Source: Gemmatimonadota bacterium
GTDB lineage: Bacteria; Gemmatimonadota; Gemmatimonadetes; Palauibacterales; KS3-K002
Reading direction: 5' to 3'
Length of the DNA stretch: 64,000 nt
NCBI GenBank assembly: GCA_020344015.1
Contig: CP070812.1
Span: forward strand, 1,970,586 to 2,034,585
Within the stretch, counting starts at the first letter, position 1. Every line of letters begins with the position of its first letter. The position numbers and the translations under genes were made by a program. The notes under the pieces were generated by a model, which was not told the DNA's origin, did no database searches, and saw nothing but the letters and a program-made list of their open reading frames with translations. Shown piece by piece: positions 1-64,000 of this stretch.

Positions 1-245
1 TCGGCCTGGCTTTCGCCTCGTCGGAACACAACCGCGCCGTCAGGCTGTACCAGGAAGTGTATGATGTTGCTTTGCGACACCGCCGTCTCGATCGCCGACG
101 CCTCGGGTAGCACGATGGGCAACCCCTTCTCCTCCTCGAACACCGTAGTAGTGAGGAAGAATATGAGGAGCAGGAAGGCGATATCAGCCATCGATGCGGT
201 GGGGATCTCGTCGCTTACCTTGCTTTTTCTCTGGAGCAGAGCCAT
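1..245 (-). CDS. exbD: ExbD/TolR biopolymer transport protein (partial)
   Basis: The gene begins with ATG at 245 on the minus strand and runs off the left edge, so only about 81 N-terminal residues are visible. It starts MALLQRKSKVSDEIPTASMA and then has one hydrophobic helix (AFLLLIFFLTTTVFEEE). That is the ExbD/TolR layout: short cytoplasmic tail, a single TM helix carrying the conserved Asp (MADIAF) that takes part in proton transfer, then a periplasmic domain. It lies 20 nt downstream of exbB, so the two form an ExbB-ExbD proton-driven module that would energise TonB-dependent uptake, such as the receptor at 49.2 kb, or act as TolQR. ExbD and TolR cannot be told apart from this fragment. 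Confidence 0.85.
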   Translation of the reverse strand, partial: MALLQRKSKVSDEIPTASMADIAFLLLIFFLTTTVFEEEKGLPIVLPEASAIETAVSQSNIIHFLVQPDGAVVFRRGESQA

Positions 246-265
246 ACCACGAACCTCTGACGCGT

Positions 266-904
266 CTAGTAAGCGGACGGGGGTGCCGACATCTCCAGCA
301 CCGCCTCCGCTCCACGTTCCATGTCGATGATCAAGCGGTCGATCCGGGTCACGAAGAAGTTATAAGCTATGTTCACCGGGATCGCGATCGTCAGACCGGT
401 GGCTGTGGTGATCAGAGCCACCTTGATGCCGCCAGCGACCAGTGAGGCCTCGATCTGGCCCGCCTCGGCGACGGCGCCGAAGGCAGCGATCATCCCTACG
501 ACCGTCCCCAGGAACCCCATCATTGGGGCGACGTTGGCTACGGTCGCCAGAACGATCAGGCCGCGCTCGAGGAAGCCGAGCTCGATCGAGCCCGTGGTCG
601 AGACGGCTTTCTCGATATCCACGTCGCTATGGCCTGTGTCGCGAACCCGACGCAGCCCGGAGGAGAGGATAGCCGCCACGGGACCCTGGGTCTCATCGGC
701 GAGGTCGATCGTGCCGTCCACGCCTTTGGGAGCGGCGGCGAGCTGCTCCAGCAACCGCTGACTATCCCGGTGGGCGACGAATAGGATGTAACCCTTGGCG
801 ATGATGACACCCAGTGCCAGCAGCGACGCCAACACCAGGAAGTACATCATGAAACCGCCGTCCCTGAACAGCTCTAGCAGAGCATATTGGGCTTCGGTCT
901 GCAA
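266..904 (-). CDS. exbB: MotA/TolQ/ExbB proton channel family protein
   Basis: The protein has 212 residues, normal for ExbB/TolQ. Hydrophobic segments lie near residues 17-37 (MMYFLVLASLLALGVIIAKG), 110-135 (LGFLERGLIVLATVANVAPM) and 150-185. The second region carries the family pattern ATVANVAPMMGFLGTVVGMI, which lines the proton channel. It would form the pentameric inner-membrane channel that uses the proton motive force through ExbD. The start is TTG at 904, behind GAGGG about 5 nt upstream. A 57-nt gap separates it from cdaA, so it may belong to the same minus-strand transcript. Assignment to ExbB rather than TolQ is open because no tolA/tolB is visible. Confidence 0.88.
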   Translation of the reverse strand: MQTEAQYALLELFRDGGFMMYFLVLASLLALGVIIAKGYILFVAHRDSQRLLEQLAAAPKGVDGTIDLADETQGPVAAILSSGLRRVRDTGHSDVDIEKAVSTTGSIELGFLERGLIVLATVANVAPMMGFLGTVVGMIAAFGAVAEAGQIEASLVAGGIKVALITTATGLTIAIPVNIAYNFFVTRIDRLIIDMERGAEAVLEMSAPPSAY

Positions 905-961
905 AGCGACCCTCGCTGTTGCCGGTTCTGGGTTTCAGCTGTGGTGTATATCGGGGGAACA

Positions 962-1831
962 CTACCCACCTGGGGAGCTTCTGTCAACGAGAGTCAGCTC
1001 CCCGGCTTTGGCCTCCCCCACCTGGGCGGCTGTACCGGGCTGGGCTGCGGCGAGCTTGGCGCGACCCGCTGGCTTCGCCCCGAGCGCTTCCCGCAGCCGC
1101 TCGCCGGTCACGGCCCTTTCCAGACGCCCGCGTTGGGCCAGCGAGATGGCACCGGTCTCCTCCGAGACGACGATCACCACGGCGTCGGTCTCCTCCGAAA
1201 GGCCGATCGCGGCACGGTGCCGGGTTCCCAGGCTCCGGTCGGTCACGGGGAACTGGGTAAGCGGCAGAATGCAGCGGGCAGCCAGGATCGACTGGCCGCG
1301 GATGATCACGGCGCCGTCGTGGAGCGGGCCGTACCGGGTGAAGACGGCCTCCAGCAGCTCGGCGCTGACCGGCGCATGGACGGGCGAGCCGCGGCGCGCG
1401 TACTCCTCCAGCCCTACCTCACGCTCCACAGCCACGATCGCACCGATCCGCTTCCTTGAAAGGACTTCGGCGGCCTGGACGAGGACCTGAATGATCTCAG
1501 AGCTGGCCTGCGGGCGCGAAAAATAGCGCCAGAATCGACTCTGGCCGAGGCGGGTCAACGCACTGCGCAGCTCGGGCTGGAAGATGACTATGGCTGCGAG
1601 TGGACCATAGATGAACACGGCCTGCAGAAGGTAGCGGATGAGCTCGAGCTGTAGGATCTCGGCCAGCGCGTAGACCGCGAACAGAACGATGAGGCCGAGC
1701 AGCATCTGGATGGCCCGGGTCCCGGCCCACAGCAATAGCAGGCGGTAGAATAGGAAGGCCACCACCACGATCTGCACCAGGTCCCAGAAACCCGGCTGCA
1801 TGAAACTGATACGCTCAATCAGTCCCTGCAC
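962..1831 (-). CDS. cdaA: Diadenylate cyclase CdaA (DisA_N domain)
   Basis: Makes the second messenger c-di-AMP from two ATP. The 289-residue protein has three N-terminal TM helices (about residues 18-35, 38-58, 66-85), then a DisA_N domain with the two signature motifs DGA (172-174) and GTRHRAA (RHR at 204-206) that bind ATP and metal. This matches membrane-bound CdaA rather than DNA-scanning DisA. After about residue 250 there is an Ala/Gly-rich tail without a recognised domain. The start is GTG at 1831, inside the end of folP (17-nt overlap), which implies translational coupling. In Firmicutes cdaA usually sits with cdaR and glmM; here it follows ftsH-folP and no cdaR is present. Confidence 0.93.
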   Translation of the reverse strand: MQGLIERISFMQPGFWDLVQIVVVAFLFYRLLLLWAGTRAIQMLLGLIVLFAVYALAEILQLELIRYLLQAVFIYGPLAAIVIFQPELRSALTRLGQSRFWRYFSRPQASSEIIQVLVQAAEVLSRKRIGAIVAVEREVGLEEYARRGSPVHAPVSAELLEAVFTRYGPLHDGAVIIRGQSILAARCILPLTQFPVTDRSLGTRHRAAIGLSEETDAVVIVVSEETGAISLAQRGRLERAVTGERLREALGAKPAGRAKLAAAQPGTAAQVGEAKAGELTLVDRSSPGG

Positions 1832-2702
1832 CGCTCGAACCTCTCACTATCGCCTCAGCCATGTCCAGGGCGCGCCGTGCCTCCATGACATCGTGGACAC
1901 GGAATATCCGCGCACCGCGGAGCAACGCGACCACGCAGGCCGCTATTGTCGCCTCGAGCCGCTCCCCAACCTCTAGCCCCAAGGTCTTGCCGATAAATGA
2001 CTTGCGGGACGGCCCGATCAACACCGGGTATCCGAGCTCTAGCAGATCACCCAGCTGATTGATGATCGCGAGGTTGTGCTCGGCTGTCTTGCCGAACCCG
2101 ATCCCGGGGTCGACCACCAGCTGCTCGGCCCGGCAGCCGGCCGCCAGCGCCCGCTCCGTCGACCCACGCAACTCGGCGACGATCTCACCCATGAGATCGT
2201 CGTAATGAATGTCCCGCTGCATCGTCCGCGGCTCGCCGCGGATGTGCATCAACACCAGGCCGGCGCCCGACTCCGCTGCCAGCTCTGGCAGCCCGGGATC
2301 GAACCGGAGGCCCGAGATGTCGTTGACGACCTCGGCACCTGCATCCAAGGCCGCTCGAGCCACGCCCGACTTCGTCGTGTCGATGGAGATGGGCAGGTCG
2401 AGGTGCCTGGCCGCCGCCTCGACGGCGGGCATCACACGCCGAAGCTCTTCCTCCTCGGTCACCGGGCTCGCGCCCGGCCGGCTGGATTCGCCGCCGATAT
2501 CTACGATGTCCGCCCCTCCCGCCTGCATCTCCTCCATTCGTCTCAATGCCTCGGCCTGACCGGGGAAGCACCCGCCGTCGGAAAACGAGTCCGGCGTAAC
2601 GTTCAGCACACCCATGAGCACCGGCCTCTCGAGGTCGAAGGCTCGGCGCGCAGTCCGCCAGCTGGTGGCGGACCCGCGATCCGCCATCCGCTCCCCGCTC
2701 AT
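1815..2702 (-). CDS. folP: Dihydropteroate synthase
   Basis: Condenses 6-hydroxymethyl-dihydropterin diphosphate with p-aminobenzoate in folate synthesis; the sulfonamide target. The 295 residues hold the family motifs: LMGVLNVTPDSFSDGG near residue 30, DIVDIGGESSRPGA near 65, EVVNDISGLRFD near 120 and IGPSRKSFIG near 230 (pterin and phosphate binding). Length is typical for a bacterial DHPS. The ATG at 2702 lies 2 nt after the ftsH stop, and the 3' end overlaps cdaA. FtsH-FolP adjacency is a recurrent bacterial gene order. No other folate gene is seen in the window. Confidence 0.96.
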   Translation of the reverse strand: MSGERMADRGSATSWRTARRAFDLERPVLMGVLNVTPDSFSDGGCFPGQAEALRRMEEMQAGGADIVDIGGESSRPGASPVTEEEELRRVMPAVEAAARHLDLPISIDTTKSGVARAALDAGAEVVNDISGLRFDPGLPELAAESGAGLVLMHIRGEPRTMQRDIHYDDLMGEIVAELRGSTERALAAGCRAEQLVVDPGIGFGKTAEHNLAIINQLGDLLELGYPVLIGPSRKSFIGKTLGLEVGERLEATIAACVVALLRGARIFRVHDVMEARRALDMAEAIVRGSSGAGTD

Positions 2703-2704
2703 CG

Positions 2705-4741
<2,037 letters not shown>

Positions 4742-4743
4742 AT

Positions 4744-5310
4744 CTAGAAACCTCTTTCAGCCCCGGGGGCGATGGCCGCAACGAACGGCAGGTGACGGTA
4801 CCGCTCCCCAAGGTCCAATCCATAACCGACGAGCCAATCGGGCGGCGCATCGAACCCTACCCACCGGGGCTCGTAGCGTAGGTCGCTGGCGAGCCGCTTG
4901 TGGAGGAAAGTGCAGATCTCCAACGAGCGAGGCGCCCGTCGGCTCAGCTCGTCGCAGATCCGGTTCAGCGTCTTGCCGCTGTCTACGATGTCCTCCACCA
5001 GCAGTACGTGCCGGCCCTCGATCGGCGTCTCCATATCATATAATAGTCTGACTTCCCGGCTGGGATCCGTCCCCTCACCGTACAGGGCGGCCACCAGGAA
5101 ATCGACTGTCACTGAGGGCCGGCTCATTGCGCGAGCCAGGTCGCTCAGGAACACGAAGGCGCCCTTCAGCAGCCCGATCATCAACAGCTTCTCATCGAGC
5201 CGATAGAACGCATCGATCTCGCGCCCCAACTGGGCGACCCGCGCCCTGATCTCCGTTTCCGAGAACACGATTCGCGTCAGCCCCGGATAGCGCGTAGCGA
5301 CCTCGCTCAT
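4744..5310 (-). CDS. hpt: Hypoxanthine phosphoribosyltransferase
   Basis: Salvages hypoxanthine/guanine to IMP/GMP using PRPP. The 188 residues contain the PRPP loop VLLVEDIVDSGKTLN (around 100-115) and the KGAFVFLSDLARAM segment typical of bacterial HPRT; length is normal. Its ATG lies within the tilS stop (ATGA, 4-nt overlap). The tilS-hpt-ftsH order is a classic conserved cluster in bacteria, which supports the assignment to HPRT over other phosphoribosyltransferases. Confidence 0.95.
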   Translation of the reverse strand: MSEVATRYPGLTRIVFSETEIRARVAQLGREIDAFYRLDEKLLMIGLLKGAFVFLSDLARAMSRPSVTVDFLVAALYGEGTDPSREVRLLYDMETPIEGRHVLLVEDIVDSGKTLNRICDELSRRAPRSLEICTFLHKRLASDLRYEPRWVGFDAPPDWLVGYGLDLGERYRHLPFVAAIAPGAERGF

Positions 5311-6743
5311 CCCACCTGCCTGAGCCAGACTGAAAACACCTCGCGCCCCTCCCGCGCCTGCGCACGGGCGCTACGCACGAGAGCGGCGACCCAGAGCACG
5401 CCCGATCGATCGAGCAGCACCGGGTACGAGTTCCGCTCGCTGCGTCCGATCTTCCGTTCCATGAAGACTCGCTTGAGCTTCCGCGTCCCGGCCGCGAGCC
5501 GCACCCGGTCGCCTGGACGCCGGCTGCGAACCGTGAGCGGGAAATCGAGCTCCACCAGGTCGAAGCGGGCGACCCGGGCATTGGCAGTCTGCCCGTCGTC
5601 CGCCGCACCGAGCTTCCAGCACACCTCCCAGCGCGCACCTCCAATCACCGCTAGACCCGCGGAGCAGCCCGGCCCGCCGATCACCAGCTCCTCATCGAGC
5701 GCCTCCGCGTCCGCTGCTAGTCGCTCGATGATGAGGCGATCGAACTCACGGCGCATTACGACGCCGCCGGCGAGATCAACAGCACGCCCGCTTGAGCTTG
5801 AGTCAACAAACTTGAGTGCGATGCGCGTTCCGATCCGACCCGGGCGTGGGCCCACGCGCGCCACGAGCGCGCGCAAGAGGTGTGCCCGCGCACCTGTATC
5901 ATAGGCGAGCAACTCTGTACGTGCAACTACAATACGGGCTTCCGCCGCCTCCATGATCAGCCCATCGACCGCTTTGTCCGTCAGTTCCGTGACCACGGCG
6001 TCGGCCCGGCCCGCCAGTTCCGACAGCCGGTACAGGTCACGGCGAAACTCCGGTGCACCCGTCGCCTCGTACTCCGGAATCAAGCGATGGCGGATCCGAT
6101 TGCGCGCGATCGTCAGGTCTAAGTTGGAGGGGTCATCCAGATAGCTCAGACCCCTGGCGCACCCGTACACCTCGAGTTCAGAGCGCCAGAACGGAAGCAA
6201 CGGCCGGACTACGCCCGGTGCACGCCGGGCGGGGATACCGGCGAGACCGGCCAGTCCGCTACCGCGCAGCAAGCGAAAGAGGACAGTCTCCGCTTGGTCG
6301 TCAGCTTGATGGGCCGTGACCAGGCAGTGGGCGCCGAGAGACGCCCGGGCGCTATGGAGGAACTTGTAGCGCAGCTCTCGAGCCTCCGACTCGTTGCTGG
6401 GCGTAGAGGAGGCGCTACCGACCCGACACGGAACACCCCTCGATTCACACAGCTCCTTCACCCAGAGAGCATCGGTCGCGCTCTCTTCCCGCATGCGATG
6501 GTCGAAATGCGCTGCCGAGACGGCCCACTCCCAGCGATCGCGAAGCCTGAGGAGAAGGTCGAGCAGAACCACAGAATCCAGGCCGCCGGAGAGCGCGACC
6601 GTGATCGCCGACGCCGGCGTCAGCAGGTCAGCCGCGCGGAGATGGGAATCGAGCCGCCCGACCAAGTCATCCCCCACGGGTCGCCCCGTGCTGCGTCCGT
6701 GTTTGCCGGTCATGCTGTCAAAGATACACGCCGGTACGGCCAA
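5307..6743 (-). CDS. tilS: tRNA(Ile)-lysidine synthase TilS
   Basis: Converts C34 of the CAU-anticodon tRNA-Ile to lysidine so that it reads AUA; essential in most bacteria. The 478-residue protein has the PP-loop ATP pyrophosphatase signature LSGGLDSVVLLDLL (SGGLDS at about 52-57), HFDHRMREES and the TAHQADDQAETVLFRLLRGSG block that defines TilS. It ends with a C-terminal TilS substrate-binding domain (RSRRPGDRVRLAAG ... RKLKRVFMERKI). The longest frame starts at 6743; an internal ATG at 6713 (MTGKHGRST) is an alternative start. First gene of the tilS-hpt-ftsH-folP-cdaA unit; the rpsU terminator lies only about 29 nt upstream. Confidence 0.95.
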   Translation of the reverse strand: MAVPACIFDSMTGKHGRSTGRPVGDDLVGRLDSHLRAADLLTPASAITVALSGGLDSVVLLDLLLRLRDRWEWAVSAAHFDHRMREESATDALWVKELCESRGVPCRVGSASSTPSNESEARELRYKFLHSARASLGAHCLVTAHQADDQAETVLFRLLRGSGLAGLAGIPARRAPGVVRPLLPFWRSELEVYGCARGLSYLDDPSNLDLTIARNRIRHRLIPEYEATGAPEFRRDLYRLSELAGRADAVVTELTDKAVDGLIMEAAEARIVVARTELLAYDTGARAHLLRALVARVGPRPGRIGTRIALKFVDSSSSGRAVDLAGGVVMRREFDRLIIERLAADAEALDEELVIGGPGCSAGLAVIGGARWEVCWKLGAADDGQTANARVARFDLVELDFPLTVRSRRPGDRVRLAAGTRKLKRVFMERKIGRSERNSYPVLLDRSGVLWVAALVRSARAQAREGREVFSVWLRQVG

Positions 6744-6771
6744 ACCGTAACGAGCCCTCTACCGAAAGGAG

Positions 6772-6805
6772 AAAGCCCGCGGTGCTCAAAATGCACGCGG
6801 GCTTT
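6772..6805 (-). terminator. Hairpin terminator after rpsU
   Basis: A perfect 10-bp stem (AAAGCCCGCG at 6772-6781 pairing with CGCGGGCTTT at 6796-6805), with further pairing inside, lies 36 nt past the rpsU stop. On the minus strand it is followed by only short T-runs (TTTCTCCTTTC), so termination may be partial. That would allow read-through into tilS, which starts 29 nt further on. Confidence 0.75.
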
Positions 6806-6840
6806 GAGGAGAATCCCCGGAGTCGATGCGCGGAGTCGCG

Positions 6841-7032
6841 CTACTTCCGCTGACGAGTCCGGCGGCTGCGGCGCCGAGCAGCGTTACGCTTGCGCTTCCG
6901 CATCTCGCTCGGCTTCTCGTAGTGCTTCTTCCGTTTCAAGTCCGTGAAGATGCCGGCCTTCTGCACCTGCCGCTTGAAGCGGCGAAGCACCCGCTCGAGA
7001 TCGTCACCCTCGTTGACGACTACCTGTACCAT
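6841..7032 (-). CDS. rpsU: 30S ribosomal protein S21
   Basis: Small basic ribosomal protein of the 30S platform near the anti-Shine-Dalgarno end of 16S rRNA. The chosen start (ATG at 7032) gives 63 residues beginning [20 protein letters not shown], the standard S21 N-terminus. The frame stays open 12 codons further upstream, but that stretch does not resemble S21. GGAGGGGG lies about 12 nt upstream of the ATG. The C-terminal half is Arg/Lys-rich ([18 protein letters not shown]). It has its own promoter at 7099-7127 and a terminator at 6772-6805, so it is probably monocistronic. Confidence 0.95.
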
Positions 7033-7098
7033 TACTCTCGGTTCACCCCCTCCGCACGGCGGCATCACCGCCGCGGTCGTGTTGTTCTCGCGGCCCGA

Positions 7099-7127
7099 AC
7101 ACTATGCCGAATTCCGCTTTGTGTCAA
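7099..7127 (-). promoter_or_regulatory. Sigma-70 type promoter for rpsU
   Basis: Read on the minus strand: TTGACA (7127-7122), a 17-nt spacer, then TAGTGT (7104-7099). The -35 box is perfect, the spacing optimal and the -10 box four of six. The start codon is about 60 nt downstream. Confidence 0.6.
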
Positions 7128-7156
7128 CGTTTACAGGAGCCCTGACCGCTCAACGC

Positions 7157-8422
7157 TCACTCGCCGGGTAGCCGCTCCCCCGCCAACCCTTCGTAGCTCA
7201 GATCGGGCGGCAGCAGCCGGTTGATGGCAAGGGTCAAGGCCAGCCGGACCTTGGGCCGCGCCCCTACAAGCTTGAGCAAGTACGTCGTTCGGTAGAGCCA
7301 CCACGCTGGGCGGCCTGTCAGGCGGAGGCCGAGAACATCCGCGAGGGCTTCACCGGCGCCCAAGGAGACAATCTTGCCGGCATAATGCGCCTGGTAGCAC
7401 TCGAGCGGACGGCCGACGAGAGCGTTCTCTATGTTGGCGGCGGCCTGCACGCCCTGGTTGATGGCGATGGGCGCCACGTTCGGGTACGGCTGCCCCGTGC
7501 GGTGATTGACGATGTGGTTACAGTCGCCGACGGCGTAGACCTCAGGGTGCCCCCGCACCCGCAGGTGTTCATCCACTTCCACGCCGCCACCGTTCGCGCG
7601 CGGCAAGCCGCTCTCCCGAATCACTCGGCTGGGCCCTACGCCCGCCGTCCAGATGAGAGTATCGGCTCGGACCCGCTGACCGTCCGACAGGCAGACCTCA
7701 CCGCCGTCGTAACCTGTGACACGTACACCGACGCACACCTCTATCCCCCGCCTCTCGAGGACGCGGCGTCCTGCCTCTGCCAGTTCCGAATCGAACTGGG
7801 CCAGGATCTCATCGGCGGCCTCGACCAGCACGATCCGCGGAGCCACATCGATCTTGTAGTAGCGCGGCGCGATCTCGCACAGTAGGTGATGCAACTCGCT
7901 CGCCACCTCCGTGCCCGCCGGTCCGCCACCGGCGACGACGAAGCTCATCATGGCCTGCTGCGACGACGTGTCCGCCGTGTGCTGCAGACGTTCCACGAGA
8001 CCGATCACGCGATTCCGGAGCGCCAGCGCGTGTCGCAGCGTCTGGTACGGCATCGCCGAGCGCTCGATCGCCTCGAGCCCGAAATACCTGGCCTCGCCGC
8101 CGAGACCGAGCACGAGATAGTCGTAGGGCACAGGCCCGACATCGGTGTGCAACGTCTTACTTTCCAGGTCGATGGACGCGACGCTCGCCTGTAGGAAATC
8201 GAAGTCGTGCTTCGCGGTGAACACCCGGTAGGGCTGCGTGACGTGCTCGCGCCCCAGGGACCCGCTAGCGACCTCCGCCAGCAACGGTGTGAAGGTGAAG
8301 AAGTTCTTTCGATCGACGAGTGTGATAGTTGTACCCGGTGCCCTGTCCGGCGAGCCCGCCAGGTAGAGGGCCGCGTAGAGGCCACCGAAGCCTCCTCCAG
8401 CGATGACGATGCGCGGACCCAT
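7157..8422 (-). CDS. ndh: Type II NADH:quinone oxidoreductase (NDH-2)
   Basis: Single-subunit FAD enzyme that passes electrons from NADH to quinone without pumping protons. The 421 residues start with the FAD-binding motif IVIAGGGFGGLYAALYLAG. The second nucleotide-binding site is around VVAGGGPAGTEVASELH (about residue 165), and the flavin/quinone region is VYAVGDCNHI ... NVAPIAINQGVQAAANI. The C-terminus (PAWWLYRTTYLLKLVG) is a probable amphipathic membrane anchor. The stop of the upstream membrane-protein gene (8429) is 6 nt before this start, so the two are co-transcribed. A related sulfide:quinone reductase is less likely, because the AINQG block and the C-terminal anchor are NDH-2-like. 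Confidence 0.9.
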   Translation of the reverse strand: MGPRIVIAGGGFGGLYAALYLAGSPDRAPGTTITLVDRKNFFTFTPLLAEVASGSLGREHVTQPYRVFTAKHDFDFLQASVASIDLESKTLHTDVGPVPYDYLVLGLGGEARYFGLEAIERSAMPYQTLRHALALRNRVIGLVERLQHTADTSSQQAMMSFVVAGGGPAGTEVASELHHLLCEIAPRYYKIDVAPRIVLVEAADEILAQFDSELAEAGRRVLERRGIEVCVGVRVTGYDGGEVCLSDGQRVRADTLIWTAGVGPSRVIRESGLPRANGGGVEVDEHLRVRGHPEVYAVGDCNHIVNHRTGQPYPNVAPIAINQGVQAAANIENALVGRPLECYQAHYAGKIVSLGAGEALADVLGLRLTGRPAWWLYRTTYLLKLVGARPKVRLALTLAINRLLPPDLSYEGLAGERLPGE

Positions 8423-8428
8423 TGGCGG

Positions 8429-8890
8429 CTAGAGGGTGAATCTGGGGAGAGATCCCCTGAAGTAAACCAACATCGTGCCGATCGCGGTGATGCCAACCAT
8501 CAAAGCGACCCCCACGACTTGGGTCACCAGGCACCAGGCCAGGACTCGTGGATCTTCCTGCAGGTAGCGCGGCTTCTTCCCACTGAAATAGAGGAACAGG
8601 CTGGAGACCCCCAGCATAACCGTCGCCGCCGTCGCCTTGACGACCAGCCAACCTCCGTGCGCCCCGCCAAACCGGGCTATCGTGCCTTGAAAACCGTCCC
8701 TCACCCCGGCCAGCATTGAGAGTGCAATGAACAAGACACCGAGCTTTGTGCAGACGCGTGCGAAGCGGTAGATCTTGTCATCGAACACCGACGAGCCCAA
8801 GCCCTTGGCCAGCCAGTACGCCATCGCCAAGAAGGCCATTAGCAGAAACGCTATGTGCAGATGCACGAACAGCGGGTGAAGAACGCTCAT
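8429..8890 (-). CDS. Four-helix membrane protein of unknown function
   Basis: A 153-residue protein that is mostly hydrophobic, with about four TM helices (residues 6-27, 48-68, 83-105, 118-142). The N-terminus PLFVHLHIAFLLMAF carries two His residues, like those of small predicted haem- or quinone-associated membrane proteins of the DUF2231/DUF420 kind. The family assignment is weak. It is directly upstream of ndh (6-nt gap), so a role in the respiratory chain or membrane redox is reasonable but inferred from context only. Confidence 0.6.
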   Translation of the reverse strand: MSVLHPLFVHLHIAFLLMAFLAMAYWLAKGLGSSVFDDKIYRFARVCTKLGVLFIALSMLAGVRDGFQGTIARFGGAHGGWLVVKATAATVMLGVSSLFLYFSGKKPRYLQEDPRVLAWCLVTQVVGVALMVGITAIGTMLVYFRGSLPRFTL

Positions 8891-9254
8891 CTCTGGCTCC
8901 CCGGCCTAGGTTCGACAGCCTCGTTAGACCCAAACGGGATCCGGCTAATCCCGGCGTGGTCCCGCACACGCAACAGGCCGTCCCAACCCTGCAACAGTTA
9001 GAAAACGCGCGCCGACCTTCAACGTTCCCTGCCCCGCCCAGCGCACGGCTTCAGGGCTCGGAATTCGGTGTACCAAGAGGCTAACCGCAAATGTCACTTA
9101 CACTTGCGCGACCAGCAATCCACCGATCGGGCCGGCGGCAGACGGCGCGCCGATGGTCAGAATGACCCCTGCACTCCGCCGTACGGCTTGCAATTTGCAG
9201 CTCTCGGGGCCTGTTTAGGAGCCCGCCGGGCGAGCAGCCGATCTCCTAACGACT

Positions 9255-9274
9255 TACTAAGCAACAACTTAGTA
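9255..9274. promoter_or_regulatory. Inverted repeat upstream of the sigma-54 promoter
   Basis: TACTAAG (9255-9261) and CTTAGTA (9268-9274) form a perfect 7-bp inverted repeat with a 6-nt centre. It lies about 15-35 nt upstream of the -24 element of the pilin promoter. It could be an activator or repressor site; it is AT-rich in a GC-rich region. No binding protein can be named from sequence. Confidence 0.4.
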
Positions 9275-9287
9275 TGCCAACACCGGG

Positions 9288-9303
9288 GGGCACGGAGCTT
9301 GCT
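9288..9303 (+). promoter_or_regulatory. Sigma-54 (-24/-12) promoter of the pilin gene
   Basis: The sequence GGGCACGGAGCTTGCT matches the RpoN consensus YTGGCACGRNNNTTGCW at every defined position except the first two. GG (9289-9290) and GC (9301-9302) are separated by exactly 10 nt. The predicted transcript starts near 9314, about 50 nt before the pilin ATG. Pilin genes in several proteobacteria are RpoN/PilR-dependent. No rpoN or pilR is in the window. Confidence 0.65.
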
Positions 9304-9364
9304 GCCCCTGGAGACCGTACCGCCGGTCTTGTCGCCCGCCACGGTGGTAGTATGGAGTCGTTTT

Positions 9365-9808
9365 ATGGCTTTGGCTTGTCGCATAGAGGCCCGCTGGGGG
9401 GCTGTCGCGAAGGGCGTGGCGGTCGGCATTCGGGGTTTCACGCTGATCGAGCTACTCGTCGTCGTCACCCTTATCGGGCTGATCACCATGATCGCGCTGC
9501 CCCGCTTCACCGGTGCGCGTGAGAAGGCCCACCGCTCACAGGCGATGACCGACCTCCGCTCGCTCGTCACCGCCCAGGAGGCCTACTGGGCCGACACCAA
9601 GGCCTACGCAGACGACGTTGCTTTGCTCACTCAGTTCAACCAGACCCCGGAAGTGGTCATCACGATTTTGGAGACGGCAGGCAACGGCTGGAGCGCTGAG
9701 GCGACGCACAACAGCGACTCGGACATCAAGTGCGGTTTCTACACCGGTCCTGTTACCGCACCTGTTGTAACTGGAATCGAGGAGGGGACCGTCAAGTGCG
9801 AGAAGTAG
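9365..9808 (+). CDS. Type IV pilin / pseudopilin (prepilin N-terminus)
   Basis: Secreted fibre subunit with a class III signal: the prepilin peptidase site lies between G and F in GIRG/FTLIELLVVVTLIGL, with the conserved Glu at +5, followed by one hydrophobic helix and a globular C-terminal domain of about 100 residues. Two Cys residues (IKCGFY and VKCEK) near the C-terminus could form the usual pilin disulfide loop. ATG 9365 was chosen because GGAG lies 7 nt upstream; it gives a 24-residue leader. GTG 9416 would give an 8-residue leader but lacks a good ribosome site. A sigma-54 promoter lies just upstream. It resembles the pilin at 15002 in length and in the RGWSA/NGWSAEA motif. Confidence 0.85.
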   Translation: MALACRIEARWGAVAKGVAVGIRGFTLIELLVVVTLIGLITMIALPRFTGAREKAHRSQAMTDLRSLVTAQEAYWADTKAYADDVALLTQFNQTPEVVITILETAGNGWSAEATHNSDSDIKCGFYTGPVTAPVVTGIEEGTVKCEK

Positions 9809-10001
9809 AAACTAGCGGAGCCGATTAGCAGCCCCATTCTCTCTCACACCCTCACATCCCAACAAGCTGTAATACTCCGCGGCGAGCCGCGTCTTGTGCC
9901 CGTGGCGAATTTCCTGAGATTCAGAGGATCTTTCGCCGAATAGAACCGGGGCCGGGAGGTGAGCGATCAACCCTTCCAAACAGCCGAGCGTCGTCCTTCT
10001 C

Positions 10002-11072
10002 GTGGGGACGCGAAAGGGGCTCTTTCGTGCCACGTCGGACCTGCGGCGTCGCGAGTGGCGGTTGGAAGGGCCCTACCTTGCGGGCTACGAGATCTTCCAT
10101 GCGTGCCTCGACCGGCGCGACGGTGCGACCGCGTACGCGGCGGCCCACCACACGGTCTGGGGCGTGCACGTCTACCGCAGCGTCGACGGTGGGCGCAGCT
10201 GGGACCTGTCGCCGGAGGCCCCGCACCACGCGACAGTGGAGGGCGCTGAAAGCCTCAAGGCGATCTGGCACCTGGCTCCGGGTCATGCCGACGAGCCGGA
10301 TTGCCTCTATGCTGGAATCCAGCCGGCGGGTCTCTTCGTGAGTCACGACGGCGGTGGGCGGTGGGAGCCGGTCCAGGGGCTGAACGACCATCCCACGCGC
10401 GGCAGCTGGCAACCCGCCAAGGGTGGGCTCGCCCTCCACTCGATCTGTGTCGACCCACGTGACGCGAGGCGCATATATGCAGCCATCTCGGCGGGCGGCG
10501 TGTACCGCAGCGACGACGGTGGTGCGACCTGGAAGCCGGTGAACAGGGGTATCCGGGCCGACTACCTCGCCGACACGACTCCGGAATCGGGGCACTGCGT
10601 TCACCGGATCGTGCTACACCCGACGCGACCGGACCGTCTCTATCAGCAGAGTCACACGGGCACATACCGGACCGACGACCGCGGCGAGAGCTGGCTAGAG
10701 ATCACGGAGGGGCTGCCCAGCGACTTCGGCTACGCCGTGGCCAGCGACCCGAACGACCCCGACACGGTGTACGTCATCCCCGAGGAAAGCAGCCACATCC
10801 GCACGACCGTGGGCGGGGCGATCACGGTCTATCGCAGCCGCAACGCCGGGGCCGATTGGCAGCCGCAGACCCGCGGCCTGCCGCAGGAAGACGCCTACGT
10901 GACCATCCTGCGCGAGGCGATCGACACCGACGGGCTCGACCCCTGTGGCGTCTATTTCGGAACCTCAAGCGGCCACCTATTCGCCAGTCGCGACGCCGGC
11001 GAAAGCTGGATGATCGTAGCCGGCTTCCTGCCGCGCGTCCTATCGGTGGACGCCGGCTTGTTGAGGAAGTGA
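10002..11072 (+). CDS. BNR/Asp-box repeat beta-propeller protein (sialidase-like fold)
   Basis: At least 356 residues with about six Asp-box motifs of the S-x-D-G-G-x-x-W type: SVDGGRSWD, SHDGGGRWE, SDDGGATWK, TDDRGESWL, SRNAGADWQ and SRDAGESWM. These mark the blades of a sialidase/VPS10-like propeller. Sialidase catalytic residues are not recognisable, so enzymatic activity should not be assumed. No signal peptide is seen, so it is probably cytoplasmic. The first standard start is GTG 10002, but it has no ribosome site and begins inside the first strand (VVLLVGTRKGLF). A strong GGGAGG at 9954-9959 stands 6 nt before an in-frame ATC at 9966, which may be the true start. The next gene, yqeC, begins 4 nt after the stop. 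Confidence 0.8.
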   Translation: MGTRKGLFRATSDLRRREWRLEGPYLAGYEIFHACLDRRDGATAYAAAHHTVWGVHVYRSVDGGRSWDLSPEAPHHATVEGAESLKAIWHLAPGHADEPDCLYAGIQPAGLFVSHDGGGRWEPVQGLNDHPTRGSWQPAKGGLALHSICVDPRDARRIYAAISAGGVYRSDDGGATWKPVNRGIRADYLADTTPESGHCVHRIVLHPTRPDRLYQQSHTGTYRTDDRGESWLEITEGLPSDFGYAVASDPNDPDTVYVIPEESSHIRTTVGGAITVYRSRNAGADWQPQTRGLPQEDAYVTILREAIDTDGLDPCGVYFGTSSGHLFASRDAGESWMIVAGFLPRVLSVDAGLLRK

Positions 11073-11076
11073 GATC

Positions 11077-11829
11077 GTGAGCGAGCTGCTCGACCTGCTC
11101 GCCGCCCGCTCCGGCACCGTCTGCGTTGTCGGTGCCGGCGGCAAGAAGACCACGCTGTACCATCTGGCGCTGATGCATCCCGGCCGCGTCGGGCTCACCT
11201 GCACCGTGCCCAACACGCACTTTCCCGACGCGCTGGGCGCCTGCGTGGTCGTTGCCGAAGCTGCGGAGCTCGTGCGCGCCGTGGCTCTAGCGGCGGCGGC
11301 CCACCGGCTGGTCGCCTTCGCCCAGCCATCCGAGAAGACAGGGCGCTACGGGGGACTGGCTCCCGAGCTCATCGCGGAGATCCAGAGCGCCACGGGCTTC
11401 GATGTGCTGCTGGTCAAGTGCGATGGGGCGCGCATGCGCTGGATCAAAGCGCCTCAGAACGAAGAGCCGCTGATCCCAGAAACGGCCAACACGGTCATTC
11501 CGATTGTGTCGGCAAAGGCGTTCGGCGAACCGCTCACCGAGACCGTCGCGCACCGCCTCTCGCGCGTCGAGACCGTGACCGGCGCAGGATACGGAGAAGC
11601 CATTACTCCCCAACACGTCGCGCGCCTCCTGGCCCACCAAGAGGGCGCGCTCAAGAACACCGGCAGCGCCACCGTCGTCCCCATTATCAACATGGTAGAC
11701 AATTCGGAGCTCGAGGCCGTAGCCCGGGAAGCCGCCCGCGCGGCCCTCGGCCTCACCGACCGCTTCGACCGGATCGTCTTGACATCTCACCTCCAAACTG
11801 CCCGATTAGTCGGCGTAGTGGCCCAGTAA
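11077..11829 (+). CDS. yqeC: YqeC-type selenium-dependent hydroxylase accessory protein
   Basis: A 250-residue protein with an N-terminal P-loop-like motif VVGAGGKKTTL and the family block VKCDGARMRWIKAPQNEEPLIP (about residues 113-134), which matches the DGAR-x-x-x-KAP-x-x-x-EP-x-IP signature of YqeC. YqeC is known from comparative genomics to accompany selenium-dependent molybdenum hydroxylases and is thought to help insert or activate the labile selenium/Mo cofactor. No hydroxylase, yqeB or mocA lies nearby. Start GTG 11077 is 4 nt after the BNR gene stop. Its presence suggests selenium use in this organism, which matters for the TGA-containing gene at 13705. Confidence 0.8.
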   Translation: MSELLDLLAARSGTVCVVGAGGKKTTLYHLALMHPGRVGLTCTVPNTHFPDALGACVVVAEAAELVRAVALAAAAHRLVAFAQPSEKTGRYGGLAPELIAEIQSATGFDVLLVKCDGARMRWIKAPQNEEPLIPETANTVIPIVSAKAFGEPLTETVAHRLSRVETVTGAGYGEAITPQHVARLLAHQEGALKNTGSATVVPIINMVDNSELEAVAREAARAALGLTDRFDRIVLTSHLQTARLVGVVAQ

Positions 11830-11906
11830 GAACAGTTACGATTACTAACCCGGGCCGCGCTCCTGCCCGGAATGCTCGTTGCCGGTCCAACCTTGGGAGG
11901 TCCAAC

Positions 11907-12926
11907 ACGCTCAGACCGTTACGACTCGCGCTCGCCTTGATCATCACCGTCGGCTCGGCCGCCCAGGCCCAATGGGCCTCGAACCGGCCGGATAGCCACG
12001 CACCGTACGGTGTGATGATGGACCACACACATGAGCTGGGAGAGTTCGTGTTCTCCTACCGCTACATGTACATGCAGATGAACGGTCTGCGCATCGGCAC
12101 GGAAAAGGCCACCTCGAATGAAGTGTTGAACCTGGGGTACTCGGCCACGCCCACCGACATGCAGACGCAGATGCACATGTTAGCGGCGATGTTCGCGCCC
12201 ATCGAGAACTTCACTCTGGTGGCGATGCTGCCGTTCGCGGTGAAGAGCATGGACCACGCGACACGGAGTGGTCCGTTCACGACGGAGTCTTCTGGGGTGG
12301 CTGATTTGGAGGTCGCCGGCATGTGGAAGCTCGAGCCGGCAGACGACCAGCTGGTACACCTCGACCTCGCCCTCAGCTTCCCCAATGGCTCGACCGAAAA
12401 GACCGACGGTACCCCGATGGGTGACGATGTCTGCCTGCCCTACCCGGTTCAGATCGGGTCTGGGACCTTCGACCTAACTCCCGGGCTGACCTGTCTGGGC
12501 CAGGCGAGCAAATTCTCCTGGGGCCTCCAGGGCTTGACCACCTTCCGCCTCGGCGAGAACGACCAGGGCTACCGCTTCGGCCACCGGTACATGGCGACTA
12601 CCTGGGGAGCATACCACACCATCGACTGGCTGAGCGGTTCGCTACGACTCGACTGGACCAAAAAGGAAAACGTCGAGGGAGCCGATTCCGAACTCGATCC
12701 GGACGTCGTGCCGACCGCCGATCCGGACCTGCAGGGCTTCAACCGCTGGAGCGCCGGTTTCGGCATCAACACCTATATCCGTGAAGGCAGCTTCCGGGGC
12801 CTGCGAATCAACGGGGATTTCGTAATACCATTCGACCAGGACCTCAACGACCCGCAGCTCGAGACCGACCGGTACCTGATAGTCGGCCTTCAGTATTCCG
12901 GTCAGACGGGCTGGCTCGGAGGATGA
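11907..12926 (+). CDS. Met/His-rich outer-membrane beta-barrel (transporter-like) protein, probable ACG start
   Basis: A protein of about 339 residues: signal peptide LRPLRLALALIITVGSAAQA with cleavage after AQA, then a beta-rich chain with alternating aromatics typical of outer-membrane barrels. The N-terminal third is rich in Met and His (GVMMDHTHELGEF, RYMYMQMNG, DMQTQMHMLAAM, KSMDHATR), as in barrel proteins found near copper genes; metal binding is an inference. The frame is open far upstream, but there is no ATG, GTG or TTG between the yqeC end and the signal peptide. ACG at 11907 lies 6 nt after GGGAGG (11895-11900) and would place the start exactly at the signal peptide. The 3' end overlaps the next gene (ATGA). 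Confidence 0.75.
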   Translation, partial: TLRPLRLALALIITVGSAAQAQWASNRPDSHAPYGVMMDHTHELGEFVFSYRYMYMQMNGLRIGTEKATSNEVLNLGYSATPTDMQTQMHMLAAMFAPIENFTLVAMLPFAVKSMDHATRSGPFTTESSGVADLEVAGMWKLEPADDQLVHLDLALSFPNGSTEKTDGTPMGDDVCLPYPVQIGSGTFDLTPGLTCLGQASKFSWGLQGLTTFRLGENDQGYRFGHRYMATTWGAYHTIDWLSGSLRLDWTKKENVEGADSELDPDVVPTADPDLQGFNRWSAGFGINTYIREGSFRGLRINGDFVIPFDQDLNDPQLETDRYLIVGLQYSGQTGWLGG

Positions 12927-13660
12927 GCATGATCGGTCTGCTGCTTGCCGCGCTGCTTGCCGCTGGGGCGCCCGACCCGGGTGACGGATACCTATATCGC
13001 ACCCTCCTCGTGAGGGCAGCCCCGGGCAAGTTGCTCGAGCTCATCGACCTCTACAAGGAGCGGATGCCCATCTACGAGGCCGCCGGCGAACGGCCGTACT
13101 GGATGCGCCACACGCAGGGCGACCAGTGGGACCTGCTCCTCCTCTTCCCGATGGGCAGCTTCGCCGATTACTACGAGGCGGAGCGAATCGCTAGACGCGA
13201 GGCCGCGGCTCAAGCGTCCGGGCGTTTGGAGGAGGACTTCCAGCGCGAGCTGGACGCACGCATCTCCTGGCGTGAGGAAGTGTACGTCCTGGGTCCGGAG
13301 CTGGAGGTAGTCGACAGCGCCTTCGCCAGCGCGGGCTATTTCCACATCGAGGCGTTCGTAGCACTCCCGGGCAAACGCGAGGCGCTTCTCGAGCAGCGCC
13401 ACATGGAGAACGAGTATCTGGCCGGGATTGGCCGGCCGCTCAACCTCATCTTCACACGGGTGGCCGGCGCCGCGTGGGACCTCTATACCATCGGGTTCTA
13501 CAGAGATATCAAGCACTTCGCCGGCAGCGCCGACGTGCCAGACCAATTGGCGGAAACCTCGGCCCGGGCTGCAGGGTTTGAGGGGGCAGACCGGATCGGG
13601 ACGTACATGCGAACGCTGATCCAGTGGCACCGCGATACCCTAGCTACCGCCATACGCTGA
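12923..13660 (+). CDS. Exported NIPSNAP-like (dimeric alpha-beta barrel) protein
   Basis: A 245-residue protein with a short hydrophobic N-terminus (MIGLLLAALLAAGAPDPG), likely a signal peptide. Two similar halves follow, each with a strand-helix pattern of ferredoxin-like alpha-beta barrels: YLYRTLLVRAAPGKLLELIDLYKE and GYFHIEAFVALPGKREALLEQRH. The match to NIPSNAP/ABM-type domains is by pattern only. The ATG overlaps the stop of the upstream barrel gene, so the two are translationally coupled, and the DUF3179 gene follows after 44 nt. Another start, ATG 12929, is possible. Confidence 0.6.
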   Translation: MSMIGLLLAALLAAGAPDPGDGYLYRTLLVRAAPGKLLELIDLYKERMPIYEAAGERPYWMRHTQGDQWDLLLLFPMGSFADYYEAERIARREAAAQASGRLEEDFQRELDARISWREEVYVLGPELEVVDSAFASAGYFHIEAFVALPGKREALLEQRHMENEYLAGIGRPLNLIFTRVAGAAWDLYTIGFYRDIKHFAGSADVPDQLAETSARAAGFEGADRIGTYMRTLIQWHRDTLATAIR

Positions 13661-13704
13661 TTCGGGCATCCGTGCAAGAGAACCGGTAGAACCAGGAGTA
13701 ATCC

Positions 13705-14742
13705 ATGCCGCAACCATCACTGGTTCGACGTGGCCCTCATCTGTGGCCGATACTGGCAGCCCTCTCGCTCTTCGCCGCGTCCGACTCACCCGCCCAGGAG
13801 GAGTTCGACCTCGACCGCGCCTTCATTCTGGACAGTGCATCGGTCGAGCCGTTCTATGTGACGGAGACCCGCTCGCTTCGTCAGGCGCTCGACGAGGGCG
13901 TCATCAACAAAGCCATCCCTCTGGTGGTGATGCAGCACGAGGCCGGGGCGCTGGCGTTCGTCGTCGATCAACTTGCCTACCACCACATGGCACAGGGCGA
14001 AATCGATGGCGAACCATGGCTGGTCTCCTTTTGACCCGTCTGCAATACAGGGGTCAGTTTGACCCCGGTGATCAACGGAGAAACCCACCACTTCGAGTTT
14101 ATCGGACTATACGACGGTGTCTCAATTTTGAGGGACCGCGAGACCGGCGGCTATTGGCATCACATAACCGGCCAGTGTCTTTACGGTCCACTAGCGGGCG
14201 CTCGACTCGCTGGACTGTCAAACCTCTTGCACCTGAGCGTCGACCAAGCGCTCAACGTCTATGACCACCTCGAGATCGCGGTTTCCGACCGACCGATTCG
14301 CGGTACTCCAAGCCGCTGGTGGCCATTGGCCGAGAGTGTCCCGGCCCTGCCCGACAGACTCAGAAACACCATGGCCGGCGAGGACACACGCCGTTCGACG
14401 ATGGATGTCGGTCTCGGCGTGTGGAACCAGAGAATCCAGCGCTACTACCCGATGGAGTCCATCGCCGCCAGTGACGACTACGTCATCGACGAATTCGATG
14501 GTCGCCGCCTTCTCGTCTACTTCGATCCCGCAGGACACGCCCTGTCCGCGCTATACACACGGGCGACGAGCGCCGAGTGGAGAGACAAGGACCTCGTCCT
14601 GGACACCGGCGAGTTTATCCACGGCGGCGTTCTCCACGATCCGCAGGGCAGCCGGCTGGTGACAGAACGCCCGATGCAGCTTTTCACCAGGTGGTACGGG
14701 TATGCCCTGACGTTTCCGACAACCGAGATCTTCACGCCCTAG
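13705..14742 (+). CDS. DUF3179-family protein with in-frame TGA: candidate selenoprotein
   Basis: One reading frame runs from ATG 13705 (AGGAG 6 nt upstream) to TAG 14742, interrupted only by TGA at 14032-14034. Translating through gives 345 residues: signal peptide ending near SDSPAQ, then a DUF3179 core. The family has a Y/F-CP-L/V-C-G/N-TG motif after a hydrophobic strand. Here it reads WLVSF-TGA-PVCNTG, so the TGA stands exactly at the first Cys (position 110) and Cys113 is kept. Downstream the family block DRETGGYWHHITGQCLYGPLAG is intact, and no other stop or shift occurs in 708 nt. A SECIS-like hairpin follows (14050-14066). The alternatives are a fresh Cys-to-stop mutation (one base change from TGC) or a sequencing error. 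Function is unknown; a UxxC motif outside the cytoplasm suggests redox or metal chemistry. Confidence 0.7.
14032..14066 (+). promoter_or_regulatory. Candidate bacterial SECIS element (TGA plus hairpin)
   Basis: After the TGA (14032-14034) come 15 nt, then a perfect 7-bp stem: GGGGTCA (14050-14056) with TGACCCC (14060-14066), and apical loop GTT (14057-14059). The loop begins 22 nt after the TGA, with G as the first loop base. From memory, bacterial SECIS models require 16-37 nt to the loop, a loop of at least 3 nt and a G in the first two loop positions; all are met. The hairpin lies inside the coding sequence, as expected for bacteria. A competing pairing of TGACCC (14032-14037) with GGGTCA is possible. 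Confidence 0.55.
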
Positions 14743-15001
14743 GATCCAGCGGCCCGCCGACGCCCCGCAGACCTCCGGATCCTGGACGCTCGCGCCACGC
14801 CGACCCGCTTCCCGGCGGGGAGGAACCCGGCCAACTGGCTTGGGTAGAACGAGATACGCGCGGCGACACGCGCAAAGAGACCGAGGCTCTGGCCACACAG
14901 GCGAGCCTCCAGACAAGTGAGACCCGTCCTGCTCACGCTGCCCAGACCAGCCGCGTGACTCCCCGCCAGCACAAGCTCCCGGCCGGGAGGCCAATCTAGT
15001 C

Positions 15002-15445
15002 ATGGCAAAGCCAGGCTTCACGCTCGTCGAGCTCCTAGCCGCCATCGTCATCATCTCCATCCTGGCGGCGATGACCTCGGCCACCGTTTATCGGTCGAAG
15101 AACGCTGCATACCTGGCCGCGATGCAGTCGGATCTGCGGAACTTGATCCGCGCGCAAGAGGAGTATTACGCGTCGAGCAGCATTTACTTCACAAACGACC
15201 CCGGAAACGCAGATGGGGCGACTTACACGAAGTCGGCTGACGGACTCGATTTCACCCCCAGCCAGAACGTGGTGATAAAGATCCGCGCCAATAGCAGAGG
15301 GTGGTCGGCCCGCGCCGAGCACGAGAACCGCAGCCCCGACAAGTTCTACTGCGCGGTCTTCATGGGCGACATAAATGCCTTCGACCCCGCCGAAGAAGAG
15401 GGCGTCATCGCCTGCGAGCCGAGGAAGAAAGGGAAGAAGAAGTGA
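15002..15445 (+). CDS. Type IV pilin-like protein
   Basis: A 147-residue prepilin with a very short leader: MAKPG/FTLVELLAAIVIISILAAM, with Glu at +5 after the predicted cleavage. A globular domain with Cys in KFYCAVF and IACEPRK follows, suggesting a C-terminal disulfide loop. The tail is Lys-rich (RKKGKKK). It is clearly related in plan to the pilin at 9365 (AQEEYYASSS versus AQEAYWADTK). GGGAGG lies about 13 nt upstream of the ATG. I found no sigma-54 type site in the 259-nt region 14743-15001 ahead of it, and nothing else nameable there. Confidence 0.85.
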   Translation: MAKPGFTLVELLAAIVIISILAAMTSATVYRSKNAAYLAAMQSDLRNLIRAQEEYYASSSIYFTNDPGNADGATYTKSADGLDFTPSQNVVIKIRANSRGWSARAEHENRSPDKFYCAVFMGDINAFDPAEEEGVIACEPRKKGKKK

Positions 15446-15490
15446 CGGGGCAGGCCTCCGACCTTTAACCGCTAACCCTGCCTCCCCTCA

Positions 15491-16282
15491 TCACTGGATC
15501 GCGATACCGAACTGCGCGACCAGCAAGTTTGCCTCACTCTCGACGGGCGTGAACGAATAGTAGCCGCCGCCGAGGTCGACGATCGCCCCTTCTGTCAGGT
15601 AGCTGACGCGGCCGTTGTTCACGTACTGGAGCCCGAAGTAGAAATTCAAGCTCCCTGACGCCCTGACCGAGACGCCGCCGCCGGCTGTCCACGCTCCCGT
15701 CCACTCAGAGTACTCCGTATCGCCTTCGAAGAACATGGCGAGGTCGCCCATCACATCGAAGAAATCGCGCTCGCAGTACTCGTGGTCTTCCCACGCCTCA
15801 CATTCGTACGCATAGTCCGAGTAGTACGAATCATCCCAGTCCGTCCCGGTCCAGAAATACGAGAACCCAGCGCCGACGTGCAGAAATGGCCGCACGTCGC
15901 CGGATCCGAAGGTCATCTGCGGCCCCAGGAAGAACGAGCCGATCCGGTTCCTGATCGTCAGTTCCTCGTAGCCCTGCCCGGCAGCCAGGGACTGCGATCG
16001 CGTCTGGCTGCCGTAGTACACCATCGAACCGTCCAGCCGCAGACCGAGTCCGCCGTTGTCCCCGACGTCAAAGTGCAGGAATGCGCCGGCTCCCAAGCTT
16101 TCATCTACATGGTACCCGAACTCGCCGACCGGCTGCGCCCACATGAAACCGAGGCCGAGACCCGATCGGTCCCCAGACCTGTGGCCCTCGAAGTCTTGAG
16201 CTGCACTAGTGACGGCAAGTACGAGGAACAGTACAAGAAGAGCTACTGCTATGACGACCCTATTATGCAGTGCCAGTCCCAT
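15491..16282 (-). CDS. Putative outer-membrane beta-barrel protein
   Basis: A 263-residue protein from ATG 16282, chosen because AGGAGGT lies just upstream; the frame is open 20 codons further. It has a signal peptide (VVIAVALLVLFLVLAVTSAAQ) and then Gly/aromatic alternation (GLGLGFMWAQPVGEFGYHV, GGLGLRLDGSMVYYG, LHVGAGFSYFW), ending FGIAIQ. This is the pattern of small 8-10 strand barrels (OmpA_like/outer membrane protein beta-barrel domain). An Asp/Glu/Tyr-rich loop with two Cys (YAYECEAWEDHEYCERD) may be surface-exposed. No family name can be given. Confidence 0.7.
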   Translation of the reverse strand: MGLALHNRVVIAVALLVLFLVLAVTSAAQDFEGHRSGDRSGLGLGFMWAQPVGEFGYHVDESLGAGAFLHFDVGDNGGLGLRLDGSMVYYGSQTRSQSLAAGQGYEELTIRNRIGSFFLGPQMTFGSGDVRPFLHVGAGFSYFWTGTDWDDSYYSDYAYECEAWEDHEYCERDFFDVMGDLAMFFEGDTEYSEWTGAWTAGGGVSVRASGSLNFYFGLQYVNNGRVSYLTEGAIVDLGGGYYSFTPVESEANLLVAQFGIAIQ

Positions 16283-16532
16283 GTCCACCTCCTGCCGAGG
16301 TCTTCCCTCCGAGACCCCACCCACCAACCACGCAGGAGGCAAGCCCGGTGCCGGGGCGCGGGTAGCGAAAGCCCAATAGCCATGCGGTTTATCTAGGCAT
16401 TACCCTGCGGAGGTGTGTCGGACGGATACGGCGGGCGTGGCCCAAGCGTACGTGCGGTCGGAGACCCCGGCCCCCGCAGGAGTGCGCGGATCGGCCTTGA
16501 CCGACACGGCGGCCAGCTTCTAAGCTCACTCC

Positions 16533-17396
16533 ATGAGCCTCTCCGTGATCCTGGCGACCTACAATTCCCCCGAGTGGTTGGAGAAGGTGCTCTGGGGATA
16601 CGCGGCGCAGGATACGAGCGACTTCGAGATCGTGATCGCCGATGACGGGTCCGGCCCCGAGACCCGCGCGCTGATCGATCGCATGAGCCGGGAGACTGAT
16701 CTCACCATCACGCACGTCTGGCACGAGGATCGCGGCTTCCGAAAGTGCGAGATCCTCAACAAGGCCATCCTGGCGTCGGCGGGCGACTACCTGGTCTTCT
16801 CGGACGGCGACTGTATCCCGCGACGCGACCTCCTCGCACAGCATCAACGGCTCCGCCGGCCGGGTCACTTCCTCTCCGGCGGGCACGTGAGCCTACCCCT
16901 CTCAATCAGCACGGCGATCACCCCCGAGCACATTCGGACAGGCCGAGTGGCCGACGCGACCTGGCTGCGCAGCCAGGGCCTCAAGCCGACGAGGAAGATG
17001 CTGAGGCTGCTGGCGGGATCACGGCTGGGACGAGTGTTCGACGCCGTGACGCCGACTCGGCCGACGTGGAACGGCGGTAACGCCTCGGCCTGGCGCGAAG
17101 ACTTGCTCGCCGCTAACGGCTACGACGAGAGGATGGTCTGGGGAGGCCTGGACCGGGAGCTAGGTGAGCGACTCGAGAACGCCGGCGTACGCGGAGTTCA
17201 GATCCGGCATCGCGCCGTCGTCGTGCATCTCGACCACCCACGGGGCTATGCCAGCGAGGAAGGGGTGCGAGGCAACGCTCAGATCCGCGAGCAGACACGC
17301 AGGACGCGACGCACGCGAACCGAGTACGGGCTGGACAGGCACCGCGAAGCGGAGTTGATCGTTCACCGCCCAGGGGCAGCCAGCACCTCCATGTAG
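16533..17396 (+). CDS. Family 2 glycosyltransferase
   Basis: A 287-residue GT-A enzyme. Motifs: nucleotide-binding start LSVILATYNSPEWLEKVL, IVIADDGSGPETRALI (first DxD-like site), FSDGDCIPRRDLL (metal-binding DGD) and the acceptor region WNGGNASAWREDLLAANGYDERMVWGGLDRELGERL. The last is typical of GT2 enzymes with a C-terminal galactosyltransferase-like (Glyco_transf_7C) part, where the ED-like acid is here LDRE. It probably adds a sugar to surface polysaccharide. The 3' end overlaps the convergent GT4 gene by 34 nt. ATG 16533 has no strong ribosome site. Confidence 0.85.
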   Translation: MSLSVILATYNSPEWLEKVLWGYAAQDTSDFEIVIADDGSGPETRALIDRMSRETDLTITHVWHEDRGFRKCEILNKAILASAGDYLVFSDGDCIPRRDLLAQHQRLRRPGHFLSGGHVSLPLSISTAITPEHIRTGRVADATWLRSQGLKPTRKMLRLLAGSRLGRVFDAVTPTRPTWNGGNASAWREDLLAANGYDERMVWGGLDRELGERLENAGVRGVQIRHRAVVVHLDHPRGYASEEGVRGNAQIREQTRRTRRTRTEYGLDRHREAELIVHRPGAASTSM

Positions 17397-18490
17397 ATCT
17401 CCTCCAGTTTGGCCGTCTGCTTCCTGAGATCGAATTCCTCACGTACACGGGCGCGCCCGGCCTCACCCATGCGCCGGCACAGCTCAGGATCGCCTAGGAC
17501 CCGATCGAGATGAGCGGCCAGCGCGCTCTCATCTCTCTCAGGGGCGAGAAGGCCCGTCTCGCCATCGACGATCGCATCGGTGACACCGCCCGGTGCGAAG
17601 CTGAGCACCGGTAGTCCCATCGCCATGGCCTCCAGAACTACCATCGGAAGGCCCTCGGCATCACCGCTGGGTGCGACGACGCTAGGCACGCAGGATACTT
17701 GCGACGAGTTCATCAGAGAGTGTACCTGCGATGGGGTCTGTCGACCTAGAAAGCGGAAAGTCCGAAGCTCCGCACTAGCGAAGCGTTCCAAGTCCTGACG
17801 CAACGGACCGTCCCCGACAACCACCAACTCAGCGTTCTGATGTCGATCTTGGATGCGTGCCATGGCTCGGATCAGATAATCAAGGCCCTTCTTGGGCACC
17901 AGGCGACCCACGAACAACACTCGCGGCTGCCGCGGCACTTTTGGATCGGGCGTGAACTGATCGACATCGATGCCGATGTAGTGGACAACGATCTTCTCGG
18001 GCGGGCACGACTTTGCGACTAACTGGCCGCGAATGAACTGCGAGACGGCAATGACAACGGCCGCACTCGCGTACACCTGCGGCCTCCGCTTCGCGTATCG
18101 ACTTCGAGTGTCATTCGTCGCGATGTCGAAGCCGTGAAATGTTGCGATCAACGGGATTCCAAGCCGCTCAGCGATTGGGAGTGCGGTCAGCGCGTCGCGG
18201 CCGAAGTGCGCGTGAAGCAGTGCTGGGTCGGTCGAGGCCATAGCGCGCAGCCAGCGGGGGCTGACGCGCCCGCTGATTCGCATCAGAGTCCGTGACAGTG
18301 GACCGCTGCGGGCTAGCTCCGAGTGGAGCAGGACCGGCGCATCACCGAGATAGTCGAATCCGGTTGGATCCTTTTTGAAGCCCACGAAGACCGGTTGCAG
18401 CGATGGGAGTGCCCTCCCCTGAGCCGCGATGAACGTCTCCGAGTAGCCGAGCAACCGTTTCCGAAAGACAAGCACCGATTTCTTCGTCAT
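17363..18490 (-). CDS. Family 4 glycosyltransferase
   Basis: A 375-residue GT-B enzyme. ATG 18490 was chosen because it gives the usual beta-strand start (MTKKSVLVFRKRLLGYSETFI); the frame stays open to 18586. An N-terminal donor-independent domain is followed by RVLFVGRLVPKKGLDYLIRA (start of the C-terminal Rossmann half) and the E-x7-E region EGLPMVVLEAMAMGLPVLS with GGVTDAIVDGETGLL, the nucleotide-sugar site. This is the WaaG/PimB-like group of retaining transferases. Tail-to-tail with the GT2 gene, so the pair may serve the same glycan from opposite strands. Confidence 0.88.
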   Translation of the reverse strand: MTKKSVLVFRKRLLGYSETFIAAQGRALPSLQPVFVGFKKDPTGFDYLGDAPVLLHSELARSGPLSRTLMRISGRVSPRWLRAMASTDPALLHAHFGRDALTALPIAERLGIPLIATFHGFDIATNDTRSRYAKRRPQVYASAAVVIAVSQFIRGQLVAKSCPPEKIVVHYIGIDVDQFTPDPKVPRQPRVLFVGRLVPKKGLDYLIRAMARIQDRHQNAELVVVGDGPLRQDLERFASAELRTFRFLGRQTPSQVHSLMNSSQVSCVPSVVAPSGDAEGLPMVVLEAMAMGLPVLSFAPGGVTDAIVDGETGLLAPERDESALAAHLDRVLGDPELCRRMGEAGRARVREEFDLRKQTAKLEEIYMEVLAAPGR

Positions 18491-19041
18491 GATCGGAGCC
18501 GTCCAGCCGATATACCGTAGCAGTTCCGCAAAGCTCGCAGCTGATGGAATCCGCTTAGACAGGTTGCCTAGAATCGACCCGTGCACGCAGGCACCGGGAA
18601 TAACTTACGGTACTTCGACTTCGTCGCCTAGGTTTGCTCGGACAACTCGTGGTAGACCGCGCGCCTCGCCGTGACGACCCTCGGCCAGATTCGTGAACGG
18701 AGATGCTGAACGTCCCGGCCGAACATGGGTCTCCTCGCACACGGTCAGACACGGCAGTCTCCAAAACACGCGGCTCCACACCGGTCGGTGATAGTCCGGA
18801 GGCCTGCCCGAGCCACGCCAGGGACTCCCTGGGCTCACCGATCCAGGCGCACCAGGACGCGAGATCAACTGCGCGGACGGCCTAGTGAATGAGTTTAGAG
18901 AACGTGCCCGGCAGCGAGCGGAGTCCGAGTTCGATTGGCCCAAGCTCGTCGACACCATGGTTGACGTTCTTAGGGATTCGGTGACCCTCACTTGAGCCGC
19001 TCTGTGCTTTCTTCCGTCGACTTATAGGAGTCACGCCCCAG
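18491..19041. other. Long gene-poor stretch between the glycosyltransferase and quinone reductase genes
   Basis: About 550 nt without an intact gene. The first 96 nt are the open extension of the GT4 frame. The plus strand carries a short stretch at 18861-18995 that reads like a glycosyltransferase C-terminus. Open frames on either strand of the middle part are Arg/Pro/Ser-rich shadows. The rest looks like decayed coding sequence. Confidence 0.4.
18861..18995 (+). pseudogene. Possible glycosyltransferase C-terminal remnant
   Basis: The plus frame ending at TGA 18993-18995 reads ADGLVNEFRERARQR, then AESEFDWPKLVDTMVDVLRD, close in style to the last helix pair of GT4 enzymes (ARRRAEEEFDW...). 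No start, no ribosome site and no upstream GT domain is present, so if it is real it is the stub of a deleted gene. It sits next to the intact GT4 gene, on the other strand. Confidence is low because the match rests on about 35 residues. Confidence 0.3.
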
Positions 19042-20034
19042 TTATCGGACCCTGATCACCAGCTTGCCGAAGTTCTCGTCGGCTTCCATGCAGCGGTGGG
19101 CCTCGACTACCTCGTCGAACTCGAAGACACGATCGAGGACGGGGCGGACCCGACCGGTTGCGAGCAGCGAGCCTGCGTCGTGATCGAATGCCCGAACTGC
19201 CTCGATCTTCTCTTCCAGCGGCCGTGAGCGCAGAGAGGTGCCGATGATGCAAAGTCGCTTGCGCAAGACCGCACCGAGGTCGATCTCCGTCGTGCGGCCG
19301 GCGGTAAGGCCCACGACGATCATCCGCCCCTTCTCCGACAGGCTCTCGATGTTGCCGGCGAGGTAGGGACCGCCGACCAGGTCCAGGACAACGTGCACTC
19401 CAGAGCCGGCAGTGGCCTGCTTGACCATTCTGGGAAAGTCGTGTTCCGAGGTGTTGATCAGAACATCGAGCCCGTAATCGGTAGCGCGCTCCAGCTTCCA
19501 CTCGGCCCGCGACGTCCCGATAACGGTGGCGCCTGCCGCTTTCGCCAGCTGGAGGGCGGCGGTTCCGACGCCGCTCCCCACCGCGTGGATCAGGAGCCGC
19601 TCGCCCAACTCGAGGCGCATTTGAGTGAAGAGGGCATCATGGGCGGTGATGAAGACCTCGGGAACGGCTGCGGCCTCCTCGAACGAGAGAAGCGGCGGGA
19701 TCGCCAGCGCCTCGCGCTCCTGCACGACGACGTACTCGGCATAGCTGCCGCCCCCCACCAGGCCCATAACCCGATCTCCCGTCTTCCACAGCTCCACAGC
19801 CTCACCAACCGCCTCCACCTCGCCGGAGTACTCGAGGCCCGGGACCTCCACCGGCCAGCCAGGCGGCGGCGGGTATAGCCCGCGCCGCTGCAGCAGATCG
19901 GCCCGGTTGACCCCAGCGGCGTGGACCCGCACCCGGATCTCCTGTCGCCCAGGTTCCCGGGCCTTAATCTTCTGCACTTCAAGCACTTCCGGGCCTCCGG
20001 GCTCCCGAATCACGATCGCGCGCATCTTGGCCAT
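19042..20034 (-). CDS. NADPH:quinone oxidoreductase (zinc-free MDR family, PIG3-like)
   Basis: A 330-residue medium-chain dehydrogenase/reductase. N-terminal GroES-like fold: MRAIVIREPGGPEVLEVQ, VRVHAAGVNRADLLQRRGLYPPPPGWP. Rossmann part with ERLLIHAVGSGVGTAALQLAKAAGATVIGTSR. The C-terminal stretch VRPVLDRVFEFDEVVEAHRCMEADENFGKLVIRV is typical of the quinone oxidoreductase/TP53I3 branch. The Cys/His ligands of zinc alcohol dehydrogenases are absent. It would reduce quinones or enones with NADPH in the cytosol. GGAGG lies just before the start. Stands alone. Confidence 0.88.
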   Translation of the reverse strand: MAKMRAIVIREPGGPEVLEVQKIKAREPGRQEIRVRVHAAGVNRADLLQRRGLYPPPPGWPVEVPGLEYSGEVEAVGEAVELWKTGDRVMGLVGGGSYAEYVVVQEREALAIPPLLSFEEAAAVPEVFITAHDALFTQMRLELGERLLIHAVGSGVGTAALQLAKAAGATVIGTSRAEWKLERATDYGLDVLINTSEHDFPRMVKQATAGSGVHVVLDLVGGPYLAGNIESLSEKGRMIVVGLTAGRTTEIDLGAVLRKRLCIIGTSLRSRPLEEKIEAVRAFDHDAGSLLATGRVRPVLDRVFEFDEVVEAHRCMEADENFGKLVIRVR

Positions 20035-20226
20035 GGCCCTCCTCCTGACCGGCAGGTGCCGCCCCAGCCCGGGCGAACGGCCCGGTGAACCTCGAGGCGT
20101 CTGATGGGTATACAGTTACGGCCCCTCCCACCGCCAAAACAACTCCCCTGCGGAAATCCCCCGCTGGCAAGCCCGTACTCGACAAACCCAGCTCGTCGCC
20201 CCCACGACGAGGCGAACGATTGCCAA

Positions 20227-21684
20227 ATGACCTTCTTGCGGCGCGATAGGCCGACTCAGGGACTCAGCGTCCTGCTGGTGGACAGCGACCCGGACTTCCT
20301 CAAGCGGAACTGCAAGCTAGTCGCCGAGGAAGGCCACTCCGTGTGGGGTGCCGAGGACCTGCTCGCCGCCGCGAATTTCTTGGCCGACAATCTTCCCGAT
20401 GTGCTGCTCGTCGAGCTCGACCTCCTGGAGATGGATGGCGCGGACCCGCTGGCCGACCTTCGGCAACGTGCTCCCGCGGCGCCGATCGTCATCATGGGAG
20501 CCGGCGCGCCGGGAGTCCCCTTCCGCAAGCTCAACCGGGCGCACGACGTCTTCGGCTATCACGACAAGAGACACGGCGAAGACGGACTGCTGCTCTGGGT
20601 AAACGCGGCGCTGGCATCGGCTCAACAACTGGACACGATCCGACGCACACGCCACGGGCTGCGACGTGTACTCGAGAGCGTCCCGCAGCTGCACGAGATC
20701 CAGAGCCTCGACGAGCTGACCGAGACGATCCTGACCCTGGTCAGCGGACTGCTGGGCGGCCAGAGCGCGTTCGTGGCGACGCGTGCGACGGATCCAGTCG
20801 GCAAGCGGCCGATCGAGGGTTTCATATACTCGCCGCAATCGATCGACGATTTCGTGGTCAGCGCCGCGAGCACCGATACCTATCCGCGGGGCTCGACGAT
20901 CGAAAAGCTGCGATCGGTGCCCGAGCACCTAGTGCGTCGCGCCGTCGAAGAGCACAGCAACATCATCGACGACAATCACGGCGTCCTTCCACTTTCGCTG
21001 GCCGAACACGTCTTGGGACTCGCATACCTCGAGCGGCCCGGCCACGGCGAACGCGATGTCGACCTGCTACAGCTGTTCGCTAGTCAGGCTGCCGCCGCGA
21101 TTCGCAATGCCGGACTCTATGAACTCGCCACCGTCGACACGACGACGCGCGTCTTTCGAAAGGCTTTCACCCTCGACCGCCTGCGCGAGACCATCAAGCT
21201 CGCCTGGCGCAAGGCGTTCCCCGTCACCGTGCTCATGCTCGACATCGACGACTTCAAGAATCTTAACGAAAAGCACGGCCACGTCGTCGGCGATCGGGCG
21301 CTGCGCCACCTGGGCAACCTGCTGAAGATGAACGTGCGCGACTCGGATGTCGTTGGCCGATTTGGCGGCGACGAGTTCCTTCTGGTCCTCATCGACGCCA
21401 ATCAGGTAGGCGGCGCGATCGTGGCGGAACGCCTGCAGTCGGCTCTGACCAGCGAATGGGAGAGCTGGTGGCCGCCCGAAATGCCAGTACTGACGACGAC
21501 CATGGGTTTGGCAACCCTCGACCCCGGAGATGTTGCGCCGTTCGATCTCGGCTTCCCCGATTTCCCCAGGGCCGTGGAGGACTTGGTGATGGAGGCTGAC
21601 ACCGCCATGTACCGCGCACGGAACGACGGCGTCAAAGTGCTGACCGGCCGGACGCTGCGCTGGCCAGAATTCACCGGACACTAG
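20227..21684 (+). CDS. Diguanylate cyclase with receiver-like and GAF domains
   Basis: 485 residues from ATG 20227; the open frame upstream to 20104 is not protein-like. Domains: REC-like 13-130 (VLLVDSDPDF with D19/D21), a GAF-like region about 155-295, and GGDEF about 305-480. The GGDEF motif is intact (380-384) with an RxxD inhibitory site (RDSD, 371-374) five residues before it, so active c-di-GMP synthesis with product inhibition is expected. In the REC domain the usual phosphoacceptor Asp aligns with E63 (LVELDLLEMDG), so phosphorylation is doubtful. The strong terminator follows at 21711. Close to the minor-pilin operon, which suggests, but does not prove, a link between c-di-GMP and pili. 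Confidence 0.88.
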   Translation: MTFLRRDRPTQGLSVLLVDSDPDFLKRNCKLVAEEGHSVWGAEDLLAAANFLADNLPDVLLVELDLLEMDGADPLADLRQRAPAAPIVIMGAGAPGVPFRKLNRAHDVFGYHDKRHGEDGLLLWVNAALASAQQLDTIRRTRHGLRRVLESVPQLHEIQSLDELTETILTLVSGLLGGQSAFVATRATDPVGKRPIEGFIYSPQSIDDFVVSAASTDTYPRGSTIEKLRSVPEHLVRRAVEEHSNIIDDNHGVLPLSLAEHVLGLAYLERPGHGERDVDLLQLFASQAAAAIRNAGLYELATVDTTTRVFRKAFTLDRLRETIKLAWRKAFPVTVLMLDIDDFKNLNEKHGHVVGDRALRHLGNLLKMNVRDSDVVGRFGGDEFLLVLIDANQVGGAIVAERLQSALTSEWESWWPPEMPVLTTTMGLATLDPGDVAPFDLGFPDFPRAVEDLVMEADTAMYRARNDGVKVLTGRTLRWPEFTGH

Positions 21685-21710
21685 CCCCAGCGATACAGGC
21701 ACATGTAGCA

Positions 21711-21750
21711 ACAGGCGAGCACCGGCCACCGGTGCTCGCCTGTTTGTTTG
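21711..21750 (+). terminator. Strong intrinsic terminator after the GGDEF gene
   Basis: A perfect 15-bp stem, ACAGGCGAGCACCGG (21711-21725) with its complement at 21729-21743, loop CCA, followed by TTGTTTG. It can also act on the minor-pilin operon transcript coming from the other strand, whose last gene ends at 21785. Confidence 0.85.
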
Positions 21751-21784
21751 AGGTGATTGGTGATGCTTCTGATCTTGGCGGGGT

Positions 21785-23092
21785 TCAGCGAGCCCTGGAT
21801 TCCCACCACGACGCCACCATCGTTCGACGTCGTTCCCCCGAGCAGTCGTAGGTGACCGTCGGGTTACCGTTGACCTTGTTGTTAGTAACCAGATTGGCGG
21901 CACCCGGCGGGTCGGGCGCGTCGTGGCACAGTACATGGCCACCGATGCTGGGCGTTCCGTTCATCTGGCACTGGCTGCCGGCGTACACCAACCCCGCATA
22001 CGATAGGGTGACCCCTGTTGCGACCCCGGCGATGTCTACGTCGCCACCGGCCAGGATCAGAATGCCCTCCGGATGGTTTGCTTTCAGCTTCGGATTACCG
22101 GCGACCTTGACCGAGCCGGTGGCGATTATTGTGATCTCGAGAGGAGCGCCGTCGCTACCGGCATTCCCCGTCACCTCGACGTCGCCGAACGCGAAGTACG
22201 TGCCACCTTCCGCTTTGCTGCCGGCCAGCGACCAGGTGCCCTGCGCCGCGTTCCACTGCCAACCCCGCTCACCCGAACCCGTGGCGAGCGCACTGTCCCG
22301 GGGTGGTCCGACTGTGACCACCCAGCCATCCCGTAGCTCGTACTCGGCCTGTCCGCGATAGTCGAGCGGCTCATGCTTGGGGACCTCGATTTCACCCGAG
22401 AGTCGCGGGATCACGATCCCACCGCTCGCGTCGTAGATCGTACCGCTCAGGCTAATGTCATCCGCGGCCGTCGCTTCGCCATCCACAGTCGGGTGCCCGC
22501 TCACATTGAGCATACCGTTGGCGTGAACTCCGGCACACGGCCCCAGCACGGCAGGGTTGCCGGGTAGTGTGAGGTCGCCGTTGCTGACTATCGCCCGGAA
22601 GCTGGGCGCGGCGAGCACGACCCCTACTTCGGCCACGCCACCGTCCCGTGTCTCGCCGCGGCTGGTCGCGACCAGGCGATGATTGGAATCGATGTGGGGG
22701 TCGCCGCTGGGATCCAGCGAGTCGTTAACAAGCGTGAAGTAGTAGCGGCCGTCGCCGAGCACGACTCCCGTGTCGGGTATCTCGTCAGACGCACCGAGCC
22801 CGAAGCCTGACAAAAGGCCGTCGTCTGCGGTGCCCGGTGCGCCGTCGTCGCCGCGGACGATATCGCTGTAGGTGATGTCGCTTAGCGGGCCGCGCATCAA
22901 GGCCAGCGCATGGTTGACCCCTGCATCGGCTAGCAGAAGAGCGCGGGTCGCGGAGCGGTGATTGATGGCAGTCCGTAACTCGACGATTCCAATCGCGGTG
23001 AGCGCGGCACCGATCACGGTCAGCAGCGCCATCGCCAGCAGCACGGCGACTAACGCTACGCCCGACTCGTCCCTCCCTACGCGCCCCACCAT
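21785..23092 (-). CDS. PilX-like minor pilin / pilus assembly protein, copy 1
   Basis: 435 residues with a PilX-type N-terminus (DESGVALVAVLLAMALLTVIG), i.e. a hydrophobic helix of the kind that packs in the pilus core, followed by LLLADAGVNHALALMRG. The long C-terminal part is rich in Gly and beta-strands, with repeated short polymer-bactofilin-like turns (VKVAGNPKLKANHPEGILILAGG) and Cys pairs (VLGPCAGVHANG, YAGSQCQMNG). It is a clear tandem paralogue of the gene at 23177: both end YDCSGE-x-RRT-x-x-ASWWESR. Last gene of the minor-pilin operon; ATG follows GAGGTG. Confidence 0.75.
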   Translation of the reverse strand: MVGRVGRDESGVALVAVLLAMALLTVIGAALTAIGIVELRTAINHRSATRALLLADAGVNHALALMRGPLSDITYSDIVRGDDGAPGTADDGLLSGFGLGASDEIPDTGVVLGDGRYYFTLVNDSLDPSGDPHIDSNHRLVATSRGETRDGGVAEVGVVLAAPSFRAIVSNGDLTLPGNPAVLGPCAGVHANGMLNVSGHPTVDGEATAADDISLSGTIYDASGGIVIPRLSGEIEVPKHEPLDYRGQAEYELRDGWVVTVGPPRDSALATGSGERGWQWNAAQGTWSLAGSKAEGGTYFAFGDVEVTGNAGSDGAPLEITIIATGSVKVAGNPKLKANHPEGILILAGGDVDIAGVATGVTLSYAGLVYAGSQCQMNGTPSIGGHVLCHDAPDPPGAANLVTNNKVNGNPTVTYDCSGERRRTMVASWWESRAR

Positions 23093-23176
23093 CGTTCCGC
23101 ACCTCTTGCTCGCGCGCCTCCGGCCTCCCCGGGCGCCGAACCCGCGACCGGGGTCATTTCATCTATGTGGAAACAA

Positions 23177-24493
23177 CTACGAAGTCGTCCGCGATTCCCA
23201 CCACGACGCCATCAACGTGCGTCGCAGCTCACCCGAACAGTCATAGCTGATCGTCGGGGTCCCGTTGATCTTGTTCTCGTCAAACAGATCGACCGCGCCG
23301 CCTGGATCTGGGTCGTCGTAGCACAGGATGTGGCCGTCGACGTAAGGCGTGCCACCCACCTGGCACTGGCTGCCCGCGTAGATCAGCCCGTGGTAGTAGG
23401 GCGACCTGAGCGACGTCGTGGTGCCACCGATCTGCACGTCGCCGCCCGCCATCAGCAGGATGTCGTTGCTGTTGGCCGGTTCGATGATCGGTGTGCCGCC
23501 GACCGCTATCGAGCCCGTGGCGAGGATGCTGATCTCCAGCGGGTTGCCGGGCTCGCCCAGGTTGCCTATCACCCTCACGTTGCCATGAACGCAGTACTTG
23601 CCGCCCACGGCATCCTTGCCGTTGAGTTCGTAAGTCCAGGTGGACGCGTCGAACTGCCAACCGAGCACCTTGCCGAGGGCGAACTCGCTTTCCGGCGGCC
23701 CCAGCGATATCAGCTTGTTGTTCCTTAGCCTGTAGTCCGCGTCAGCGCAGAAATCGAGCGTGTCGTACTCCGGGATGTCGACCCAGGGTCCGGGCTTCGG
23801 TTCCTTCTCTTCTCCCCCGGGCCCATAGATCGTGCCGCTGACTACGGCGTCCTCGAAGTAGGTGACATCGCCGGACACCGTCGGCTGCCCGCTGATACTC
23901 ATGATCCGATTGGCGTGCACACCGCCGCACTCACCCACGACGCCCGGGTTGCCAGGCAGATACAGCGTGCCGTTGGTGGCGATGGCCGGGAAGTTGGGGG
24001 CGGCAAGCATGACACGCACTTCCGCCACGCCGCCGTCTGGCGTTTCGCCGCGGCAGAGAGCGAGGAAGCGATGGTTGCCGTCCACGTAGGGATCGCCGCT
24101 GGGATCCTGGTCGTCGTTGACGATCCGCACGTAGTACCGACCGTTGCCGAGGAGTATCCCGGAATCGGGCAGTGCATCCTCACCGGCGAGCGTGAAGCCT
24201 GTGAAGACGCCATCGTCCTCCGTGTCTCCAATTCCGTCGGCACCCACAAGAACTTCGCTGTAGCTGTAGCCGGCCAACGGGCCGCGCATCAGCGCCAGCG
24301 CGTGGGTTGCACCTGCATCCGCCAGCAGCAGGGCACGGGAGGCCGAGCGGTGGTTCTTGGCGGCGCGGAACTCGACGATACCTACCGCGGTGAGCGCCGC
24401 ACCCAGCGCGGTGAGCAGTCCCATCGCCAGCAGCACCGCCAGCAGCGCCATTCCCGACTCGTTGGAGCGAAGCCTCAGCAACATGCTCATCAC
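23177..24493 (-). CDS. PilX-like minor pilin / pilus assembly protein, copy 2
   Basis: 438 residues with the same plan as its neighbour: N-terminal helix NESGMALLAVLLAMGLLTALG, SRALLLADAGATHALALMRG, then a large beta-rich region with matching Cys positions (VVGECGGVHANRI, YAGSQCQVGG, DGHILCYDD). The two copies appear about half identical over their length by eye, indicating an old tandem duplication. Its ATG overlaps the stop of the PilW-like gene by 4 nt. The 84-nt gap to copy 1 shows no terminator. Probable role: priming complex or tip of a type IV pilus. Confidence 0.75.
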   Translation of the reverse strand: MMSMLLRLRSNESGMALLAVLLAMGLLTALGAALTAVGIVEFRAAKNHRSASRALLLADAGATHALALMRGPLAGYSYSEVLVGADGIGDTEDDGVFTGFTLAGEDALPDSGILLGNGRYYVRIVNDDQDPSGDPYVDGNHRFLALCRGETPDGGVAEVRVMLAAPNFPAIATNGTLYLPGNPGVVGECGGVHANRIMSISGQPTVSGDVTYFEDAVVSGTIYGPGGEEKEPKPGPWVDIPEYDTLDFCADADYRLRNNKLISLGPPESEFALGKVLGWQFDASTWTYELNGKDAVGGKYCVHGNVRVIGNLGEPGNPLEISILATGSIAVGGTPIIEPANSNDILLMAGGDVQIGGTTTSLRSPYYHGLIYAGSQCQVGGTPYVDGHILCYDDPDPGGAVDLFDENKINGTPTISYDCSGELRRTLMASWWESRTTS

Positions 24494-25098
24494 TTCCCGT
24501 TTCGCAGCCGTACCAGACCGGACAGAGTTCGTTCGGCCGGATCGGCGTGCTTGTCGCCGCGAGCACGGATCGTCACGTCGACCGTCAAGGCCCGAGGACC
24601 GATCCGCGCGGGATCCACGATCACCGACCCATCGCGATCGAAGTACTCGAACGCCAGCGAGTCCACACCGATGAGGAAAGGCTCTTCGTCTCCATCGCTC
24701 CCGGACTTCACGAACATGGTGTCCGCCCGCAGGAAGAACGTCAGGTCCTCACCAGGATCATCGATATCACCGTCTGGCGGATTGTAATCGGAACGCAGCC
24801 GCACGTCGTTGAACAGGCCATCGCCGCCCGGATCCGGATCGATACCCGGCAGCGGCAGCCCGACGGGGCTGCTGCCCGCCAGGCGCATGAAGCGTGTGAG
24901 CGCCAGATGCGCGTATCGCACGTTGCCGGCGGCGCGGGCCCGGTCCCGGCTCTCAACGAAACCCCGCTGCGCACTCAAGATCGTGCCCAGCATCGGCGCC
25001 AGTAGCAGCCCAAGCAGCACGAAAGCGACGATCATGCCGATCGTGCTGAAGCCGGCCCTGCGGCCGGCGACGCGCCTGATCCAGCACTGCCTACTCAT
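24490..25098 (-). CDS. PilW-like minor pilin
   Basis: 202 residues with a prepilin-type N-terminus AG/FSTIGMIVAFVLLGLLLAPMLG. The +5 position is Gly rather than Glu, which is unusual. Then AQRGFVESRDRARAAGNVRYAHLALTRFMRLAG and a beta-rich tail. It sits where pilW falls in a FimT-PilV-PilW-PilX minor-pilin set. The 5' end overlaps the PilV-like gene by 8 nt and the 3' end overlaps the PilX-like gene by 4 nt. Named by context plus N-terminus; the C-terminal domain is not recognised. Confidence 0.65.
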   Translation of the reverse strand: MSRQCWIRRVAGRRAGFSTIGMIVAFVLLGLLLAPMLGTILSAQRGFVESRDRARAAGNVRYAHLALTRFMRLAGSSPVGLPLPGIDPDPGGDGLFNDVRLRSDYNPPDGDIDDPGEDLTFFLRADTMFVKSGSDGDEEPFLIGVDSLAFEYFDRDGSVIVDPARIGPRALTVDVTIRARGDKHADPAERTLSGLVRLRNGK

Positions 25099-25498
25099 GA
25101 AGCACGTGTGTCCAGAGTTCCGCGTAACCCGCCGCGGGCGGATCCAGAGGCAGTACCCTTACCGTCACTTGCCTTGTCCCCGCCGGCCCTGCCTGGATCC
25201 GCCAACGTCGGGTAAACGTGCGCCCGTCCAGTTCAGCCGTGTCCCAGTAGCCCGTCGTGTTCGATTCGAGGTCACCACCCAGAACCAGTTCCACCGTGTC
25301 CGGTAGCTCGGTCCCCGCCAACGCCTTCAACTCCTCGACCTTCATCTCCGCCGCCACCGTCATCTGGGTCTCCAACTCTGCCTGCCCCTCCCATCGGTAG
25401 CCGGAACCCAGAAGTGCTACCCCCGCCAGCACTCCGAAGGCGAAGATCACCAGCGCTACCATCAACTCAACAAGACTGAATCCGTCGGCCTGCTTCAC
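25091..25498 (-). CDS. PilV-like minor pilin
   Basis: 135 residues with a canonical class III signal MKQADG/FSLVELMVALVIFAFGVLAGVALLG (Glu at +5), the PilV pattern. The following MTVAAEMKVEELKALAG helix is usual for PilV/GspI-like subunits. It overlaps the upstream GspH/FimT-like gene (4 nt) and the downstream PilW-like gene (8 nt). Expected in the inner membrane before assembly and then in the pilus tip complex. Confidence 0.8.
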   Translation of the reverse strand: MKQADGFSLVELMVALVIFAFGVLAGVALLGSGYRWEGQAELETQMTVAAEMKVEELKALAGTELPDTVELVLGGDLESNTTGYWDTAELDGRTFTRRWRIQAGPAGTRQVTVRVLPLDPPAAGYAELWTHVLHE

Positions 25499-25920
25499 AA
25501 CTTGCGAACCTCGTGACCGCCCGCCGCATAGATCACTATCTCGCGCGCCTCGCCGTACAGGTTGACCAGTACGAAGCGGTGACTAGCCCCGTCGCTCACG
25601 GCGCCCAACCCGTTGAACACCACCGTCTCGGCGCTCTCCGCATCGAACCGCACCATCCCCGGCAGACGGCGCGGATACCCCGCGGCCCGATAGTCACGGC
25701 TCGATTCACGCTCGACCGCCTCCAACGCATTCGACTGGATCGCCCGTATCTTCGCTTGCGACAGATCCGCTGCCAGCGTCTGAGTGGCAGTGTTCAGCTG
25801 GTAGAGAGCGACCATCCGTCGGCTCAGCGGACCAGAGGTACCCATGGCAGCACCGATCAGCAGCAACACGACCGCCATGTCGACCATCGTGTACCCACGC
25901 TTACATCTGAGCGATGTCAT
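25495..25920 (-). CDS. GspH/FimT-like pseudopilin
   Basis: 141 residues, first gene of the minor-pilin operon. N-terminus MTSLRCKRG/YTMVDMAVVLLLIGAAMG: a prepilin site with Tyr at +1 and Asp, not Glu, at +5. Then ATQTLAADLSQAKIRAIQSN, the GspH/FimT helix. The C-terminus FVLVNLYGEAREIVIYAAGGHEVRKL is a beta-sheet tail. A sigma-54 type promoter lies 55-72 nt upstream of the ATG. Confidence 0.75.
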   Translation of the reverse strand: MTSLRCKRGYTMVDMAVVLLLIGAAMGTSGPLSRRMVALYQLNTATQTLAADLSQAKIRAIQSNALEAVERESSRDYRAAGYPRRLPGMVRFDAESAETVVFNGLGAVSDGASHRFVLVNLYGEAREIVIYAAGGHEVRKL

Positions 25921-25974
25921 CGTCCCCTCTTACTTGTTCGCCTGACCTTGGGCGGGTCTTGGGCTACGGACGAA

Positions 25975-25992
25975 ATGCCATCTTTGTGCCAA
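25975..25992 (-). promoter_or_regulatory. Sigma-54 type promoter of the minor-pilin operon
   Basis: Read on the minus strand: TTGGCACAAAGATGGCAT. It fits YTGGCACGRNNNTTGCW at all defined positions but two, with GG and GC exactly 10 nt apart (GG at 25990-25989, GC at 25978-25977). The predicted start is near 25965, about 45 nt from the first ATG. A run of A on the plus side (25991-25998) gives an AT-rich flank. The remainder of 25921-26187 holds no gene. Confidence 0.6.
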
Positions 25993-26187
25993 AAAAAAGC
26001 GGTTTACACGGCAACGACTTACGATCGGCGCGGACAGACTGACCGATCATAGTTTTCATTCTGACGCAAACTTTTGACGGGTATTCAGGCAGATGTGTCT
26101 AATAGCGCTCCGAGCCTAAACGTCTACGGAAGAACGAGTTAGAGCTCCGGAGCAACCCTCACAGCCGATTCCCACGGCTCCTGCCCG

Positions 26188-28551
26188 CTAGGGTTCGGCC
26201 TCTTTGTCGGCACCCCGCAACTTCTGGTAGCGGAAAGACAGCGCCAGCAACACGATAGCCAGCGCCACGAAGCTGAAGATTCGGTAGAGCTGTGACAGTT
26301 GCGAGAGGTCGTAAAGGAAGACCTTCCCGGCGGCGAGCAGAGCCATACCCAGTCCGGCCCAACGCACCGGTGCTCGCCCGAGCCAGAAGCCGACCGCCAG
26401 GAGCCCGGCCGCATAGGCCATCCAGAAACCACTGATCGACAGGTCGCGGGCAAGGTTCCAGCGATCGCCCTCTCCGAGCAGCTCAAAGAACCGTTGAATC
26501 TCCACCGTCCCCCAACCCAAGAACATGACCGCCGCGGCGAGCAGCACGATAGGCCGGATTCCGGATTCCCAAGGCGCTGGGCCCTCGACGCGCTCCACCG
26601 CCACGCCCCAGACGGCGAGACCAACGGCCACCGCCAGGGCGGTGAGCGCCCAGCCGCCTACGAACGCAGCATCGAGTTCGGGGCGGTCGATCACCGCGGC
26701 ACCGTAGTAACTCATCGCGGCGAGAACGAATGCGGCCAGACTTGCCGCCCGCGCTTCCACGGTCCTCAGCAGGACGCCGGCCGCCAAGAGGGCCAGGCCC
26801 TCTAGTAGCCAGACTCTGGCCAGCACGACGCCCTCCCAGTGCAACGACGGCGCCACCAACCAGAACGCATACCCGAGCCCGGCCAACCATGTCAGTCTGG
26901 TGGCCCGTAGGTTTTTCGTTCCCCAAACCGTCTGGGCCAAGTAAACGCAACCTATAACGAGACCCAAACCGAAACCGATAGCGCCACGCGACTCGGCGTA
27001 TGCCGAGTCTTCCAGGCCCACCATCGCATAGAGGTAGAAGAGCCAGGGCGGCAGGACCGTCACGAGCACACCGCTGGCCTGTGGCCCGATGAGGGTTCGC
27101 ACGGCCTCGATCAGATCGACCTCGCCCGCGGTGGAACCCTCACCCTCGTCACTCTCTTCGGAGCGCTCCGCCGGTCGTATGTCACTCACGTCCAGGCCGA
27201 GCGATGCGACCAAGCTGATCAACCACAGTCCGCCGGCATAAAGGGAGAACTGAAGGCCCAGCATGTTCCAACCGTCTCTGCCCAACCAGAGCACAACCCA
27301 GGTCAAGACGATCGTCAGGAGCGCGATCTCGAGCCAGCGCTCACGGCGAGCCAGTATCAGCGCTGCAGCGGCCAGAGCCAACAGAAAGATGCCGTGCGCA
27401 TCGGGAGCGCCGACATTAGACAGGATGCCCAGAGTACCGCCCGCCACCGTGATCGCCCCCAGGCCGGCCCACCCAGCGCGCGCGGCGATCCCCAATCCCG
27501 CAGCAGCAAGTGCGGCAGCGTAAGCACACAAGCTGACCGCGTTGATCTCCCACGTTGAGCTGCCGAGAAGTAGCGTAAGCCAACCGAAAACCGCGGCCAG
27601 AATCGCCACCCCGGCCCAGCGTCTCCGCTCGGCCGTGACCAGAGCGCCCGCGACCAGCAACGCGAGATAAGTCCCGTGTAGATGTGGACTGCCCCCGCTT
27701 AGCAGAGCCATAACGGTTCCGCCGATGACCGCCACGGCCGCCAGGTATCGCCAGCCCGCACGGTAAGCGAGCCAGAGACCGGTGCCGGAGAGCAGGCCGA
27801 GATAACCCAGACTGAAGAGGACGGATGCCGATTCCATCTGCAGCAGCACCGGCGCCAGGTAGCCGCCCACAGCCGCCAAAGCCACGAAGGACTCCGAGTC
27901 CCTGAGGAGTCCGAGGGTCGCAGCGGCGGCCACCACGACCACCATCAACGCGAACCCAACGCCCGTCGGAAGCAAGGCGTAAAGCAAAGCCCCTGCCCAA
28001 AGGCTGAGATAGATGGCACTGAACCCGCCGGCGGCCAGCCACAGGCCGTAGATGCGATATCCCCGGGCCCGGATCTGGTCACCGACCACCACCGCAACGA
28101 TTCCCACCCCAGCACCCAACAAGACGCGAATCAACGGACCGATCCAGCCTCGCTCGATCGCTTCCTTGACGAAGAAGCCGACGGCGAGCACCAACGCCGC
28201 AACGCCGATCAAGAGCAGGCCGCGACCGCCGAGCCAGAACTCGACGTCGATGGCTTCCCGCTTCTTGCCGGCCTCGGCCTGGGCTTGCACGGATTCCTGC
28301 TCCACCACCCGAGGAACCTCCGGCTTCGCAACCGGGGCCGGCGGTGGTGCCGTCGGTTCCGGCGCGACTACTTCCTCCACTTCGGGTGTCGGCGGCGCAG
28401 GCGCGGCCGGTGGTACGGCGGCAGCACTCTTGTAGCGAAGCAGATCGTGCCTCAGACGCCTCAGCTCGAAATCGAGCTGCGTCGATTGCCGCTCGAGCTC
28501 TTCGAGACGCTTTATGAGATGGTCATGCTCATCGTCGGGCATGGGAGACAC
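26188..28551 (-). CDS. DUF2339 multi-pass membrane protein
   Basis: 787 residues. The N-terminal 30 form a coiled coil (DHLIKRLEELERQSTQLDFELRRLRHD). A Pro/Ala/Glu-rich linker (PPAAPAPPTPEVEEVVAPEPTAP) follows, then about 20 or more TM helices, starting FWLGGRGLLLIGVAALVLAVGFFVKEAIERGWIGP, which is the DUF2339 signature block. The end is FLYDLSQLSQLYRIFSFVALAIVLLALSFRYQKLRG, also typical. The function of the family is unknown. The start is ATG 28551. Stands alone between the pilin operon promoter and glsB. Confidence 0.85.
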   Translation of the reverse strand: MSPMPDDEHDHLIKRLEELERQSTQLDFELRRLRHDLLRYKSAAAVPPAAPAPPTPEVEEVVAPEPTAPPPAPVAKPEVPRVVEQESVQAQAEAGKKREAIDVEFWLGGRGLLLIGVAALVLAVGFFVKEAIERGWIGPLIRVLLGAGVGIVAVVVGDQIRARGYRIYGLWLAAGGFSAIYLSLWAGALLYALLPTGVGFALMVVVVAAAATLGLLRDSESFVALAAVGGYLAPVLLQMESASVLFSLGYLGLLSGTGLWLAYRAGWRYLAAVAVIGGTVMALLSGGSPHLHGTYLALLVAGALVTAERRRWAGVAILAAVFGWLTLLLGSSTWEINAVSLCAYAAALAAAGLGIAARAGWAGLGAITVAGGTLGILSNVGAPDAHGIFLLALAAAALILARRERWLEIALLTIVLTWVVLWLGRDGWNMLGLQFSLYAGGLWLISLVASLGLDVSDIRPAERSEESDEGEGSTAGEVDLIEAVRTLIGPQASGVLVTVLPPWLFYLYAMVGLEDSAYAESRGAIGFGLGLVIGCVYLAQTVWGTKNLRATRLTWLAGLGYAFWLVAPSLHWEGVVLARVWLLEGLALLAAGVLLRTVEARAASLAAFVLAAMSYYGAAVIDRPELDAAFVGGWALTALAVAVGLAVWGVAVERVEGPAPWESGIRPIVLLAAAVMFLGWGTVEIQRFFELLGEGDRWNLARDLSISGFWMAYAAGLLAVGFWLGRAPVRWAGLGMALLAAGKVFLYDLSQLSQLYRIFSFVALAIVLLALSFRYQKLRGADKEAEP

Positions 28552-28628
28552 CGGCTCCTTTTGGGTAGCGGAGGGACTCGGTGTGCTGGGTGGGGTAATC
28601 TAAAATGCCGCTTCGGGGGGCAACAGAG

Positions 28629-28889
28629 CTAGCGCTTCTTCTTGCCGAACAACATCCGGTAGACGATGAGCAGGATGAGCGCGCCCAAAACCGCTAGCCC
28701 GAGCGATCGTATTTCGAAACCGCTCACCCGGCCCCAGCCGAGGGACGTGCCGACGTAGCCGCCGACGAGGGCGCCGCCTATGCCGAGGAGAATCGTAACC
28801 AGGCAACCACCGGGGTCTCGGCCCGGGTGTATGAGCCTGGCGATCGTCCCGGCGATGAAACCAAAGATGATCCAGGAGATGATCCCCAT
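28629..28889 (-). CDS. GlsB/YeaQ/YmgE family membrane protein
   Basis: 86 residues with three TM helices (about 3-20, 28-48, 60-80). The glycine-rich family motif is GFIAGTIARLIHPGRDPGGCLVTILLGIGGALVGGY. Members are small stress-associated inner-membrane proteins of unclear mechanism (transglycosylase-associated by old annotation). It ends with a basic FGKKKR tail. Confidence 0.88.
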   Translation of the reverse strand: MGIISWIIFGFIAGTIARLIHPGRDPGGCLVTILLGIGGALVGGYVGTSLGWGRVSGFEIRSLGLAVLGALILLIVYRMLFGKKKR

Positions 28890-28978
28890 CCCTGCCTACT
28901 CTCGGTTGACTGACTCTCAGAGAAGTCTCAGTCCTCCGTACGTCTCCCATGCCGTGCCGGTTTCATCGCACGGGATGA

Positions 28979-30511
28979 TCAGTCGGCCGTGCTAATCGCA
29001 TGCTTGAGTACGATATCGACCAGTGCACCGCTGTCCACAAGTTCACGAAGCCGCTCGATCTCATCGCTCAACACACGATCGCCGGCAAGCGGCGGAACGT
29101 GTTGGCGAATGAGCTGGTAAGCCTCCGCAACGCCCAGGCCGGGCTTAAGGGGCTCGAGGAATTCGAGCGCCTGGGCGGCGCACATCAGCTCCACAGCCAG
29201 TTCGTACTGCAGACAGCGCACGGCACGGCGCGCCTTGCGCGCCGCCGCCATGCCCATGGAGACGTGATCTTCCTTGTTGGCGCTCGTCGTAACGGTGTCG
29301 ACGCTCGCCGGATGCGACAGAACACGCATCTCGGTTAGCAGATCCACCGCGGTCACCTGGGCGATCGCCAGACCGGACTCGACGCCGGGGTCTTTTGCGA
29401 GGAATGCTGGCAGTGTGGAGAGATCGGGGTTGAGCAAGCGTTCGATGCGCTGCTGGCTGATCGCGGCCAGGTCGGTACACGCGATCGCCAGGAAATCGAG
29501 AGATTCGGCGATGAGCTGGGCATGAAAGTTACCCGCGCTCAAGATCTCGCCGGCAGCTGCGAAGACCAATGGATTGTCCGTCGAGCTGTTCACCTCGATC
29601 TCTAGAACACCGCGGATGAACCTCATCACATCGCGCGCCGCACCGTGTACCTGTGGCATGCAGCGCAGCGAATAGGCGTCCTGGACCCGCGGATCGCCAT
29701 GACGATGCGATTCGCGTATCTCGCTGTCGGTCAGTAACGCGCGTAGTCGGGACGCGCTGGTCATCTGACCCGGGTGCGGCCGGTTGGCATGTACTCGCTC
29801 ATCGAACGGTGTCGGCGTACCGAGCAATCCCTCCAGCGACATCGCGCCTGCGAGCTCGGCGGTCTCCACCGCCTGCTCGGCTGCCAACAACGCAAGAACG
29901 CCCTGCCCCGTCGTCGCTTGCGTTCCATTGATGAGCGCCAGACCCTCCTTCTCCCGCAGCGTGACCGGCTCAAGCCCGGATCTCTCCAGCGCCGACCGTG
30001 CAGGTACCGGCCCCTCATCGCCGTGAACGTTTCCCTCCCCCATGAGGCAGAGCGCGACGTGCGCCAGCGGCGCCAGATCGCCGCTCGCCCCCACAGACCC
30101 GAACTCCGGGATCAGCGGGTCTATTCCAGATCGCAGCAACGAGAGGAGTAGTTCGACGACCTCATGGCGGACGCCCGAGTTGCCACGGGCGAGCGAGTTG
30201 GCGCGCAGTAAAATCACCGCACGACCCACCTCGCGATCGAGCGTTCCCCCCACACCCGTCGCGTGGCTCCTCACCAGATTCTCCTGCATCCGGAGACGGC
30301 TCTCCGGTGGGACGGCGATCTCGGACAGCCTGCCGAACCCGGTGGTGACACCGTAGACGGGCTCGCCGCTCTCCAAAACGCGCTCTACGAGCTGGCGCGA
30401 CGCGTCGATCGCTCGCCTCGCATCGGCAGAAACGGTGACGTTCGTCTCCACACCACTGGCGACCCGCCTCACGTCTTCGAGGGTCAGGCTGTGGCCATCG
30501 ATCTCCAGCAT
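28979..30511 (-). CDS. hutH: Histidine ammonia-lyase
   Basis: Deaminates histidine to urocanate, the first step of histidine breakdown. From ATG 30511 (MLEIDGHSLTLEDVRRVASG) it has 510 residues, the usual size. The Ala-Ser-Gly triad that forms the MIO electrophile is at 142-144 (GSVGASGDLAPLAHV), and the other active-site stretches VYGVTTGFGRL, QDAYSLRCMPQVHGA and TSANKEDHVSMG are present. The frame is open to 30535. No hutU, hutI or hutG is adjacent, so the rest of the pathway must be elsewhere, or the enzyme acts alone. 142 nt upstream is the end of the FetB-like gene. Confidence 0.95.
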   Translation of the reverse strand: MLEIDGHSLTLEDVRRVASGVETNVTVSADARRAIDASRQLVERVLESGEPVYGVTTGFGRLSEIAVPPESRLRMQENLVRSHATGVGGTLDREVGRAVILLRANSLARGNSGVRHEVVELLLSLLRSGIDPLIPEFGSVGASGDLAPLAHVALCLMGEGNVHGDEGPVPARSALERSGLEPVTLREKEGLALINGTQATTGQGVLALLAAEQAVETAELAGAMSLEGLLGTPTPFDERVHANRPHPGQMTSASRLRALLTDSEIRESHRHGDPRVQDAYSLRCMPQVHGAARDVMRFIRGVLEIEVNSSTDNPLVFAAAGEILSAGNFHAQLIAESLDFLAIACTDLAAISQQRIERLLNPDLSTLPAFLAKDPGVESGLAIAQVTAVDLLTEMRVLSHPASVDTVTTSANKEDHVSMGMAAARKARRAVRCLQYELAVELMCAAQALEFLEPLKPGLGVAEAYQLIRQHVPPLAGDRVLSDEIERLRELVDSGALVDIVLKHAISTAD

Positions 30512-30618
30512 CTCACGACCTCCGTAGCTGGTCAATCCGCGGCTGTCTTGGAGTGAGCGGCCGGCACACCGGGGATAATAGGCAGGCCCCAGAGGTGCGG
30601 GTAGGGATTATCAGTACT

Positions 30619-30656
30619 TCCCCGAATCCCCGATTCCCCAAATCCCCGAATCCCTA
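30619..30656 (-). repeat. 8-bp tandem G-run repeat, potential G-quadruplex
   Basis: On the plus strand CCCC recurs at 30620, 30628, 30636 and 30644, with CCC at 30652, exactly 8 nt apart, with 4-nt spacers GAAT, GATT, AAAT and GAAT. The minus-strand transcript therefore has five G-runs with 4-nt loops at the very 3' end of the FetB-like gene (its stop codon overlaps the last run). This satisfies the usual G-quadruplex pattern. Confidence 0.8.
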
Positions 30657-31430
30657 AATCACTAGCTGCTCGGCCGCCGAGAAAGCGCGACCCCGGATCA
30701 GTAGCGTGGATATCACCGAAGAGAGTCCCGACGCCGCGACGATCATGGCGACCACCACAAACTGGTAGATCGCCGCGTAGATGGGATCGCTGCCCGCCAG
30801 GACCATCCCGGCCATCAAACCCGGAATCCAAACGATGCCCAAAGCCCTGAGCGTGTCGATTCGCGGGATCATGGCGGCGCCGACCGCCGCCTCGACGTGC
30901 GGTGCCACGACCTGGTTGGGAGCCGCTCCCAACGCAAGGCCTGCCTCGATCAGCCCCACGTTCGCCGCCAGCTCCGAGCGGAAGCGCTCGAGTGCGAGGG
31001 CTACCGAGTTCATCGCCGACGCGATGATCATGCTACCCACCGGGATGAGCGACGCCATGCGCGGGTCGATGACGCCCAGCACGGTCATCAGAGCGATGAC
31101 GATACCGGCGCCGCCCGCGATACCGTAAAAGGAAACGACAAACGCACCCGAGATGCCCCGGGCCCTACGTGCGGAAGTCGCTGCCGCGGCAAGCATCATG
31201 AAGAGGAGAACGAAGGCACTGGTCCACGAGGGGCCCCGAAACACGAGCACCAGTATCGATCCTACCGCGACGATCTGAACGAACCCGCGCACCAGCGCCA
31301 CAGCGGTCTCGCGCTCCAAGTGGATCTCGTTGCGGCGCGCTAGATAGACGATGGCCAGCGCCAAGACCGCGCTGATTACCGCCTGCGCGATTCCCAGCTG
31401 CAACGTGTCGGCAAAGAATCCTGACAGCAT
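30654..31430 (-). CDS. fetB: UPF0014/FetB-like ABC transporter permease
   Basis: 258 residues with about seven TM helices. The UPF0014 family block is clear: LIPVGSMIIASAMNSVALALERFRSE, EAGLALGAAPNQVVAPHVEAAVGAAMIPRIDTLRALGIVWIPGLMAGMVLAGSDP. E. coli FetB is the permease of an iron exporter that protects against oxidative stress. The ATPase partner lies 21 nt upstream. The 3' end runs into the G-run repeat. Confidence 0.88.
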   Translation of the reverse strand: MLSGFFADTLQLGIAQAVISAVLALAIVYLARRNEIHLERETAVALVRGFVQIVAVGSILVLVFRGPSWTSAFVLLFMMLAAAATSARRARGISGAFVVSFYGIAGGAGIVIALMTVLGVIDPRMASLIPVGSMIIASAMNSVALALERFRSELAANVGLIEAGLALGAAPNQVVAPHVEAAVGAAMIPRIDTLRALGIVWIPGLMAGMVLAGSDPIYAAIYQFVVVAMIVAASGLSSVISTLLIRGRAFSAAEQLVI

Positions 31431-31451
31431 TCGCCAGCTCCGTGTAATCGG

Positions 31452-32123
31452 TCAGCGACTCACCACCCGGCCGGCCTCCAACAGAACCGTGCGCCCGGCC
31501 ATCCGCGTCGCTTGATCGCGATCGTGCGTCACAATCACGCACGTGAGCCCCTGAGATTTGATGATGCGGCAGATCAACTCCTCCACGCCCAGTTGGGCGG
31601 CCTCGTCCAACGCCGAGGTCGGCTCGTCCAGGAGAAGCACCTCGGGTCGATTAGCCAAGGTGCGCGCTAACGAGACTCGCTGCGCCTCGCCACCCGACAA
31701 CCGGCGCACATCGCGCTCCGCGTAGCCGGGAAGCCCGACGCTATCCAGCAACTCCGCGATCGTTTCTTTCGCCAGCTCCTCGTCGTGCGCCCCCGGACCG
31801 AACGCCAGATTTCTTGCCACGGTGCCCGGGAAAAGGAACGGCCTCTGCAACAGCATTCCCAGCCGCCGCCGAAGTTCACGGGGTGGTATCTCCCGGTAGT
31901 CGCGGTTGTCCAGGTAGACTGTACCGCCGGTCGGCTCGTCGAGCCGGTTGAGCAGGCGCAGCAGCGAGGATTTCCCCGAGCCGCTAGGTCCAGTAACGGC
32001 AACGACTTCGCCGCATCGGACTTCGATCGAGACCTCGTCGATCAAGGTCCGCCCCTCGACCACGCGGGTCAATCGCTGCGTTCGCAGGACCGCCGAGTTC
32101 AGCTGTTCTGGTTCGTCGCTCAT
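31452..32123 (-). CDS. fetA: FetA-like ABC transporter ATP-binding protein
   Basis: 223 residues from ATG 32123, chosen because AGAGAGGG lies upstream; the frame is open to 32147. Walker A GPSGSGKS (45-52), signature LSGGEAQRVSLARTLANRPE, Walker B VLLLDEPTSALD and switch His in CVIVTHDRDQA. Paired with the UPF0014 permease 21 nt downstream; together they resemble FetAB. The substrate (iron) is assigned by homology only. Confidence 0.85.
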   Translation of the reverse strand: MSDEPEQLNSAVLRTQRLTRVVEGRTLIDEVSIEVRCGEVVAVTGPSGSGKSSLLRLLNRLDEPTGGTVYLDNRDYREIPPRELRRRLGMLLQRPFLFPGTVARNLAFGPGAHDEELAKETIAELLDSVGLPGYAERDVRRLSGGEAQRVSLARTLANRPEVLLLDEPTSALDEAAQLGVEELICRIIKSQGLTCVIVTHDRDQATRMAGRTVLLEAGRVVSR

Positions 32124-32205
32124 CGCACCCTCTCTGCGCCTTTGCATTGTGCCACGATGCGAAACTAGGGATTAGGCGCGGACCGCCGAAAGTAGCTCTC
32201 CCTGC

Positions 32206-32233
32206 TTGACAGCGGGGCCTCCCCGGGTATCAT
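32206..32233 (+). promoter_or_regulatory. Sigma-70 type promoter for hisA
   Basis: TTGACA (32206-32211), 16-nt GC-rich spacer, TATCAT (32228-32233). Both boxes are near consensus. The hisA ATG lies 78 nt downstream of the -10 box. Confidence 0.6.
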
Positions 32234-32310
32234 AGGCGCGAGAGCCAGAGGAGTCACACCGTCCATTCCCCCGGGATGGACGTTTCCATTTGGGAGTACG
32301 TCGACCCAGG

Positions 32311-33030
32311 ATGCTGATCTACCCTGCAATCGATCTTCTGGACGGTCGTTGTGTGCGACTGCGGCAGGGCCGTTTCGACGAGGCGATCGTGCACTCCGAC
32401 GACCCGCTTTCCGTCGCGCGGGGTTGGGTCGACCAGGGTGCCGAAGCACTCCATCTGGTCGACCTGGACGGCGCGCGCCTCGGCAAAGTTAAGAACCTCG
32501 AGTGGATCTACCGCATCCGCGAGCGCGTGCAGGCACGAATTCAGGTGGGCGGTGGCGTGCGGACGTTTTCCGTCGCCAACCGTCTTCTTGCAGAGGGGAT
32601 CGACCGCATCGTCCTCGGTACCGCGGCAGTAGAGGAGCCGCGCCTCATCTACAAGCTGCTGGAGCACTTCGGGCCCGACCAGGTGGGGGCTGCCCTGGAC
32701 CTGCGAGACGAGCGCCTGGTGATTCAGGGCCGGGTCACGGAGGCGACGCCGCACCTGGAGGATGTGCTCACCAACCTGACCACGATCGGCCTGCGCTGGA
32801 TCGTCTGCACCGACGTGATGCGCGACGGCACGCTGATCGGCCCCAACCTAGACTTCGCTCGGCGGATGATCTCCGAGAGCTTTCTGGTTATCCTCGGCGG
32901 CGGAGTGGCTACGGCCGATGACGTGGTCACGATTCGGCGGACGGGAGCCGCCGGGTGTATCGTCGGTACTGCGCTATACGGGGGAATGCTCCTACTGCCT
33001 GAGGCCATCGAGGCGGGCCGCGCAATCTAG
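32311..33030 (+). CDS. hisA: HisA: ProFAR isomerase of histidine biosynthesis
   Basis: 1-(5-phosphoribosyl)-5-[(5-phosphoribosylamino)methylideneamino]imidazole-4-carboxamide isomerase, a TIM barrel. 239 residues from ATG 32311: YPAIDLLDGRCVRLRQG holds the first catalytic Asp (position 8), and TDVMRDGTLIGPN holds the second. Phosphate-binding strands are QVGGGVRT and GGGVATADDV. The frame extends upstream to a TTG (32290), but the ATG fits the family start. It is isolated from other his genes, has its own promoter, and is followed by a terminator. The bifunctional PriA is less likely, but cannot be excluded without residue-level alignment. Confidence 0.93.
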   Translation: MLIYPAIDLLDGRCVRLRQGRFDEAIVHSDDPLSVARGWVDQGAEALHLVDLDGARLGKVKNLEWIYRIRERVQARIQVGGGVRTFSVANRLLAEGIDRIVLGTAAVEEPRLIYKLLEHFGPDQVGAALDLRDERLVIQGRVTEATPHLEDVLTNLTTIGLRWIVCTDVMRDGTLIGPNLDFARRMISESFLVILGGGVATADDVVTIRRTGAAGCIVGTALYGGMLLLPEAIEAGRAI

Positions 33031-33057
33031 TGGGGCACGCCCAACCCCTGGAGCAAC

Positions 33058-33091
33058 GAGCCCCGCGGTGCGAGCAGTCACCGCGGGGCTC
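33058..33091 (+). terminator. Hairpin terminator after hisA
   Basis: A perfect 13-bp stem, GAGCCCCGCGGTG (33058-33070) with CACCGCGGGGCTC (33079-33091), 8-nt loop. No T-tract follows on the plus strand, so it may need Rho or act as a stabilising 3' end. It is also downstream of the convergent lipoprotein gene at 33129. Confidence 0.7.
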
Positions 33092-33128
33092 ATCGTCGCC
33101 AGAAAAGTGGCTGAGTAGCCCGGCGCCA

Positions 33129-33644
33129 TTACTCCTCGAGCGGAATATCGCTGCTCCACATGTGAGCGTAGATCTTCCAGGAGCCGTCGTCCCCCAGCTT
33201 CGAGAGCACGAGGTACTTGCCCTCCTCCTGATCGCTCCCGGCTTCCGCCTCGTAGGTGACAGCGTAGGTGCCGATCGAGTAGGCGAGGTTGCCAGCGCCG
33301 CCGTACTCGGTCGTGTTTATCGTAATCGTCCGGGCGGTCGTGCTTTCCATGAGTGTAACGAAGGCCTGTTCCATCGCCTCGCGACCGCGGAGCGTCGGCT
33401 CATTCGGCGCCAAACGGAACGCGTCCTCGGTGTACATGGCCGCAAGGGTTGCCGCGTCGCCAGCCTGGAAGGCCTCGGCCCAGTTGGCGTTGACCTCAGC
33501 GATGGCCTCGCCCAGAGCCTCCATGTCGACGCTCATCGCCATCTCCATTGTCTGGGCCCCTTCTTCGCCTGCCTGCTCGGCGCAGGCAACGAGGCCCAAC
33601 CCTGGAACGAGTACCAGAACCAGGACGAGTTTGGTGATCCTCAT
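33129..33644 (-). CDS. DUF4440/SnoaL-like lipoprotein
   Basis: 171 residues from ATG 33644 (AGGAGGGG upstream). Lipobox LVAC ends the signal (KLVLVLVLVPGLGLVAC). The mature part is a SnoaL/NTF2-like domain: EAIAEVNANWAEAFQAGDAATLAAMYTEDAFRLAP, GREAMEQAF, then YSIGTYAVTYEA and DDGSWKIYAHMWSSD. Members are usually ketosteroid isomerase-like folds with no known enzyme role. A paralogue, frameshifted, lies at 53702 (AINAQFMEAIKAGDAAAIADSYSDD). Confidence 0.82.
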   Translation of the reverse strand: MRITKLVLVLVLVPGLGLVACAEQAGEEGAQTMEMAMSVDMEALGEAIAEVNANWAEAFQAGDAATLAAMYTEDAFRLAPNEPTLRGREAMEQAFVTLMESTTARTITINTTEYGGAGNLAYSIGTYAVTYEAEAGSDQEEGKYLVLSKLGDDGSWKIYAHMWSSDIPLEE

Positions 33645-33818
33645 GACGCCCCTCCTGCTGGATGTGAGCTGCTGAGTACCGCTGGCTCTCCAGTCCGGAT
33701 GTGAGTTGGGATGACGCATTTAGAATAGCGGTATGCCGGCAGACGGGCAACGAGAGCGTCTAGACCGGAGTCGCGGGTCGCCGTAGCCTATCGATTCGAC
33801 GGCCCCCTCTAAGGAGGG

Positions 33819-34040
33819 ATGTTGCAGACAGAGGAAAAGCCGATCTGGGCCAGGTGGGAACTCCGAGAAGACGGCAGCCTGAACGTGGTCGCTACCTACA
33901 GCGAGGGCGGCGGGTACCTGTCGCGTGAGCTTTCGTTCGATCGCCTCGAGGATGCAGTAGAGACGCTCGGGCCCAGCTTCGCAGATGTGGTGACCCGAGT
34001 CAGGGAGGCGGGTGGTAAAGCCGGCCGCTGGCGGCCCTGA
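33819..34040 (+). CDS. Small conserved-looking hypothetical protein
   Basis: 73 residues beginning MLQTEEKPIWARWELREDG, with alternating polar residues and no membrane segment. AAGGAGGG lies immediately before the ATG, closer than ideal. Codon use is like its neighbours. It is convergent with the TPR gene, with a 12-nt gap. No family recognised. The extension ELSFDRLEDAVETLGPSFADVVTRVREAG looks like a folded helix, so it is likely to be a real gene. Confidence 0.55.
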   Translation: MLQTEEKPIWARWELREDGSLNVVATYSEGGGYLSRELSFDRLEDAVETLGPSFADVVTRVREAGGKAGRWRP

Positions 34041-34052
34041 CGCGAGTTGAGG

Positions 34053-35615
34053 CTAGGCCTCGACGTAGCCGGCCATGACGCGCTCGACCACACGTGGGTT
34101 GAAGGGGTAGACCGCCGCCGCCGCCGCCAGGTCTCGCGAGTACCCCTCCTGTTGGCCCATCTCGCGCTGGACGTCGGCGCGGCTGACGAGGACGTCGGAG
34201 TGGAGGTGGCCTCTGGAGATCGCCTCGCCGAACGCGGCGACCGCTTCCTCGCGGCGACCGGCCTGAGCGTAGGCATGGCCCAGAATCGATGCGACCTGGA
34301 AGCGCTTTTCGCCCAGCGCCAACGCCCGCTCCAACCGCGTGATCGCGTCATCCAGATGGCCCAGAGCCAGGGCGCTTACCCCCGCCTCCAGATAGAAATC
34401 AGCATCCAGCCCCTCGGGGTGATCGCGCACGATTTCCTCCAGCAACAACTCCGCCTCATCGATGTCACCCTCCCAGCGCCTGAGGATAGCTTGCTGGAAT
34501 AGCAGTTTCGGGTGACGGCCACCCGTCGACAGCCGCCGCTCGAGGGTCGCGGTTGCCTCTGCAGCCTCCATCGTCACCAACGCGGCCGCCAGCTCCCGAT
34601 TGGCCGGATCGACACACATCTCGAACGGCATGTGTACCAGCGGTAGCAACGACAGCTGCCGCTCGTAGCGGAACCGCGCCTCCGGATTCGCACCGCCGTG
34701 GAGCCAGTCGATGTTTCGGCCGCGCTCGGCCGCCAGCGCGATGGCGGCTTCTCGGAACGCCGCCGCTCTGCCCTGAAAGTGGTCGGCGGCGATCTCCAGC
34801 AGCTCGCCTGACACCGGTACCCGCTCATCAAGAACAAGACAGGTTAACGCCGCACCCCTGACCGTTCCGCTCGGGTAACTCGCCAGGTGCCTGAGCAACG
34901 GCAGCGCGCCGCGTATCACCGCCAGAGCCCCGTCGAGATAGGCGAGCAGATTGGCGCCCGCTTCCTCATAGGCGCGCTCACCTTCGCACAGGGTGAGCGG
35001 CCAGATCAGCTTCCGGTATAGATCCGACTTCTGGCCGAGGTGTTCTTCGGGGTGCAGCGCCGCGTAGTGAGCGGCACACTGCTCTGCCAGGAGCGGCACG
35101 ACAACGTCGACGCGGTCGGAGAGACCGTTCGTCTGTAGCTCGGCCCAGGGGCCTTCACCGAAGGCACTGATGCCCAAACAGGCGGCGAGCCCGAACAGTT
35201 CAAGCGCATGCCTGTCGCTCGCCGGGCTATACGGCAGATGTGGCGGCAGCTGCTGTGGGAGCTTGGGATCCCTGAGTGTCGCAAGGATCGCATTCTCCAG
35301 CGGTAGCCGGTACGACGAACCGTCGGCTTCGTGCGCAGAGCAGACGATTCCGTCAACGTGCTGTACGCGCACTTCGGGCGTGAACGCCTGCCAGCAGGTA
35401 TGCACCAGCTCGCCGAGGTGGGCCGCCGCACCCGAGACGAAGATCTTCTCGCTCTCCGTCAAGACGCTGCGACCTCTCATGCCGCGGCAAAGAGCGTCGA
35501 GGATCCCCACCGACGGCCAGCCGCTGTCGGGGATCAGCGCCGGGTACGGGCCGAACATCCAACGCAGTTCGCCCCTGAAAACGCCGGCGACCTCCTGGAC
35601 CTCCGGCTGAATCAT
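34053..35615 (-). CDS. Tetratricopeptide repeat protein
   Basis: 520 residues from ATG 35615 (GGAGGG 9 nt upstream). The N-terminal 330 residues are helical and not recognised (RGELRWMFGPYPALIPDSGWPSVG ... WPLTLCEGERAYEEAGANLLAYLDGAL). The C-terminal 180 contain about three to four TPR units: GDIDEAELLLEEIVRDHPEG, LGHLDDAITRLERALALGEK, AGRREEAVAAFGEAISRGH. No signal peptide, so a cytoplasmic scaffold is likely. Partner unknown. Confidence 0.7.
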   Translation of the reverse strand: MIQPEVQEVAGVFRGELRWMFGPYPALIPDSGWPSVGILDALCRGMRGRSVLTESEKIFVSGAAAHLGELVHTCWQAFTPEVRVQHVDGIVCSAHEADGSSYRLPLENAILATLRDPKLPQQLPPHLPYSPASDRHALELFGLAACLGISAFGEGPWAELQTNGLSDRVDVVVPLLAEQCAAHYAALHPEEHLGQKSDLYRKLIWPLTLCEGERAYEEAGANLLAYLDGALAVIRGALPLLRHLASYPSGTVRGAALTCLVLDERVPVSGELLEIAADHFQGRAAAFREAAIALAAERGRNIDWLHGGANPEARFRYERQLSLLPLVHMPFEMCVDPANRELAAALVTMEAAEATATLERRLSTGGRHPKLLFQQAILRRWEGDIDEAELLLEEIVRDHPEGLDADFYLEAGVSALALGHLDDAITRLERALALGEKRFQVASILGHAYAQAGRREEAVAAFGEAISRGHLHSDVLVSRADVQREMGQQEGYSRDLAAAAAVYPFNPRVVERVMAGYVEA

Positions 35616-35743
35616 ACTCGTACGCCCTCCGGCCGAACCTACCGATATCGATGGCGGGAGCCGATTACGAATTTCAGTTGTTGGCGGGCCAGTAATTATA
35701 AGCGCCGGCACCGTTCCGGCTAGACCCGGAGATCGAGCTGGAA

Positions 35744-36280
35744 CTAACCGAAAACTTGCGTGAGCGCGTGCACGACCGAGGTTACCGCTTCGGCCCGCGG
35801 AATCACTATCTCGGCCGCGTTCAGCCGGTCGTTCACGCCCAGCAGGAACGATTCGGATCCGCGTGGGACGAAGGCCTGCACGACCAGCCAGTCGCCCGCC
35901 GGACCCGCTCTAAACGCCCCCGCGTCCACCCGCGACATTTTCAGACCTATGATCTCGGTGTCGAAGGTGAGGGCTTCAACTTTGGCGGTCGGCGGCGGCA
36001 GCGGGGTCAGCGAGGCCGTGGACTTGCCGCCCAGCATCCGCAGCATGGCGCTGTAGTCAACGTCGAGAGAGCGGTGGAAGGTCAGCGTGTTGCGGTTCAG
36101 GTTGACCACGAAACGGAAGCGCGACCAGCCTTCCCCATAGGAGAAGATGGCCTGCCAGCGGCGACGCATGGGGTCCCCCCCCGGCTCCGCCTCCGCACGG
36201 AATCGCAACGGGCGGGGCGCTGCCTGGACCGGGAACGGTTGCTGACCAACACCTCCCCTCTCAGCCTCGCGTCGCTGCAT
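35744..36280 (-). CDS. Hypothetical protein (not recognised)
   Basis: 178 residues from ATG 36280, chosen because a perfect AAGGAGGT stands 8 nt upstream; the frame continues to 36568, but that part is basic and unstructured. It begins MQRREAERGGVGQQPFPVQA, then strands such as FRFVVNLNRNTLTFHRSLDVDYSAMLRMLGG and EALTFDTEIIGLKMSRVDAGAF, and ends in VIPRAEAVTSVVHALTQVFG. No TM segment or signal. Possibly a small beta-barrel or PilZ-like fold, but no motif supports this. Confidence 0.6.
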   Translation of the reverse strand: MQRREAERGGVGQQPFPVQAAPRPLRFRAEAEPGGDPMRRRWQAIFSYGEGWSRFRFVVNLNRNTLTFHRSLDVDYSAMLRMLGGKSTASLTPLPPPTAKVEALTFDTEIIGLKMSRVDAGAFRAGPAGDWLVVQAFVPRGSESFLLGVNDRLNAAEIVIPRAEAVTSVVHALTQVFG

Positions 36281-36524
36281 AGACAGAGACCTCCTTGTAT
36301 TACAGGGAATCCGCGATCTGCTGTGCAACGAATACTTATAGCTTGCTAGGCCGCAGACTGCAAATTTCCGGCCGCGACCGCGGGGGCGGTTGCGCCATGC
36401 CAACGAGTGCTGTAAATCGTGCGCTTCCGGCACCATGCGCCGGCTGGGGCGCCTTACCGAGACGGATAGCGCCGCCGGCGCCGCGCCCCACTGATGGGCC
36501 GCTGCAGCAGCCGAGGACTGTTCG

Positions 36525-37205
36525 ATGGACGAGAGCCAGATTAGCGACCCTGCCGCCTCCCTGCGCAAGAGACTGACCGCCAGGCCCGTTCTCGAGCCCC
36601 TGCTTTTCGTCAGCTTGGCGGTCGTCTACTCGTGGGTGATTCGAGGGACACACAACGACTGGCTGCGGATCCCCTTTCTGGTGGTCATCGTTCTCATCCC
36701 GTTCGCTTCCAATATCTTGCACCGGGACCGTCTGCGTGATCTCGGCCTGCGCTTTGACAATCTCCGGGCGTCGGCCCGCGAGGTGGGGCTGGCAACCCTG
36801 ATCGGAGCGGCTCTTATCCTCGCAGTCGGGATGGTCACAGGTGGTCCTCACTTCCACGACCGCATGGTCCAATCGTTCTTCGTGTACCCGTTCTGGGGGC
36901 TGATCCAGCAGTATGCGATGCAGTCGTTCACATATCGTCGGCTGCGGGGAGGAATCGCCCAACCGGGCCTTGCCGCTGCCGCCGCCGCAGCGCTCTTCGC
37001 CTCAGTTCATTGGCCCAACTGGCCGCTGGCGCTCGTGACCCTGGTGGGGGGCTACGTCTGGTGCCGCCTGTTCGAGCGCCACCCGAATCTGATCACGCTG
37101 GCGCTCTCCCACGGCTGGCTCGCCGTGCTGCTCCGCTATTCCTGGCCCGTCGACTGGCTTCGCAACCTTCGAATCGGGCCGAGTTACTGGGAGTGGGGAC
37201 TTTGA
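36525..37205 (+). CDS. CPBP-like membrane protein with altered catalytic motif
   Basis: 226 residues, about six TM helices (e.g. LEPLLFVSLAVVYSWVI, LRIPFLVVIVLIPFAS, LATLIGAALILAVGMVTGG). The C-terminal half has the CPBP (Abi) glutamic protease plan: motif 1 at GLIQQYAMQSFTYRRL, motif 2 FASVHWPN and motif 3 ALSHGWLAVL. In active CPBP proteases motif 1 is EExxxR; here both Glu are Gln (QQ), so proteolysis is doubtful. Divergent from the gene at 36280. Confidence 0.7.
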   Translation: MDESQISDPAASLRKRLTARPVLEPLLFVSLAVVYSWVIRGTHNDWLRIPFLVVIVLIPFASNILHRDRLRDLGLRFDNLRASAREVGLATLIGAALILAVGMVTGGPHFHDRMVQSFFVYPFWGLIQQYAMQSFTYRRLRGGIAQPGLAAAAAAALFASVHWPNWPLALVTLVGGYVWCRLFERHPNLITLALSHGWLAVLLRYSWPVDWLRNLRIGPSYWEWGL

Positions 37206-37208
37206 TCT

Positions 37209-37571
37209 CTACTTCCCGAAGTGGGGGTTCTGGATGATCCCCAGCAGGTTACCGAAGGGATCGATCACCGACGCCACCAAAATGCCCTCGCCGACATCCT
37301 GGATCTCGCTGTGCACCGGTGCGCCCAGTTCCTCCAACCTGGCCGTCACGGCCCCGATATCCTCGACGCCCCAGTACGCCAGCGTGCCCCCCGCGCCCAG
37401 CGCCGCCTCCTCCTCCACCGGGTGCAACCCGAGCTCGAACCCACCGACGTTGAAACCCACGTAGAACGGCTCATCGAAGTACGGCCCGAATCCCAACACC
37501 CGGCTGTACCATTCCTTCGCCTTCTCGAGGTCGTCGACCTCGTAGGCCACTGTTCTCAGCCCAAGAAACAT
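37209..37571 (-). CDS. VOC family (glyoxalase/bleomycin resistance) protein
   Basis: 120 residues from ATG 37571 (AGGAAGAGGG upstream); the frame is open 23 codons further. Typical VOC beta-alpha-beta units: LGLRTVAYEVDDLEKAKEWYSRVLGFGPYFDE, ELGLHPVEE, then VTARLEELGAPVHSEIQDVGEGILVASVIDPFGNLLGIIQNP. The metal site (H/E positions) is plausible but the substrate unknown. It is convergent with the CPBP-like gene. Confidence 0.85.
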   Translation of the reverse strand: MFLGLRTVAYEVDDLEKAKEWYSRVLGFGPYFDEPFYVGFNVGGFELGLHPVEEEAALGAGGTLAYWGVEDIGAVTARLEELGAPVHSEIQDVGEGILVASVIDPFGNLLGIIQNPHFGK

Positions 37572-37723
37572 CGTGCCCTCTTCCTGTTGGCTCACACGCT
37601 CTAGGCTTATAGAGTAGCTCGCTGACACTTGGAAGCACACCCCGTACTACGTGCCGGCCGCCCGCCAAGCTTCAGGCGGCCGGACAGTGATTGTCAGGCA
37701 GGCTACCGTCTTTGGCCAGGAGT

Positions 37724-37742
37724 GAGATTGATTATCAATACC
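37724..37742 (+). promoter_or_regulatory. Fur-like box upstream of sodA
   Basis: GAGATTGATTATCAATACC agrees with the 19-bp Fur consensus (GATAATGATAATCATTATC) at 14 positions and contains the perfect inverted repeat ATTGA-TTA-TCAAT (37727-37739). It lies 86 nt before the sodA ATG, a suitable place for iron control of superoxide dismutase. It could equally be a site for Mur/MntR, which bind similar sequences. Confidence 0.55.
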
Positions 37743-37828
37743 ATTGCGCCACCCCCCGCTCATTGCTTTATTCCACCATCACGACTCAAACGAAAGCACA
37801 CAATCGATATTCCCGCAGGAGGACGGTC

Positions 37829-38443
37829 ATGCCCCACGAACTTCCAGCATTGCCGTACGACTTCGCTGCCCTGGAGCCGCACGTCGACGAGACCACGATG
37901 CGGATCCATCATGGGAAGCACCACGCCGGCTATGTGAGCAAGCTGAACGCGGCGCTGGAGAAGCACCCGCAGCTGGCCGATTGGCCGGTGGAGAAGTTGC
38001 TGGCCCAGCTGAGCGAGCTGCCGGAGGACATCCGGACGGCGGTCCGCAACAACGGAGGCGGCCACGCGAACCACACCCTGTTCTGGTCGATCATGAGCCC
38101 GAGCGGCGGAGGTGAGGCGAGCGGCGACGTCGCGAAGGCGATCAAGGACGCGTTCGGCGACTTCGCCGGCTTCAAGGGACAACTGAGCGAGGCGGCGGCC
38201 AGCCGCTTCGGCAGTGGCTGGGGTTGGCTATCGGTCGAGTCGGGCGGAAAGCTGCTGGTCGAGAGCACGCCGAACCAGGACAGCCCGCTGCTCGAGGGCC
38301 GCACACCGATTCTCGGCATCGACGTGTGGGAGCACGCCTATTACTTGAAGTATCAGAACCGGCGTCCCGAGTACATCGAAGCCTGGTGGAACACGATCAA
38401 CTGGGACGAGGTCGCAAGACGCTACGAGGCGGCGCTTCGGTAG
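37829..38443 (+). CDS. sodA: Superoxide dismutase (Fe/Mn family)
   Basis: Dismutates superoxide to H2O2 and O2. 204 residues from ATG 37829 (AGGAGG 6 nt upstream): [33 protein letters not shown] supplies the first His ligand, [13 protein letters not shown] the second, and the C-terminal [27 protein letters not shown] the Asp and His ligands. Length and motifs are standard. No signal peptide, so cytoplasmic. Mn versus Fe cannot be decided by eye. A Fur-like box lies upstream. Confidence 0.96.
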
Positions 38444-38452
38444 GCGATCTTC

Positions 38453-38549
38453 GGTAGTTGGTAGTCAGTGGTCGGTAGTCAGTGTCGGGCCGTGCTGCGG
38501 TCCGGAGGCCGCGATGGCCGACACGAGACTGACTACCGACTACCGACCA
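38453..38549. repeat. Inverted array of GGTAGTC repeats
   Basis: The left arm (38453-38487) contains three GTAG(T/TC) units such as GGTAGTTGGTAGTCAGT and GGTCGGTAGTCAGTG. The right arm (38519-38549) has the complement ACTGACTACCGAC and TACCGACCA. Together they can form a long imperfect stem around a 30-nt GC-rich loop. It fills the convergent gap between sodA and the NmrA-like gene and overlaps the last codons of the latter (stop at 38540). Likely a bidirectional terminator or a dispersed intergenic repeat. Confidence 0.65.
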
Positions 38550-39439
38550 CGCTTTCCTCCTGCATAAACCTCCGCAAATACCCGCCCGAACTCCTCAAAC
38601 GTCGTGGCCGTCGTGTTCTCCGGACCCCGCTCTTCGGTGGCGACCACTAGTCCGTCGTTGAAGCCGCGATACAACTGGAGCAGTGTGGAGGCGCCGCTCG
38701 CGCTGAGGCCCATCTCCAGCAGTGCCCGTTCCGCGTCTTCGAATGGAAACTGGACGTACTCGAGGTCGGGCTTCTCAATCGCGGCACCGAGCACGCGGGT
38801 GGCTTCACTCATTGTCATATCACGCGGGCCGAGCAGTTCACGTGCGCATTTGCCCGAGAAGTCCCTCCGGAGCAATCGCTCGGCGGCGTACTCGCCAATG
38901 TCCTTTGTGGCGATCAGCGGACACGGGACATCCCCCCGCATCGGCAGTCCGACCACCCCCATCCCGCGAATCACATCCATCTGCATGAAGAAGTTCTCCA
39001 TGAAGAAGCCGGCACGGAGGCTCAGGACGTTTACCGCTTCGAGTGAATTGAGGCGATCCTCCTCACGACGCAGGCCTGCTATGGGACCGGTTCCTTCCAT
39101 ATGTTGCGCGCCGATGCTACTGAGAAAGACGACGTCGTTGACACCGGCCTCATGCACAGCGGCCGCCAGCGATTCCCCAACCGCGCGCTGCCAGGCAGGG
39201 AAGTCGGGCGCCTCGTATCGCGGCGGTATCATGCAATAGACGCCGACCGCACCGGAAAACGCGATGCTCATGGTCTGGGCGTCGTCTAGCGAGCCGATGA
39301 ACGGCTGTGCTCCTTTCTCCACCAGCGGTCGGAGGTGGCCTTTGCTGCGCCCGACGACCTGTACGTCTGCCCCCGCGGCGAGCAGAGCCTCGGCGACCAC
39401 ACGACCGGTGTTCCCGGTAGCTCCCGTTACCACATACAT
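38540..39439 (-). CDS. NmrA-family NAD(P)-binding protein
   Basis: 299 residues. N-terminal Rossmann motif YVVTGATGNTGRVVAEALLAAG, then VQVVGRSKGHLRPLVEKGA, VVFLSSIGAQHMEGTGPIAGLRREEDRLNS and LRAGFFMENFFMQMDVIRG. This is the NmrA/HSCARG-like atypical SDR group without the catalytic YxxxK. It may sense NADP redox state or reduce a ketone. The 3' end overlaps the inverted repeat. Confidence 0.85.
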   Translation of the reverse strand: MYVVTGATGNTGRVVAEALLAAGADVQVVGRSKGHLRPLVEKGAQPFIGSLDDAQTMSIAFSGAVGVYCMIPPRYEAPDFPAWQRAVGESLAAAVHEAGVNDVVFLSSIGAQHMEGTGPIAGLRREEDRLNSLEAVNVLSLRAGFFMENFFMQMDVIRGMGVVGLPMRGDVPCPLIATKDIGEYAAERLLRRDFSGKCARELLGPRDMTMSEATRVLGAAIEKPDLEYVQFPFEDAERALLEMGLSASGASTLLQLYRGFNDGLVVATEERGPENTTATTFEEFGRVFAEVYAGGKRGR

Positions 39440-39484
39440 GTCCGGTCCCTTTCTGGCAGGCGAAAGAAGGCGTTCTTTCAGCGC

Positions 39485-40534
39485 CTAGCGCTCGACGACG
39501 GTCGGCATCACGGGCGCACCTTCGGAGAGCCTTTCGAGCCCGCCGACGACGACCTGTTCTCCGGCGTCTACACCACTGACGATCTCGACGAACCCTGGGA
39601 TCCTGACGCCGAGCTCGACCTGGCGACGCGAGGCCGTACCCTCCGAGACGACCCAGACAAAGTCGGCCCCCGACAGCGGCAGGATCGCGTCTTCCGGCAC
39701 GACGACAGCGTCGGGTCGAACGTCGGTTGCCAGACGCACCTCGATGAACATCCCAGCCTTGAGGTCACGGCTGCGGTTCGGGACCTCCGCCTTCACTGCG
39801 ATGGTGCGGGCGGGAAGCGCGACGACCGGGTCGACGAAGTCGACGACCCCGGTGAACTCAACGTCGGGCAGCGCCGCCACGCGGAAGGTCACTTCCTGGC
39901 CCAGCTGCAGGCGCTGTGCGTAGCGCTCCGGGATCTGGAAGGCCGCGCGCTGTGGATCGACGGTCTGCAGCGCGACGAGGCGCGTCGACGACGTGACGTA
40001 ATCGCCCAGACTCACGAGCCGCGCGCCGACCAACCCTGAGAACGGCGCGCGAACCACCGTCCGATCTAGCCGCACCTGCTGCAGGTCGAGCTGCGCTTGC
40101 GTGCTCCTGGCGTTCGCCTCTGCCGCCTCCAGGTCCGCCTCCGACGACGCGTTCTGCTCAATGAGCCGGCGAGTACGCTCGAGAGCCTGGAGAGCCCGGT
40201 CGCGCTCCGCTTCCAAACGGGCGACCTGGGCCCGCAACTCTGCATCATCGATCTTGAACAGCGGTGCTCCACGCGCCACCTCGCCGCCCTCGCGCATGAA
40301 GATCTCCACCAGTCGCCCATCGACCTCAGGCCGTAACTCGATGGACTGGAGCGCTTCGATCTGGCCCGTCGCGACGATCGCGTCCACCACCGTGTCCCGG
40401 CCCGCGACCGCGACCTCGACCGGCATGCCCATTGGTCCGCCGCTCGCTCCGGGCCCTCCGCCGCTGTTCGACTCTGCACTCGAGCAGGCCGCCAGCGTGG
40501 CCCCCACCATGACAGACAGCAATGTCGATCTCAC
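39485..40534 (-). CDS. RND efflux periplasmic adaptor lipoprotein
   Basis: Membrane-fusion protein joining the RND pump to TolC. 349 residues, lipobox LAAC (signal MRSTLLSVMVGATLAAC). Order: barrel-lipoyl part (IEALQSIELRPEVDGRLVEIFM), an alpha-hairpin coiled coil (AQVARLEAERDRALQALERTRRL), the lipoyl second half (RTVVRAPFSGLVGARLVSLGDYV) and a beta-barrel (AAFQIPERYAQRLQLGQEVTF). It is last of three genes; its start is 2 nt from the tolC-like gene stop. Confidence 0.92.
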   Translation of the reverse strand: MRSTLLSVMVGATLAACSSAESNSGGGPGASGGPMGMPVEVAVAGRDTVVDAIVATGQIEALQSIELRPEVDGRLVEIFMREGGEVARGAPLFKIDDAELRAQVARLEAERDRALQALERTRRLIEQNASSEADLEAAEANARSTQAQLDLQQVRLDRTVVRAPFSGLVGARLVSLGDYVTSSTRLVALQTVDPQRAAFQIPERYAQRLQLGQEVTFRVAALPDVEFTGVVDFVDPVVALPARTIAVKAEVPNRSRDLKAGMFIEVRLATDVRPDAVVVPEDAILPLSGADFVWVVSEGTASRRQVELGVRIPGFVEIVSGVDAGEQVVVGGLERLSEGAPVMPTVVER

Positions 40535-40536
40535 CG

Positions 40537-41868
40537 TCAGTATCCTCTATTCGTGAATAATCTTCGCCCTAAGATCGCCTCTAGTCCGGCAAGCGCCAGA
40601 CGGGTCGAAAATCGCGCCTGCACCAGCCCCGCCTCCGCCTCCGACAGCGAGACCTGGGCCGTAACCAAGTCCAGGATGGTCGTGGCGCCGGCGCGGTAGC
40701 GGGTCTCCTGCACGTCCAGATTCTCCTGCGCCACAATCACCGCCTGCCCAGCCAACTCGGCGCTGGCTCGCGCCGTGACGTAAGCCTGATACGCTTCGAT
40801 AGCGTCGCGCCTAACGGCCAACTCGACATCGCGGCGTACCGCACGAGCGACGTCGCGGTCCGCCCTAGCTCGCGAGAGCGCGATCTCGCGCTGCCCGTCG
40901 TTCCAGATCGGCAGGCTGATCTGAAAGCCCCAAGCCGCTCGCGATGTAGCGTTGGGAAAGAACGCCTCGTCGAACGCCTGCCAGGACGCGAAGAGATCGA
41001 CTGACGGCAGGTACACTCCGTAGGAGGCCTTAGCCGCGGCGTTCGCAGCCCGCTCCTCGGCCAGCGCAACTCGGTACTCCGGCCCCTGAGCCAGTGCCTC
41101 TGCCACCGCGCTGTCCTCGCTGACCGGCAGCTCCGGCGCCGGCAGCGTATCGATCGAGACCGCACTAACGGGACCCGGCACCCCGACGCGCCGTCCCAGC
41201 TGAACCTGCGCGACCCGCAGGCTCGCCTGCTGGCGCAACAGGTCGACACTGGCGCGCGTGAGCTCGAGCAGCAGTTGCAGCGAATCGGTCTGTACCGCGG
41301 CCCCGGAGACGACCCGTGCCCGGGCCACGGCCAACTGCTCCCCGGCCCGGCGTACCCGCTCGCTCGCCACACGAACCAGCTCGCGCTCGGCGATCACGTT
41401 GTTGAAGTCCGCCTCTGTGAGAAGCGCTGTGTTGAAGCGCGCCAGCACCTCCCCCGCTTCGGCGCTCTCCATCGCTGCACGCGCCCTCTGTAGCTCGAAG
41501 AACTTCGCGCCTCCCCGGAACAGGTTGTAGCTCACATTGACACGCGCATCCACGATCTGATCCGCCAGGCCACCAGTCCCGAGGTTGAAGAACGGCTCCG
41601 ACGCCTTCGTCAAAGATGTCGAGATCGACACAGAGGGCAGGACGAAGACGGCGTAGGCCGAGCGTCTCACCCAGCCCGCATTCCCGATTCGGCCCAGCGC
41701 GGCCACGTAGTTAGGGTCGAGCCGCGCCGCAGCGCGCAACGCCTCCTCGAGCGTCACCTGCGGTATCGTGTCGGTCGCGGCTGCCGGCGGATCCTGTCTT
41801 GCCGGCCCGACCTGCGGTGCGGGGCCCACAGTGGAAACCTGTATTAACGCGATCAGCGCCAGAATCAT
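40537..41868 (-). CDS. TolC-family outer-membrane efflux protein
   Basis: 443 residues, signal peptide MILALIALIQVSTVGPA (weakly defined), then two TolC repeats: the helix-rich IVDARVNVSYNLFRGGAKFFELQRARAAMESAEAG and the second half AWGFQISLPIWNDGQREIALSRARADRDVARAVRR, ending with LVTAQVSLSEAEAGLVQARFSTRLALAGLEAILG. Trimeric channel for the pump. The 5' end overlaps the RND gene (4 nt), the 3' end is 2 nt before the adaptor. Confidence 0.92.
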   Translation of the reverse strand: MILALIALIQVSTVGPAPQVGPARQDPPAAATDTIPQVTLEEALRAAARLDPNYVAALGRIGNAGWVRRSAYAVFVLPSVSISTSLTKASEPFFNLGTGGLADQIVDARVNVSYNLFRGGAKFFELQRARAAMESAEAGEVLARFNTALLTEADFNNVIAERELVRVASERVRRAGEQLAVARARVVSGAAVQTDSLQLLLELTRASVDLLRQQASLRVAQVQLGRRVGVPGPVSAVSIDTLPAPELPVSEDSAVAEALAQGPEYRVALAEERAANAAAKASYGVYLPSVDLFASWQAFDEAFFPNATSRAAWGFQISLPIWNDGQREIALSRARADRDVARAVRRDVELAVRRDAIEAYQAYVTARASAELAGQAVIVAQENLDVQETRYRAGATTILDLVTAQVSLSEAEAGLVQARFSTRLALAGLEAILGRRLFTNRGY

Positions 41869-44800
41869 TGTGCTTCAACCGTCTCTAGCTTGGGTGCGCG
41901 CCGCGCCATGCGCTCCTTGAGCGAGTCGAGAAGCACGTACACGACGGGCACGAGGTACAAGGTCAGAACCGACGAAAAGATCAGCCCACCGACGATGGCA
42001 TAGCCCAGCGGCCGGCGGCTGGCGGAACCGGCGCCCAGTCCCAGGGCGATGGGCATGGCGCCGAATACGGTCGCCGTCGCCGTCATCAGAATCGGGCGCA
42101 GGCGAATACGGCCCGACTCGAGCATCGCTTCGACCGAACCCAGCCCCCTCGCTTTGAGCTGGTTGGCGTACTCGACCAATAAGATCGAGTTCTTGCTCAC
42201 CAGGCCGATCAGCAGGATCATCCCGATCTGGCTGTAGAGATTGAGCGTCGAGCCAGCCAAGAGCAGCGTCAGCAGCGCGCCGGTCACGGCCAACGGCACC
42301 GATAGCAGCACGGTGAACGGGTGGATCAGCGACTCGAACTGCGCCGCCAGCACCATGTAGACCACCACCAGAGCCAGGATGAAGGCGAAGTACAACGCGT
42401 TGCCACTCTCCTCCAACTCGCGCGACTCGCCGGCGAGCGCCACACTGCTGCCCGGCGGCAGAACCTCCGCCCCCGCTGCCGTCAGAGAATCGAGGGCGGC
42501 ACCCAGCGTGAATCCAGGTGCCAGGTTGCCCGACATTGTGAACGAACGAACGCGACTGAAGTGGTTGAGCTGGCGCGGGCCGACGCCCTCGTCGACCCGG
42601 GTCACCGCGTCCAGTTTCACCAGTGCGCCATCCCGGCCACGCACATAGAGCTCCGCCATCTGGCCGGGCGTGGCGCGGTCCTGCGGCTCGAGCTGGACCA
42701 TCACATCATAGAGCTTGTTGGCGCGGGTAAACGTGCTTACGCGCCGGCCACCCAGCAGCGTCTGCAGGGTCGATGAGACATCGCGGATTTCCACTCCCAG
42801 GTCCTCCGCCCGGTCGCGGTCGTAGCTTACGGCGAGCTCCGGCTTATTGACTCGCAGGTTCGTGTCGATGTTGACCAGGCCGGGTATCCTCCTGGCTCGC
42901 GCCACCAGCCGGTCCATCCCCGCGGCCAGCGAGTCGAAGTCGGGGTGGCGGACGACGAACTGGACCGGGCTGGCAAAGCCAAACGCCGGCGGATTATTGG
43001 CGAAGGCGAAGACCCCCGGTATGGCGAACAACTGGGGCTGCACTTCGCCGATGATCTCGTGCACCGAGCGATCGCGGTCCGACCAGTCGGTCAAGCGCGT
43101 GAATACGATGCCGCTGTTCACTCGACCGCTGAAGCCCACCACGCTGAAGTAGGCCTCGATGTCCTCGGTCCTATCGAGCACCGCCTCTATCTGACGCTGA
43201 TAGCCGTCCGTGTACGCCAGCGTCGCCCCTTCCGGCGCCACCGTGAAGACGACGAAGAAACCGCGGTCCTCCGGCGGCACGAACTCGCGCTCCAGTGCCC
43301 TAAAGATGACGACTGCCAATAACACGGTCGCGACCGCGCCCCCGATAACCCACCAGCGGTGCTTCACCGCCCAGGCCAGAGTACGTGAGTAGCCGGTCGA
43401 GACTCCCACGAACCCTCTTTCGAAGGCCATGAACACCCGGCCATGGCTCTTCGGCACCCGGAGGATCTTGGCCGAGGCCATCGCAGTGAGCGTCAGCGCG
43501 ATAAAGCTGGAGATGACAACGGCGCCGGCCATCGCGAGTCCGAACTCGTTAAACAGCCGACCCGTGGTGCCCCTCAGGAACGCCAACGGCGAGAACACCG
43601 CCACCAGGGCGATCGTCGTAGCGATCACCGCGAACGCGATCTCTCGCGTCCCTTTGATCGCCGCCGTCTCAGGGTCCTCGCCCAGCTCTTCCTGGTGCCG
43701 GTAGGCGTTCTCCATCACGATGATCGCGTCGTCCACCACGATGCCGATCGATAAGATCAGCGCCAACAACGTCAGGTTGTTGATGGTGAAGCCGAGAAAG
43801 TACAGCAGCCCGAACGCAGATACGATGGATGTCGGGATGGCGAGTGCCGGGATGATCGTCGCCTTGAGATTGCGCAGGGCTGCGAAGATAATCAGCACAA
43901 CCAGGGAAGCGGCGATCAGCAGTGTCTCCTGCGCCTCCTGAATCGAGCGGCGCACGAAGACTGACCGGTCGAAGGCGGTCTCGAGCTCCAACCCCGGAGG
44001 CAGTGCCGCATTGATCGCCGGCAACTCGTTGCGGATCGCGTCCGATATCTCGATCAGATTCGCCTTAGACTGCCTGATGACACCGATCGCCACGGCCGAC
44101 GTGCCATTGAAGCGCAGCGAGCTGCGTTCGTTCTCGGGCCCCAACTCAACACGCGACAAGTCGCGTAGCTTCACCAGCTGCCCATTCTGATTGGCGACGG
44201 TCAAGTTCGCGAACTCATCCGGCGTCTTGAGCTCACCGAGCGAACGGACCGTGAATTCGCGTCTCTCCGACTCGATGCGGCCGGCCGGGATCTCGACGTT
44301 GCGGCTGCGGATCGCCGACTCGACGTCCTGGACGGTGAGTCCGCGGGCCGAGAGCTCCGCCGGGTCCAGCCAGATACGCATCGAGTAGCGCCGCTCGCCG
44401 AGAACCTGAGCGCGGCCAACTCCCGGCAGCGACTGTAGGCGCGACTTTACCTCGCGATCGGCAATGTCCGAGAGTTGCAGCCGGTCGTAGTTCGCTCCGG
44501 AGAGCGACAGATAGAAAAAGGGCTGCGCGTCGGCGTCCTGCTTGGTGACCACCGGCTCCTCCATCTCCTGGGGAAGCCGGCCACGAACACGCGATACCTT
44601 GTCACGCACGTCCTGGGCGGACTCTTCGATCTCCCTATCGAGCGTGAACTCCAGCGTGATGCTGCTGACCTGCTCCGCGCTGGCACTGGTCAGCGTGCGT
44701 AGGCCCGGAATCGTGCTCAGCTCTTCTTCCAGGATGTCGGTGACGGTGGACTCGATCACCCGAGGGTTGGCACCCCGCAGGACGGTCGTGACCGAGACGA

Positions 44801-44930
44801 TGGGCGCGTCGACATCCGGGAACTCCCGCACGGGCAGGCGGAAGTAGCCGATCCCCCCGAAGAGGATCAGCGCAAGGCTCATCATGGCGGCCAACACCGG
44901 CCGCCGAATGGCGGTATCCGAGAGTTTCAA
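41865..44930 (-). CDS. RND efflux pump inner-membrane subunit
   Basis: 1021-residue AcrB/MdtBC-type transporter. N-terminus MKLSDTAIRRPVLAAMMSLALIL; PN1/PC domains in the two periplasmic loops; the proton-relay Asp pair in TM4 is GIVVDDAIIVMENAYRHQEE, and the Lys of TM10 is in GLVSKNSILLVEYANQLKARG. Thus a functional HAE1-type multidrug pump is likely. It is first of three genes, ahead of tolC-like and adaptor, an order less common than adaptor-first. Substrate range cannot be read from sequence. Confidence 0.95.
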   Translation of the reverse strand: MKLSDTAIRRPVLAAMMSLALILFGGIGYFRLPVREFPDVDAPIVSVTTVLRGANPRVIESTVTDILEEELSTIPGLRTLTSASAEQVSSITLEFTLDREIEESAQDVRDKVSRVRGRLPQEMEEPVVTKQDADAQPFFYLSLSGANYDRLQLSDIADREVKSRLQSLPGVGRAQVLGERRYSMRIWLDPAELSARGLTVQDVESAIRSRNVEIPAGRIESERREFTVRSLGELKTPDEFANLTVANQNGQLVKLRDLSRVELGPENERSSLRFNGTSAVAIGVIRQSKANLIEISDAIRNELPAINAALPPGLELETAFDRSVFVRRSIQEAQETLLIAASLVVLIIFAALRNLKATIIPALAIPTSIVSAFGLLYFLGFTINNLTLLALILSIGIVVDDAIIVMENAYRHQEELGEDPETAAIKGTREIAFAVIATTIALVAVFSPLAFLRGTTGRLFNEFGLAMAGAVVISSFIALTLTAMASAKILRVPKSHGRVFMAFERGFVGVSTGYSRTLAWAVKHRWWVIGGAVATVLLAVVIFRALEREFVPPEDRGFFVVFTVAPEGATLAYTDGYQRQIEAVLDRTEDIEAYFSVVGFSGRVNSGIVFTRLTDWSDRDRSVHEIIGEVQPQLFAIPGVFAFANNPPAFGFASPVQFVVRHPDFDSLAAGMDRLVARARRIPGLVNIDTNLRVNKPELAVSYDRDRAEDLGVEIRDVSSTLQTLLGGRRVSTFTRANKLYDVMVQLEPQDRATPGQMAELYVRGRDGALVKLDAVTRVDEGVGPRQLNHFSRVRSFTMSGNLAPGFTLGAALDSLTAAGAEVLPPGSSVALAGESRELEESGNALYFAFILALVVVYMVLAAQFESLIHPFTVLLSVPLAVTGALLTLLLAGSTLNLYSQIGMILLIGLVSKNSILLVEYANQLKARGLGSVEAMLESGRIRLRPILMTATATVFGAMPIALGLGAGSASRRPLGYAIVGGLIFSSVLTLYLVPVVYVLLDSLKERMARRAPKLETVEAQ

Positions 44931-45198
44931 TTCAGCCTCACCGGGTTTGGGGGTCTCGACCCACTAACGCCGCCCGCCACGCCTGGTTTCAGGGGCCGGC
45001 GGGCGCCAGCGCCCCGCCCCTCCGGCTCCGGACCGCGCACCTGCACGCCGGCCCTTTCAACAGCGTTCTGTCGAGAGAACTAAAGATGCATGGTTGGGGG
45101 TCACGGGGCACCCCCGCCCCCACCCGCGCCCCGACGCCCCCCACGCCCGTCGTTGCGCCGCAGGGCGCGGCGTGCGACGATGGTGGCGAGGAGGAGGA

Positions 45199-45588
45199 AT
45201 GGCGCTAGAGGCGGTACGGCTGGACAAGTGGCTATGGGCAGCACGCTTCTTCAAGACGCGCTCGCTCGCCGCCAAGGCGGTGAGCGGCGGCAAGGTGCAA
45301 GTGAATGGCCGGCGCGCCAAGCGCGCCTCCAACCTGCACGTCGGCGACCGGGTCCGAGTACGCAAGGGGCCCCACGAGTACCAGCTCGTGGTTCAGAGAC
45401 TTTCGGAGCGGCGTGGGCCGGCCAAAGAGGCGGCGACCCTCTACGAGGAGACGCCCGAGAGTATCCAGGCACGCGAGAGCCTCAAGGCACAGCGCAAGGC
45501 TGGGCCCCAATACTCATTCCGCGAGGGTGGCAGACCCAGAAAGAAGGAGAGGCGACAACTCGACCGGTTGAAGCGTCGGCCCGAGTGA
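45199..45588 (+). CDS. hslR: S4-domain RNA-binding protein (Hsp15-like)
   Basis: 129 residues from ATG 45199 (GGAGGAGGA directly upstream). S4 domain: EAVRLDKWLWAARFFKTRSLAAKAVSGGKVQVNGRRAKRASNLHVGD, identical in plan to Hsp15, which binds nascent-chain-blocked 50S subunits. The C-terminus is a Lys/Arg-rich tail (GGRPRKKERRQLDRLKRRPE). The frame is open upstream, but the extension is Arg/Pro-rich noise. A hairpin follows at 45611. The 268-nt gap to the RND gene holds nothing else recognisable. Confidence 0.9.
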   Translation: MALEAVRLDKWLWAARFFKTRSLAAKAVSGGKVQVNGRRAKRASNLHVGDRVRVRKGPHEYQLVVQRLSERRGPAKEAATLYEETPESIQARESLKAQRKAGPQYSFREGGRPRKKERRQLDRLKRRPE

Positions 45589-45610
45589 GCCGCGACCAGC
45601 CTGTAACGAA

Positions 45611-45636
45611 ATGGGGCCGGTTTGATCCGGCCCCAT
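45611..45636 (+). terminator. Hairpin after the Hsp15-like gene
   Basis: ATGGGGCCGG (45611-45620) pairs perfectly with CCGGCCCCAT (45627-45636) across a 6-nt loop, 22 nt after the stop. No T-run follows. Confidence 0.6.
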
Positions 45637-45639
45637 CAC

Positions 45640-45966
45640 ATTGCGGAGTTAGTGGTAGGGTTCGAGTGGGATAAACTGTCCAGTGCCACCTGGACAGGAA
45701 GGAAATCTATGTTTGCTCCTTCTCTAAGTTCGTTTCCTCTTTACTCACCTTACGCCGTCCTTGGTCGCCCGGTTTCAGCGACCCTCTCATCTATTTGGAC
45801 GCTCCGATTCGCCGCAGGGTTGCAGGTACTTTAAGCGGCTCTCCTTTCACCCCTAGGAACGCAGCGATCGCCGGATAAGTTCCCTTTGTAGACACAAGGT
45901 GCCGACCCTAACCGTACGGTTGGGTGCCCGCAGATCCTTCACGGGTTGATCGACGGAGGATGCCAT
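45640..45966. other. Intergenic region upstream of the DinB gene, with palindromes
   Basis: About 330 nt of lower GC than its surroundings, with no gene I can support. A hairpin CTGTCCAG/CTGGACAG stands at 45676-45697, and a palindrome AACCGTACGGTT at 45910-45921 that extends to ACCC...GGGT (45905-45925) stands 42 nt before the DinB ATG. An open frame from 45622 (about 70 codons) is Ser/Pro-rich with no likeness to a family. It may be an RNA leader or an operator. Confidence 0.4.
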
Positions 45967-46509
45967 ATGTCATCACGGATGGACTTCCAACTGGATCGTA
46001 CCATAGAGATCCTCAGGTCGACGCCCGGCACGCTCCGCGCGCTGCTGAGCGACCTCTCCGATCCCTGGGTCAGGTGCGATGAAGGACCCGACACCTGGAC
46101 CCCCTACGATATCGTTGGGCACCTTATCCACGGCGAGCGGACCGACTGGATCGGCCGCATGCGCATCATCCTCGAGGATGGCGAGTTGCGCACGTTCACA
46201 CCCTTCGACCGCTTCGCCCACTTTAGGGACTGCCAAGGCAAGACGCTGGCGGAACTGCTCGACACATTCGAGGCAATGCGTAAAGAGAACCTGCGGACTC
46301 TAGAGGCTACGAACCTGACGCCGGAGCAGATGGACTTGGCGGGGACTCACCCCGAGCTGGGCCGGGTGACGCTACGGCAGCTGCTGGCGACCTGGACCGT
46401 ACACGACCTCGGCCACATCGCCCAGATCGCCCGCGTCATGGCGAAGGGCTACACCGACCAGGTCGGCCCCTGGGGCACCTACCTGTCGGTACTCAAGGAT
46501 AGGAGCTAG
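45967..46509 (+). CDS. DinB-family protein
   Basis: 180 residues from ATG 45967 (GGAGG 7 nt upstream). Four-helix bundle of the DinB/YfiT type with its three metal-binding His: DIVGHLIHGERTDWIGR (first His), and ATWTVHDLGHIAQIARVM (second and third). The family holds thiol-dependent transferases and uncharacterised metal proteins; activity here is unknown. The 3' end overlaps the convergent PEBP gene by 4 nt. Confidence 0.85.
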   Translation: MSSRMDFQLDRTIEILRSTPGTLRALLSDLSDPWVRCDEGPDTWTPYDIVGHLIHGERTDWIGRMRIILEDGELRTFTPFDRFAHFRDCQGKTLAELLDTFEAMRKENLRTLEATNLTPEQMDLAGTHPELGRVTLRQLLATWTVHDLGHIAQIARVMAKGYTDQVGPWGTYLSVLKDRS

Positions 46510-46970
46510 CTCCGTTCGTACTTCCCGACGAGCTGGCCCTCGTCCAGTACGTGACCCTTGATCGCCCTGAGCAGGTCCGCTTTCGTCGCACCGGCCGGCA
46601 ACCCCGGCTCGATGTCCAGCGCGTACAGCTTGAAGAAGTAGCGGTGCGCGCGACCCGGCGGCGGACAGGGTCCGCCGTAGCCCAGACGCCGGAAATCGTT
46701 CAGACCCTGCTTGGCGCCGTCGGGCGTGATCTCCGTCGGCGGTATCCCCTCGGGCAACTCCGAGAATGCAGCCGGGACGTCGTAGAGCACCCAGTGCACC
46801 CACGTTCCCACCGGCGCGTCAGGATCATCGCAGATCAGCGCCAGGCTCTTCGCCTCCGCTGGCACGTTCGCCCACTTGATCGCCGGCGACAGATCTTCAC
46901 CCTGACAGGTGTGGCGAACCGGGATGAACTCGCCGTCCTCGAAGGCGGGGCTGGTGACCTCGATCGACAT
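46506..46970 (-). CDS. YbhB/YbcL-family (PEBP) protein
   Basis: 154 residues from ATG 46970 (AGGAGGATTGCC upstream). PEBP fold with DGEFIPVRHTCQGEDLSPAIKW, LALICDDPDAPVGTWVHWVLYDVPA and GPCPPPGRAHRYFFKLYALD, matching YbhB/YbcL of E. coli. The Asp-Pro-Asp-Ala-Pro and GPCPP motifs form the anion-binding pocket. No signal peptide. The Raf-inhibitor name is historical and not a function here. Confidence 0.9.
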   Translation of the reverse strand: MSIEVTSPAFEDGEFIPVRHTCQGEDLSPAIKWANVPAEAKSLALICDDPDAPVGTWVHWVLYDVPAAFSELPEGIPPTEITPDGAKQGLNDFRRLGYGGPCPPPGRAHRYFFKLYALDIEPGLPAGATKADLLRAIKGHVLDEGQLVGKYERS

Positions 46971-47048
46971 GGCAATCCTCCTAGGGCAAAGCTCCGCCCT
47001 CCAAGTAAAGGCCGCCGAGATACGAGCGCAAGAAACTCCTGGGGCCAG

Positions 47049-47297
47049 CTACTGACCGCTCGCCACCTGCAGGTCGAGGGCGTCTCGAGTCACCAGGTCG
47101 AGGTACGATAAATAGCCTGCGGCCGCGTAGTAGCTCAGCAAATCCTCGACCGTTTGTAGCAACTGTACGCTGTAGTAACCGGGAACGGCCTGCGGGTGCA
47201 CGTAACCGAAGTTGCGGCCGAAGAAGCTGCGGATGATGACACCGTTCTCGCTGCGCGCCGCCCCGAGTTCCCGATGGTAGCGATTCGTTACCGCCAC
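47049..47297 (-). CDS. Small hypothetical protein (doubtful)
   Basis: 82 residues from GTG 47297, no clear ribosome site. Sequence such as GVIIRSFFGRNFGYVHPQAVPGYYSVQLLQTVEDLLSYYAAAGYLSY looks protein-like (aromatic, few Arg/Pro runs), with good third-position GC. The reading frame upstream ends at a TAA near 47316. No family known. It could be the remainder of a longer gene. Confidence 0.4.
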   Translation of the reverse strand: MAVTNRYHRELGAARSENGVIIRSFFGRNFGYVHPQAVPGYYSVQLLQTVEDLLSYYAAAGYLSYLDLVTRDALDLQVASGQ

Positions 47298-47449
47298 GGT
47301 AAAGATGGTGCTTTAAGGTCTCACCCCTTAGTCCCGCCCGCCGCTTGAATTGAGCGGGCGTGAGGCGCAGTATGTGTCGGAACGAGCAGCCTAGTTCCGG
47401 CGTCGGCGACCTGGCTCGCGGTCAACCTCTTTCAGCGCGGTGGTTTTTC

Positions 47450-47719
47450 GTGAAGATCATTTACTTCGTTCAGGACACGGGTGGTGGCGAGATCAAGGTC
47501 GGCGTCGCCAGGAAGAGGCAGCTACGGAGACGGATAGGCAAGCTGCAGCTCGGCAACCCATCGGAACTGAAATTGCTGGGAGTAATCCCGGCACGGAACG
47601 CCGGCGAGCTGCAGCGCGAGCTGCACACGACGTTCTCGGATGCCCACATTCGCGGTGAGTGGTTCAGATCGACGCCAGACCTGCTGGCGTACATCCGGCA
47701 GCGTGCTGTGATGCCTTAG
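47450..47719 (+). CDS. GIY-YIG-like / T5orf172-type small protein
   Basis: 89 residues from GTG 47450 (frame open to 47360). The pattern KIIYFVQDTGGGEIKVGVARKR-x-LRRRI, LQLGNPSELKLLGVIP, ELQRELHTTFSDAHIRGEWFRSTPDLLAYI fits the MUG113/T5orf172 branch of the GIY-YIG superfamily, whose conserved motif ends in H-x-x-F and GEWF. Catalytic residues are partly present, so it may be a nuclease or a DNA-binding form. No phage genes surround it. The ribosome site is poor. Confidence 0.7.
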   Translation: MKIIYFVQDTGGGEIKVGVARKRQLRRRIGKLQLGNPSELKLLGVIPARNAGELQRELHTTFSDAHIRGEWFRSTPDLLAYIRQRAVMP

Positions 47720-47728
47720 TCGACCGCC

Positions 47729-48823
47729 TTACGCGCGCAGCGGCCGGCCGCCTTCAGGCCAGACGAGCTCGAGCCGCTTGGAGAGTCTCTGCAGCAACAC
47801 CTCACGCCTTCTCTCGTATTTCTTCTCTCGCGTCACCATCCCGAAGGCGGCCGTGATATACGGCCAGACGAACGCGACGGCCGCTCCGATGTACCAGCCC
47901 GGTATGTCGACGTACGTACCGGTAAGGTTCCTGATCACGCTCTCCCCGAAGACAGAAAGCGTCAACCACCCGGTAATCCCACCGCCGAAGAAACTGCCGA
48001 ACGCGTGCCCGAAGATGTCGGAGGGTATCGCAGCTGCCGCATCGTACCTTTGTTTCATGACCACATAGGCGGGGACGAACTCGTTCGCGATGATGTGCGC
48101 CTGCTCGTAGCTGATCGCCGGCAGCGCGTCGCCGCTCGTATCACGAAGCCGATCGAGGTACCCCAGCGTCCGCTCTCTCAACGTGTTCACATCCGTGGTC
48201 GACTCCACCTCGTAGGCCAGGAAAGCCTCTACGGCACCCAGGACACCCTGGGCCTCGAGAACGGAGGTGAGACTCGTCGATTGAACCACCCGCTCTAGCG
48301 CATGACTCCGGTCGCTCTGGTGTGCCTCGAGCCCCTCCGCGGTCAGCGACGTCACGTTGGTCACGTGCCGGATCGCGGTGATGAGCCTGTCGATCAGCTC
48401 ATCGAGGAGCCTCTGCTCGCGGGCTCTCCGAGCGCTCGCCGCGTCGCCCTTCGCCTCGCGGGCGGCGCTTCCACCTTCGAACAGGTGCTCTATCTCCAGC
48501 GCTCTCACTTCCCGCTCGGCATCCTCAAGCACCTTGGCCTGCATCGTCGCGCGCACGGCTTCGTCCAACAGGCTATAGAGGCCTCGCTCGACATTCGTGA
48601 TTTCGGGACCAACCCGGCGGGTCCGCGGCACCGAGTACTCGTACGACATGACCGAGGCACCATCGCCGACGTTGATCTCGACGCGGGCCAGCGAGGGCCC
48701 CGGTAGCACGAACCACCTTTTTCGCTCGAACACTTCGTAGCCGACGGTGATTAGCGTCCCTCCGACGTCGAAGAACGTAGAATTGTTCTTTGCCGAGTAT
48801 ACCGTGGGGAGGAGTCTGGTCAT
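47729..48823 (-). CDS. Hypothetical membrane-associated protein
   Basis: 364 residues. The N-terminal 70 contain beta-strands (STFFDVGGTLITVGYEVFERKRWFVLPGP), the middle is a long acidic/basic helical region (coiled-coil-like: AREAKGDAASARRAREQRLLDELIDRLI). Two TM helices lie near residues 282-302 and 312-335 (GWYIGAAVAFVWPYITAAFG), and the tail is basic (TREKKYERRREVLLQRLSKRLEL). No domain recognised. It starts one codon before the decayed ligase fragment. Confidence 0.65.
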   Translation of the reverse strand: MTRLLPTVYSAKNNSTFFDVGGTLITVGYEVFERKRWFVLPGPSLARVEINVGDGASVMSYEYSVPRTRRVGPEITNVERGLYSLLDEAVRATMQAKVLEDAEREVRALEIEHLFEGGSAAREAKGDAASARRAREQRLLDELIDRLITAIRHVTNVTSLTAEGLEAHQSDRSHALERVVQSTSLTSVLEAQGVLGAVEAFLAYEVESTTDVNTLRERTLGYLDRLRDTSGDALPAISYEQAHIIANEFVPAYVVMKQRYDAAAAIPSDIFGHAFGSFFGGGITGWLTLSVFGESVIRNLTGTYVDIPGWYIGAAVAFVWPYITAAFGMVTREKKYERRREVLLQRLSKRLELVWPEGGRPLRA

Positions 48824-48824
48824 T

Positions 48825-49095
48825 TTAACTGTGGCCGAGCCGGCCCTCGTGAATCGCGCGGACCGTCTCGATCGTGTCCGCCTGCCCCGGACTCTTGTCC
48901 GGCCTGTAGCGCTTCAGCCTCGCAAAGCGCAAAGCCAAGCCACCCGGGTACTTGGAACTGGCCTGAATATCATTGAACGCCATTTCGACGACAAGCTCGG
49001 GCCGCACGTACACGGTGTAATCGTCCCGGCTGATCTCCAGCTCCTGAAGCCTGCGGGTCTACCAGGCCAGAACCTCGTCGGCCTCCAGAAGCCGG
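48825..49095 (-). pseudogene. Decayed C-terminal fragment of an ATP-dependent DNA ligase
   Basis: The minus strand reads [20 protein letters not shown], then [19 protein letters not shown] and [20 protein letters not shown], followed by [14 protein letters not shown]. It is clearly homologous to the C-terminus of the intact ligase at 52035, at about 75 % identity by eye. Upstream the frame has TAG where the intact gene has the Gln of WQT, and another stop before it, so it cannot be expressed as a ligase. Divergence is too large for a recent copy. The catalytic domain is absent. Confidence 0.8.
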
Positions 49096-49200
49096 TCCGG
49101 TTACCCGCCACCCTGGCGGTCCGTCGGCAGGCACGCGTAGCTTATTGGGGTAATCCTATCACGTAGATGTGCCTGGGGCACGCAATGCTTGGAGGTAGAT

Positions 49201-51942
49201 ATGCGTGGCGTGTTCTCCACCCTGCCCGCCGCCCGTACGGCGCTGGGCCTTCGTTTCGCTATCGCCCTCACCACGCTTCTCCTACTCGCGACGCCGCTGC
49301 CGGCGCTCGCGCAGCCGGGAACAGTCAGCGGACGGGTGATCGACGCGGAGAGCGGCGAGCCGCTGCTGGGGGCCACGGTCGCCCTGCTGACCGGCACGGG
49401 ACGCACGGTCAGGTCGGTCACCACGCTGGCGGGCGGCGAGTTCGTGTTGTCCGGCGCCCCGGCCGGTCGCTACTCATTATTGTTCTCCGCTTACGGGTTC
49501 GAGGACAAACGCCTCGACGGCGTCGCCGTGGGCGACGCGCCCGTCGCGGTGGGCGACGTCGCGCTCGTCTCCATCCCGTTCCGGCTTAACGGCATCGTGG
49601 TCACGCCCTCTCGGTCGGAGGGTCGAGTGCTCGAGTCGCCGGCTTCGGTCCACACGGTGTACAGGGAGGAGATCGCGGAGCGGCCGTCCACTACGGCGGT
49701 CGACCACGTAGTCGGAACGCCGGGCACCGATATCATCACGACAGGCCTGTCGCAGCACAACGTCGCGACGCGAGGGTTCAACGGCGTCTTCTCCGGTTCG
49801 CTTTTCGTGCTGACCGATCATCGTTGGGCAGCGGTACCGTCGTTGCGCTTCAACGCCTACAACCTGATCCCGAACACCAACGAGGATCTCGAGCGCATCG
49901 AGCTCGTCCTCGGCCCGGGCTCCGCGCTCTACGGGCCGAACGTCGACAAAGGCGTGCTGCACATCATCACGCGCTCGCCGCTCGATCATCAAGGGACGAC
50001 CGTCAGCGTCGCCGGCGGCGAGCGCTCGGTCTTCCAGGGCTCGTTCCGCCACGCCGGTCTGATCGGCACCAAGGCGGCATACAAACTGTCCGGCCTCTAC
50101 CAGCGTGGGGACGAATGGAAGTACAGCGATCCGCTGGAGAGCGTGCCGCGCGACTTCGACCAGGAACGTTTCCAGGGCGATCTGCGCTTCGACTTCCGGC
50201 TGGCCGAGTCGGGCAGGTTGACGCTGAACGGCGGGGCCGCTCGACTGGCCAGCGCCATCGAGCTGACACAGCTGGGCGCCGCACAGGCGGTCGACTGGAC
50301 TTACTCGTACCTGCAGGGCCGCATGCAGCTCGGCTCGCTGTTCGCGCAGGCCTACATCAACCTCAGCGACGCTGGCGACAGCTTTACGCTGAGGGACGCC
50401 GACACGATCACCGACAACTCGCTGCTGTACGTCGGCCAAGTCCAGAACGTGACGGCGATAGGCGAGCGCCAGCGCTACACGTACGGCGCCGATTTGATAC
50501 GCACCGTGCCGCGCACCAGCGGCGACATCATGGGGCGCAACGAGGCGAACGACGACATCACGGAGCTGGGCGTCTATCTCCAATCGGAGACTACGCTGTC
50601 TCCGCAATTCGACCTCACATTGGCCGCTCGGCTGGACTATCACAGCGCGATCGACGCGTTCGTCTTCTCACCACGGGTCGCAGTGGTGACGAGTCCGGCG
50701 GCCGGTCACCGGATCCGCCTGACGTACAACCGGGCGTTCCGGCAGCCGGAGACAAATCAACTGTCCCTGGACAGACTCTCAGCCACGGACCTCGGCGGCC
50801 TGCCGTTCCCGGTGCGCGCCCGCGGCACACCCGAGGGGGGCTTTACGTTCCGGCGCGACTGCGTCAACTCGCTCGGCGAGGAGGGGCTCTGCATGCGCTC
50901 GCCGTTCGCGCCCGACGTGCTCGGGCAGCCGGCTATCACCTCGCTCCCGCTCGATGCCACCCCGTTGTGGAACGCGGCAGTAGGAGTGATCTGCGCCCAG
51001 CAGCCTGAAACCTGTGACCTGCTCGCCCAGATGGCTCAGCCGACGGCGGATCGCGTGAGCACCGTGCTGGGGCGACTAAACCCGACCACCGAGAGGTTCG
51101 ATCCGGTGGCTAGCGTGCTCGACGTCGCGCAGGCGAATTCACAGATATCGAACACCATCGAGCTGGGCTACAGCGCTTTGATCGGCAGTCGGGCACTGCT
51201 CAGATTGAGCGTCGATGTCTGGTACACCCGGTTCCAAGACTATCTGGGCCCGCTGCTGGTCGAGACGCCCAACGTCTTCTTCGAGGCCGGCTCGCTAGGC
51301 GATTACATCATCTCAGAAGCGGAACGTCTCAGTCTGCCGATCGATTCGGCGACCGCCATCGCGCTAGCGGCGGCGATGGGAGAGATCCCGATGGCTACGG
51401 TCACACCGGAGCAGGTGGGTGAGAGCGATGCGGCGGACATCCTGCTCACCTATCGGACTTTCCCCGATTTCGATCTCTGGGGCGCCGACCTCGGCCTTAC
51501 CTACCAGCTCAGCAGCAAGCTGAGCCTGGCGGGCAGCTACTCGCTGCTCAGCGACAACTTCCTCGACATGAGCGAGCTGGGTGGGCGGGCCGACCTGGCG
51601 CTCAACGCGCCGCGCAACAAGGCGAGTTTGTCCGGGCGCTATGGAAACGAGCGGCTGGGGCTCGCCGCCGAACTCCGCGGCCGCTGGGTTGAAGGCTTCC
51701 CCGTCGCTTCCGGCGTCTATGTGGGGCGGGTGAAGAGCTACGGACTGGTCGATGCGCAGATCTCGTACGCCCTGCCGGTCTCACGCTCGACGGTGATAAC
51801 CTTGAGCGCGAATAATCTGCTCACCTTCTATAAGGGTTTCGACAACGAGGCCGTAAATGTGTTCAGCGGCCAGCACCAAGAGATGGTGGGTGCGCCGGCG
51901 ATAGGGCGTCTGCTGACCCTTCGACTCAGCCAGTCGCTCTGA
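49201..51942 (+). CDS. TonB-dependent outer-membrane receptor with carboxypeptidase-like N-terminal domain
   Basis: 913 residues from ATG 49201 (GGAGG upstream). Signal peptide ends TPLPALAQ. The next domain is the CarboxypepD_reg-like fold (GTVSGRVIDAESGEPLLGATVALL), then the plug (VVTPSRSEGRVLESPASVHTVYREEIAERP, VATRGFNG), and then a beta-barrel with aromatic-alternating strands to the end (LLTLRLSQSL). The last residue is not the usual Phe/Trp. The ligand cannot be told. Energy would come from ExbB/ExbD-TonB. It lies between two ligase copies (decayed at 48825, intact at 52035), both on the other strand. Confidence 0.9.
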   Translation: MRGVFSTLPAARTALGLRFAIALTTLLLLATPLPALAQPGTVSGRVIDAESGEPLLGATVALLTGTGRTVRSVTTLAGGEFVLSGAPAGRYSLLFSAYGFEDKRLDGVAVGDAPVAVGDVALVSIPFRLNGIVVTPSRSEGRVLESPASVHTVYREEIAERPSTTAVDHVVGTPGTDIITTGLSQHNVATRGFNGVFSGSLFVLTDHRWAAVPSLRFNAYNLIPNTNEDLERIELVLGPGSALYGPNVDKGVLHIITRSPLDHQGTTVSVAGGERSVFQGSFRHAGLIGTKAAYKLSGLYQRGDEWKYSDPLESVPRDFDQERFQGDLRFDFRLAESGRLTLNGGAARLASAIELTQLGAAQAVDWTYSYLQGRMQLGSLFAQAYINLSDAGDSFTLRDADTITDNSLLYVGQVQNVTAIGERQRYTYGADLIRTVPRTSGDIMGRNEANDDITELGVYLQSETTLSPQFDLTLAARLDYHSAIDAFVFSPRVAVVTSPAAGHRIRLTYNRAFRQPETNQLSLDRLSATDLGGLPFPVRARGTPEGGFTFRRDCVNSLGEEGLCMRSPFAPDVLGQPAITSLPLDATPLWNAAVGVICAQQPETCDLLAQMAQPTADRVSTVLGRLNPTTERFDPVASVLDVAQANSQISNTIELGYSALIGSRALLRLSVDVWYTRFQDYLGPLLVETPNVFFEAGSLGDYIISEAERLSLPIDSATAIALAAAMGEIPMATVTPEQVGESDAADILLTYRTFPDFDLWGADLGLTYQLSSKLSLAGSYSLLSDNFLDMSELGGRADLALNAPRNKASLSGRYGNERLGLAAELRGRWVEGFPVASGVYVGRVKSYGLVDAQISYALPVSRSTVITLSANNLLTFYKGFDNEAVNVFSGQHQEMVGAPAIGRLLTLRLSQSL

Positions 51943-52034
51943 CGATCGACGAGGTGCGGCATCCGCGACACAGGAGCACCTTGGTTTGCCTGATATTGAG
52001 CAGACCGCAGTAAGGACATGTTTCCGCAAGCGTA

Positions 52035-53561
52035 CTAGCGGTAAACAGCCCGCACCGCATCGATAGTGTCGGCTTCACCAGCGTTCTTATCGAGCCGGTA
52101 GCGCTTGAATCGGGCAAAACGGAGCGTTAGCCCCGCCGGGTAGCGGGGACTGGCCTGCACCCCGTCGAAAGCGATCTCGACCACCAGCTCAGGTTTCACG
52201 TACACTGTGTAGGCGTCCCTGCTAATCTCCAGCTCCTGAAGGTGCTTCGTCTGCCATTCCAGATCTTGATCCCGCAACCCCTTGAAGGTCTTGCCGAGCA
52301 TTACGAAGCCGCCGCCGACCGGGTCGCGGGCGCCCAGGTGCAGGTTGCTCAGCCAGCCGCGCCTGCGGCCCGAGCCCCACTCAGCAGCGAGCACGACAAG
52401 ATCGAGCGTGTGGGCGGGCTTCAGCTTGAGCCAGCTCTTACCGCGGCGACCGGCCTCGTACGTGGCATCGAGGGCCTTCGCCATGATCCCCTCGTGTCCC
52501 GCGGCCAGAGCCCTCCGGAGGAATGCCCGCGCCTCTTCCGGGTCGCCGGTCATCGTGCGCGGGATCAGCAGTTCTGGCGGAAGCAACTCCGAGAGCGCTT
52601 CCACACGCTCGCGCGCCGGAAGGTCGGTGAGGCCCGCGCCGTCGAGATAGAGCAAATCGAAGTAGAACGCGTCGAGCGGCAACTTCTCGCGTAGTCGCGC
52701 GACGTCGAGCTTGCGGCCGAAGCGGCTCATCGTCACCTGGAACGGATGAGGTGATCCATCTTTTCTAAAGGCGAGCGTCTCGCCGTCGAGGATGATCTCG
52801 CGCACCGGAAGCGCGCGAACGCTCTGCACCAATTCCGGCACCGCGGCCGTCACATCGTTCAGGCGCCGCGTGTACACGCGAACATCATCACCGGCGCGAT
52901 GCACCTGCACGCGCGCACCGTCGAGCTTGTACTCAAGCTCAGCGATCTCGAAGCGATCGAGCGCTTCGCCTACCTCTTCGGCGGTGCCGGCGAGCATCGG
53001 CTGCACCGGCCGAAACAGTTGGATCGAGAACCCTGCCAGCCCGTCCCTACCCTGGGACAGTGCGGCGGCCGCTACTTCGGGGAGAGCGCCTGAGAACATC
53101 AGGGCGCGGCGAACGATCGATGCAGGCGCCTCCGCCGCTTTGGCGATCGCCTCCACCATGACGCCCTCGAGGGCGCCCTGGCGCAGCTCCCCCAATACCA
53201 GACGAACGATGAAGTCCTGCTCCGCGCGAGTACCGCGGGCGAGGGTCTCGTGAAGGAGCCGCACCCTCGACCCGGCCGATCCGGCTCCGGACACAGAGGT
53301 TATCCGTTCCAGCGCTGCGTCCACATCTCGAATGGTGAGGGAGGGCTTATCGGCGGCTGATTCTGGAAAGGCGGCCCGTATCTTCGCCGGCCCGATCCCG
53401 ATCCGTCCCTGGCGTGGTTCGCCGGCGAGAAAGGCGACGGCGGCGGGTACTTCCTCCTGCTGCAACCGGCGCAGCAAGGTCGCCAACACCTCTACCTTTT
53501 CCAGGCGGGCGCTCGCCTTCGCCACACGGCGTGAGCTTTCGACCACGTCATGTAAGAGCAC
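52035..53561 (-). CDS. lig: ATP-dependent DNA ligase
   Basis: 508 residues from GTG 53561 (VLLHDVVESS, GGAG 8 nt upstream); the frame is open to TTG 53621. N-terminal DNA-binding helical domain, adenylation domain with AELEYKLDGARVQVH (catalytic Lys near 202 in KLDG), a Glu in DGETLAFRKDG, EGIMAKALDATYEAGRRGKSWLKLKP, then OB-fold with VVEIAFDGVQASPRYPAGLTLRFARFKRYR. This is the archaeal-type LigB group of bacterial ATP ligases, likely acting in repair beside the NAD+ ligase. Confidence 0.93.
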   Translation of the reverse strand: MLLHDVVESSRRVAKASARLEKVEVLATLLRRLQQEEVPAAVAFLAGEPRQGRIGIGPAKIRAAFPESAADKPSLTIRDVDAALERITSVSGAGSAGSRVRLLHETLARGTRAEQDFIVRLVLGELRQGALEGVMVEAIAKAAEAPASIVRRALMFSGALPEVAAAALSQGRDGLAGFSIQLFRPVQPMLAGTAEEVGEALDRFEIAELEYKLDGARVQVHRAGDDVRVYTRRLNDVTAAVPELVQSVRALPVREIILDGETLAFRKDGSPHPFQVTMSRFGRKLDVARLREKLPLDAFYFDLLYLDGAGLTDLPARERVEALSELLPPELLIPRTMTGDPEEARAFLRRALAAGHEGIMAKALDATYEAGRRGKSWLKLKPAHTLDLVVLAAEWGSGRRRGWLSNLHLGARDPVGGGFVMLGKTFKGLRDQDLEWQTKHLQELEISRDAYTVYVKPELVVEIAFDGVQASPRYPAGLTLRFARFKRYRLDKNAGEADTIDAVRAVYR

Positions 53562-53701
53562 CGCTGACTCTCCGGCTTCTTCAGGTCGAACGTTGCGTCG
53601 GTCTCGCGCTCCCACTACCAATCATTGCGCCGGCGCCGTCGTCCGGCTAGCCTTGGGCGCCGAACCGCTTCTACCCAAGAGACATTGCCCGGGAGGATAA
53701 C

Positions 53702-54195
53702 ATGAGGTCGTTGGCTCGTATCTTCGCTTTGCTCGCCCCTCTGTTCGTGGCATAACCGCTTGCTACGAGCGTTCGCAGCAAGACGCGGAGCAGACAGCTC
53801 TCGATCGGGCGGAGCTCCGGGAAACCATCGAAGCCATCAACGCACAATTCATGGAAGCGATTAAGGCTGGCGACGCCGCCGCAATAGCCGATTCCTACAG
53901 CGACGACCCGACCGTCATGCCGCACGAGGCAGAGATGGTGAGGGGTTTGGCAGCCGTGCGGGATATGTGGGCCGCCAGCCTCGCGGAAGGAGGCTTCACG
54001 TTGAACCTGGTCACCGTAAGCGTCGAGGGCGCCGGCGACTTCGCCTACGAGGTCGGCACCTGGAGCATGCGGGCCGCCGAAGGCGAAGGAGGAGCCTCGG
54101 AGGGTGACTACCTCGTCGTTTGGAAGCGTGGCGCGAGTGGAAGCTGGAAGCTGCACACCGACATCTGGAACGTTAGTAGGCCGGCGGCTCAATAA
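53702..54195 (+). pseudogene. DUF4440-like lipoprotein with frameshift after the signal peptide
   Basis: ATG 53702 begins a signal peptide (MRSLARIFALLAPLFVA), but the frame stops at TAA 53753-53755. Shifted by one base at 53751, the reading continues as ITACYERSQQDAEQT (lipobox ITAC) and runs to the stop at 54195 with the DUF4440 domain (INAQFMEAIKAGDAAAIADSY ... YLVVWKRGASGSWKLHTDIWN). So a single missing base separates a lipoprotein signal from its mature part. The ORF usable without a shift starts at ATG 53851. A paralogue without damage is at 33129. It may be real decay or a sequencing/assembly error. Confidence 0.7.
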
Positions 54196-54232
54196 AGCCC
54201 GCTCAGGCGTACCTACAGACAGGAAAAGTAAA

Positions 54233-54258
54233 GCCCCCTCGACTCCCGAGGAGGTTTT
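54233..54258 (+). terminator. Putative terminator
   Basis: CCTCG (54237-54241) pairs with CGAGG (54247-54251), extended by GG/CC past a bulge, and is followed by TTTTGTG. It is 40 nt after the DUF4440-like stop. Confidence 0.5.
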
Positions 54259-54282
54259 GTGTTGATGACACCGCCAAGCCCG

Positions 54283-54837
54283 CTAGAAGCTCCCGAACTT
54301 CAATGTGATCTGCGCGTAGAACGCACTCAAGTCCGCACTACCCACACCGGACGAGTCGACTCCCGACACCCAGCGATAGCCGGCGCCTGCGTGGAAGCGG
54401 AAATAGTCCGTGACGTTGAGCTCGCCGTTCAGCGCTGGCTCGAGCACGAAGACCGCCTCCTCGATCACCGCCGTGCCGCTCAGACCACCACCGCCGACCA
54501 GCAGGTAGGCCGTGAAGTGGATGAGCTTGTCGGAGTTGCTGACGTACTCGAGCTCGAATCCACCATACCCCAGCTCGATATCTCGCACCCCGTCGCCGTT
54601 CGTGTCGATGTCGTTGGCGAGACCGTAGCCACCGCCACCGATAACGACCGTGTGATTGATGATCCAGCCGCCCCGCCCGCCGACGAACAGGGCGAACTCG
54701 CCGTCGATTTGGCTGAACTTGGCCACCGCAGCGCCGAACCCGCCCGATTCAAATCCTCCCCGGATCAGGGTCCTCTCCTGCGCCAGCGACGGCGAGGCCG
54801 TGGCGAGCAGAATCGCGATCGTAAGCAGTCGCTTCAT
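54283..54837 (-). CDS. Exported hypothetical beta-barrel-like protein
   Basis: 184 residues from ATG 54837; the open frame to 54942 is unlike protein. Signal peptide RLLTIAILLATASPSLAQ. The mature part has Gly-rich strand pairs: GGRGGWIINHTVVIGGGGYGLAND, GYGGFELEYVSNSDKLIHFTAYLLVGGGGLSG, and ends DLSAFYAQITLKFGSF with the terminal Phe of outer-membrane barrels. No family known. Between it and the next gene (54838-55079) nothing is recognised. Confidence 0.7.
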   Translation of the reverse strand: MKRLLTIAILLATASPSLAQERTLIRGGFESGGFGAAVAKFSQIDGEFALFVGGRGGWIINHTVVIGGGGYGLANDIDTNGDGVRDIELGYGGFELEYVSNSDKLIHFTAYLLVGGGGLSGTAVIEEAVFVLEPALNGELNVTDYFRFHAGAGYRWVSGVDSSGVGSADLSAFYAQITLKFGSF

Positions 54838-55079
54838 TCTTGCGTCCCCTTTGGCACGTGCCCTTCGCCTCCAATTCAAGGTTCGAAGACGCACAGTATC
54901 CACAGGCTCATTTGTGGCTGAGTCGTGTGTTTCATAGGACAACTACGCGGTGCTGTCAATTGCTGTTTCAAGACCGACTCGGTTGCGAGGACGCCCGGTC
55001 CGCGCGAGATTGCCTAGCGACGCCGCGGTACGGAGCCCTGCGCCGGCACAGGCCATCTGGGTATTAGCCCGAGGTTGTT

Positions 55080-56672
55080 GTGGACGTCCTGAAAGGCTTC
55101 AGGCACCAAGTTTCCCTATCGGTCGCCGATGGGACTTCGTTCCACGAGGAGCTCGGGGATACGCTACGGCAGCGCCTGAGGGCCATCTACGCCGCGGGCT
55201 TCTTCATTGGCATCGCGGTGTTCCTGTTCTACAGCGTGGTGCCCTTCCAGGGGGAGCAGACGGATCATGTCTTCACCCCCCATATCGATGAGATCTACAA
55301 CCTGTACCCAATCTCCCTCGGCCTGGCGTTGGCGATAGTCCTGTTCAGGCGCTGGAACACCCGGCAATTGCAGGTCATCGACTTTATTGTCCTGACCTTC
55401 GTTCTGCTTCTGACGCTCTTCGTCGCGGCCGTCTTCGACCTGGATGAAGTGCCAACGTTTGGGATCTCGCTCGCCCTGTTCATCCACGCGGCGATAGTGC
55501 CGGTACCGGTCGGTCTGCAGGCCGGGCTGGCAGTGACGGGCGCGCTGGGTTACCCGATAGCGATGGGGGCTGCCTACTTCGGTCTGCCTGAGATCCGGGC
55601 GTTCTGGGATGCCAACGGCGGCATCGGCGAGTTCAGAAAAATGGTCCTGGAGGGTACGTTCTACCTGACTATACTCGCGGTTGTGTCGGTCCTGATCACC
55701 AAAGCGCTTTATAACATGAGGCAGCAGCTGCACCAGGCCCGTCGGCTTGGGAGCTATCTAATCGAGGAGGAGCTGGGTGAAGGGGGCATGGGGCAGTTGT
55801 ATGTGGCGCAACACGCTCTGATGTGCCGACCGACGGCCGTAAAAGTCATTCACCCGGAGAAGAGTGGAAGTGACGAAGCGGTCACCCGCTTCGAGCGCGA
55901 GGTCCGGCTGTCGGCAGCTCTGACGCACCCGAACACGATCACGATCTACGATTTCGGCCATACCCCCGACAACACGTTCTACTACGCGATGGAGTACCTC
56001 GACGGACTGGACCTGCAGGTGCTGGTTGAACGTTTCGGGCCGATGGAGCCGGGACGGGTCATCTACGTTTTGGAACAGGTCTGTGGCTCGCTGGCCGAAG
56101 CACATTCTCAGGGTGTGATCCACCGCGATATCAAGCCGTCCAACATATTCCTCACCAAGCGCGGTGGGCTCTACGACTTTGCCAAGGTCTTGGACTTCGG
56201 GCTGGCGAAGGAGATCGGGTTGGAGGACGCCGGTACGGTCACCAAGAGCGGCGTGATCCTCGGGACACCGCACTACTTCGCTCCCGAGTCAATCGAGGGC
56301 GCCGACAAGATCGACGGGCGGGCAGACATCTACAACGTGGGCGGCGTAGCGTACTGGATGCTTACCGGCCAACCGCCGTTCGTACGCCCCTCAGCCATGG
56401 AGGTAATCCTCGACCATGTGAGAGCGACGGCCAGCAAGCCGTCCGAGATCGCCGAGGTGAGTATCCCCACCGAGCTAGACGAAATCGTAATGAAATGTCT
56501 GGCGAAGGATCCGGGCGACCGCTTCCAGAGTCCCGAAGAGTTGCAGGATGCGTTGACCTCTGTTCCCGTGGAGTGCTGGACGCAAAGCAAGGCCCGAGAG
56601 TGGTGGGAGTTGCACGCTCCGTTCACATCCCCAACCACCAAGGAAGCCGACCTATCACAGGGAGTCTCCTGA
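55080..56672 (+). CDS. Membrane-sensor Ser/Thr protein kinase (N-terminal multi-TM, C-terminal kinase)
   Basis: 530 residues from GTG 55080. The N-terminal 220 hold about six TM helices (35-54, 74-90, 101-119, 128-166, 193-211) with short loops. The Hanks-type kinase domain starts at about 226: Gly loop GEGGMG (233-238), K255 in AVKVI, HRD (338-340) with HRDIKPSNIF, DFG (362-364) and PES in GTPHYFAPESI. All catalytic residues are present. Most bacterial kinases have the membrane segment after the kinase; here it is before. It overlaps the convergent ceramidase gene by 18 nt. Confidence 0.92.
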   Translation: MDVLKGFRHQVSLSVADGTSFHEELGDTLRQRLRAIYAAGFFIGIAVFLFYSVVPFQGEQTDHVFTPHIDEIYNLYPISLGLALAIVLFRRWNTRQLQVIDFIVLTFVLLLTLFVAAVFDLDEVPTFGISLALFIHAAIVPVPVGLQAGLAVTGALGYPIAMGAAYFGLPEIRAFWDANGGIGEFRKMVLEGTFYLTILAVVSVLITKALYNMRQQLHQARRLGSYLIEEELGEGGMGQLYVAQHALMCRPTAVKVIHPEKSGSDEAVTRFEREVRLSAALTHPNTITIYDFGHTPDNTFYYAMEYLDGLDLQVLVERFGPMEPGRVIYVLEQVCGSLAEAHSQGVIHRDIKPSNIFLTKRGGLYDFAKVLDFGLAKEIGLEDAGTVTKSGVILGTPHYFAPESIEGADKIDGRADIYNVGGVAYWMLTGQPPFVRPSAMEVILDHVRATASKPSEIAEVSIPTELDEIVMKCLAKDPGDRFQSPEELQDALTSVPVECWTQSKAREWWELHAPFTSPTTKEADLSQGVS

Positions 56673-58838
56673 TGGCCCGCCCGGCTCACCGACACAAGCC
56701 CCGAAAGGACCACCCCGCAACGCGCTGAACCCATCGCGCGCTTCCAGCACAATCCGGTACGTACCAGGAACGGTCTCCCCTGGCAGCCAGCGCGTCTCCC
56801 ACAAGTACCCGCGACTCCCCTTCGGCTCCAGTGCGCGTACCTCCAGACTGCCGTGGTCATCCCACAAGTGATGTTCCCAGCCGCGAGACGTTTCGCGCTC
56901 GACCCTCAATAGCGGTCCGTCCGCCGGCACCAGGCGGCCGGGATAGATGTCGATCCAGCTCGCGACGGCGGTATCACCGGCACACTCCAGCGAGACGAAG
57001 CGGCGTTCGATTCGTTCGGGGGGCGGCCCGGCGTCACGGCCCGGCATCACCTCTCGCAACTTGCCGGCGTAGGCGACGACCTCACCCACGTCGGCAGCGG
57101 CGCCCGTTTGCCCGCCGGCAGCTAGCAGCGCAGTCATATCGCCAAACTCTCGGGTCAGTACCGTCGCGCTCTGCGGACCGTAGAGCGTGGAGGCCCCTTC
57201 GTAGTCCTGCACCGCGTACTCATCGGGAGTGACGATGTAGCGCAGGTCTCCGTTCGCCAGACTGATCACTGCGACCGAGTCGATAGGAACTCCGGCCGCT
57301 CGAGCCTCGCGAAGTACCGTCTTCTTGATCATGACGCCGGCATTGACGGTGACCTCGGCCGGCGCAACGGCGAGCGCGAGCCTACCGACCCGGACGATCA
57401 TCAGCTGAGCCACTTCGGGGAGGCCGTGCTCTCCTACCACCAGGCCCTGCAGTGATCCAAAGGCGATTCGCTTCTGCGCGTGGCAACCCCTCGGCTTCGT
57501 CTCGACGGATGAGCCCCCATGCTCGAAGCCCATCGGAATGAGGCCGAACAGTTTCCATCCGTAGTAGCGAGTCGTCGAGCCATCACTGCCGACGAGCGTC
57601 ACGGCACCCACACGCGGCGCGTCGCAGAGATCGCTCGGTGCACCTTCGCCCCGCAAGGGCACGGTGCGAAATGCGCGGGCGATCCGCACGTCGCCGCTCA
57701 GGCGTCCAGCGAGCGAACCGAAGATCGCAATCGCTCGCTCGGCGAGGGCCGGACCTGCAGAGTCCACATAGGCCGCGGAAGCATCCATGCAGGCGGCCGC
57801 ACGATCGGCTGAAATTGGGCGCCATTCCTCAGCCGGGGGCGGTGTGTGCGGCCCACCCGGTCGGCGTCCCAAGCGGAGCTTCGGCGGCGGACATCGTCCG
57901 GCCTCTGGGAAGGTGGGTGCCACATCGCCCTCGGCACCGTTCGCCACGAGGTGTACGGCGCGGGGCGCCAATGAGGGCGTCCCACCGTTCAGGCTGTCGA
58001 CGTGGGTTTCAAGACGACGCTGCATCGCCGCATGAATGTCGGCGTCGTACAGATCGTTCACCGATGGGATGGCGTTCCCGTGTATGGCAAAGATGCTCAG
58101 CGCTCCCGCCGGCACGAATCGAGCCTGTCCGGGATCGAAAACGTCCACCCGAAGCATCGTCCACGTAGGATCAACAGCCCTCTGACTCTCGTCGAGATTC
58201 AGGTCGGCCGGTGGCTCGTACACCTTCAGACTATCGGGGTTGCTCCTGAAGGCGCCGAGGCTGCGATTGCGCGTGAAACCCCACACCGGGACCATGGCGA
58301 AGCCGACCCGCGCGGGACGCAGCGAATCGACTGCCTGCCGCACGGCGTTCCCGATGCGTTCGGCGAGAAACGCGACCAGCGTCGTGTCGAAGCCGGCGAC
58401 CGACGTACCGTGCTCGTCGTACTGCTTGACTCCCATGAAATTCCCGGGCCCTGCGTGGGTGTGGGTCGCCGCCAGTACGAGTCGGTCCGCGCCGATCCCT
58501 GCCCTCTCGAGCGTCCGCTGGGCAGCAGATCGGTGGAGCGCGACGGAAATGACAGCGAGGTCAGCGACGACGAACGCGATCCGCTCGCCCTCAACGTCTT
58601 CGAGGACCAGGGCCTTGGCATACAGACGGTTGCGGAAGCCGCGGGCCTCGCGACCCTCGGGACCATACGCATAGAGCCCCGGCCCCGGAGGGGGAGTGAT
58701 GTCGGCGCGACCGAATCCGGCGGAAAGCGGACCTCCCGGTGGTACGGGCGGCTCCGAGACCGGTGTGGAAAGCGGGATCTCATTGTAGCCGCACGCCGCC
58801 ACGAGGAGGGCAGTGGCTAGTTGGACTTTGTATCTCAC
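56655..58838 (-). CDS. Neutral/alkaline ceramidase-like lipoprotein
   Basis: 727 residues from GTG 58838 (GGAGG 6 nt upstream). Lipobox VAAC after a signal peptide (KVQLATALLVAACG). N-terminal domain of non-lysosomal ceramidase: GFGRADITPPPGPGLYAYG, then LVLAATHTHAGPGNF (zinc His pair), FAIHGNAIPS and VHLVANGAEGDVAPTF. The C-terminal Ig-like part follows. It would split ceramide to sphingosine and fatty acid at the cell envelope. The start overlaps the stop of the upstream barrel gene (GTGA), so the two are co-translated. Confidence 0.87.
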   Translation of the reverse strand: MRYKVQLATALLVAACGYNEIPLSTPVSEPPVPPGGPLSAGFGRADITPPPGPGLYAYGPEGREARGFRNRLYAKALVLEDVEGERIAFVVADLAVISVALHRSAAQRTLERAGIGADRLVLAATHTHAGPGNFMGVKQYDEHGTSVAGFDTTLVAFLAERIGNAVRQAVDSLRPARVGFAMVPVWGFTRNRSLGAFRSNPDSLKVYEPPADLNLDESQRAVDPTWTMLRVDVFDPGQARFVPAGALSIFAIHGNAIPSVNDLYDADIHAAMQRRLETHVDSLNGGTPSLAPRAVHLVANGAEGDVAPTFPEAGRCPPPKLRLGRRPGGPHTPPPAEEWRPISADRAAACMDASAAYVDSAGPALAERAIAIFGSLAGRLSGDVRIARAFRTVPLRGEGAPSDLCDAPRVGAVTLVGSDGSTTRYYGWKLFGLIPMGFEHGGSSVETKPRGCHAQKRIAFGSLQGLVVGEHGLPEVAQLMIVRVGRLALAVAPAEVTVNAGVMIKKTVLREARAAGVPIDSVAVISLANGDLRYIVTPDEYAVQDYEGASTLYGPQSATVLTREFGDMTALLAAGGQTGAAADVGEVVAYAGKLREVMPGRDAGPPPERIERRFVSLECAGDTAVASWIDIYPGRLVPADGPLLRVERETSRGWEHHLWDDHGSLEVRALEPKGSRGYLWETRWLPGETVPGTYRIVLEARDGFSALRGGPFGACVGEPGGPSGDSL

Positions 58839-59680
58839 CGCCTGCCTCCGAACTCGTGGGCCCAACTCAACGCGATTTCGAACCAGACCTTCGCACCCTC
58901 CGTATCGTCGACACGCGTTCGTTCGGTCGCCGCGTCTTCGTTGATCTGAACGTGCAGTTCGGGCGCCAGGGACAATCCACTCCCCACACGAAACGAAGCC
59001 CAGACGGAGATGTCCACATGCGTCAGGCCGTCCTTCTCGAAGTAGGCCGGCTGCGAGGGAGCGGACTCGCGGACCGCCTGCCCGGCGCTCCAGCCGGCGA
59101 GCGCGCCGAGGTACATGTAGGCGACGGGAAGTATCGGCACTCGGAGATCGATGCTCGTCTCGATGTACGCGCCCTCGATCGCGTCGATGTCATACCAGAG
59201 GTTGATCTTTGGTATGAGTGCCGTCGTTTCCCACCAAAGAGTGGCGTACAACTCGCTCGTGTTCCACGAGCTGTCGCGGCCGCCGGGCACGTCGTCGTCG
59301 AACAGGTATCTCGCGAATCCGACGGCGAGGTCCAAGGGTCCGCCCCGCGTCGAGAGCTCCACCCAGTAGTTCGACTCTCCTAACCCGCCCACCCCGGGCC
59401 CGGTATCGCTGATCTCGTCCTCGCCGCTCCTGGTCTCGAGGCTCCACCAGCCGCCGACGGTCAAGAAACTGTTCGTGTGACGATAGGCTAGGTAAACGTC
59501 CGGCTGAAACACGGGGACGCTGGTCCGGGTGACACCCCGCCAGACGTACCGGTTGACGTACGTGACGTCGGCTCCCGCCACGATCTGTGCTGATCCGACA
59601 TTTGGGAACGCGCTACACGCAACCAGCGCGAGGGCGCAGAGAGGCTGCTGGAAACGGCGGCGAAGAGCGAGAGCCTGCAT
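58835..59680 (-). CDS. TorF/Gcw_chp-like outer-membrane barrel protein
   Basis: 281 residues from ATG 59680 (frame open to 59716). Signal peptide ends NVGSAQ. The mature N-terminus VAGADVTYVNRYVWRGVTRTSVPVFQPDVYLAYRH is the pattern of the TorF/Gcw_chp putative porin family. Strand pairs follow with Trp/Tyr alternation, ending WFEIALSWAHEFGG. The stop overlaps the ceramidase start. The pair may import and degrade a lipid, which is inference. Confidence 0.75.
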   Translation of the reverse strand: MQALALRRRFQQPLCALALVACSAFPNVGSAQIVAGADVTYVNRYVWRGVTRTSVPVFQPDVYLAYRHTNSFLTVGGWWSLETRSGEDEISDTGPGVGGLGESNYWVELSTRGGPLDLAVGFARYLFDDDVPGGRDSSWNTSELYATLWWETTALIPKINLWYDIDAIEGAYIETSIDLRVPILPVAYMYLGALAGWSAGQAVRESAPSQPAYFEKDGLTHVDISVWASFRVGSGLSLAPELHVQINEDAATERTRVDDTEGAKVWFEIALSWAHEFGGRR

Positions 59681-59764
59681 GTTGGGGCAACAAGATTGCG
59701 CGCGAATCAGGGTCACGTATCGCCTAAGATCGCGTCGTACCCTTCGAGCGGCAAGCGAGGTGAC

Positions 59765-60901
59765 TCAGGTGGCGGCGGCAGCTTGTTTGACCAGCTCGGT
59801 GTTCGAACCCGTTTTCCTCATGACAGCGAGCAGCTCCGTCATCGCATCGACCGGAGAAGCTTGAGCGAGGCGATGGCGAATCGCCTGCGAGACAGCGAGC
59901 GTCTGCGGGTCGAGCAGCAGCTCCTCGCGCCGCGTGCTGCTGGCGTTAAGGTCGATGGCTGGGAAGACGCGCCGGTCTGCCAGCTCACGGCTCAGCACCA
60001 GCTCGCTATTGCCGGTGCCCTTGAACTCCTCGAAGATCACATCGTCCATGCGCGAGCCGGTGTCGACGAGTGCGGTCGCGATGATAGTGAGCGAGCCGCC
60101 ACCCTTCGCCGGGTCGATCTTGCGGGCGCTACCGAGGAAACGCTTCGGTCCTTCCATCGAGGATGCGTCTATTCCGCCGCTGAGCGTACGACCGGTGCCT
60201 CGCTCCACGTTGTTGTGGGCGCGTGCCAGCCGCGTGATCGAATCGAGAATAATGACCACGTCTTGCGACAACTCGACGCGGCGCCGCGCCCGCTCCAGAG
60301 TGAGCTGAGCCACCGCTACGTGCCGATCCGCCGGGAAATCGAAGCTGGATGAGACGACCTCGCCGAGACCGCACATCTCCATCTCCGTGACCTCTTCCGG
60401 CCGCTCGTCGACCAGCAGGATGAAAAGCGCGGCGTCGGGATTGTTCTTGACGATCCCCTCCGCCACCGACTGAAGCACCGTGGTCTTACCTGCCTTGGAG
60501 GGTGAGACGATAAGCGCCCGCTGGCCTTTGCCGAACGGACAGAGAAGATCGATCACTCGGTTGGTGAGGTCGGAGTTACCGAGCAGCTCGCGGCCGCACT
60601 CGAGCACGATCTGCTCGTCGGGATGGACTGCGCCCAGCCTACTGAACTGAGGACGGCCTGCCAGTTCTTCAGGGGGGCGGCCGTTGACGGCTGTGATCTC
60701 GGTGAGCGGCGGGCTCTTGCCCTTGCCAGGCGCCTTACCCACCACGCCGGCGATCTCGTCGCCGGTCCGCAGCGCGTACCGCTGGATCAGCTTGCGACCG
60801 ACGTGGACGTCGCAGTCCGACGGCAGGTAGCTGGCCTCGCGACAACGGACGAAGCCGCTACCCTTGTCCCTGAGCTCCAGAACCCCCAACGAGTTTTCCA
60901 C
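59765..60901 (-). CDS. rho: Transcription termination factor Rho
   Basis: 378 residues from GTG 60901. RNA-binding cold-shock-like domain GVLELRDKGSGFVRCREASYLPSDCDVHVG, then the P-loop SPSKAGKT (133-140), Walker B VVIILDSITRLARAHN, and the Q-loop/R-loop stretch RTLSGGIDASSMEGPKRFLGSARKI. The usual N-terminal helical (Rho_N) domain is missing, and the start is near the beginning of the RNA-binding fold. The same frame continues upstream for about 45 Arg/Gly-rich codons (to a TGA), but without ATG/GTG/TTG. A shorter N-terminus than in E. coli is therefore the most economical reading. Confidence 0.93.
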   Translation of the reverse strand: MENSLGVLELRDKGSGFVRCREASYLPSDCDVHVGRKLIQRYALRTGDEIAGVVGKAPGKGKSPPLTEITAVNGRPPEELAGRPQFSRLGAVHPDEQIVLECGRELLGNSDLTNRVIDLLCPFGKGQRALIVSPSKAGKTTVLQSVAEGIVKNNPDAALFILLVDERPEEVTEMEMCGLGEVVSSSFDFPADRHVAVAQLTLERARRRVELSQDVVIILDSITRLARAHNNVERGTGRTLSGGIDASSMEGPKRFLGSARKIDPAKGGGSLTIIATALVDTGSRMDDVIFEEFKGTGNSELVLSRELADRRVFPAIDLNASSTRREELLLDPQTLAVSQAIRHRLAQASPVDAMTELLAVMRKTGSNTELVKQAAAAT

Positions 60902-61230
60902 CAGTGCTCCGATCGGGACCGGACGCGCCGCACCTGAGGCGTTGCGGCCGCCGCTAAGTCCGGCCCTTTTGTGGTGTGCACCTACACTGGGCTGGCGAGC
61001 GCGCAGACGACCCGCTCGCCGGTTGCTACACCGGAGCGGCCGCCGTGTTCACGGTCCAGCAGACCGCCTACCGGCTGCCGCGCTGGGAGAGACGTCACCC
61101 TTGAGTTTTGCCATCAGCAAGCGTCGGCGCAAGCACCGAGCTGACCGGGTTCCAGCTAACACCCAGCCGGGCTAGCTTGTCCATGTAAGTGCAGGCGCCG
61201 TGAGTCTTGGCTGCGGCTAGGGGACCCGAC
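60902..61230. other. Divergent promoter region between rho and the ECF sigma gene
   Basis: About 330 nt without a gene on either strand. A hairpin with an 8-bp stem, GGCGAGCG (60994-61001) and CGCTCGCC (61013-61020), lies in the leader of rho. The right part (61090-61230) presumably holds the promoter of the sigma operon, but I cannot assign boxes. An antisense frame in front of rho is an Arg-rich shadow. Confidence 0.4.
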
Positions 61231-61782
61231 TTGAGCGATGCGATACTCGTACGGCGAGCTCGCCGCGGCGACGCGGCGGCGTTCGAGGCGCTGGTGCGCC
61301 ACCACTACCGGGCGGCGTACGCCGTGGCGCTCGCCGTGCTTGGGAACGCGATGGACGCGGAGGATGTGACCCAGGACTCTTTCGTCCGAGCGGTGGAGCG
61401 AATGGACGAGCTGAGGGAGCCGGAGCGGTTCAAGGGGTGGCTCCTGCAGATCGTCCGCAACCGATCCCGTAACTACCGCAGTTACAGAAGGTTACGGACC
61501 ACGCGGCCGCTCGACACCGTGACGGCCGCGGGCTCCGAGAACCCGGGCGCCGATGCGGAGCGGGCCGAACTGAGGGGAGCGCTCGAGTCGGCCCTTGGGG
61601 AGCTGAGCGAGGTCCAGCGCGAAGTGGTGTTGCTGCACGATCTGGAGGGTTGGAAGCACCGTGAGATCGCCCAGTCTCTGGAGATCTCAGAAGGGATGTC
61701 GCGCCAGCACCTGATGGCCGCCCGCCGCGCCCTGCGCGAGCGGCTGGGTGGTGGGCTTCTAAAGGAGTACTCGAATGACTGA
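61231..61782 (+). CDS. ECF-family RNA polymerase sigma factor
   Basis: 183 residues from TTG 61231 (AGGGG 6 nt upstream; an alternative TTG at 61207). Sigma-2 region: DAAAFEALVRHHYRAAYAVALAVLGNAMDAEDVTQDSFVRAVERM with the DAEDVTQD core, then ERFKGWLLQIVRNRSRNYRSYRR. Sigma-4 helix-turn-helix: LGELSEVQREVVLLHDLEGWKHREIAQSLEISEGMSRQHLMAARRALRERL. It overlaps the membrane protein gene behind it, probably its anti-sigma factor. Confidence 0.92.
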   Translation: MSDAILVRRARRGDAAAFEALVRHHYRAAYAVALAVLGNAMDAEDVTQDSFVRAVERMDELREPERFKGWLLQIVRNRSRNYRSYRRLRTTRPLDTVTAAGSENPGADAERAELRGALESALGELSEVQREVVLLHDLEGWKHREIAQSLEISEGMSRQHLMAARRALRERLGGGLLKEYSND

Positions 61783-62134
61783 CGAACGGATCGATTTCTC
61801 GGCCCTCGACCCAACGGCCGACGGTGACCGGTTTGAGGAGAAGGTGGAGCGGATCAACGCCGTGGTCGCGCCGGCTCTGGCCGTGCGTCGCGCCTCAGCG
61901 AGCGTGTTCGGCCAGGTCGCGGGTTGGTGGCGCCCGCTGTTGGCTGCCGCTGCCATCGCGGGGGTCGTATCGGCAGCGACCCTGGCCCTCGTCGAGGGGC
62001 CAGCCTTGGAAAGCGAGTCCGAGATCGGGGTTGCCGAAGCTATAGGCGTTCCGGAGCAGATCGCGCAGTGGGTGCGGAGCGAGGAATTGCCCGACCCATC
62101 CGAGCTGCTCATAGCGCTGGAGGAACCACGATGA
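61775..62134 (+). CDS. Putative membrane-bound anti-sigma factor
   Basis: 119 residues: cytoplasmic N-terminus (RIDFSALDPTADGDRFEEKVERINAVV), one TM helix near 53-72 (LLAAAAIAGVVSAATLALVEG), and a short periplasmic end. Encoded directly behind the ECF sigma gene with an 8-nt overlap, the usual place for an anti-sigma factor. No zinc (ZAS) His-Cys motif is present, so the class is unclear. The next gene overlaps it by 4 nt. Confidence 0.7.
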   Translation: MTDERIDFSALDPTADGDRFEEKVERINAVVAPALAVRRASASVFGQVAGWWRPLLAAAAIAGVVSAATLALVEGPALESESEIGVAEAIGVPEQIAQWVRSEELPDPSELLIALEEPR

Positions 62135-62604
62135 AGAACGGAGTCGAATCCCTGGGCCGAATCCGCGCTCAGGGGGTAGCGATCCTTCTAGTCACCTTCG
62201 TGGTGGGAGTGCTCGTCGGATTCGCCGGCGAACGCATCCGCAGCGCGCGGCGCGCCGAACTTCCGCCTCTTCCGCCGGCGATGGGGCCCGATATCACGGC
62301 GAGGTTCCGCCAGGGTAACCTGCCCACTATGTTTCGACGGTTGAACTTGACCCCGGAGCAGGCGCGGCAGATCGCGGCCATCATCGATAACGGGCGGCCA
62401 CGCTCTGACGCCATCCTGGACGAAATGCTGCCGCGTCTCCGTGCGGTCACCGACTCGGTCCGGCAGGAGATCCGCGCTGTCCTAACAGCCGAGCAGGCCG
62501 CTCTCTGGGACAGCCTGGCGGCGCACGAGAGGCGCGGTCGAATGCAGGAGCGCATGCCAGGCCGCCGAGGCGGTCGGGGCGCTCCGCCACCACCAAGACC
62601 CTGA
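62131..62604 (+). CDS. LTxxQ-type (CpxP/Spy-like) membrane-anchored periplasmic protein
   Basis: 157 residues, N-terminal TM (about 15-34, VAILLVTFVVGVLVGFAGE). The periplasmic helical part has LNLTPEQARQIAAIIDNGRPR and AVLTAEQAALWDSLAAHERR, the two LTxxQ-like motifs of CpxP/Spy/ZraP, which sense envelope stress or metals. The C-terminus is Arg/Gly/Pro-rich. The ATG overlaps the anti-sigma stop (ATGA). The setting suggests periplasmic sensing in the sigma cascade. Confidence 0.75.
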   Translation: MKNGVESLGRIRAQGVAILLVTFVVGVLVGFAGERIRSARRAELPPLPPAMGPDITARFRQGNLPTMFRRLNLTPEQARQIAAIIDNGRPRSDAILDEMLPRLRAVTDSVRQEIRAVLTAEQAALWDSLAAHERRGRMQERMPGRRGGRGAPPPPRP

Positions 62605-62615
62605 GAAGAAAAGTC

Positions 62616-63185
62616 ATGCGAGTCTCTACCTTTCCGCTGCTGCCAACCGTGGCAGCTCTGACCCTAACCGCAACGCTCGTCGGCTGCTCCGGCAGCGGCG
62701 GTGGCTCCGAAATCGAGCCCACACGCGACGACTTCACCGGCACCTGGTTGCTCAACGACCTCGAGAGCGACGATCCGCGCGAGTTCTTGGCAGGGCCCAA
62801 CCAGGTCGACCCATCGCTGCCCGGCGGCAACCGCCAGCGAGTCAGAGAGCGGGTGAGCGGCATCCTGGCGTCGGCTCGTGTCTTCAGGATGGAACAGACC
62901 GACTCCACGGTCACCATCGTGTTGCAGGACGGCAGGGAGTTAACGTTCTACCCTGACAACCGAGAGGTCGAGAGTCGCGTCGAGGGCCTTGGGGTCGTGA
63001 CGACAAGGGCCCGTTGGCGGGGCGACAAGTTTCAGGTGGTGCGGAAATTGGAAGGCGGCACGCCGACGCTCACCACGACCTACGAACTCAAAGACGAGGG
63101 CCACAAACTCATCGTGAAGTTCAACATGAGCAGCCCGGGTGGGTCGGCAAAGTTCGAGCGGGTCTACGAGGCCGCGCCGGGCTAG
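62616..63185 (+). CDS. Hypothetical lipoprotein
   Basis: 189 residues. Signal peptide with lipobox LVGC (TLTATLVGCSGSGGGSE). The mature part reads DDFTGTWLLNDLESDDPREF and has a lipocalin-like start, then a beta-rich second half (GRELTFYPDNREVESRVEG, TTYELKDEGHKLIVKFNMSSP). It follows the LTxxQ gene by 11 nt, so it is probably the last gene of the sigma operon. The 3' end overlaps the convergent MarR gene by 4 nt. Confidence 0.75.
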   Translation: MRVSTFPLLPTVAALTLTATLVGCSGSGGGSEIEPTRDDFTGTWLLNDLESDDPREFLAGPNQVDPSLPGGNRQRVRERVSGILASARVFRMEQTDSTVTIVLQDGRELTFYPDNREVESRVEGLGVVTTRARWRGDKFQVVRKLEGGTPTLTTTYELKDEGHKLIVKFNMSSPGGSAKFERVYEAAPG

Positions 63186-63724
63186 CCCTGAAGGCCCTCG
63201 AGCGATTCCCGCAGCGATCGTAGAACTTCCGCTGCCCGAACGATCTCCTCCCCACCCTCCGCGACCGCGAGGGCCAAGAATAGCTCGCGCTCCCGCCGCT
63301 CCATACCCGAGATCAGCTCCCTACCACGCTCCGTGACACACACCAGCCTCGAGCGCCTGTGTTCAGGATTGGCCTGCAATTCCACCCAGCCGGCCTCAGA
63401 CAGTGAGTTCACCAACGCCTGCACGTGCTGACGCGTTACCGACCGCCTCCGGGCCAGCTGCGGCACCGTCTGCGGCCAGGACCGCGCCAGATCCCTCAGC
63501 AACGCCCGGCCTCCTCGCGAGGGCGCTCGGGCACCATGCAGCGCCTCGATGCTCGCCTCCACTCGCCTCGACGTGGCAAGGGTCTCTTCGGTCAGCTCGG
63601 CGAGCGCCCGTTCTAACCCTGGTACAGCCTTTCTCCGCCTCGGATCCTCTCCCGCGGGCGCCTGCTCCTCCCGCTTCTCCCTATCCCCCAACTCGCCGAG
63701 CGATAGCGTTCCCAGATTGATCAT
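63182..63724 (-). CDS. MarR-family transcriptional regulator
   Basis: 180 residues. The winged-helix core lies at about 70-150 (RALLRDLARSWPQTVPQLARRRSVTRQHVQALVNSLSEAGWVEL, wing RRSRLVCVTERGRELI), the MarR pattern; flanking helices provide dimerisation. The N-terminal 35 residues are charged. ATG 63724. Two overlapping palindromes lie 40 nt upstream and are probably its operator. The ligand is unknown. Confidence 0.85.
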   Translation of the reverse strand: MINLGTLSLGELGDREKREEQAPAGEDPRRRKAVPGLERALAELTEETLATSRRVEASIEALHGARAPSRGGRALLRDLARSWPQTVPQLARRRSVTRQHVQALVNSLSEAGWVELQANPEHRRSRLVCVTERGRELISGMERRERELFLALAVAEGGEEIVRAAEVLRSLRESLEGLQG

Positions 63725-63764
63725 GTTGGCAACTCCCAGCAGCCGCGAAGATGTGCAAGTAAGT

Positions 63765-63789
63765 TGTCATTATGACAGGTACACTGTCA
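63765..63789. promoter_or_regulatory. Overlapping palindromes upstream of the MarR gene (probable operator)
   Basis: TGTCA-TTA-TGACA (63765-63777) and TGACAG-GTACA-CTGTCA (63773-63789) overlap, giving three alternating TGTCA/TGACA half-sites. This sits between the marR start (63724) and the stop of the racemase gene (63826). MarR regulators usually bind such sites to repress themselves. Confidence 0.6.
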
Positions 63790-63825
63790 ATAGGCGGAGA
63801 TGGCCCCTCAGATAGGCTGCGAGGG

Positions 63826-64000
63826 CTAGGAATCGATCGCACGATCCACACCGGCCTCGGCATGGATCCGGGCGGTGTCGAAGACCGGGAGCGGCGAATC
63901 GTCGGGCTTGATCAGCAGGCCGATCTCGGTGCAGCCGAGGATGACCCCGTCAGCGCCCTGCCCCGCCAACGCCTCGATGATCCGCACGTACTCGCGACGC
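63826..64000 (-). CDS. Aspartate/glutamate racemase family protein (C-terminal part)
   Basis: 58 codons end at a TAG (minus strand) at 63826-63828; the gene continues past the right edge. Read to the stop: [20 protein letters not shown], then [20 protein letters not shown], then [16 protein letters not shown]. The motif LGCTEIGLL carries the second catalytic Cys of Asp/Glu racemases (GCTE), and VFDTARIHA follows as in that family. The partner Cys in the N-terminal half is outside the window. Confidence 0.85.

Follow-up and report, generated by a model that had tools for sequence, protein, structure and literature searches.

The gene analysed here, which lies in a 64,000-nucleotide stretch of a Gemmatimonadota genome (the window), almost certainly codes for a true selenoprotein belonging to the DUF3179 family, as comparison of its sequence with those of its relatives indicates. 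The overall explanation proposed, which is held to be very probable, is that its in-frame TGA is decoded as Sec and that the product is an exported, selenol-based oxidoreductase with a Sec110–Cys113 redox pair. The gene forms a single plus-strand frame with exactly one internal stop, the TGA at codon 110, and terminates in TAG (Table 1). The context of this codon is WLVSF-U-PVCNTG, so that the TGA opens a UxxC motif. The product matches the DUF3179 model of Pfam (PF11376) with an E-value of 6.5e-16 and 59 bits, against a gathering cut-off of 27, and the same model is matched by all 36 aligned relatives (36/36); NCBIfam has no model matching the subfamily to which this gene belongs. The frame from 13705 to 14742, its lone TGA, the motif and their coordinates had been given in the earlier note and are right on direct reading of the sequence, as is its assignment of the gene to DUF3179.

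Table 1. Features of the DUF3179 gene and its surroundings, in positions of the window.
Feature	Position	Strand	Remarks
DUF3179 gene, almost certainly encoding a selenoprotein	13705..14742	+	345 residues plus TAG; coding-type divergence on either side of the TGA
AGGAG ribosome-binding site	13694..13698	+	6 nt 5' of the ATG; from reading the sequence
Probable signal peptide, residues 1–31 (RR, hydrophobic run, ...SPAQE)	13705..13797	+	suggested by the sequence and a low-confidence N-terminus in the model
Repeat 1, residues 66–190, with the Sec site; predicted Rieske-like beta domain	13900..14274	+	AlphaFold2 pLDDT 95.4 and PDB fold matches
His93 codon	13981..13983	+	almost invariant in Sec and Cys forms (alignment A3)
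TGA codon for Sec110	14032..14034	+	shared as TGA by 26 distinct orthologues; Cys forms have TGC/TGT
Cys113 codon, putative resolving/partner Cys of UxxC	14041..14043	+	invariant in alignment A3
SECIS hairpin GGGGTCA-GTT-TGACCCC	14050..14066	+	apical loop 14057–14059; from folding; kept, with covariation, in 18 relatives
Start of repeat 2, residues 227–282	14383..14550	+	degenerate, without His and UxxC; hhalign against repeat 1

A lone TGA in one gene is by itself compatible with a nonsense mutation or a sequencing error, which would make the gene a pseudogene or the stop a misread Cys codon, and nonsense mutation had initially been named as the main rival of Sec insertion. Codon-level reading of the fetched loci has revealed, however, TGA at the identical codon in at least 26 distinct subfamily genes, which come from separate assemblies and four phyla, namely Gemmatimonadota, Planctomycetota (L012), Myxococcota (L013, L058–L060) and Neomarinimicrobiota (L014). 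The 19 long homologues found in a phylum sample of 298 genomes each have a single TGA as their only internal stop (19/19), and random downstream stops do not appear in them. In the 234 codons that follow the TGA of the window gene, the differences to the nearest orthologue number 69, 54 and 123 at codon positions 1, 2 and 3, with zero stops; because these differences concentrate at third positions and no stop interrupts them, this part of the gene evolves as coding sequence. Against the shared TGA, the coding-type divergence beyond it and the covarying SECIS element described below, mutation or error keeps only a very slight probability for this gene, and for the family as a whole that reading is already refuted. 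The sequence evidence settles that TGA-interrupted DUF3179 genes are not broken.

The distribution of the two forms points in the same direction as a Sec-for-Cys exchange. At the TGA codon, distant paralogues carry TGC or TGT, one of them (L002) being in the same genome. Within the subfamily, one member (L061) has TGC at the Sec codon and is nested within the Sec clade, and another relative (L015) has lost both Sec and Cys; the gene is absent from G587, the only same-genus genome tested. In the tree, 23 Sec rows and the nested Cys row form one clade (support 100/99), and a second Sec group (L042, L050 and L052, with VATY-U-TLCHTG) and a lone Sec form (L062) are placed among Cys forms, which indicates repeated exchange between Sec and Cys. 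In Gemmatimonadota and Myxococcota, DUF3179 has a subfamily that is widespread and almost always contains Sec. One further genome of the window's phylum (L031) carries two Sec-containing DUF3179 genes in tandem.

Bacterial SECIS elements are described, in the rules quoted from PMC13188914, by a loop of 3–9 nt, an upper stem of 4–16 bp, a distance of 16–37 nt from the UGA and a G in the first two loop positions. The hairpin downstream of the TGA, with 7 bp, the loop GTT, G first in the loop and 22 nt from the UGA to the loop, lies within every one of these bounds. Across 18 relatives, 89.6% of the cells of this helix are paired, and its covariation score is higher than those of all 500 shuffles and of every slid control. 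One column pair of the alignment (21/33) takes five pair types (G-U, A-U, C-G, G-C and U-A); only two pairs have changes on both sides, a count that on alignment A2 is not above the shuffles (177/500), and the paired cells on A2 are above them. In these GC-rich genomes, Sec and Cys forms cannot be told apart by the energy of single-sequence hairpins (means of about −8.9 vs −8.3 kcal/mol), and the two are separated only by the position of the hairpin and by covariation. In the second Sec group, the matching place is occupied by another hairpin, CCACACC-GGTCT-GGTGTGG. A search of the window for other frames with a TGA near a Cys returned three only, all unconvincing.

It could also be argued that the locus makes two products, a 109-residue N-terminal protein stopping at the TGA and a C-terminal protein starting from the internal TTG 14059, and ORF finders do split the gene at the TGA and list both pieces. 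Nevertheless, that TTG sits within the SECIS hairpin, the TGA aligns with the invariant Cys of the Cys forms, and the TGA position falls inside both the Pfam domain and the predicted fold, all of which leaves two separate proteins a most improbable outcome.

The genome, which consists of one contig of 4.81 Mb, contains the machinery that decoding of the UGA as Sec would need. It has a tRNA-Sec (78 bits, above the family cut-off), on which ARAGORN agrees (tRNA-SeC with anticodon TCA), together with selA (530 bits), selB (352 bits) and selD (368 bits; L025, C1:3394279-3395196). The selD gene is itself a selenoprotein gene, with a single TGA at SHGAG-U-ACK and a stable hairpin after it, and UGA is therefore expected to be read as Sec in this organism independently of the DUF3179 gene. 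Within the phylum sample, tRNA-Sec is present in 15 of the 15 genomes that have the subfamily vs 215 of 298 overall. Two draft genomes depart from this pattern: selA was not found in that of the Planctomycetota relative (L012/G299), and a distant Sec-form genome (G236) is absent from the tRNA-Sec list. The earlier note had proposed Sec for Cys at UxxC and suggested looking for the sel genes and at the aligned codon of homologues; both inspections favoured it, and with the sel genes, the TGA kept in orthologues, the Cys of paralogues and the SECIS element the proposal is now strongly supported. The observations that the note named as refuting it, where they concern the sel genes, the close relatives and stops further downstream, did not turn up. 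A gene for YqeC, a selenium cofactor biosynthesis protein (TIGR03172, 145 bits), is located in the window at 11077–11829 (+), 1.9 kb upstream of the DUF3179 gene, and the genome probably also uses a selenium-dependent molybdenum hydroxylase cofactor.

The Sec site is embedded in a conserved domain that has been duplicated. In an alignment of 36 Sec and Cys forms (A3), the residues of repeat 1 that vary little or not at all include His93 (column H28, near-invariant), Sec/Cys110 and Cys113 (columns C45 and C48, both invariant), Asp144 and Trp151. Residues 227–282 are a second, degenerate copy of this repeat (hhalign probability 96.3, E 1.6e-9), in which Asp-Pro-Ala-Gly takes the place of UPVC. 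AlphaFold2 models the full-length protein with a pLDDT of 84.9 and a pTM of 0.80, and repeat 1 with a pTM of 0.86. No relative was found in the PDB by sequence; by structure, the ten best PDB fold matches of the repeat 1 model in Foldseek all hold Rieske-fold domains, the top one being a NirD-type protein (3c0d; probability 1.00, E 6.9e-3, TM 0.51/0.58), with none reaching E 0.001. The full-length model likewise matches Rieske proteins. Repeat 1 is thus predicted from the model to have a Rieske-like topology. Membership of the Rieske family is not claimed, since the sequence-profile link is not significant (no Rieske match in Pfam; hhalign probability 2–3) and the CxH...CxxH ligand set is absent from the invariant residues of A3, apparently not being conserved in DUF3179. 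A thioredoxin-like selenoprotein was also considered and rejected, as the model is mostly beta with a duplicated domain and no thioredoxin fold was matched in Pfam or among the fold matches listed. The full-length model also resembles an uncharacterised protein of Indivirus ILV1 (A0A1V0SD44; E 1.9e-6, probability 1.00).

The proposed mechanism begins with SelB, which would deliver Sec-tRNA at UGA110, because this codon takes the place of the first Cys in a CxxC motif, the genome has the Sec machinery and the SECIS element lies at the canonical distance. Sec110 and Cys113 would then form a selenenylsulfide/dithiol-type pair at the end of a beta-strand in the Rieske-like repeat; that they act as a redox pair is likely, judging from the UxxC motif. 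The conserved His93 may assist this pair, and the degenerate second repeat would complete the fold. The product is quite probably exported, and it would work as an extracytoplasmic selenol-based oxidoreductase in thiol/disulfide or peroxide/metal-linked chemistry. In two relatives (L013 and L014) the N-terminus shows no evident signal peptide, so the location may differ between phyla.

The main functional rival is a selenoprotein whose Sec/Cys/His site holds an Fe-S type centre or a metal (e.g., Cu, Hg or Zn), and which serves as a carrier of electrons or metal rather than performing thiol or peroxide chemistry. The Rieske ferredoxins and NirD among the best fold matches would suit such a role, as would the conserved His near UxxC in the sequence, but NirD has the Rieske fold without the cluster, the profile-level link to Rieske proteins is lacking and so is the conserved ligand set, and a metal-binding or electron-carrier role is accordingly considered unlikely. 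A bolder structural idea, in which DUF3179 would be a tandem Rieske-like protein whose Sec/Cys pair replaces the iron-sulphur cluster site, so that a Rieske scaffold would carry a Sec redox centre, is put forward tentatively, with somewhat less than even confidence. To our knowledge, no Rieske fold hosting Sec has been described.

Within several kb around 16 relatives and the window gene, no conserved gene neighbourhood was found beyond the gene's own two halves, and as the neighbours are not conserved they indicate no partner for the selenol oxidoreductase proposed. In the window, a 245-residue gene without a Pfam or NCBIfam match (12923–13660, +) ends 44 nt upstream on the same strand; it could be an operon partner, although the relatives do not keep the same neighbouring genes. 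Two genes with type IV pilin-like segments (GFTLIELL / GFTLVELL) flank the region at 9068–9808 and 15002–15445.

DUF3179 (pfam11376, motif UxxC/T) appears in published lists of predicted prokaryotic selenoprotein families (PMC9312934, 2022; PMC13188914, 2026), both of which cite for it the in-silico study of Zhang and Gladyshev 2007. The suggestion in the earlier note of a candidate new selenoprotein family does not hold, since the family is already known from these lists, to which the gene adds a new and well-supported member. The consulted literature passages that name the family give no function for it, and no description of the internal duplication or of a Rieske-like fold was found in the parts of the literature searched; the distribution and the SECIS evidence are new here, as are the internal duplication and the predicted Rieske-like fold of the Sec-bearing repeat. 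If that fold is true, it would provide the first structural lead on the function of the uncharacterised DUF3179, together with a clear site.

The published DUF3179 selenoproteins, among whose representatives are MBW1804167.1 and MDJ0986319.1, share with the window gene the Pfam family and the UxxC motif (UPVC here), their Sec having been predicted in silico. The two are matched by family and motif as listed and may or may not belong to one subfamily; the window gene and most of its relatives come from Gemmatimonadota and Myxococcota. Cys-form DUF3179 proteins, such as the paralogue L002, have the same fold region, with CPLCxT/CTVCxTG aligned with UPVCNTG, but differ in having TGC/TGT for TGA, in being about 26–36% identical and in a match confined to repeat 1 in single-sequence search. 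Rieske-fold domains (NirD 3c0d, ferredoxins 3gce and 5bok) resemble the predicted topology of repeat 1 (Foldseek probability 0.98–1.00, TM ~0.5–0.6), whereas they show no significant profile similarity to it, and DUF3179 has UxxC instead of a conserved CxH...CxxH. Finally, the classic UxxC/CxxU thioredoxin-like selenoproteins are like DUF3179 in carrying Sec for Cys within CxxC, but DUF3179 is mostly beta, with a duplicated domain, and does not have the thioredoxin fold.
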